Positions 1 to 25,939 of a stretch of 25,939 nt of DNA are shown here, piece after piece. Made by a program: the position numbers and the translations under genes. Origin of the DNA: a virus; IMG/VR virus record IMGVR_UViG_3300030101_000579, positions 1 through 25,939 of that record. One strand, written 5' to 3'. The notes under the pieces were generated by a model. That model was not told where the DNA came from. It saw only the letters and a list, made by a program, of their open reading frames with translations, and ran no database searches. Each line of letters starts with the position of its first letter. The first letter of the stretch is position 1.

Positions 1-13
1 TCTCCCCCGCCGG

Positions 14-2023
14 TCATGCCGCGTTCAAGTCGACTACCTCACACGAACCTGCTGTACACGCAAGCTCACGAGAGCCAGATGTGTTGTCTTCCCTCTCGTA
101 TTCAGACAACGCCTGCCAGTCAATATTGAGGTGACCATACACTTGCTGCCACTCCAGATAATCTTCGCGTTCGATGTCCTGATAGGGTGCCTGCTGATAG
201 GTGTGATCACTGTGCGGCAGGAACGACACGCCCGACGCCACGTCAAAGTTTTTGTACACCCACGCGCCCACGTCCATCCATTCATCCTCTTTGACCGTGA
301 TGGTCACAGACGGCTTGTGTTCGCACCAGTGGACGGCATACGTCTTCCAAAGCTCTAGCTGTTGGATAGCTGTCAAATCATTGCGAGTGACCGCACCATC
401 AGGCGACTCCATTGCAAAAGAAAACACGGTCGTATTGTCCGGCTTCGTGACATCCGGTTCATTGTACACGCCCTGTTCCTTCAAGAACTGTGTCAGCGGG
501 TCTTTGTTGTCTCCGCGAACTGTACGTATGTAGTGCTTACTGTGTCTAGCGTGAATGCCGCTTGCAGCGTCCACCAGTTGCGATACAGTACCTGACGGTT
601 TTACACAGGTGATAGCAGCCGACTGTGGAATACCAAGTCCGTTCGTTGCCAAATCCCAGTTTGTGTCTATGGCCACGCGCTTCATCTCTTCGAGCCAACG
701 GACGGAGTCGATGCTTTTTGATAGGACGTGATGATCCATAATACCAGTCAAGGACACGCCCAACAATCGTTCTTCTTCTGTGTTGGTTTTCCATATCTTC
801 CTCAAATACTTGAAGTCAGTGAGCGTAGACTGCAGCGTGCCCAAGATAGTCGCAAGATGAACCTTTTCTTTCAGGTCTTCTAGTGTGTCGTAGTCACGGA
901 CAACCACCTCTGAAAGGTTGCAAAACTGATAAGGACGCAGGATAATTTCGGAGCAGGGGTTTGTGCCGAACTGGGTGAAGGTTTCTTCACGACGATGGGG
1001 ATGAACTACATACTGACTGTCATCTTCGTCAATCAATGGCCTATCGTGAACTTTACGACGACCATTCCGCGCAGCCTGTTTTACCGCAGCCTGTCTGTTG
1101 AATAGCCCCCGTTCTCCTGACTTAGACTCATACAAAGATACCCACTCGCGCATGAACGTGCCCATTTCGGGTTTGCCCTTGTAGGCAACAGAGTTGTTAG
1201 CCAGCGCACGCTGCCCCTCGTTCTCCCACCATGCACCAGATTTAGCGTGTGCCATCTGATCGTCGTTCAGGTTCGACAGACTAATCAGGGCGGAACGGCG
1301 TACGCCACCCACCACAACGACCTCACCCACCTTGCACATCAAGTCATGACATTCGATAGGAAACAAACGACGACCTTGTGCCTTTACAAATAGTTGCACA
1401 GCAAAATTAAACAAATCTTCGAGCGGACCCGGACCAGAAGCACGACCGCCCATCGTCTTTAGACGCGCACCAGATGGACGTATGTCGGACAAGTCCCACT
1501 TCGGAATGTGTCCTGCATACAGCAGCGCAATCAGTTCGCGCAACGCTTTGGCCCATCCGGGCTTGGAGTCGCCGACTTTGATCACAGTGTCTGTTGACTG
1601 CATTCCATCACTAATTACCGGCAGCTTGTCCACGTTCTCACGCTCGACAGAGAAGCCTACACCTGTGCCGCACATCAATATGTACATGCACTCGTCAAAC
1701 GCACGAGGGCTGTCAACGGGAATGTAGCTACAGTTGTACCCACAGATATTGTCCCGTGCAAGAGCCGGACCCGCAGTCATCATCGCACGCATCGACGGCA
1801 TGATGTCCTGACTAAGTATTGCCTGCCGCAGTTTACTTATGTCTCCGGGACACATCACTTCCATATCGAAGTTGTGCTTCTCTTTGACGTGATCGACCAT
1901 GAACTGCAAATATCGTTCTACAGTCTCGTCCCAGTTCTCTCGACGCTGTTCATCGTCAAGCCAACGTGCGTATCGTGACTTGTGTATGAATTGCTGATAC
2001 GGCGTAGGCAACATGTTATTCAT
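14..2023 (-). CDS. nrdJ: Adenosylcobalamin-dependent (class II) ribonucleotide reductase, monomeric RTPR type
   Basis: Reduces ribonucleotides to deoxyribonucleotides for phage DNA synthesis in the cytoplasm, using coenzyme B12 rather than oxygen or an iron centre. The 669-aa product shows the class II signature NPCSEI at 355-360. C357 fits the thiyl-radical cysteine, with N355, E359 and C368 at the spacing of the Lactobacillus leichmannii enzyme (N406, C408, E410, C419). C98 in NCSY fits the partner cysteine. The C-terminal pair C656/C661 (C-x4-C) fits the re-reducing thiols. The protein is somewhat shorter than the 739-aa Lactobacillus enzyme. The start is preceded by AAGGAG a few bases upstream and overlaps the DUF3310 gene by 8 bp, so it is the last visible gene of the leftward operon. 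It needs B12 from the host. Family assignment is firm. Confidence 0.95.
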   Translation of the reverse strand: MNNMLPTPYQQFIHKSRYARWLDDEQRRENWDETVERYLQFMVDHVKEKHNFDMEVMCPGDISKLRQAILSQDIMPSMRAMMTAGPALARDNICGYNCSYIPVDSPRAFDECMYILMCGTGVGFSVERENVDKLPVISDGMQSTDTVIKVGDSKPGWAKALRELIALLYAGHIPKWDLSDIRPSGARLKTMGGRASGPGPLEDLFNFAVQLFVKAQGRRLFPIECHDLMCKVGEVVVVGGVRRSALISLSNLNDDQMAHAKSGAWWENEGQRALANNSVAYKGKPEMGTFMREWVSLYESKSGERGLFNRQAAVKQAARNGRRKVHDRPLIDEDDSQYVVHPHRREETFTQFGTNPCSEIILRPYQFCNLSEVVVRDYDTLEDLKEKVHLATILGTLQSTLTDFKYLRKIWKTNTEEERLLGVSLTGIMDHHVLSKSIDSVRWLEEMKRVAIDTNWDLATNGLGIPQSAAITCVKPSGTVSQLVDAASGIHARHSKHYIRTVRGDNKDPLTQFLKEQGVYNEPDVTKPDNTTVFSFAMESPDGAVTRNDLTAIQQLELWKTYAVHWCEHKPSVTITVKEDEWMDVGAWVYKNFDVASGVSFLPHSDHTYQQAPYQDIEREDYLEWQQVYGHLNIDWQALSEYEREDNTSGSRELACTAGSCEVVDLNAA

Positions 2024-2294
2024 CTTCTATCTCCTTTATGAGTTTATCTAAGTACCACTTCGCCTTTTCTAGGTCTTGGACGCCGTTTTTGTAACGATAA
2101 CGCCACAGGTACTTGATGATGTTTCCTTGCAGGTAGTATTGGTAGCCTTCGTCTGTGGCAGCGCGTATAGCTTCGATACACTCAACCCCTGCCTGATTGT
2201 AGTGTGGTGGACTGTTCACCATATCTGATCCAGTAAGTTCTAATCCTACCGTTTCTTTTTCCGCTCTCATTCGCATGTAATCTTCGTGTCTCAC
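2016..2294 (-). CDS. DUF3310 protein (family related to the T7 gp1.7 nucleotide kinase C-terminus)
   Basis: A 92-aa protein with the DUF3310 pattern: VNSPPHYN near residue 27, then IEAIRA, a GNIIKYLWRYRYKNG block, and a C-terminal DLEKAKWYLDKLI helix. DUF3310 is common in phages and forms the C-terminal part of T7 gp1.7, a nucleotide kinase. A role in nucleotide metabolism beside ribonucleotide reductase is therefore plausible, but only by family association. The annotated start is GTG, chosen because it overlaps the upstream stop as GTGA. An ATG six codons later (2274-2276) is the alternative and has no better ribosome binding site. The stop lies just inside the next gene, so the two are probably translationally coupled. 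Confidence 0.85.
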   Translation of the reverse strand: MRHEDYMRMRAEKETVGLELTGSDMVNSPPHYNQAGVECIEAIRAATDEGYQYYLQGNIIKYLWRYRYKNGVQDLEKAKWYLDKLIKEIEDE

Positions 2295-2608
2295 TGTTTC
2301 TTTCCGAAATCAACCTTAACGACATTCTCTTCTCGTACAAGAACAAGCTCACCATTGTTGGTCTGAACCTTAATCTCTTCGTTTTGACGTTTGATGCTGT
2401 CCATACCCGCTTCGAAAACCGTGTCGAAGTCCGTATGCAGAAGCTCTATAACGCCCGACAGTATGACAGAACCCATGTCCTGCAACTCGTCACCCTTCAT
2501 CGTATCGTATGCCGTGATGGTGAAGCCATCCTCTGCTTCTTTCATGATCAAGTACCATCGATCCGGAAGAAGAGAAGCCTTCTCTAATTCGTGCTGTAAG
2601 TCACTCAT
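2291..2608 (-). CDS. Hypothetical protein, 105 aa
   Basis: Not recognised. It is a soluble, fairly acidic protein that starts MSDLQHELEKASLLPDRWYL and ends with a lysine-rich KVDFGKKQ tail. No cysteines, membrane segments or catalytic motifs are evident. The ATG at 2606-2608 is preferred because it overlaps the stop of the endonuclease gene as ATGA. A GTG three codons upstream is the alternative. The 3' end overlaps DUF3310 as GTGA. Its place between a Holliday-junction-type nuclease and nucleotide-metabolism genes suggests a replication-associated accessory role, which is inference only. Confidence 0.7.
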   Translation of the reverse strand: MSDLQHELEKASLLPDRWYLIMKEAEDGFTITAYDTMKGDELQDMGSVILSGVIELLHTDFDTVFEAGMDSIKRQNEEIKVQTNNGELVLVREENVVKVDFGKKQ

Positions 2609-2985
2609 TTGTACCACTCCTCTGGTATCGATCCCTCCGCCCAGTCGAACTTGTTCTTTGTAGCCCAGTCTGCGTAGGTCGTTTTCGATCCCTTATAAAT
2701 TTTATTACGAGAATTCAGAAACACAAAACGTATATCGAGTTCAGGATGTTGTTCCTTTACGAGAAGCATCTTCACTCGATCACCCTTGTCGAAATGCCCC
2801 TTCGCTTCGATGTATATATTCGTCGAGGGTATAAAGAAGTCAGGTGTATAGGTGCGCGGTTTAGGAAGATAGGTCAGCTTTGTTGACTCATATTCGTACA
2901 TGATGCCCCGGTCAGCGAGGGCACGTGCCAAGTTCAATTCGAAGTTCGAACGAAACCCGGCCTTCTTGGCCGAGCTTTGTTTCAT
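2605..2985 (-). CDS. T7 endonuclease I-like Holliday junction resolvase
   Basis: Related to phage T7 gene 3 product, which cleaves branched DNA and helps degrade host DNA and resolve replication intermediates. The 126-aa form carries the family's catalytic set: E16 in FRSNFELNLA, D49 in YTPDF, and E60 and K62 in IYIEAKGH. The spacing is very close to T7 E20, D55, E65 and K67. The REQHPELDIR-like block is present as KEQHPELDIRFVF, and the C-terminal IPEEWYK matches the T7 ending. The start at 2983-2985 was chosen because it overlaps the upstream stop as ATGA. An in-frame ATG at 3091-3093 with a GGAG seven bases upstream would add 36 basic residues and overlap the previous gene by 112 bp, so it cannot be excluded. 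T7 gp3 has only a short N-terminus, which favours the shorter form. Confidence 0.92.
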   Translation of the reverse strand: MKQSSAKKAGFRSNFELNLARALADRGIMYEYESTKLTYLPKPRTYTPDFFIPSTNIYIEAKGHFDKGDRVKMLLVKEQHPELDIRFVFLNSRNKIYKGSKTTYADWATKNKFDWAEGSIPEEWYK

Positions 2986-3362
2986 AGACGCATTCCGGCG
3001 GACTCTAGGCGTTTCATTACGTACACCGACACCTTTGGTGACCGTGCTTCTATCAAGCAACATTCGTTTATCAAAGAGTTCAGAGGGATACATACATTGA
3101 CTCCTGCGTTGGCTAACCTGCTTATATTTTGTATCTCATTTTCGACAGTAGTGATATCTCTCTTTTCGGTATCAGAGGATATCACCCCATCCTTCGTGAA
3201 GTTTTCACGTAACGTCAAGGGTAATCCTCTTTCGTGCTGACGTAAAAACACAGTTCGACGATCTCCTCCCACACCCTTGTGAGATTCGATGTACATGTGA
3301 TACATCTCTTTGTTGAGTTCGAGAAGGTCTAAGTCGTACTCTCGTATAAAAATGTACGCCAT
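2982..3362 (-). CDS. Hypothetical protein, 126 aa
   Basis: Not recognised. Supported mainly by operon geometry: its ATG at 3360-3362 shares a base with the upstream stop (TGATG), and its stop overlaps the endonuclease start (ATGA). The N-terminal half is acidic and helical in character (YDLDLLELNKEMYHMYIES). A middle segment has DRRTVFLRQHERG, and the C-terminus is basic. Two adjacent cysteines (CC) and one other lie in the last third. There is no membrane segment. A longer GTG-started version from 3395 is possible but would overlap the nuclease gene by 34 bp. Context suggests DNA replication or recombination, with no specific function visible. Confidence 0.65.
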   Translation of the reverse strand: MAYIFIREYDLDLLELNKEMYHMYIESHKGVGGDRRTVFLRQHERGLPLTLRENFTKDGVISSDTEKRDITTVENEIQNISRLANAGVNVCIPLNSLINECCLIEARSPKVSVYVMKRLESAGMRL

Positions 3363-4255
3363 CAAATCTCTCGTGTCTTGAGGCGTGAGTACCACACCAT
3401 CGGTGGTGACTTAGCCTGTGAAGTGACGCGGGGATGTACGACTGCATTCGGCCAACAATGTGTCTTATACCCACACAGGCCACACTCTTTAGGTAAGACC
3501 TTATTGCCTGTACGTATCACTTCGCCCTTACGTTTGTACGTTTCGAATTCGTCTGTGTACGGACGGAACATTTCTACGTCGGGGTTGCTAAGAAACTTTA
3601 TACGTTTTTTAGCATCTTCGAGATACTGCTCTTTGTCTTCACCCATCCAGTCGTATGTTTCTACTACAGCAACTTCACCACTCGACTTGTTAACAACTAT
3701 CCAACCGCCAAACGGCAGTCCTACCGCTTCTGAGTAAAGGAAGCCCTGCATGATGTAGCCGAAGGGATCGTCCGTCTTCATGGCCTCGTAGCCGCCGAAG
3801 CCCGTAAACTTATTCTTGAAGGCCCAGTCACTTGCTGACTTGATGTCCCACACTTGTTCGACACCTGCACCGTCACGTATGATAACATCGAGCGTGCCTG
3901 TAATGTGATGCCCGTCGAGATCGAGTTTGACCTCTCGCTGGTAGTCGACGATGTCGATACCGGCCTCTCGCATAACAAGCATCATAACGGCTTCTGTGAT
4001 GTCACCATACAAGAAGCGCATGACACTGTTGTACTGCATCGTCTCTTCGATGCCGTGCTTCTCACAAACTTGTTGGCAGAGGGGCTTACCGAGTCCGGAC
4101 ATTCGTATGCGATAACTTCGCTCTCGTCCGCCCAGTTGTTTTATAACTGCAGTCTTACAGTCTTCAACAAACAGATCGACGTTAGCCGGGGAGAGTTTTG
4201 TCTCCCCCCGGATAACCTTCGTCATGTAGTCTTGGATGTTAAGCAGCGTTGGCAT
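3362..4255 (-). CDS. PD-(D/E)XK exonuclease with Cas4/AddB-like cysteine set
   Basis: A RecB-like nuclease, probably the phage recombination or host-DNA-degradation exonuclease. In the 297-aa product the core is visible as E88 (GDITEAV), D123 (GTLDVII), D137-I-K139 (VWDIKS) and a Q-x3-Y-like motif at Q170 (YIMQGFLY). Four cysteines are arranged as in the Fe-S cluster of Cas4 and AddB nucleases: one N-terminal (C60 in GKPLC, or C64) and three C-terminal (C258-x2-C261-x5-C267), the first group sitting in an MSGLGKPLC motif. An iron-sulfur cluster is inferred from this pattern. The gene overlaps its upstream neighbour by 17 bp. Position next to the polymerase and endonuclease genes corresponds functionally to T7 gene 6 exonuclease, though the fold family differs. 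Confidence 0.85.
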   Translation of the reverse strand: MPTLLNIQDYMTKVIRGETKLSPANVDLFVEDCKTAVIKQLGGRERSYRIRMSGLGKPLCQQVCEKHGIEETMQYNSVMRFLYGDITEAVMMLVMREAGIDIVDYQREVKLDLDGHHITGTLDVIIRDGAGVEQVWDIKSASDWAFKNKFTGFGGYEAMKTDDPFGYIMQGFLYSEAVGLPFGGWIVVNKSSGEVAVVETYDWMGEDKEQYLEDAKKRIKFLSNPDVEMFRPYTDEFETYKRKGEVIRTGNKVLPKECGLCGYKTHCWPNAVVHPRVTSQAKSPPMVWYSRLKTREI

Positions 4256-5084
4256 CTTTGAAGTCCGCCGCGAGATCGTAGTCCTCGTCGGCTAACTGCT
4301 TCTTCGATGCCTCACCATGCTCTTTCAGGATCATTTGATTGTGACCGTTGATGGTCTCCTCGAACTTGATCATCAAGTCCTTGTCGTCCGAATCTAGTGA
4401 TACGGTATCCACTAACGTCGGCACAGGAGTCCAGTAGATCACACTACCGCGTTTATTTTTATGTGTCCGCAGTAAAACACGACACTGACACATCAGTTTA
4501 CTCTGGTTCGACAGACTGCCGATGAAGTCTGCTATCGGCTTGAAGCCTGACTTCTTGAAGTAAGCGACGAACGGCAATTTATCGAGCTTGACAGGATTAC
4601 CTGCAGAGTCTTCGAAGTCTCCGCTGATCTTCCCGTAAATTACTTGATTGCAGACGACACTACGAGAAAGGAGAACACGGGGATCACCCTCGTCTAGGGA
4701 CTCCTCCTCGTCTCTTGACAGTCGTCCACACTTATTACCGCCACTGCTGTCGGGAAACGATGCACGAAGAGAGTCGGTCTGAACAGACTTCGCCGCGAAC
4801 CCGCCACGCCCGTCGTTCATCTCTGAGTCCCACACGCTATACTCGAAGCGCCGCATCAAGGGCTGGATCGTTACCTCTTTTGCATAGACGTTTCGACCAT
4901 CGACCATCATCTTCCAGTTTCCCCGCGTGAGCGGTTCCCCATCATCCGATTCCTGATCGTAGTTAATTCCTAGTCGGGGAAGACCTACACGCTCCTTTGG
5001 TGAGTCGTCTGCCTGTCCCGTTAGGCGCATGATTTCCTTTAGGTCATCACCGCCGAGTATTTCTACCATTTCTGTCCCATCCAT
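4239..5084 (-). CDS. Hypothetical replication-operon protein, candidate ssDNA-binding protein
   Basis: A 281-aa protein without a motif I can name firmly. The N-terminal third is acidic. The middle has beta-strand-like stretches (VVCNQVIYGKISGDF, LPFVAYFKKSGF, MCQCRVLLRTHKNKRGSVIYW). The C-terminus is acidic (ADEDYDLAADFKD). A beta-rich core plus an acidic tail, placed between the polymerase and the recombination nuclease, is what a phage ssDNA-binding protein such as T7 gp2.5 looks like, so that is the leading guess. It has the strongest ribosome binding site of the operon (AAAGGAGAAGG just before ATG) and is preceded by the only real gap in the operon (about 40 bp), consistent with high expression. 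The function is inference. Confidence 0.75.
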   Translation of the reverse strand: MDGTEMVEILGGDDLKEIMRLTGQADDSPKERVGLPRLGINYDQESDDGEPLTRGNWKMMVDGRNVYAKEVTIQPLMRRFEYSVWDSEMNDGRGGFAAKSVQTDSLRASFPDSSGGNKCGRLSRDEEESLDEGDPRVLLSRSVVCNQVIYGKISGDFEDSAGNPVKLDKLPFVAYFKKSGFKPIADFIGSLSNQSKLMCQCRVLLRTHKNKRGSVIYWTPVPTLVDTVSLDSDDKDLMIKFEETINGHNQMILKEHGEASKKQLADEDYDLAADFKDANAA

Positions 5085-5123
5085 AATCCTTCTCCTTTGT
5101 GGAAATATAGGGTGTATGATATC

Positions 5124-6671
5124 TTATAGTTCTACTTCATGTAAGTCAAGCCAGTTTTTTCCGATCTTCAATTCTATGCCAACCGGCATGTCGTACGTCA
5201 AGCCGTAACGACGCATAGTTTCGAACGGCAGCGACAGCATCGCGTGCTTCATTAAATCGATGCACGTGTCCTTTTCATCCGGATGTACATCCATCACGAT
5301 AGAGTCGTGAACAGTGTTACAAATCACGCTACGTATACCTGCACTCTTGACAACATTGTGTAATGAAACCAGTGCGATAGGCAGTAAGTCAGCAGTGGCG
5401 AACCCCTGCACAGGATAGTTACATATCGCCGTACGATTTGTAGCTGTGCCGTATTCTGTCCAACGCGCATCGGGGAACGCGTACTCCCGACCGGACGGGA
5501 GAGCAATCACGCGCTCCGTAACAGCCTGACGCTGTAGCTCCTCGTGCCACTCTGTCACGCCAGCGTACTTGTCTTTGAACGCGGCGTAGTACCGCTTCTG
5601 ATCCTCCGTACCGGACGTGCCGCCATATAAGGGCTTGAACGTGTGAGCCTTCGCCTCTTGTCGTGTGCAGCCGATAACCGACGCTGTGTAGTTGTGAACG
5701 TCGACAAAGTTTCGCACGTCGGTGTATGCCTGTTCATCCTTCGCAAGGAACCCTGCCACACGGAACTCTAACTGCGAGTAGTCCCCTTCAAGAATGTGAC
5801 CACCACTGAAGCGACTTTCGACGACCTTACGTATTGCGAATGTCGAACCGCGTGGCATGTTTTGGAAGTTCGGATTGCGAGACGAAAGCCTACCCGTCGC
5901 CGTAACACACTGCATGAATTCCGGATGGATAAAACCCTTCGAGTCCACATTGTTCTTGATCCCCTCGACGAACGTGTTGAGGTAGGTACGCAGGGCGTTA
6001 TACCGTACGTACGACTCTACGAACTCGCGACCATCTCCTCGTAAGTCGTCCCGCCGTTCGTCTAGTGTGTCCTTGTCTGTGCGGAACCCTGCCGCCGCCA
6101 AGTCGTACGTCGAACGAGGCAGGAGCTTAAACCCCGCAACCTCACCCGTCGACTTGTATATCACGCCTGCACCGCCGCAGCCCTTACACTTACGAGCGAG
6201 TTTACTCGGAGTGCCGTCCTTACGCACGGGGCGGTTCTTTCCGTGACCGAGACAACCAGCGCACCGCTCTGCACGGGTCTTGTAAGCAACTTCAGTCAGG
6301 CGACCGACATTACGATTGAACTCCTTACGTGACATACGTCGACGCATCTTAGGCTTGACCGTAGCACCACGCCGCTCCGTACCTAAGTTGAACGTCGCTG
6401 CCCACTCCTGTTTGTTCGTGACGCGACGGGAGTACAGAAGCATCGACCGATCATCCGGACTCGCAAGGTTGACAGGTGTGTCTCCTACCGCATCCTGTGC
6501 GAGTTCCTTGAGACGCACCTCTAATCCATCCATCTCTTGCTTATACGCTCGTTCGATTTCTTCGAGCGTGTCGAGATTTATCTTCAAGCCCTCTTGTTCG
6601 ATAGACGCGAGAGCGTCCGTCATCTCAAGCGACAGGCGCAGTGTCGGGACTAACCCATTTTTTGTCTGCAT
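5124..6671 (-). CDS. Family A DNA polymerase, polymerase domain, with DnaJ-like zinc-finger insert
   Basis: Replicative polymerase. The 515-aa form shows TGRLSSRNPNFQNMP near 259, motif A DYSQLE at 297-302, motif B R-x3-K-x3-F-x3-YG with F345 where E. coli Pol I has F762 and T7 has tyrosine, and motif C HDS at 455-457. Two CxxCxGxG repeats (C137/C140 and C162/C165) form a DnaJ-type zinc finger inserted before the fingers/palm region. A polymerase with a partial DnaJ central domain is known from SAR116 phage HMO-2011. No exonuclease motifs are present; they lie in the upstream gene. The start at 6669-6671 was chosen for GGAG six bases upstream. An ATG ten codons earlier lacks a binding site. 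The gene overlaps the exonuclease gene by 47 bp in another frame, across a run of six A. Confidence 0.93.
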   Translation of the reverse strand: MQTKNGLVPTLRLSLEMTDALASIEQEGLKINLDTLEEIERAYKQEMDGLEVRLKELAQDAVGDTPVNLASPDDRSMLLYSRRVTNKQEWAATFNLGTERRGATVKPKMRRRMSRKEFNRNVGRLTEVAYKTRAERCAGCLGHGKNRPVRKDGTPSKLARKCKGCGGAGVIYKSTGEVAGFKLLPRSTYDLAAAGFRTDKDTLDERRDDLRGDGREFVESYVRYNALRTYLNTFVEGIKNNVDSKGFIHPEFMQCVTATGRLSSRNPNFQNMPRGSTFAIRKVVESRFSGGHILEGDYSQLEFRVAGFLAKDEQAYTDVRNFVDVHNYTASVIGCTRQEAKAHTFKPLYGGTSGTEDQKRYYAAFKDKYAGVTEWHEELQRQAVTERVIALPSGREYAFPDARWTEYGTATNRTAICNYPVQGFATADLLPIALVSLHNVVKSAGIRSVICNTVHDSIVMDVHPDEKDTCIDLMKHAMLSLPFETMRRYGLTYDMPVGIELKIGKNWLDLHEVEL

Positions 6672-7212
6672 AAATATCTCCGTATGTGGTGCCAAAGGCA
6701 TCTAGCTGTTTGAGGGCTATCTCGTGTGTAGCGAGTACGTCAGCCCGTCCGTACTCTTCAATCACCTCCCACGGTATGTCGTAAAACGTGACCCCCTTCT
6801 CAAGATACGGCGCGACCATGTCCTTCTCTTTCTTGGTAACGTCATACTTTTCTGCAAGAGCAGCAAGTCCAAGAGGCCAACGCCTCGCTCGTGATAGAAT
6901 ATACTCCGCAACCATCGTATCATAAACTTCACCCTCGTACACAAACCCACACGCGCGTATCCACTGCAGGTCAAATTTGATGTTGTGACCCACAAGAATG
7001 TCACAAAAGTTCAAGGCGTCTTGAAATCTTGTGAACGCGTCAGGAGTGGGTGGCTCAGTCGAATGCGAGTAACAATCGTAGTACATGTACGGCTCACGTA
7101 TCCAGCGCCATCCTATCGATACAAGGCGATTGCCGAAATATGGTAGGGGGGTACTGCTGCCGTTCGCTTTGGCCGTGTGCGTCGTTTCTACGTCGAATAC
7201 GATACCGTTCAT
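6625..7212 (-). CDS. DEDDy 3'-5' exonuclease (proofreading domain of the phage DNA polymerase)
   Basis: Proofreading exonuclease of the DnaQ/Pol I class, 195 aa. Exo I is FDVETT (D7, E9), Exo II is VGHNIKFD (N77, D81), and Exo III is Y154-x3-D158 (YGRAD), which makes it DEDDy. In T7 this domain is the N-terminal part of gp5. Here it is a separate reading frame immediately before the polymerase domain. The start overlaps the stop of the 49-aa gene as ATGA. The last nine or so residues after the run of A at 6658-6663 look like out-of-frame reading: removing one A would join it to the polymerase as a 695-aa protein, close to T7 gp5 at 704 aa. It could therefore be a real split, a frameshifted product or a sequence error. 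Confidence 0.92.
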   Translation of the reverse strand: MNGIVFDVETTHTAKANGSSTPLPYFGNRLVSIGWRWIREPYMYYDCYSHSTEPPTPDAFTRFQDALNFCDILVGHNIKFDLQWIRACGFVYEGEVYDTMVAEYILSRARRWPLGLAALAEKYDVTKKEKDMVAPYLEKGVTFYDIPWEVIEEYGRADVLATHEIALKQLDAFGTTYGDIYADKKWVSPDTAPVA

Positions 7213-7358
7213 TCTTGCTCCTCGAATCTCAAGCGTGCGAAGAACTCCGCAAACTTGTATATCTGTTCTTCGCTTAAGTCAGGCCACCGCTTCCGTGCAG
7301 CCAGATACTCTTCGTCGAATAGACGCTTTAGTATATCTTCATTTTCTTTTTTAACCAT
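7209..7358 (-). CDS. Small hypothetical protein, 49 aa
   Basis: A short, charged, probably helical protein beginning MVKKENEDILKRLFDEEY and containing WPDLSEEQIYKFAEFFARL. No known family recognised. The start at 7356-7358 shares a base with the helicase stop (TGATG), and the stop overlaps the exonuclease start (ATGA), the same coupling seen at neighbouring junctions. A longer in-frame reading up to 7439 would lie inside the helicase gene and is rejected. Its fixed place between helicase and proofreading exonuclease suggests an accessory to the replisome, which is inference. Confidence 0.7.
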   Translation of the reverse strand: MVKKENEDILKRLFDEEYLAARKRWPDLSEEQIYKFAEFFARLRFEEQE

Positions 7359-8590
7359 CAGTAATACACTCCTCTGCGTACGTCGATCTGTGAGTTGATC
7401 ATGCCGTGATAGCCGTTCAGCTTGTTCTTCGAGATACATATGTGCCGCACGGTGTTCTCTACTTCACTCGATCCAGTCTTGCCTATACCGATGATGATGT
7501 CCGCCTCTCCCGCCTTACCCGTACGTGAGTTGTCGAGCATAGAGTAGTCAATAAATTGACGGTCGTGAGCCTCATAACTTGCCTGACTGACGGCCCAGAC
7601 AAGGCACTTGTTACGCTTCGCTATCTCACGCGCAAGGACGTACGTTTGCTTGAGGCGCTCGTCACCACGGTTGTACTCCCCGCCGATACGGAACTTGTCT
7701 AGCTGATCAGCGAAGATGATATCGGGCTTGTTGAGTTTGGCGTAGTCGTCGAGTTCTTCGATAGACGTACCCACCGAATCCATGATCGTCAGGTAGGGTG
7801 CTATCTCCTCTGCGTAGCGACGTACGAAGTCCTCACGCATCGGACCACGCATTTCCGACTTGAATACAGCGAAGTACGACTGTGCGATACGCAGCATGAT
7901 TTTCTCTGCCGGTTCCTCGTTCGCCCAGTACGAAACCTTGAAACCTTGCCGAACGTACGACGCCGCAAGAAACGAACAAAACGTAGTCTTACCCACTTCC
8001 GGACGCGCGAACAGGATACCCAAGTTACCACGGTCGAGGCCGGGCAGATGCTCACGTATCAGTTCGAATTCGAAAGGGAAGTCGGGATCGCCCACCTCCT
8101 CGTCGATCAGGGCGTCGAGGTCGTTCGTGACGACACGATACGTCGTCTTGTCAGAAATCCGACCATCTTCGATAACGTCAATAATCTGACGCAGGGCACC
8201 GAAGTCTTCGCTTTCGCCCGTAAAGATTTCGATGGCCTTCTCACCTATCTGACGCGCACGGTCACGCAGCCAAAAGTTATTGACCAAGTCGAGGTAGAGA
8301 TCGTGCTTGTCAGGACTACCCGGCTCTAGGGCCGTGATCAACTCGTGCGCCTTCTCCCGCGCCGAGTCGGGCATCGCCGGATTACGATCGTTAAAAAGGG
8401 ACAGTAGTTCTGACGTATTTAAGGAGGCAGCATACTTTGTGTGAGAGAATATGATTGCGTCGTACACGTCCTTCATCTCACGCGTGAACATATCCCTGTC
8501 GAGTATGTTCGACACCTTCGTGAAGAAGTCGATGTCGAGGCAAAACCCCAACACCTGTACGTCAATCGAGGTAGGATCGTATGAACTCAT
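7358..8590 (-). CDS. DnaB-like replicative DNA helicase
   Basis: RecA-fold hexameric helicase that unwinds DNA at the phage fork, 410 aa. The N-terminal ~150 residues resemble the helical DnaB N-terminal domain. Walker A is ARPEVGKTT at 195-203, Walker B is DIIFADQ around 290-296, and a following VWAVSQAS (Q336) fits the DNA-contacting H4-like motif. Unlike T7 gp4 there is no fused primase; that is the preceding gene, overlapping by 29 bp. The start is preceded by GGAAAGGA at a suitable distance. The downstream gene starts at the stop codon (TGATG). Family call is firm. Confidence 0.93.
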   Translation of the reverse strand: MSSYDPTSIDVQVLGFCLDIDFFTKVSNILDRDMFTREMKDVYDAIIFSHTKYAASLNTSELLSLFNDRNPAMPDSAREKAHELITALEPGSPDKHDLYLDLVNNFWLRDRARQIGEKAIEIFTGESEDFGALRQIIDVIEDGRISDKTTYRVVTNDLDALIDEEVGDPDFPFEFELIREHLPGLDRGNLGILFARPEVGKTTFCSFLAASYVRQGFKVSYWANEEPAEKIMLRIAQSYFAVFKSEMRGPMREDFVRRYAEEIAPYLTIMDSVGTSIEELDDYAKLNKPDIIFADQLDKFRIGGEYNRGDERLKQTYVLAREIAKRNKCLVWAVSQASYEAHDRQFIDYSMLDNSRTGKAGEADIIIGIGKTGSSEVENTVRHICISKNKLNGYHGMINSQIDVRRGVYY

Positions 8591-9407
8591 GTCGTTGTGT
8601 CCTTTCCATGTTCTTCAAGTCCGTTCGTAAAACCATCAGGCGTGTCGGAACATGCGAGTGAAGCGTTCGTACCATAGCAATCGCCTTGTCAGTAGCGTCT
8701 TTGTCGAGGGCTACGAACACACGATCATATTGTTTCAATACATCGATGTGTTCCGCAAGAAGATTAGTTCCTAAGAGGGCCACGCCCGAGACAACACTGC
8801 ACACACTACAAGCAGAGGCACAATCTTCCACAACACAGGCAACAGATGAACTTGTGCCAGAAACAAAAGGACTTCTACTTGATCCATAACGATACCACTT
8901 AGGGCCACGTCCATCTAAAGCTCTCCCCGCTGCATCTACAATTTTCTTTCCATCACGTATCAGGAATACCACACGGTTCATTCGAACATCGTAGCGTAAG
9001 TCTACGGCCCCCGCGAGGTACGCATCGTACGCCCCCACCCTACGCAGATAGAGTTCTGCGTCGAGGCTTCGACCGACCGATACGAACGTGTCCGGCATCT
9101 CGAATTCAGAAAAAGTATTGGTAATGGAAAGCGGTTGTTGTTTCGGTGTGAATATATCCTTCGACGTATTTTTCGACAACGTCACTCCCGTTCGACCCGA
9201 CACGTTACAATCCGCATGAAAACAATACCATAGCCGTTGTAAGCCATTGTCCGTCACAGAGAACGTATTACGTTTACCGCAGACTGGGCAGTCGGAGCGG
9301 TACTTCGTATTCGGTACGATGTCGAGTCCTTCGACGTATGATTTGAGCCACGTTGGTGATTTCATGTCGGCGACAGTAATGGACATCGGTAACTCGGTCA
9401 AGAGCAT
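8562..9407 (-). CDS. DNA primase (zinc-binding and Toprim domains)
   Basis: Makes RNA primers for lagging-strand synthesis, 281 aa. An N-terminal zinc motif is formed by C40-x2-C43 and C62/C67 (CPVCGK then CFHADC), as in phage and bacterial primases. The Toprim core has the acidic E194 in VVEDCASA and D235-x-D237 in ALDKDA. The size fits the primase half of T7 gp4, and the helicase half is the next gene, so primase and helicase are separate polypeptides. It is the first gene of the leftward operon. The assigned ATG has no clear ribosome binding site. ATG at 9384-9386 (seven codons in) or the ATG before KSPTW are alternatives. Confidence 0.9.
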   Translation of the reverse strand: MLLTELPMSITVADMKSPTWLKSYVEGLDIVPNTKYRSDCPVCGKRNTFSVTDNGLQRLWYCFHADCNVSGRTGVTLSKNTSKDIFTPKQQPLSITNTFSEFEMPDTFVSVGRSLDAELYLRRVGAYDAYLAGAVDLRYDVRMNRVVFLIRDGKKIVDAAGRALDGRGPKWYRYGSSRSPFVSGTSSSVACVVEDCASACSVCSVVSGVALLGTNLLAEHIDVLKQYDRVFVALDKDATDKAIAMVRTLHSHVPTRLMVLRTDLKNMERTQRHEFIRSYLD

Positions 9408-9475
9408 TTTTTGTTTGACAAGCCCAGCTACGCTAACTAACCTATGTATAATACCCCTTTAGGGATACCCCTATT
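9408..9475. promoter_or_regulatory. Divergent intergenic control region with an ATACCCCT direct repeat
   Basis: This gap separates the leftward primase gene from the rightward small-gene block, so promoters for both arms are expected here. On the plus strand there is a perfect TTGACA (9415-9420) and a perfect TATAAT (9447-9452), but they are 26 bases apart, so they do not form one standard sigma-70 promoter. The -10 box could act alone or with an activator. ATACCCCT occurs twice, at 9451-9458 and 9465-9472, with TTTAGGG between them. No good leftward promoter was found by eye. Confidence 0.4.
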
Positions 9476-9625
9476 ATGACTAAGATTAATAAAATTAATC
9501 CGATAGCTAAATCCTTAAGGGATGATAAATATCGTAACAAGGTTGTACCTAACAAACGAAGAAAGAAACTTGAAAAGGAACAACGAAAAGAGATGAAGGA
9601 TGGCACGACCAGCAAAACTCGATGA
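9476..9625 (+). CDS. Small basic hypothetical protein, 49 aa
   Basis: A very basic protein beginning MTKINKINPIAKSLRDDKYR, followed by a lysine/arginine-rich stretch (NKRRKKLEKEQRKEM). Short basic proteins with an INPIAKSLRDDKYR-like start are common in marine phage genomes, with no established function that I know. An AGGG lies about eleven bases upstream. The last 26 bp overlap the ribbon-helix-helix candidate. Nucleic-acid binding is possible given the charge, but this is inference. Confidence 0.7.
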   Translation: MTKINKINPIAKSLRDDKYRNKVVPNKRRKKLEKEQRKEMKDGTTSKTR

Positions 9626-9833
9626 ACCTACTAAACAATACAAGTTGTTGATGACCGTCAAACAGTATGACGTACTCGACAGACACGCAAAGATGCTACA
9701 GGAAACCAGCAGAGAACAGGTGTCTGTGGCTGATGTCATACGCGAATCGATTGACATCTACATCGACGCGATAGAGGAGACGAATGGAAACGACAGTAGC
9801 GTGGGTGCTGTTGGCAGTAACAGCCTTCAGTAG
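9600..9833 (+). CDS. Small protein, candidate ribbon-helix-helix DNA-binding regulator
   Basis: A 77-aa protein with a short N-terminal strand region (KQYKLLMTVKQYDVLDRHA), then a helix, and a SVADVIRESIDIYIDAI helix, which matches the layout of ribbon-helix-helix (Arc/CopG-type) regulators. It lies immediately after the divergent control region, a usual place for an early regulator. GAAGG directly precedes the start and GAG lies further upstream. The C-terminal dozen residues overlap the next gene in another frame and are low in complexity. The family call is by pattern only. Confidence 0.75.
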   Translation: MARPAKLDEPTKQYKLLMTVKQYDVLDRHAKMLQETSREQVSVADVIRESIDIYIDAIEETNGNDSSVGAVGSNSLQ

Positions 9834-9987
9834 CGAAGAATTTGATTTCGAACGCATCGGCGTGTACAACACGATGGCAGAGTGTTACTTCGCATCGACA
9901 GTAGAATTTTGGGAAGTGATGCCTGTAAATCAGGAAGCACTGTGTATTCGAGTAGAGGATTACTCTGATGAAAAGAACATTCCGTGA
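9784..9987 (+). CDS. Small hypothetical protein with a hydrophobic N-terminus, 67 aa
   Basis: Residues 4-16 (TVAWVLLAVTAFS) are hydrophobic and could act as a short export signal or membrane anchor. The rest is acidic, with two cysteines (in AECYF and ALCIRV) that could form a disulfide outside the cytoplasm. Similar small proteins with a FDFERIGVYNTMAEC-like core occur in marine phages, but their role is not known to me. The start lies 50 bp inside the preceding gene, with AGAGGAG about six bases upstream. Confidence 0.7.
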   Translation: METTVAWVLLAVTAFSSEEFDFERIGVYNTMAECYFASTVEFWEVMPVNQEALCIRVEDYSDEKNIP

Positions 9988-10231
9988 TCGTAAGGGGGAG
10001 CGTCTCGTTCCTGAAGTCGTCGAGTCGGCAGGACGGTGGGAGGTGGTGGCACCCCTGTCGTCTGTACGTTTAGGTGAGACGCCACGCAACGGCGTGAAGT
10101 CACGACACAATATCGACTACCCCAAGTGGTCTACGGTGTTCGTATCGAAATCTGAACGCGAGTGCAAATGGTGGCTTGACAGGTACGAAAGAGTGGTGTT
10201 AAAACTCTGCATACCATACGAGGTGTGGTAG
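9968..10231 (+). CDS. Hypothetical protein, 87 aa
   Basis: Not recognised. The N-terminus is basic (MKRTFRDRKGERLVPE), the middle has SAGRWEVVAPLSSVRLG, and the C-terminus has WSTVFVSKSERECKWWLDRYERVVLKL. There is no membrane segment. It overlaps the previous gene by 20 bp, has AGAGG upstream of its ATG, and is the last gene before a strong terminator, so it closes the first rightward transcription unit. Confidence 0.65.
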   Translation: MKRTFRDRKGERLVPEVVESAGRWEVVAPLSSVRLGETPRNGVKSRHNIDYPKWSTVFVSKSERECKWWLDRYERVVLKLCIPYEVW

Positions 10232-10262
10232 TTCTCCTTTTGTTGTTGGTAGCAAAAGTAAG

Positions 10263-10296
10263 CGGGGCTGGTCTTTATCGACTGGCCCCGTTTTTT
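10263..10296 (+). terminator. Rho-independent terminator
   Basis: An 11-bp stem, CGGGGCTGGTC paired with GACTGGCCCCG (two G-T pairs), encloses a six-base TTTATC loop and is followed directly by TTTTTT. It lies about 30 bp after the stop of the 87-aa gene and ends the first block of rightward small genes. Confidence 0.9.
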
Positions 10297-10329
10297 GTGC
10301 TTGACGACGGTGTACGTTATATGCATAGG
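10295..10329 (+). promoter_or_regulatory. Weak candidate sigma-70 promoter
   Basis: Just after the terminator there are two poor options. One is TTGTGC (10295-10300), a 17-base spacer and TATATG (10318-10323). The other is TTGACG (10301-10306), 17 bases and CATAGG. A promoter is expected here because a new gene cluster starts at 10365 downstream of a terminator, but neither match is strong. Confidence 0.35.
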
Positions 10330-10364
10330 TAATTAGCACAACGTCAAACAAAGGAGATTGACAC

Positions 10365-10604
10365 ATGGAAATCACAACGAAGCAAAGAAAAGACATGCTC
10401 GCTGCACACAATAAACTGCGTAACACCATCAGCTATATCGATGACTGTCGGGATATAACTCTATCGCAAATACGTGACATCGAAGAAGCCATCTGCATTC
10501 TTCATCAAGTTGGCAATTTCCAGCCAAGAAAAAACGAGGATGGCAATAGTTTTTGGTATGCTGACTGGGTGTACGCAGAGGATGCGGAGTTGAAGAGTGA
10601 GTAA
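10365..10604 (+). CDS. Hypothetical protein, 79 aa
   Basis: Not recognised. The protein is charged and mostly helical in appearance (KQRKDMLAAHNKLRNTISYI, then ITLSQIRDIEEAICILHQV), with an aromatic C-terminus (SFWYADWVYAEDAELKSE). A clear AAAGGAG about nine bases before the ATG supports this start. It is the first gene of the second cluster of small rightward genes and overlaps its downstream neighbour. Confidence 0.7.
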   Translation: MEITTKQRKDMLAAHNKLRNTISYIDDCRDITLSQIRDIEEAICILHQVGNFQPRKNEDGNSFWYADWVYAEDAELKSE

Positions 10605-10785
10605 TCATCAGAACGAGATGACCCTTGAACGCTTGTACGACGAGGCCATCGAAGAGTTGCTTTCCCGCTTTAAGCCATACAAGATGTATGGGCATCATTC
10701 CGCTTGTCTATTTCGAAGCGAAGAAGACTTACACAACGCCGCTGTCGACTTGGCAAAGAAACGATGGGAAACAGAGTATGACTAG
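10597..10785 (+). CDS. Small hypothetical protein, 62 aa
   Basis: Not recognised. The sequence has a helical MTLERLYDEAIEELLSRF segment and a later EEDLHNAAVDLAKKRWETEYD helix. The start used is GTG, which overlaps the previous stop (GTGAGTAA) and has GGAG about seven bases upstream. The ATG seven codons later (10618-10620) is a reasonable alternative that removes the overlap. The 3' end overlaps the next gene by 8 bp. Confidence 0.6.
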   Translation: MSNHQNEMTLERLYDEAIEELLSRFKPYKMYGHHSACLFRSEEDLHNAAVDLAKKRWETEYD

Positions 10786-11059
10786 GCTCTATCAACTGGT
10801 GATGGACAGCGCAAAGAACCCGCTGTCCAACATCCCCGACCTCAACACTCGGCATATGATCATGCAAGTTCTTGCGTGGATGTGGTGTATAATATTTTCG
10901 TCGTGGGTAGGATCGATTGTAGTGTTCGGTGTGAGTGCGCTTGTTCACGCAATCCTGCTTGCTGGTATCTTTATCACGCTGGGTGTCTTCGAGACGGCAA
11001 AACGTAAGCCGCAGTATTTCGGTGGCTTGGGACGAGGTAACGGGGGTGAACATGAGTAA
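10778..11059 (+). CDS. Small membrane protein with two predicted transmembrane segments
   Basis: A 93-aa protein whose middle holds two adjacent hydrophobic stretches (about residues 30-50 and 50-68, from VLAWMWCIIFSSW through ILLAGIFITLGVF). The C-terminus is basic and glycine-rich (KRKPQYFGGLGRGNGG). The size and two-segment layout resemble holins, but nothing specific proves that, and no lysis gene is next to it. The start at 10778 overlaps the previous stop (ATGACTAG). The upstream in-frame extension to 10625 is a shadow of the preceding gene and is not used. Confidence 0.65.
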   Translation: MTRLYQLVMDSAKNPLSNIPDLNTRHMIMQVLAWMWCIIFSSWVGSIVVFGVSALVHAILLAGIFITLGVFETAKRKPQYFGGLGRGNGGEHE

Positions 11060-11192
11060 GCTGTGGCACAGGGTGAGGGACTACTACCTCACACACGACG
11101 GCATAGAGATGCTTCTGTTTGCGTGTGTGCTTGGCTTTCTGGTTTGGATGGCGTACCACGCCGTCGTCGGTGTTATCGAAAGGTTTGGTTGA
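11052..11192 (+). CDS. Small single-pass membrane protein, 46 aa
   Basis: It begins MSKLWHRVRDYYLTHDGIE and continues with one hydrophobic segment (MLLFACVLGFLVWMAYHAVV). The ATG overlaps the previous stop (ATGAGTAA), with GGGGGTG a few bases upstream. The stop shares a base with the next start (TGATG). Together with the preceding two-pass protein it forms a pair of coupled membrane genes. A two-component membrane function such as holin and pinholin or anti-holin is conceivable but unproved. Confidence 0.6.
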   Translation: MSKLWHRVRDYYLTHDGIEMLLFACVLGFLVWMAYHAVVGVIERFG

Positions 11193-11524
11193 TGGCAAAG
11201 GTAGAACGCTGTGAATGCTGGGACTGTGGCGGAGAGGGCGTCGTCGAGTACGAAGAGGCTAGGCCCGATCCTATCCGTGGTGGTGATCTTGTCGGCGTGA
11301 TGGGTGAGTGTGAACAGTGTGACGGCAGTGGCGAGATGTTCCGCGCCAAAGCTGTCACTACTGCAGGTCTCCGCGCCCTCTTGACACAGACAAAGGAAGC
11401 GATGGAATATATTGAAATCATGTCAGAAGACCTCGACAAAATATATACGCAGGTCGACTACACTATAGCAGCTATCGAACGCTACGAAAGAAAGGTAGGT
11501 ACACGAGATGGGCAGAGTAAGTGA
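11192..11524 (+). CDS. DnaJ-type zinc-finger protein, 110 aa
   Basis: Two CxxCxGxG repeats, CWDCGGEG (C9/C12) and CEQCDGSG (C40/C43), separated by 27 residues, make one DnaJ-type zinc-binding unit. The remainder is helical and charged (ALLTQTKEAMEYIEIMSEDL, then YTIAAIERYERKV). It lacks the J domain and the substrate-binding domains of DnaJ, so it is a free-standing zinc module. The same motif pair occurs inside the polymerase in this window. The start is coupled to the previous stop by TGATG. The role is unknown. Confidence 0.75.
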   Translation: MAKVERCECWDCGGEGVVEYEEARPDPIRGGDLVGVMGECEQCDGSGEMFRAKAVTTAGLRALLTQTKEAMEYIEIMSEDLDKIYTQVDYTIAAIERYERKVGTRDGQSK

Positions 11525-11732
11525 TTGGCTAATCGAAATGGAAGAGGACGCCTTGTGCATGACCCGCGAAGAGTGGACGGCAAAACATGGCGAATCTTGC
11601 ATCGATATCTATAATAAATTACGCGCGGAGTGGCTAGACAGTGACATCGTGGCAAACGAACCACAAGAGCATGGCAAACCGGACGACGCCAAAGACAAAT
11701 CGACCGACGCTAAAGACTACTCTGTCTACTAA
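11508..11732 (+). CDS. Small acidic hypothetical protein, 74 aa
   Basis: It starts MGRVSDWLIEMEEDAL and continues MTREEWTAKHGESCIDIY, a layout seen in small proteins of many phages that begin MGR and carry a (M/L)EEDA...REE(F/W)...KHGES pattern. The C-terminal third is rich in aspartate, lysine and serine and looks disordered. It overlaps the previous gene by 17 bp, with AGAAAGG upstream. The function is not known to me. Confidence 0.7.
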   Translation: MGRVSDWLIEMEEDALCMTREEWTAKHGESCIDIYNKLRAEWLDSDIVANEPQEHGKPDDAKDKSTDAKDYSVY

Positions 11733-11862
11733 CTACCCGTGCGACGTGTGCGGCGAACCGGCATTAACCAAAGATGGCGGACAGCTTCGTTGTCCGTCGT
11801 GCTGGCTGCGGGAACAGGGCGAGAAAATAAAACCGCTTGACCGGGGCGGATATTACCCGTAG
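11671..11862 (+). CDS. Small zinc-ribbon protein, 63 aa
   Basis: Two cysteine pairs, CDVC and CPSC, about sixteen residues apart, make a zinc ribbon (YPCDVCGEPAL, then LRCPSCWLREQG). The first twenty residues are threonine- and lysine-rich. The ATG at 11671 lies within the preceding gene, with only a weak AAGAG upstream. A GTG at 11641 would add ten residues. The overlap of about 60 bp leaves the N-terminus uncertain, but the zinc motif lies mostly downstream of the overlap. The role is unknown. Confidence 0.6.
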   Translation: MANRTTPKTNRPTLKTTLSTNYPCDVCGEPALTKDGGQLRCPSCWLREQGEKIKPLDRGGYYP

Positions 11863-11897
11863 GTTTCCGACATCGTTTTCTAACGAAAGGTAATCAC

Positions 11898-12515
11898 ATG
11901 ACAAAACAGGCCGCGCTTATCGATCACGAAAAGATGATCTACAATATTACCAGCGTCTACCGTGATGCTGACTGCGTCCAGCATAACGAGGGGCTTGTCT
12001 GGTATGAAAACGCACAGAAGGCGGCATATCTCATCGCGGTAAAATATGACATTGCGGTTTATATTGCGGTTGCTGTTATCGCCGCGCTTTCACCTAACAA
12101 CAGATGGTCACGTAACTTGACAAATGCTGACGCGTTAATCGGTGCCTTTGTGAATGGTGACGGCATCGACGCGGTGAAAGTCTCGACATATAACAAGATG
12201 AAACAGAAGGCATGGGACATCTTGGCGGCGCGTCCGGATTACGACGGCGCAAAACGTATGCTGAAGGGACAAAAAATCACGTCCTTTTTTATGGATATCA
12301 TGGGCGAGTTCAACGTGACCATAGACGGCCACGCCCGGAACATCGCCTATGGTGAGCGCGTCGGCCTCACTGACGACCGGACCAACATCGGCGTCCGTGA
12401 GTATCGCGCTCTTCAGGCTGCGTATGAGGCAGCAGCGGAACGGCTCGGCCTCATGCCCTACCAACTACAAGCGATTACTTGGCGCGTCTGGCGCGACCGG
12501 CACGGCATCACATGA
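11898..12515 (+). CDS. Hypothetical protein, 205 aa, DUF7178-like
   Basis: The sequence resembles a phage/actinobacterial hypothetical family that I recall as DUF7178: MIYNITSVYRDAD near the start, a WYENAQKAAYLIA helix, VIAALSPNNRWSRNLTNADAL, KGQKITSFFMDIMG, VTIDGHARNIAYG, and a C-terminal GLMPYQLQAITWRVWR. The alternation of helices and the D-x-HA motif are loosely reminiscent of helix-hairpin-helix DNA glycosylases, but catalytic residues cannot be assigned. AAAGG precedes the ATG. It opens the block in which arginine codons shift toward CGG, which suggests transfer from another phage. Confidence 0.7.
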   Translation: MTKQAALIDHEKMIYNITSVYRDADCVQHNEGLVWYENAQKAAYLIAVKYDIAVYIAVAVIAALSPNNRWSRNLTNADALIGAFVNGDGIDAVKVSTYNKMKQKAWDILAARPDYDGAKRMLKGQKITSFFMDIMGEFNVTIDGHARNIAYGERVGLTDDRTNIGVREYRALQAAYEAAAERLGLMPYQLQAITWRVWRDRHGIT

Positions 12516-12728
12516 CAAACGGGCCGACGCTAATATGTACGTTTTTTGGGGATTGGCTGGAGCTTCCTGCCGCGTTCGGGGGCGGGGCGACGGGCTGATC
12601 GACGGGCGCGGCGAGTCGCGGGGCTGCGTCCAACCGCCCGAAAAAATTTTCGGCGCGGGGGTTCAACTGGTGCAAATTGTGTGCCATGATTCAACTACCA
12701 ACAACGCATGAACAAAGGAGAACTAATC
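12516..12728 (+). promoter_or_regulatory. Intergenic region before the DUF932-like gene, with an operator-like inverted repeat
   Basis: About 210 bp without a convincing gene and with a GC-rich centre. It contains the inverted repeat CCGAAAA-AA-TTTTCGG (12638-12653). It also contains a TGTACGTTTTTT motif (12536-12547), whose complement recurs in later gaps, and a weak promoter-like pair, TTCAAC (12662-12667) and CATGAT (12685-12690), 17 bases apart. An AAAGGAG near 12713-12719 is the ribosome binding site of the next gene. Confidence 0.4.
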
Positions 12729-13748
12729 ATGCTTGACCTAATCGAACAAGAAACCACCGCTATCGATAACGCCGTGAAACACGGTGACGAGATTTATTCG
12801 AAACATGGCAATCCGTCTGATGTGAGCCTTTACAGCAAGTACGCAAAGGTGGAGCGGGTGCCGCTCACTGCCAGCACGCCTGTTCGTGCCTACGATGATC
12901 GGATGGAATTTGACATAATGACCGACCGACCTGTCGACGGTTATTCGGCATTGTATAATCGGGCGACCGATGCGCTGTTGGATGTCCGGCCAGTGTCCCG
13001 GCACTATGCCCTAATTCCGCACGATACCCTTTTTGGGAAACAAGCCGCGCTGCTGGCGGAATCTCCGCTGCCAACCGATAACGTGTCGGTTGTTGATCGT
13101 ATCTATGGCAACGGTAAACGGGTGCATCGGACGGTGATGTTCAACGACCTTAACACCGAAACCCGGACCCGTACCGGGCAGATTGACCTTGTGAAATGCC
13201 GCATGGACATTTTTAATTCGGTCGACCTGTCATGGGCCTTTCAGGTGTTTTCGGGTGCCTACCGTGACTTGTGCCGCAACTCGTTAGTGTTTGGTGGGCA
13301 GAAATCGTACCACCAGAGGAAGATTCACAAGGGGCACATCGATGTCGACGCCATGATGAAAAAGGCGGAAGTGGGCCTCGACATGTGGACGAACCAGCGT
13401 GACCAGATGGAAGTCTGGCAGAACAGCCACTGCTCGGAATTCGACCTGCTGCGGATGCTCAAGGCGACCATATGCCGGAAGAATACCCGGGCTGCCAAGC
13501 TAGACGAGAATCTGGCGATTAATGAGCGAAAGCTAAATTGGCTGCTGGAGCGGTTCAAGGAAGAGACCCCCGAACTGGGTTCGACCTTGTGGGCTGCTTA
13601 TAATGCCCTCACACACTACTCGACCCATCTCCCGAATATCCAAGCCCGGAATAGTAACCGGGAACTTGTCGCGACTAGACGGGCTGACGAAGTGCGGACG
13701 GTGATCGAGTCTGACTTCTGGCGCGGTCTCGAGCGAAAGGTGGCGTAA
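12729..13748 (+). CDS. DUF932-like phage/plasmid protein, 339 aa
   Basis: Features match the DUF932 (phage/plasmid-like) family: a VRPVSRHYALIPHDTLF block, HRTVMFNDL, then FNSVDLSWAFQVFSGAYRDLCRNSLVFGG, a run typical of the family core, followed by a helical C-terminus. The molecular function of DUF932 is not established. The ATG at 12729 is preferred because AAAGGAG lies nine bases upstream; that site is itself inside a seven-codon upstream extension starting at 12708. Nearly half of the arginine codons are CGG, unlike the terminase gene, which uses CGT, CGC and CGA. This is the clearest codon-use outlier in the window and suggests transfer. Confidence 0.8.
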   Translation: MLDLIEQETTAIDNAVKHGDEIYSKHGNPSDVSLYSKYAKVERVPLTASTPVRAYDDRMEFDIMTDRPVDGYSALYNRATDALLDVRPVSRHYALIPHDTLFGKQAALLAESPLPTDNVSVVDRIYGNGKRVHRTVMFNDLNTETRTRTGQIDLVKCRMDIFNSVDLSWAFQVFSGAYRDLCRNSLVFGGQKSYHQRKIHKGHIDVDAMMKKAEVGLDMWTNQRDQMEVWQNSHCSEFDLLRMLKATICRKNTRAAKLDENLAINERKLNWLLERFKEETPELGSTLWAAYNALTHYSTHLPNIQARNSNRELVATRRADEVRTVIESDFWRGLERKVA

Positions 13749-13829
13749 TTGGAAGCGCTTCTAATAGCGTACCGCTTGGCGGTTTTGTGCTTCTTAATCG
13801 TCTTGATCACGGCGATCATGCAATTCTAA
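13749..13829 (+). CDS. Possible 26-aa hydrophobic membrane peptide with TTG start
   Basis: Immediately after the DUF932 stop (TAATTG) there is an open frame of 26 codons encoding mostly hydrophobic residues (LEALLIAYRLAVLCFLIVLI, then TAIMQF). AAAGGTGG lies a few bases before the TTG. It reads as a single transmembrane helix and fills most of the gap before the next gene. Small size and a rare start codon leave it tentative. Confidence 0.35.
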   Translation: MEALLIAYRLAVLCFLIVLITAIMQF

Positions 13830-13849
13830 ACAAAGAAGGGAACAAAGAA

Positions 13850-14257
13850 ATGAGAGAACTACCGAAAGAACTTGTCGACCAATTTGTGAAACTGGCTGAT
13901 CGGTTTGAGCTGATTATTCGACAGGACGAACGCGACCAGCTAATCAACAAATTGCGCGGGACGTTGTTTGCGGAACAGATAGCGGAAGCTGAAATCGAAG
14001 AGCCGCCGCTGCCTGAATCGGTCCTGCAGCCGAACGACGATGTCGAACTGACGTCAACCCACTACTGCGCTATTCGCTGGATGTCGCAGGGGTTCATCGC
14101 CGTGCCTACTCTTGCCGGGCATATGGGTGTCCAGAAGAGATCGGTATATTCCTACCTGAGTGATCTGCGAAAGGCGGGTTACGACATAGAGGCGAAAAAT
14201 ACCGGGAACAACCGGGGCGGGTACTACAAAATATATCGGCTTGCCAGATCGGCCTAA
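13850..14257 (+). CDS. Winged-helix DNA-binding protein candidate, 135 aa
   Basis: The C-terminal half (about residues 65-130) looks like a winged helix-turn-helix. It has a first helix (THYCAIRWMSQ), IAVPTLAGHMGVQKRSVYSYLSDLRKAG as the helix-turn-helix with its recognition helix, then DIEAKNTGNNRGGYYKIY as the wing. The N-terminal half is charged and helical (ELVDQFVKLADRFELI, RDQLINKLRGTLF) and could mediate dimerisation. AAGGG lies about ten bases before the ATG. The upstream extension to 13787 is not used. It is a plausible regulator of this accessory block. Confidence 0.72.
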   Translation: MRELPKELVDQFVKLADRFELIIRQDERDQLINKLRGTLFAEQIAEAEIEEPPLPESVLQPNDDVELTSTHYCAIRWMSQGFIAVPTLAGHMGVQKRSVYSYLSDLRKAGYDIEAKNTGNNRGGYYKIYRLARSA

Positions 14258-14272
14258 AAAACGTACAACATT

Positions 14273-14296
14273 GGGGCCGGTGCTTCTACCGGCCTC
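14273..14296 (+). promoter_or_regulatory. Intergenic hairpin, possible attenuator
   Basis: GGGGCCGGT and ACCGGCCTC form a nine-base stem (one G-T pair) with a GCTTCT loop between the winged-helix gene and the 74-aa gene. It is followed only by ATTT, so it is weak as a terminator. It may reduce read-through or protect the upstream mRNA. An AAAACGTACA motif lies just before it (14258-14267). Confidence 0.4.
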
Positions 14297-14318
14297 ATTT
14301 ACCAACGGAGAACTTGCG

Positions 14319-14543
14319 ATGCAAAGCACGATTAAGAACGAACTGACCACTGGCGAAGCTGCCGATGTTTTCGCGATTACTGAGCACGAAATCCGCGTGC
14401 TTCGTTGTCATCTCGATGCGATCAACAACCAGATCCGGGGCTTAGAATCGTTTATGGATTCGATGGGTTTTACTAACTACATTGGTAGCTCATCGCCGCG
14501 TTCTATCAAGGTGGGCAACTTCAAGGTGACCAAAGACGATTAA
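14319..14543 (+). CDS. Hypothetical protein, 74 aa
   Basis: Not recognised. The first two thirds look helical (TTGEAADVFAITEHEIRVLRC, read in two parts, and LDAINNQIRGLESFMDSMG), and the tail is polar and basic (SPRSIKVGNFKVTKDD). CGGAG lies about nine bases before the ATG at 14319. In-frame codons upstream to 14241 cross the hairpin and are not used. It is the last gene before a strong terminator. Confidence 0.6.
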   Translation: MQSTIKNELTTGEAADVFAITEHEIRVLRCHLDAINNQIRGLESFMDSMGFTNYIGSSSPRSIKVGNFKVTKDD

Positions 14544-14570
14544 TCACCGACAACCCTTTCCTCCCCAACT

Positions 14571-14598
14571 CCCCCGGCCTTAGTGCTGGGGGTTTTTT
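14571..14598 (+). terminator. Rho-independent terminator
   Basis: CCCCCGGC and GCTGGGGG form an eight-base stem (one G-T pair) around a CTTAGT loop, followed by TTTTTT. It closes the accessory block about 27 bp after the stop of the 74-aa gene and separates it from the packaging operon. Confidence 0.92.
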
Positions 14599-15105
14599 AT
14601 GGGCGGTTGTCGGATATATCGCTTGCGGCTTGTATCGGCGGGATATTTCGGCGGGTTGCTTGTTCGGGTATTGCTGCGCTTTCTGGCATCTATTGAGGGC
14701 ATCGGGCCATTACCGGCATGACAAACTAGGCAACGCGTGCGCGTGCGCGACGGGTGACCCGCTATATATCCGGCGGGATAAATCGCTGGGTGTGTTTTGA
14801 TGGGTGGGGGCCGCCTCGGCGAGGGCATACTGCGACAAGAAAAACTAAAAGAAATATGCCGTGCGCGTAGGCACGCATGGGCCACCCGGGGTACCCCCGC
14901 ATTTGCATGCAATCCCGACAGCAATTTTACTTTTTTGGAGTAATAGGCATACGTAAAAACGTACACCGCAATGAAATACCAAAACGTACACCTTAAGGGG
15001 GTACCGGCGGTTCCTTACTGGGCCACTTTTGCAGATACGGGTGTATATCCCAGCGGGTCTTACACGCAGTGTACTGTCAGATTCCGGATTTGTCAAGAAA
15101 AAAAG
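14599..15105. other. Long non-coding region with palindromes and repeats
   Basis: About 500 bp without a convincing gene, the largest gap in the window. It contains two neighbouring perfect 10-bp palindromes, GGGGTACCCC (14888-14897) and TTGCATGCAA (14903-14912). AAAACGTACACC occurs as a direct repeat at 14956-14967 and 14981-14992. The inverted repeat TACAC-GCA-GTGTA (15061-15073) lies just ahead of the terminase promoter. GGCGGGATA occurs twice, in the stretches around 14637 and 14772. Minus-strand open frames across it have no family resemblance and unusual composition. It could hold operators, an attachment site or an origin; none is proved. Confidence 0.6.
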
Positions 15106-15134
15106 TTGACAACACCGAAAATAGCTCCTATACT
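15106..15134 (+). promoter_or_regulatory. Strong sigma-70-type promoter of the packaging operon
   Basis: TTGACA at 15106-15111 (perfect -35), a 17-base spacer, and TATACT at 15129-15134 (five of six for the -10). This is the best promoter in the window and points at host RNA polymerase. The predicted transcription start, about 6-8 bases after the -10, falls at 15140-15142, only 2-4 bases before the ATG of the small terminase gene at 15144. Confidence 0.85.
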
Positions 15135-15143
15135 TGTGATATT

Positions 15144-15548
15144 ATGAATTTACTTCCGCAAAAACCCGTAAAAGAACGCGAATTGACGCCCCAACAGCGT
15201 ACGTTTCTCGATAATCTCTTCGAAAACGGCGGAAACGTCACTCAAGCAGCCGTAGATGCGGGTTATTCGAAGGGTTCGAGCCAGTGGCTCAAGAAAACTC
15301 TAGCCGATGAGATCGTCGAACGCACAAAAGACATCCTTTCCGTCAATGCGATCAAAGCAGCTAACCGCCTCGTCACGACAATAGACAATCCCGCCCCCGA
15401 ACGCGGTGACGACTTACGTCTCAAGGCAGCAGAATCGCTCCTCACACGCGTCGGCGTACGCGCTCCAGAGCAGATAAACCACAATGTCACGGCAATGCAC
15501 GGTGTAGTTCTGTTGCCACCGAAGAACGAAGTAGTCATCGATGGCTGA
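15144..15548 (+). CDS. Terminase small subunit candidate
   Basis: A 134-aa protein with an N-terminal helix-turn-helix-like segment: LTPQQRTFLDNLFENGGNVTQ then AAVDAGYSKGSSQWLKK (read in separate parts), typical of small terminase subunits that bind the packaging site. The C-terminal part (KAANRLVTTIDNPAP, LRLKAAESLLTRVGV) would form the oligomerisation helices. It lies immediately before, and overlaps by 8 bp, the large subunit gene. The start at 15144 was chosen because the promoter lies just before it; a frame open to 15069 would start upstream of the -35 box. There is no ribosome binding site, so the message is probably leaderless or nearly so. Confidence 0.85.
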   Translation: MNLLPQKPVKERELTPQQRTFLDNLFENGGNVTQAAVDAGYSKGSSQWLKKTLADEIVERTKDILSVNAIKAANRLVTTIDNPAPERGDDLRLKAAESLLTRVGVRAPEQINHNVTAMHGVVLLPPKNEVVIDG

Positions 15549-17232
15549 AGAAGCCCCCAAGAGGCGCGGCAGACCAAAAAAAGACCCTAATGCGCCAAAA
15601 GCCACATATAACCTGTCTACAAAGGAGCGTGCAAGGCGTGCAGCGACGAAACGTGTCAATGCTGCAAAGCGTCGTGCCGCAAAATCAACCAAAGCAGCAG
15701 AGGATAAACGCCGCTATGCCCGAAAGCTCGAAGAACAGGCTACCAAAGTTGAAAACGCTCTTGTCGGCAATCAGTCTGCCACAATCGATCTTGGGGATGT
15801 GGCTGATCTGCCAGACCCAGTATCGGAACTTGTCGGCGAAAGTGAAGTCGTCTTCCAACCGAATACGGGTCCGCAAACGGAATTTCTGTCGGCGGGTGAG
15901 CGAGACGTACTCTACGGTGGTGCAGCAGGGGGCGGTAAATCTTTCGCTCTCTTGGCCGATCCTTTGCGCTACTGTCACAACCCTAATCATCGTGGGCTTC
16001 TTCTTAGGCGTACTCTCGACGAGCTAACCGAACTGATCGACAAGTCTCGTCAACTCTACCCGAAGGCATTTCCGGGTGCGAAGTTCCGAGAGTCGAAGTC
16101 GACGTGGGTCTTTCCGTCCGGGGCGACGATGTGGTTTACGTACCTCGACAAAGACAAAGACGTGACGCGCTTTCAAGGTCAGGCGTTCAACTGGATAGGC
16201 ATCGATGAGATCACACAGTATCCCACACCGTACGTATGGGATTACCTGCGTTCTCGCCTTCGTACTACTGATCCTGAACTCCAGCAACACCTGTACATGC
16301 GCTGCACAGCCAACCCCGGAGGAGTGGGTGGTTGGTGGGTCAAGAAGACTTATATCGATGGCATCGAACCAAACAAGCCTTTTCCTGCCTTCGATATAGA
16401 AACCAAAAAAGACTTTCTGTGGCCTGACAGTCACGAGAAAGCAGGTCAGCCGCTGTTCCTTCGCAAATTCGTACCGGCGCGGTTGACCGACAATCCCTAC
16501 CTGATGGCAGACGGCCAATACGAGGCTATGCTCAGGTCGCTCCCGGATGTCGAACGAAGGCGACTCCTCGAAGGTGATTGGGACGTGGCGGAGGGAGCGG
16601 CCTTTCCCGAGTTTTCACGAGTGCGTCATGTTGTCGAGCCTTATGACCTTCCTACCAACTGGCCCCGCATACGAGCGGCGGACTACGGCTATGCGAGTCC
16701 GTCGTGCGTTTTGTGGGGGGCTATTGACTGGGACAATAATATCTGGATTTATCGCGAACTATATGCTAAACACTTGACAGCAGAAGAGTTAGCCGATAGA
16801 ATATTAGAAGCAGAACAACTCGATCCGTTACCGTACTATACGGTCCTCGACTCGTCGTGCTGGAATAAAACAGGCTTCGGTCCATCGATAGCAGAGACGA
16901 TGATGCGAGTCGGTGTGCGATGGACGCCATCCGACCGTAATCGTATTCAGGGGAAGATGGAAATACATCGTCGCCTCGCTGACGATCCGTACACGAACGA
17001 ACCGCGTCTACGTATCTTCTCTTCGTGTCAGAATATAATCAAACAGCTTGCGGGTATACCCCTGTCGAAAAGCAACAGTGAAGATGTAGACACTAAGTCA
17101 GAAGATCACGCGTACGACGCCTTACGCTACATGTTGATGACACGAGTGAGCGGATACTCGTCGATCCACAAACAACTCGGCGCAATCAAGAATCAAGTCC
17201 ACCAAGTTCACGACGCGACATTCGGATATTAA
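15541..17232 (+). CDS. Terminase large subunit (packaging ATPase/nuclease)
   Basis: The motor that pumps DNA into the prohead and cuts it, 563 aa. Walker A is GGAAGGGKS (126-134), Walker B is WIGIDEI (D222, catalytic E223), and the probable coupling motif is CTANPGG near 255. Nuclease acids are D381 (AADYGYA), D437 (VLDSS) and D522 or D527 (SEDHAYDALRY). The first ~75 residues are an unusual strongly basic extension with an AT-hook-like RRGRPKK at 8-14, followed by alanine-, lysine- and arginine-rich helix. The ATG overlaps the end of the small subunit gene (ATGGCTGA). The family call is firm; the role of the extension is inference. Confidence 0.95.
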   Translation: MAEEAPKRRGRPKKDPNAPKATYNLSTKERARRAATKRVNAAKRRAAKSTKAAEDKRRYARKLEEQATKVENALVGNQSATIDLGDVADLPDPVSELVGESEVVFQPNTGPQTEFLSAGERDVLYGGAAGGGKSFALLADPLRYCHNPNHRGLLLRRTLDELTELIDKSRQLYPKAFPGAKFRESKSTWVFPSGATMWFTYLDKDKDVTRFQGQAFNWIGIDEITQYPTPYVWDYLRSRLRTTDPELQQHLYMRCTANPGGVGGWWVKKTYIDGIEPNKPFPAFDIETKKDFLWPDSHEKAGQPLFLRKFVPARLTDNPYLMADGQYEAMLRSLPDVERRRLLEGDWDVAEGAAFPEFSRVRHVVEPYDLPTNWPRIRAADYGYASPSCVLWGAIDWDNNIWIYRELYAKHLTAEELADRILEAEQLDPLPYYTVLDSSCWNKTGFGPSIAETMMRVGVRWTPSDRNRIQGKMEIHRRLADDPYTNEPRLRIFSSCQNIIKQLAGIPLSKSNSEDVDTKSEDHAYDALRYMLMTRVSGYSSIHKQLGAIKNQVHQVHDATFGY

Positions 17233-17235
17233 TCG

Positions 17236-18849
17236 ATGGCAGAACTCGATCCAAAAACAGCTACAATACGCGAGGTCGCACAGGCATACGCTACAAAGAA
17301 CAAGCGAGGGGACGCTTTCGTCACATCCTCCGTACAGTTCTTCAAAGACATCGCTGATCAACCCGGCTCTGCTATGCGTCTTTTCGAAAAGGATGCGGAC
17401 GGAATCACTCTTCTCTCTCGTACGTTTAAGAATAGTGAAGACACGTCAACCGTTAAGACTGCCATGCAAAATTTGCGGCAGGTCGGCCTGACGCTCAAGG
17501 GTCTGTATGGTCCGGACACTCCAGAGTATAAGCTCCTTCCGGACAAGGCTCCGAACACGGACCTCAACAATCGAATCTTCGGACGCTCCGAACCTGCAAA
17601 GGCAGTATCTGAAGTTGCAATCAACCCGGATAAGGCCAAGATGAGCCAGTTGTTCGCGGGTGTTGCAAAGTATCTCGACGACCCGAAGACTCGTCCTATC
17701 GCACAAGCAATTATTTTTAATTTAAACACAGGCTTACGTCCTAACGCTGCGGCAGGTCTCAAAGTAACATCTTACAAGCCTGACAGCGGTGCTATCTACA
17801 TCGAATCAGAAGCGAAGGGTGCAAAGGGACGCGCTGTCAATATCCCTTTAAATCCAGTTGCAGATAGCATCCTGCAACAAAACCTGACTACTGGCAGTAA
17901 AGAATTTTTCTTTGTCAAGGCTAACGGGAAGCCCGTAACCTCACAAGACATGACTGACCTTCTAAAGACGGTCAAGGTTAAAGATATCGCATTTGATAGA
18001 GCGACAAATCGTTATTTCGATACTCTCGCGCCTGAAGGTTTCACTGGTAAGAAGGGTTCGCAACTTCTTCGGAATGTTCACGCTACAGTCGGACAGTCGA
18101 TTGGTATAGATCAGGACCGCCTCGCTTACCTTCAAGGCCGTAGCCTCAAGTCGGCAGGTAAAAGCAGCACGGGGGAACTGACAACGTACCAGCAAGCCTT
18201 TCCCGGTGCGGTCGGAGAGGTTGACAGGGCAAACGCAAATATGTTTGCAAGTTTCTGGGCAAACGCTGCAACGGAGGCAGGTTTCGATATCGGGGAACGC
18301 ATCCCGATGCCAACAGAAAGAATCACTACTCAAACTCCCGGATTTGAAGGATATTTTGAACTTCCTGCACAAGAAGCACCTGTTAAGGTAGCCCCGGAAG
18401 CAGATGCGCCTCTACCGACCACGCCTGCTGACTTCGATGACAACACAAAGGCCGCTCTCAAGAGTGCAGGTTTCAATATAGATTACTCGAAGATAACCGA
18501 TAAAGGCGGCAAGATATTAAAAGGACTACTGCCTGTCGCTGTAGGATCAAGCGCAATCATAGCTTCCAGAAAAGCAGAAGGGCAGGGAGACACTCCCTTT
18601 GTAGCTGGCATGAAGGGTGTTGCAGCAGGAGCGTCAGAGCTAATAGCACCTCCCGGAATGGCATTCAGTGATAGAGAGTTTCGTGAAGATCAGAGGGCTA
18701 CGACTCCCGGTGGATCAGGTCTTGGTCCGCGAACAGACGTTGCCCCTCAAACAGATGCTCTGGGATATATCAAACCAGAGTTTGCAATGTATCCTATGAA
18801 AGACGCTCCGCGTGAAAGTTTCTTAGATACTAAAGTAAAACAACCCTAA
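17236..18849 (+). CDS. Tyrosine-recombinase-like protein with a virion-type C-terminal extension
   Basis: A 537-aa protein in the head operon. Residues ~135-325 read like a tyrosine recombinase catalytic domain: TGLRPNAA holds the first arginine (R168), GAKGRAVNIPL looks like the lysine beta-hairpin (K194 or K197), LLRNVHAT holds the second arginine (R279), and ELTTYQQAF holds a candidate nucleophile (Y318). Spacings are like lambda integrase (99 and 31 there, 111 and 39 here). The two conserved histidines are not where expected (Q276 for the HxxR histidine, LQGRS for LGH), so activity is uncertain. Residues ~400-537 differ: a hydrophobic, glycine-rich LLPVAVGSSAIIAS segment, then GMKGVAAGAS and proline-rich sequence like a virion or ejected protein. 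It starts 3 bp after the terminase stop with no clear ribosome binding site. Confidence 0.75.
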   Translation: MAELDPKTATIREVAQAYATKNKRGDAFVTSSVQFFKDIADQPGSAMRLFEKDADGITLLSRTFKNSEDTSTVKTAMQNLRQVGLTLKGLYGPDTPEYKLLPDKAPNTDLNNRIFGRSEPAKAVSEVAINPDKAKMSQLFAGVAKYLDDPKTRPIAQAIIFNLNTGLRPNAAAGLKVTSYKPDSGAIYIESEAKGAKGRAVNIPLNPVADSILQQNLTTGSKEFFFVKANGKPVTSQDMTDLLKTVKVKDIAFDRATNRYFDTLAPEGFTGKKGSQLLRNVHATVGQSIGIDQDRLAYLQGRSLKSAGKSSTGELTTYQQAFPGAVGEVDRANANMFASFWANAATEAGFDIGERIPMPTERITTQTPGFEGYFELPAQEAPVKVAPEADAPLPTTPADFDDNTKAALKSAGFNIDYSKITDKGGKILKGLLPVAVGSSAIIASRKAEGQGDTPFVAGMKGVAAGASELIAPPGMAFSDREFREDQRATTPGGSGLGPRTDVAPQTDALGYIKPEFAMYPMKDAPRESFLDTKVKQP

Positions 18850-18860
18850 CGGAGGAAAAA

Positions 18861-19097
18861 ATGGCAAACCAGACCACGGGTAATTACAACTTTGGTGAAG
18901 CGTACATCATGAACGCCGATGCAACAACCATCGACGATCAGATGGGCGCGGACAAGCTCTATCGTGAGGGTCTCGAATTCGACACTCGCGCGAAGACCGA
19001 TGTCCTCACTGAAGACATGCCCAAGCAACAGACTAAGCCGACTGTAGAGGCTTCTCTGTTCAGCATGGCTGATGACCGCCCACAAGGCAACGACTAA
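18861..19097 (+). CDS. Small hypothetical protein of the head operon, 78 aa
   Basis: Not recognised. It is polar and acidic, beginning MANQTTGNYNFGEAYIMNAD and ending MADDRPQGND, with no membrane segment or cysteine. A strong GGAGG lies six bases before the ATG. It sits directly before the portal gene in a tightly packed operon, so it may be a minor head component or assembly factor, which is inference. Confidence 0.7.
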   Translation: MANQTTGNYNFGEAYIMNADATTIDDQMGADKLYREGLEFDTRAKTDVLTEDMPKQQTKPTVEASLFSMADDRPQGND

Positions 19098-19106
19098 AGG
19101 ATTATC

Positions 19107-21221
19107 ATGTCCGAAAACTTCCTAGAGCCGCAAGACGACACGGCAGTACCTATTCCGTCCCCTGAAGAACAGATGCCCGGCCTTGCCGGGTACGTCACGT
19201 CTAAATTTAAAGACGCAGAGAACGGCAGATATTCGTACGAGCAGCGTTGGCTTAAGGCGTACAAAAACTTTCGAGGAATCTACGATTCGACAACGCAATA
19301 CCGCGACTCAGAAAGGTCGAAGGTATTCATAAAAATAACAAAGACGAAAGTTCTTGCGGCGTACGGACAGATCGTCGACATCCTGTTTGCGAACAAAAAG
19401 TTTCCACTGGTTGTCGAGTCGACTCCCGTACCGGAAGGCATCGCAGAGTTCGCACATGCGCGGACGCCTGTCGATGAAATCAAACCCAGCGATCCGTACG
19501 GATTCCCCGGTGATGGACGTATGATAGCTCCGGGAGGTTTGATGGCGTCCGACTCCCACGTCTTGGGATCGTACGGAAAAGAGTTCGGGGATATGCTCGT
19601 TCCGGGCAAAGCGAAAGTCGGTGAACCACAGTTCGAACCGGCAAAGGAACAGGCCCGTCGGATGGAGAAGCTGATCCACGATCAACTCCTCGACACGAAT
19701 GCGGTCAACGTATTCCGCAAAGCGATATTCGAGTCCGCACTCTTGGGCACGGGCATCGTCAAGGGGCCGTTCAATTTCTTCAAGCGTGTCCACAAGTGGC
19801 AGCGCGGTGAAGATGGTGAGCGCGACTACATGCCCTACGAGAAGACTGTGCCTCGTATCGAGGCCGTCTCGCTTTGGGATTTCCACCCTGACCCGTCAGC
19901 TACGTCGATAGAGGATTGCGAGTACGTCATCGAGCGTCACCGCATGAATAGACAACAGCTACGTAGTCTCATCATGCGGCCACACTTCGACGCTACAGCG
20001 ATTCAAAATGTCCTTGCGAAGGGGCCGAACTATTCTGACAAATATTACGAAGACACGATCCGAGAGGACGAAACCGAAGCGTACTATCAAGAGAATCGTT
20101 TCGAAGTCCTTGAGTATTGGGGCGTCCTCGATGCTTACTTCGCTGACGAAGTAGGCTTAGAGGAAGCTAAAAACATGTCGGAGTTCGACCAGCTACAGGT
20201 CAACGTGTGGGTGTGTGGCAACGAAGTCTTGCGTTGCGTAGTCAACCCTTTCACTCCTGCGCGGATACCCTATCAAGCGTTTCCGTTCGAGATCAATCCC
20301 TATCAGATTTGGGGTGTTGGTGTCGCAGAGAATATGGAAGATGCCCAACTACTTATGAACGGTCACGTTCGTATGGCTATCGACAACCTCGCCCTCGCTG
20401 GCAACCTCGTCTTCGATGTCGACGAGGCATCCCTCGTGCCGGGACAGAACATGGACATCTTCCCCGGCAAGATATTCCGTCGTCAGTCAGGTGTTACGGG
20501 CACGGCCATTAACGGCCTTAAGTTCCCGAACACTGCTCCCGAGAACATACAGATGTATCAGATATCTCGCCAGCTTGCTGACGAGGAGACAGGCATACCA
20601 TCGATCATGCACGGTCAGACAGGGGTCACCGGCACCGGACGCACAGCAGCAGGACTGTCTATGCTGATGGGCAGTGCGGGTTTGTCGATGAAGACGGTCA
20701 TCAAGAACATCGACGATCATCTTCTCAAGCCACTCGGTGAAGCGTACTTTCAGTGGAACATGCAGTTCAACATGGAATCGGAGGACATCGAGGGTGACTT
20801 GGAGATTAAGCCACGCGGCGTAGCGGCAGTTATGCAGAAAGAGGTACGCACCCAGCGTCTCACCTCGTTACTGCAGACGATAGCTAATCCGATGCTTGCG
20901 CCGTTTGTGAAGCTGCCGAACCTCATGCGAGAGTTGGCAATCGCACAGGACATCGATCCGGACAGCCTCGTCAACGACGTAAACGAAGCACAACTCTACG
21001 CACAGATGTTACAAGGGATGATGCAGAATGCTCAACAAGCAGCAAGCGCGGAAGCTGGCGGCGCTCCTCAACAGCCCGGAATGGCCCCAAATGGAGGAGT
21101 ACCTAGCGGACCTCCGGGAAGTGACGATTCAGGCCGTGGTGATGGCACAATCGGAGTCGGAGTTGCGCCAGACGCAGGGGAAGCTGGCTTTACTGGAAAT
21201 GCTCCTCAAGTTGAAGAGTAA
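19107..21221 (+). CDS. Portal (head-tail connector) protein
   Basis: A 704-aa protein assigned as the portal, the dodecameric ring through which DNA enters and leaves the head. Support comes from position (after terminase, before scaffold and capsid genes), length typical of podovirus portals, and internal sequence: an N-terminal helical region with YEQRWLKAYKNFRGIYD, a KTKVLAAYGQIVDILF segment, aromatic and acidic stem-region sequence (VSLWDFHPDPSA, YVIERHRMNRQQLR), and a GVAENMEDAQLLMNGHVRMA helix. A DEETGIPSIMHGQ, GTGRTAAGLSMLM region follows, a type common in portals. The last ~65 residues are glycine/proline-rich and overlap another gene in a different frame. AAAGG precedes the ATG. Confidence 0.88.
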   Translation: MSENFLEPQDDTAVPIPSPEEQMPGLAGYVTSKFKDAENGRYSYEQRWLKAYKNFRGIYDSTTQYRDSERSKVFIKITKTKVLAAYGQIVDILFANKKFPLVVESTPVPEGIAEFAHARTPVDEIKPSDPYGFPGDGRMIAPGGLMASDSHVLGSYGKEFGDMLVPGKAKVGEPQFEPAKEQARRMEKLIHDQLLDTNAVNVFRKAIFESALLGTGIVKGPFNFFKRVHKWQRGEDGERDYMPYEKTVPRIEAVSLWDFHPDPSATSIEDCEYVIERHRMNRQQLRSLIMRPHFDATAIQNVLAKGPNYSDKYYEDTIREDETEAYYQENRFEVLEYWGVLDAYFADEVGLEEAKNMSEFDQLQVNVWVCGNEVLRCVVNPFTPARIPYQAFPFEINPYQIWGVGVAENMEDAQLLMNGHVRMAIDNLALAGNLVFDVDEASLVPGQNMDIFPGKIFRRQSGVTGTAINGLKFPNTAPENIQMYQISRQLADEETGIPSIMHGQTGVTGTGRTAAGLSMLMGSAGLSMKTVIKNIDDHLLKPLGEAYFQWNMQFNMESEDIEGDLEIKPRGVAAVMQKEVRTQRLTSLLQTIANPMLAPFVKLPNLMRELAIAQDIDPDSLVNDVNEAQLYAQMLQGMMQNAQQAASAEAGGAPQQPGMAPNGGVPSGPPGSDDSGRGDGTIGVGVAPDAGEAGFTGNAPQVEE

Positions 21222-21252
21222 TTACGAAGCGGTGGTGAGAAACGATGTCTAA
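21028..21252 (+). CDS. Overprinted hypothetical protein at the portal 3' end, 74 aa
   Basis: The frame shares 194 bp with the portal gene and runs 31 bp past its stop, overlapping the next gene by 8 bp. The product looks like a genuine soluble helical protein: QQARKLAALLNSPEWPQMEEY, read in parts, then LREVTIQAVVMAQ, SELRQTQGKLALLEMLLKLK. The portal reading of the same DNA is low-complexity glycine/proline sequence, so the 74-aa frame is the one that looks constrained. Short phage proteins with a SPEW...Q-G...LL layout occur at this place in other phages. AAGGGATG lies upstream of the ATG. The function is unknown. Confidence 0.65.
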   Translation: MLNKQQARKLAALLNSPEWPQMEEYLADLREVTIQAVVMAQSESELRQTQGKLALLEMLLKLKSNYEAVVRNDV

Positions 21253-23569
21253 AACGCTAACTCCTGAACAATATCAACAACAATTTGTCGATTACTACTC
21301 TTTTCCCGGCATCGGTGTAGAAGCGGCACCTGAAGTAGATGATGAAGAAAAAGATGACGAACCAGTACGTCCAAACATCCTCACACCCGTCGGTCAACGT
21401 GACGAACAAGTAGCAAACGTATTCGGTCAGATTCCTATCGTAGGTACGGGCCAGCAAATCTCTACGGAAGACCCGTACGAGTACATTCGTAACTTTGACA
21501 CTCAAGAGAAAAGCGACTTGAACGGCAAGGGATTTAGTCGGTACCTCGAACAGGCTGCAGGAGTACCCGGTACTGTAGCCACTGTAGCTACAGGACTTCC
21601 TATCTCTGCTCTAGCGTACGGCGCTGGGCAACTTGCACGAAAACAACATCGCAAGAACGCCGAGTCAATCGCTTCGTACGGCGGCAACGCGGGTTCGATG
21701 TTCAAGTTTCAAGGTCAGACTGTTAGTCGCGCACCGGGTAGTAAAATCTTTACTGGTAACTTGGGTGGCCTCAGTCAGAGTGATATGTATCGCACAGATG
21801 AAATACGCAAAGGTTTCATCCCGGGCACGATGATAGAAAACACGTCTATACGCAGGGGTGCGGGTCCGCAAGGTATGCCCGGTTCATCAGGACTCTCCGG
21901 TGTTACGAGTATCGAGGGCGCAATCATGGACGCGTTTGGTACCGTGCATACGGGACAGCGCGATGATTCGGGTCACATGATGGTTTCCGCATCTCAGGCA
22001 CAAGCTCTCCGTGAAAAAGAGTTTCGTAGCATGGCGCGACAGGCTGAAGTGGATATCTCAGGTCTCAAGGGCGTGAACTTTGTAAATGCTGCCGTAGCTT
22101 ACAAGCAGCACGTTGATGGCGTTATGAAAACCGACTCCTCGTATGGTGGTTTCTTTCACAAAACGAGCAATTTAAGTCCGGGTCAAAATGCGTCTGCACT
22201 CGACAGGCGTCGGGGTACGGCAGTTGACTTTCTCAAAGACAAGTACGGCATCACGCCGACTACTAAAGTAGATACATCGCAACCGGATGACTTCGTGCCG
22301 TCCGTAACTGAATCACGCAGCGAAGCGAATCGTATACGAGAAGCAGAAAGAGATGCCGCATTTGAAAGAGGTCAAGCCGCGCGAGATCGTATGATGGATC
22401 GTCTTAGGGACGAGGGTGATCCTCAAGAAACATCCCCAACAGAATACAGCATGAGTGACTTTGCTGATGATTACGCGGCAAGCTATGAGGGCGTTACTGA
22501 CTTCGGATTCCGCAGAGGCGGTCGCGTCGGTATGGCAGAGGGTGACACACCTCAAGGCACCTTCGAACCCGGTTTCGTCGAGGGGCCACCCGAGAACTTT
22601 ACAGAGCGTGAAACCGTAGCCGACGATCAAAACGGCAAGGTCACACCGGACACATTTATCATCAACGCAGCAGCCGTAGAAATCGCCGGTAGCGAAGACA
22701 TACGAAAGATGTTGATGAAAGCCTACGAAGTGGCTGTACAAAAAGGACTTGACATTGGCCGTGTAGATCGTAAACTATATGAAGGGACAGTAGACGTTGC
22801 TCTTTCGAAGGGCGAAGTTGTCGTACCTCCTGAGTTAGCCAAAATCATCGGCTACGACCGCCTCCGCAAAATTAACAACCGTGGTAAGAAAGAAGTCGCG
22901 AGTCGGCAGAAAAAAGCGGGGGGTGGATTCCTCGACGGAAAAAAGTTCGCAGACGGGGGTGACGTAGGGGAAGACATTCCTTTCGATCAGTCCATACCCA
23001 TCGATGACAGCACTCGTAAAGTTTTTAAGACGTTCCTAAAAAGTAAAAGACAACGCGGGGATGTTGAAAACTTAATAGATAGTTTGGATGATAGAGGAAG
23101 GCTGTTTGTTTTAGGTTTAGTTGAAACGACCGCATCTACAGACTCAGTAGAGTCTATGACAGGTGTTATGCAAACCGCTGTTAATAGAGCAAACACTAAT
23201 CGTCCAAGTTTTAAAAATGTGAACGATTTAGCATCTGTAATGAAGCAAAGATCATCACGAGGCACTGGAAGTCGTATGTTTCAGTACGACGGACTAGAGC
23301 CGAAAAAAATTACACCTCGTTTACGAGAGGTTGTTCAAGGCCGGGTTCCTAATGCAGTCAGCAAGCTGTTCACAGCAGCGGAAAACTTAATGAATCCTGA
23401 AACAGAGGGTCAACGACCTCTTCCATCTGACATAATGTTTTATACGAAACCTGACGCTCCTTTAGCGAAAGATTTCGAAGACAATCCTAAAATGAGATAT
23501 TTTACAAGTTTTGGAGGGCACGACTATTATGCCCTCGATGCGGCCCCGGAAGGGTTCGTAAATAATTAG
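21245..23569 (+). CDS. Large putative virion protein with C-terminal SleB-like cell wall hydrolase domain
   Basis: A 774-aa multidomain protein. Residues 1-100 are acidic. Residues 104-130 (AAGVPGTVATVATG, SALAYGAGQLARK) are hydrophobic and glycine-rich, as in ejected proteins. Residues 355-395 are a charged helix. FRRGGRVGMAEG (422-433), DTFIINAAAVE (469-479) and SKGEVVVPPELAKIIG (521-536) are motif types recurrent in marine phage structural proteins. Residues ~590-770 resemble SleB-type hydrolases: E627 in LVETTAS as candidate catalytic glutamate, VMQTAVNRA, RMFQYDG, DIMFYTKPDAP and FGGHDYYA. A role in cutting peptidoglycan during DNA entry is inferred. The hydrolase-like part is AT-richer than the rest (many TTA, AGA and TTT codons). 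It starts 8 bp inside the preceding gene. Confidence 0.75.
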   Translation: MSKTLTPEQYQQQFVDYYSFPGIGVEAAPEVDDEEKDDEPVRPNILTPVGQRDEQVANVFGQIPIVGTGQQISTEDPYEYIRNFDTQEKSDLNGKGFSRYLEQAAGVPGTVATVATGLPISALAYGAGQLARKQHRKNAESIASYGGNAGSMFKFQGQTVSRAPGSKIFTGNLGGLSQSDMYRTDEIRKGFIPGTMIENTSIRRGAGPQGMPGSSGLSGVTSIEGAIMDAFGTVHTGQRDDSGHMMVSASQAQALREKEFRSMARQAEVDISGLKGVNFVNAAVAYKQHVDGVMKTDSSYGGFFHKTSNLSPGQNASALDRRRGTAVDFLKDKYGITPTTKVDTSQPDDFVPSVTESRSEANRIREAERDAAFERGQAARDRMMDRLRDEGDPQETSPTEYSMSDFADDYAASYEGVTDFGFRRGGRVGMAEGDTPQGTFEPGFVEGPPENFTERETVADDQNGKVTPDTFIINAAAVEIAGSEDIRKMLMKAYEVAVQKGLDIGRVDRKLYEGTVDVALSKGEVVVPPELAKIIGYDRLRKINNRGKKEVASRQKKAGGGFLDGKKFADGGDVGEDIPFDQSIPIDDSTRKVFKTFLKSKRQRGDVENLIDSLDDRGRLFVLGLVETTASTDSVESMTGVMQTAVNRANTNRPSFKNVNDLASVMKQRSSRGTGSRMFQYDGLEPKKITPRLREVVQGRVPNAVSKLFTAAENLMNPETEGQRPLPSDIMFYTKPDAPLAKDFEDNPKMRYFTSFGGHDYYALDAAPEGFVNN

Positions 23570-23607
23570 TCAGCTACCCGCGTGTTCGCGGCCCTGACAC
23601 AACCGGA

Positions 23608-23637
23608 GCGGCCACCCACACGCCAAAGTGGCCCCGC
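23608..23637 (+). promoter_or_regulatory. Intergenic hairpin upstream of the scaffold gene
   Basis: GCGGCCAC and GTGGCCCCGC can pair, with a CC bulge and a twelve-base loop, in the 84-bp gap between the large virion protein and scaffold genes. There is no following T run, so it is not a standard terminator. It may be an mRNA processing or stability element that raises expression of the scaffold and capsid genes. Confidence 0.4.
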
Positions 23638-23653
23638 TAGTGAGGTAAGTAAA

Positions 23654-24532
23654 ATGGCAAAGAAAGTACGCGGCCACCGTGCCAACAAGCCGAATGACTC
23701 GTTCGGTGTAGTCAACAGCGAGTCCCTGTATCGCGGTCAGTACCGTGAGGATGTTCACAAAGACGACGAAGAAGAGGTAGAAGCCCAAGCCGAAGCGGAC
23801 CCCGAAGAGACGGCCACTCCGCAGAGCAGTAGCTTCGTCGAGTCTAAAGAAGAGGAACACGACTACAAAAAGCGATACGACGACCTCAAAAAACACTACG
23901 ACAGTAAGGTCAACGAATTCAAGCAGGAAATCACAACCCTACGAGAGGCGATAGATTCACGCGAAGTGGACATGCCTACTGGTGTACAAGCACCGAAGAC
24001 AATCGAGGAACTGCAAGCATTCAAAGAACAATACCCAGAAGTGTTCGATGTGGTTCAAACCGTATCATCGATTCAGGCAGAGTCGCAACTTTCGGAACTC
24101 CGTGAAGAGTTGGGCACTATCAAGGAACGGGAAAAAGAACTGGAAAAACAAAAGGCTTATGAAGAGCTATTACGTTTACAGCCCGATTTCGATACGCTCA
24201 AGTCCGAAGATAAGTTCCTAGAGTGGCTACAAGAGCAGCCCGAATCAATCTCTGACGGCATCTACAAAAACAACACGGATGCTCGTTGGGCGGCACGCAT
24301 AGTGGACTTGTACAAGGCCGACACAGGCCAAACAAAGAAGCGGACTAAATTTAGTTCTTCTGCTGCAGAGGCAGTCACGAGGCCACCAGCCCGTGAAGTA
24401 AAGACCGAAAAAGGCGGAGACAGGATTTGGAAGGCTTCTGACATCGGCAAGATGAAGCCGTGGGAGTTCGAAAAACACGAAGCAGAACTCGACGCGGCAC
24501 GCATGGAAGGCCGAATAGACTTCAACTCTTAA
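23654..24532 (+). CDS. Capsid scaffolding protein
   Basis: A 292-aa, highly charged, coiled-coil-rich protein placed just before the major capsid gene, the usual place of the scaffold that guides prohead assembly and then leaves. Residues ~80-200 are long helical stretches (YKKRYDDLKKHYDSKVNEFK, ESQLSELREELGTIKEREKEL, read in parts). The C-terminus (KPWEFEKHEAELDAARMEG) is a common ending in marine podovirus scaffolds. GAGGTAAG lies upstream of the ATG at 23654. The open frame back to 23582 would need a GTG start, crosses the hairpin, and is not used. The N-terminus is basic, then acidic. Confidence 0.88.
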   Translation: MAKKVRGHRANKPNDSFGVVNSESLYRGQYREDVHKDDEEEVEAQAEADPEETATPQSSSFVESKEEEHDYKKRYDDLKKHYDSKVNEFKQEITTLREAIDSREVDMPTGVQAPKTIEELQAFKEQYPEVFDVVQTVSSIQAESQLSELREELGTIKEREKELEKQKAYEELLRLQPDFDTLKSEDKFLEWLQEQPESISDGIYKNNTDARWAARIVDLYKADTGQTKKRTKFSSSAAEAVTRPPAREVKTEKGGDRIWKASDIGKMKPWEFEKHEAELDAARMEGRIDFNS

Positions 24533-24554
24533 ACCTCAAAGGAAGGGTAAACCA

Positions 24555-25529
24555 ATGGCTTTTGGTACCTCCGCAGGTTATGGTAACCTGCCTTCCGGCA
24601 ACTTTACGCCGGAAATCTTTAGCCAAAAGGTTCTCAAATTCTTCCGTCGCGCTTCGGTTGTAGAAGACATTACGAATACCGACTACGCTGGCGAAATTGA
24701 GAACTTTGGCGACACCGTCCGCATTATCAAGGAACCGGTAATTACCGTGTCCTCGTATAGTCGCGGCTCGGTTATCAACGCGCAAGACCTTGCTGACGAT
24801 CAGATTACTATGGTAGTCGATCAAGCAAATGCTTTCTCGTTTAAGATTGACGACATCGAAGAGCGTCAGTCGCACATCAACTTCGAAGCACTCTCCACCT
24901 CTTCTGGTGCGTTTGCTTTGAAGCGCAGATACGATGCTAACATCCTTGACATCATGGCAACTGACGCCGGTCTCACTGGTGAGTCGGGTGCGACCACTGC
25001 ACAGATTTCTGGAATCGGTACTCTCGGTTCCGCTCTGGATATCGGCGGTGCAACCACTCCGGGCGACACTGCCGTCAACACCATGCTCAAGATGGCAGAG
25101 TCTCTTGACAACCAGTCTGTTCCGGAAGAGAACCGCTGGTTCGTCGCACCTCCATCGTTCTACAAGCACCTCTTCTCAGCCGGTGCGAAGTTCGCAGAAG
25201 TCCAAGTTACGGGCGATGCGACTTCCCCGCTGCGTAACGGTCTTGTGTCGCTGGGCAACATCGCTGGCTTCCAGTGCTACAAGTCCACCGCCCTCGTATC
25301 GAACGGCGGCACGGATCAGGTAACGCTGACTGGCCTCGCTACGGACGGCTCCGAGAATGTTCTTCTCGGCGGTCATATGTCCTCCACGGCTACCGCTTCG
25401 CACATTGCGAAGACTGAGGTTGTCCGTTCGACTGAAACCTTCAGCGACATCGTTCGCGGTCTCCATGTCTTTGGTCGGAAAGTTCTCCGTCCGGAAGCTA
25501 TCGTCCGCGCCGTTGTTAGCTTAGACTAA
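24555..25529 (+). CDS. Major capsid protein
   Basis: The main head shell protein, 324 aa. It is recognised from position after the scaffold and from its overall sequence: an N-terminal arm (AFGTSAGYGNLPSGNFTPEI), GDTVRIIKEP, a long helix with ISAL-type alternation (NFEALSTSSGAFALKRRYD), RWFVAPPSFYKHL, NIAGFQCYKS, and a C-terminal EVVRSTETFSDIVRGLHVFG with PEAIVRAVV. An HK97-type fold is expected for this class, but that is family knowledge. AAAGGAAGGG precedes the ATG. Codon use is even and rich in GGC, GTC and ACC, as expected for an abundant protein. Confidence 0.9.
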   Translation: MAFGTSAGYGNLPSGNFTPEIFSQKVLKFFRRASVVEDITNTDYAGEIENFGDTVRIIKEPVITVSSYSRGSVINAQDLADDQITMVVDQANAFSFKIDDIEERQSHINFEALSTSSGAFALKRRYDANILDIMATDAGLTGESGATTAQISGIGTLGSALDIGGATTPGDTAVNTMLKMAESLDNQSVPEENRWFVAPPSFYKHLFSAGAKFAEVQVTGDATSPLRNGLVSLGNIAGFQCYKSTALVSNGGTDQVTLTGLATDGSENVLLGGHMSSTATASHIAKTEVVRSTETFSDIVRGLHVFGRKVLRPEAIVRAVVSLD

Positions 25530-25545
25530 TAGGGAGGACTGAGTA

Positions 25546-25939
25546 ATGGCTACTTATGATCGTACTATTACCGGCGGTGGCACCACCGGACATCCGGGCA
25601 ACATGCCCCGTCCGTACGTCATCACTTCTCCGGTCTATGATGCGGTGGACAACACCTCACTTGCTGGCGCTGATATCGTCAAACTCATCGATCTGCCTGC
25701 AGATACGATGGTGATCGGCGGCTGTATCGAAGTCCTTGAGGCTTCGGGCAACGCTCAAGTGACGCTCGACGTGGGCACCAGCGATGATGTTGATGCCTTC
25801 GTTGACGGTGGCGCAAGTAACGCTGCCGCAATCCTTCAGTTCAACCTGAAGGCTACGGCAAACAACATGGTCACTTCTGCTGACTCTGTTCAGGTGACTG
25901 TGCTTGACGCCGGATCATCCGGTACGACTGCACTGCGCT
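25546..25939 (+). CDS. Putative structural protein downstream of the capsid gene (3' end missing)
   Basis: The ATG at 25546 follows AGGGAGGACT a few bases upstream, and the frame stays open to the window edge, giving 131 codons. It begins MATYDRTITGGGTTGHPGNM and continues with beta-type repeats of small residues (IGGCIEVLEASGNAQVTLDVG, read in parts, and ATANNMVTSADSVQVTVLDAG). The beta-rich, glycine- and threonine-rich composition and its place after the capsid gene suggest a head decoration or other minor virion protein. No family was recognised. Confidence 0.75.
   Translation, partial: MATYDRTITGGGTTGHPGNMPRPYVITSPVYDAVDNTSLAGADIVKLIDLPADTMVIGGCIEVLEASGNAQVTLDVGTSDDVDAFVDGGASNAAAILQFNLKATANNMVTSADSVQVTVLDAGSSGTTALR

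Follow-up and report, generated by a model that had tools for sequence, protein, structure and literature searches.

A hypervariable tyrosine-recombinase-fold gene between the terminase and portal genes of HMO-2011-type phages

The terL-portal slot and its occupants

The window, by which we mean the whole stretch of DNA analysed (25.9 kb), is a fragment of an HMO-2011-type podovirus, a group counted among the dominant marine phages (PMC9038755). Its leftward operon encodes RNR, endonuclease I, a family-A DNA polymerase with a partial DnaJ domain, helicase and primase; its rightward operon encodes TerS, TerL, the gene treated here (the slot gene), a 78-aa protein, the portal, a 774-aa protein, a 316-aa probable scaffold and the coat protein. 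The DNA polymerase (5124-7212) appears as two overlapping ORFs, a 195-aa exonuclease and a 525-aa DnaJ/polymerase, where HMO-2011 has one gene. Three genes at 11898-14257, between the divergent operons and TerS, have weak regulator similarity or no assignment (phrog_3842, phrog_1221, phrog_2030). The slot gene, its neighbours and a second variable gene are placed as follows.

15541-17232, plus strand: terminase large subunit, upstream neighbour of the slot gene (phrog_979, E 1e-60)
17236-18849, plus strand: slot gene, encoding a 537-aa tyrosine-recombinase-fold protein with a C-terminal tail (profile matches, model, fold comparison)
18861-19097, plus strand: conserved 78-aa protein between slot gene and portal (relatives examined)
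19107-21221, plus strand: portal, downstream neighbour (phrog_332, phrog_1216)
21245-23569, plus strand: second variable head-operon protein, 774 aa, terminal motif PEGFVNN (exchange edges, motif counts)

The slot ORF opens with ATG, 3 nt past the TerL stop. With TerL upstream and the 78-aa ORF and portal downstream, it lies inside the packaging/head operon. The original prediction, made from the window alone, had placed a 537-aa protein between the large terminase and the portal; the protein and its head-operon location stand, and the 78-aa ORF keeps the gene from abutting the portal directly. That small ORF encodes an LTEDMPK motif, has no assigned function, and recurs at this position in the relatives examined.

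A TerL scan, a portal scan and earlier loci together gave 185 loci with both neighbours, in which the slot was counted as occupied when one large ORF (at least 300 aa) lay between terL and portal. Where TerL is at least 60% identical to that of the window the slot is filled in 152/152 loci; below 60%, 31 of 33 loci have no slot ORF, the usual gap being -48 to 97 nt. The remaining two low-identity loci belong to the rhizobial phages phiM6, with an SGNH hydrolase (L049:5222-6829), and RHph_N3_19, with an 850-aa protein (L050:3935-6484). Both were considered as relatives of the slot protein and rejected as unrelated. Since unrelated large genes are found there, the terL-portal site may be a general insertion slot.

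Relatives of the slot gene come from metagenomic contigs throughout, and their start codons are predicted, so that the true starts of some homologues may lie further upstream. In the cultured phages HMO-2011, CRP-2 and HTVC115P no large gene separates terL from portal. Searching cultured phages by tblastn found nothing with one slot protein (L089) and just integrase-type regions of low identity with another (L130).

Fold and active site of the slot protein

The tyrosine recombinase profile PF00589 matches the slot protein with E 2.1e-5 in hmmscan (24.8 bits, slightly below the Pfam cut-off of 27.1) and with 27.1 bits, rated above the cut-off, in the genome search. It also matches 20/20 aligned homologues, and the 'integrase' profile phrog_216 matches the slot protein with E 1.8e-7. 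A sequence-only PDB search (query P0001) gave no match, and PDB profile searches reached XerH at just E 0.32 (profile A1) and E 0.019 (profile A2); comparison of folds was therefore needed. The first full-length model was poor (pLDDT 49.5), though Foldseek still put tyrosine recombinases first. Trimming and greater diversity of homologues cured this: with 22 diverse homologues as input, AlphaFold2 gave for residues 1-386 a model of mean pLDDT 77.5 and pTM 0.63, most of the catalytic core scoring 83-96. All of its top 47 PDB matches in Foldseek are tyrosine recombinases (best E 4e-6, Tn1549 Int), the structural outcome that the original prediction had looked for. VIA-align gives Z 14.1 over 249 residues with archaeal Xer 4a8e, placing model residues 7-352 on chain residues 9-279; topoisomerase IB comes next at Z 8-9, and the phage protein SroF (9rgl) is also among the structural matches (Z 8.8). 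From these structural matches, two domains can be assigned.

17236-17586, plus strand: predicted core-binding-like helical N-terminal domain, residues ~1-117 (model helices 11-22, 26-36 and 71-90; N-terminal domain of 4a8e)
17608-18276, plus strand: predicted catalytic domain, residues ~125-347 (PF00589, model, Foldseek, 4a8e alignment)

The slot ORF is real, and its modelled product has a complete tyrosine-recombinase fold, with core-binding and catalytic domains; the catalytic-domain fold that defines the superfamily is found by both Foldseek and VIA-align. Conservation of the putative active site in the window family was counted among 53 homologues, only where the position exists.

17737-17739, plus strand: R168, Arg-I (TGLR); R in 53/53 homologues with the position
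17815-17817, plus strand: K194, beta-hairpin lysine; K in 51/53, Q in L067/L068, A in L080-L082
18061-18063, plus strand: Q276 at the His-II position, a non-histidine; A/Q/P/S in relatives
18070-18072, plus strand: R279, Arg-II; R in 52/52
18139-18141, plus strand: R302 at the His/Trp-III position (LQGRS replacing LLGHS); R in 51/51
18187-18189, plus strand: Y318, predicted nucleophile; Y in 49/49 with the position, loop deleted in L035

Here the original prediction was accurate: the tyrosine-recombinase order R168, hairpin lysine (K194), R279 and Y318 is present, with R168, R279 and Y318 at the positions it gave, alignment of homologues shows R168, R279 and Y318 to be conserved, and both active-site histidines are replaced, His-II by Q276 and His/Trp-III by R302. 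K197 is conserved as well. Thus, among the residues expected of a tyrosine recombinase, the slot protein has Arg-I, Arg-II and the nucleophilic tyrosine, and the window protein lacks His-II (or Lys) and His/Trp-III. Strong purifying selection acts on the recombinase part (dN/dS 0.03-0.06). An otherwise intact-looking homologue (L035:1881-3446) has a clean in-frame 63-nt deletion that removes 21 residues including Y318; the enzyme of at least one genome may therefore be dead.

In other tyrosine recombinases, Cre K201A is inactive, several Cre H289 substitutions still recombine, and Flp H305 mutants cleave (PMC4381057). Given these Cre and Flp variants, loss of His-II by itself is compatible with recombinase chemistry, in which His-II is less critical than the arginines.

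The wider set of slot proteins bears on the same question. BLAST of recombinase parts (E <= 1e-5) links 98 of 101 non-redundant slot proteins, and families not strongly joined by BLAST become linked in profile comparison; judged by sequence, the 101 are one hypervariable superfamily of predicted tyrosine recombinases. Three members from the same slot (L127, L130 and L131) have near-canonical R-K-H-R-H-Y sites, His-II and H-III included, and match PF00589 with E 5e-23 (L130) and 3.4e-24 and 5.9e-24 (L127/L131). In seven alignable families, where within-family identity falls to 26-41% and just 10-29% of columns per family are invariant, none of the 28 columns for Arg-I, Arg-II, position III (His or Arg) and Tyr varies. 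Position III is invariantly Arg in the window family and His in other slot families; the His-II position is never His in the seven, and is His only in L127, L130 and L131. Constancy at these four positions speaks against an active site that is simply decaying.

Cassette exchange and the C-terminal tail

The portals of three relatives (L194, L161 and L163) are 99.8, 99.6 and 99.3% identical to that of the window, and their recombinase parts are 46, 42 and 29% identical. The converse case is L001, with a portal 89% and a recombinase part 98% identical to those of the window. Over 65 genomes the similarities of portal and recombinase part are almost uncorrelated (Spearman 0.11). At the DNA level the exchange has sharp edges, which coincide with the two ends of the slot ORF.

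17239-17244, plus strand: left edge of the exchanged cassette, where DNA similarity (83-94%) to L161, L163, L165, L167, L168 and L194 ends
18839-18842, plus strand: right edge of the exchanged cassette, where DNA similarity (81-94%) to nine relatives resumes

Near-identical phages exchange this gene as a hypervariable cassette whose edges are exactly those of the ORF, a property invisible to the original prediction. Within the cassette a second level of exchange involves the tail.

18391-18846, plus strand: C-terminal tail, residues 386-537, exchanged apart from the recombinase part (L087/L191 tail identity 68-82%)
18508-18564, plus strand: hydrophobic stretch of the tail, GKILKGLLPVAVGSSAIIA (hydrophobicity of tails)
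18817-18825, plus strand: terminal [GSND]F[LIVM] motif, SFL in RESFLDTKVKQP (motif counts)

The window tail shares 68% identity with the tail of L087, whose recombinase part has no detectable similarity, and 82% with that of L191, whose recombinase part is 28% identical. Tails are shared (tail E <= 1e-8) by 118 pairs with recombinase-part E > 0.01, and 38 pairs show the reverse, a common recombinase part and different tails. The recombinase and tail parts shuffle independently of each other. Clustering the undivided slot proteins by single linkage put nearly all of them in one group, and was dropped for this split comparison of N-terminal part and tail.

Hydrophobic 19-residue stretches occur in 65/101 tails against 2/101 recombinase parts. 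The [GSND]F[LIVM] motif lies within the last 45 residues of 87/101 slot proteins, against 7.8 by shuffling (maximum 18 in 2,000 trials), and 73 copies start 5-9 residues before the C-terminus. The second variable head-operon protein carries it in 24/54 cases (3.6 expected), and it is never found in TerL, the coat protein (MCP) or the 78-aa protein. Background minus-strand ORFs have a mild excess (12/48 against 6.6, p 0.023), so the terminal motif is strongly enriched in slot proteins yet not unique to them.

The second variable gene has its own replaced stretches (~21254-22235 and 22967-23573) in relatives with near-identical portals, and in L133 the corresponding gene includes a Cell Wall Hydrolase domain. 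Homology between its product and the slot tails was rejected, as BLAST found none and the short motif alone is common to both. Coupling of alleles at the two genes was likewise rejected, covariation being weak (partial r 0.08-0.24). At their C-termini the portals of the clade finish with a conserved GFTGN stretch that resembles the terminal motif of the slot proteins.

A virion-like tail of about 130 residues had been described in the original prediction. It is indeed a separate module, longer at about 150 aa, and its motif, hydrophobic stretch and location point only indirectly to a virion-like nature. Taking together the terminal motif, the sharing of that motif with the second variable protein, and the hydrophobic stretch, we favour a role for the slot tail as a putative virion docking tail.

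Possible roles and known systems

If the slot protein were an ordinary integrase, its gene would be expected beside attP in the early/lysogeny region, as in temperate phages; wherever a relative has both neighbours, it sits instead between terL and portal. In subgroups I-III of the HMO-2011-type phages int has been placed upstream of the replication module, and none is reported in subgroups IV-X, which were called probably lytic because no integrase was identifiable (PMC9038755). The cultured HMO-2011-type phages that we checked are without the slot gene, and the replication module of HMO-2011 and CRP-3 has int upstream of it. Among 11 long slot-clade contigs there is no other PF00589 or phrog_216 match and no match to the HMO-2011 integrase, which was found in 3/3 cultured empty-slot relatives (HMO-2011, CRP-2 and CRP-3). 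Four of the 11 have overlapping ends and lengths of 52-54 kb, consistent with complete or nearly complete genomes; the overlaps are 98-99% identical in two, 91% in one, and an exact 4.5-kb repeat in the fourth. The slot gene is also the sole integrase-type match in the window, itself a fragment. No prophage of the slot clade was found in one genome each of 84,980 species, although hosts may be uncultured, and integration is therefore unsupported. A target site in the form of an inverted repeat inside the slot gene was considered and discarded, no signal being found in slot genes. The open-access literature yielded neither a packaged phage integrase nor a head-operon integrase in the HMO-2011-type group, and a head-operon recombinase with an added tail seems to be undescribed so far.

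The exchange of the slot gene among near-identical phages suggests that the virus particle carries the enzyme. Our best explanation, which we put forward tentatively as possible rather than probable, is that the slot protein is a diverged tyrosine recombinase, made late, associated with the virion and probably ejected, and that cassette exchange changes its specificity. With somewhat more reserve we propose the fuller version, a site-specific recombinase packaged through its docking tail and injected with the DNA, with a large population-wide pool of recombinase and tail modules, exchanged as cassettes, giving differing specificities to near-identical particles. Fold, place in the operon, exclusive slot, cassette exchange, module shuffling, the four invariant catalytic positions, the terminal motif and purifying selection are established here, and no second integrase was found; packaging, ejection, catalytic activity, a substrate, and diversity that reflects target specificity are what we infer for the slot protein. 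As its operon suggests, it would be translated late, alongside the head proteins. The tail might dock it in the procapsid through [GSND]F[LIVM], a step suggested by the motif, while the N-terminal part, with core-binding and catalytic domains, would hold DNA. Once packaged, the protein could, by analogy and from active-site conservation, be ejected with the DNA and in the new cell cut and rejoin DNA site-specifically, for integration or circularisation; delivered beforehand, it would act without waiting for new protein synthesis. Phages would change target specificity by swapping the whole slot gene, or its recombinase or tail half, as cassettes. Several points count against a virion recombinase: both histidines are missing in the window protein, K194 is replaced by Q or A in sublineages, L035 has its deletion, neither a prophage of the clade nor an inverted-repeat target inside slot genes was found, and covariation with the second variable protein is weak.

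Three other explanations were weighed. The protein may be an active tyrosine recombinase that is expressed late and not packaged, acting on replicated DNA as infection ends, for dimer or concatemer resolution or for integration in a cell infected late, with a tail that localises it in the cell. Conserved catalytic positions, a gene directly after terL and the failure to find another integrase in the genomes all fit this account; it leaves unexplained why the motif is common to the second variable protein, a class that includes a cell-wall hydrolase, and why tails are shuffled, and we consider it unlikely.

The original prediction offered two readings, one of them a recombinase fold repurposed as a structural protein: an exapted structural or ejected virion protein that keeps DNA binding, has lost catalysis and docks in the head by its tail. 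The absence of both histidines in the window family, loss of K194 in two sublineages, the deleted Tyr loop of L035, the head-operon position and the virion-like tail all speak for it. Catalytic positions would then be expected to decay, as in MrpR, which lacks both arginines (PMC10516654); Arg-I, Arg-II, position III and Tyr are instead invariant in seven divergent same-slot families with identity floors of 26-41%. Repurposing is disfavoured by this invariance, and we regard it as unlikely as well; the prediction's other reading, a recombinase carried in the virion, appears from the sequences to be the better one. Very unlikely, in our judgement, is a recombinase-fold protein that serves as a DNA-binding regulator or as an immunity/exclusion factor and owes its diversity to phage competition (heteroimmunity), for although allelic diversity is extreme and uncoupled from the backbone, as the portal-slot correlation shows, and the SroF match and the SPbeta MrpR and phi3T SroF repressors give it precedent, slot proteins keep the catalytic residues that MrpR has lost, and a repressor gene with a virion-type tail between terL and portal would be odd.

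If a virion-delivered recombinase is the true explanation, the cargo of tailed-phage particles would include a new enzyme class, and an integrase-type gene would follow the evolutionary pattern of an antigen or toxin cassette, not that of a lysogeny gene. Should the slot clade belong to subgroups IV-X, a diverged head-operon recombinase could have escaped the integrase identification of PMC9038755, with consequences for the lytic status of these 'obligately lytic' subgroups. The terminal motif is a candidate packaging signal that is directly testable.

Large enzymes or pilots are delivered with the DNA by several podoviruses (P22 gp7/16/20, T7 gp14-16, N4 vRNAP). We know of no ejected podovirus protein that is a site-specific recombinase. 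Like virion and ejected proteins, the slot protein is encoded in the head operon, and it too might be delivered with DNA.

Archaeal Xer 4a8e, Tn1549 Int, lambda Int and XerH resemble the slot protein in their core-binding and catalytic fold, and PF00589 enzymes share with it the order and spacing of Arg-I, Arg-II and Tyr, and with the window protein and most relatives also the hairpin Lys. It differs from them in being without His-II, in having Arg at H/W-III (in the window family) and in its 150-aa C-terminal tail, and its gene differs in head-operon position, swapping of alleles and the lack of a known att site. The integrases HMO-2011 gp09 and CRP-3 gp02 belong to the same phage group and enzyme superfamily, but their genes are upstream of the primase/replication module, whereas the slot gene is in the head operon. 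MrpR (YopR) of SPbeta, compared here together with SroF of phi3T, also has an altered active site; it is a repressor in which both arginines are gone while Lys and Tyr survive (PMC10516654). Slot proteins, unlike MrpR, have invariant arginines and tyrosine, and the loss of catalytic arginines that marks the MrpR/SroF type is not seen in them.
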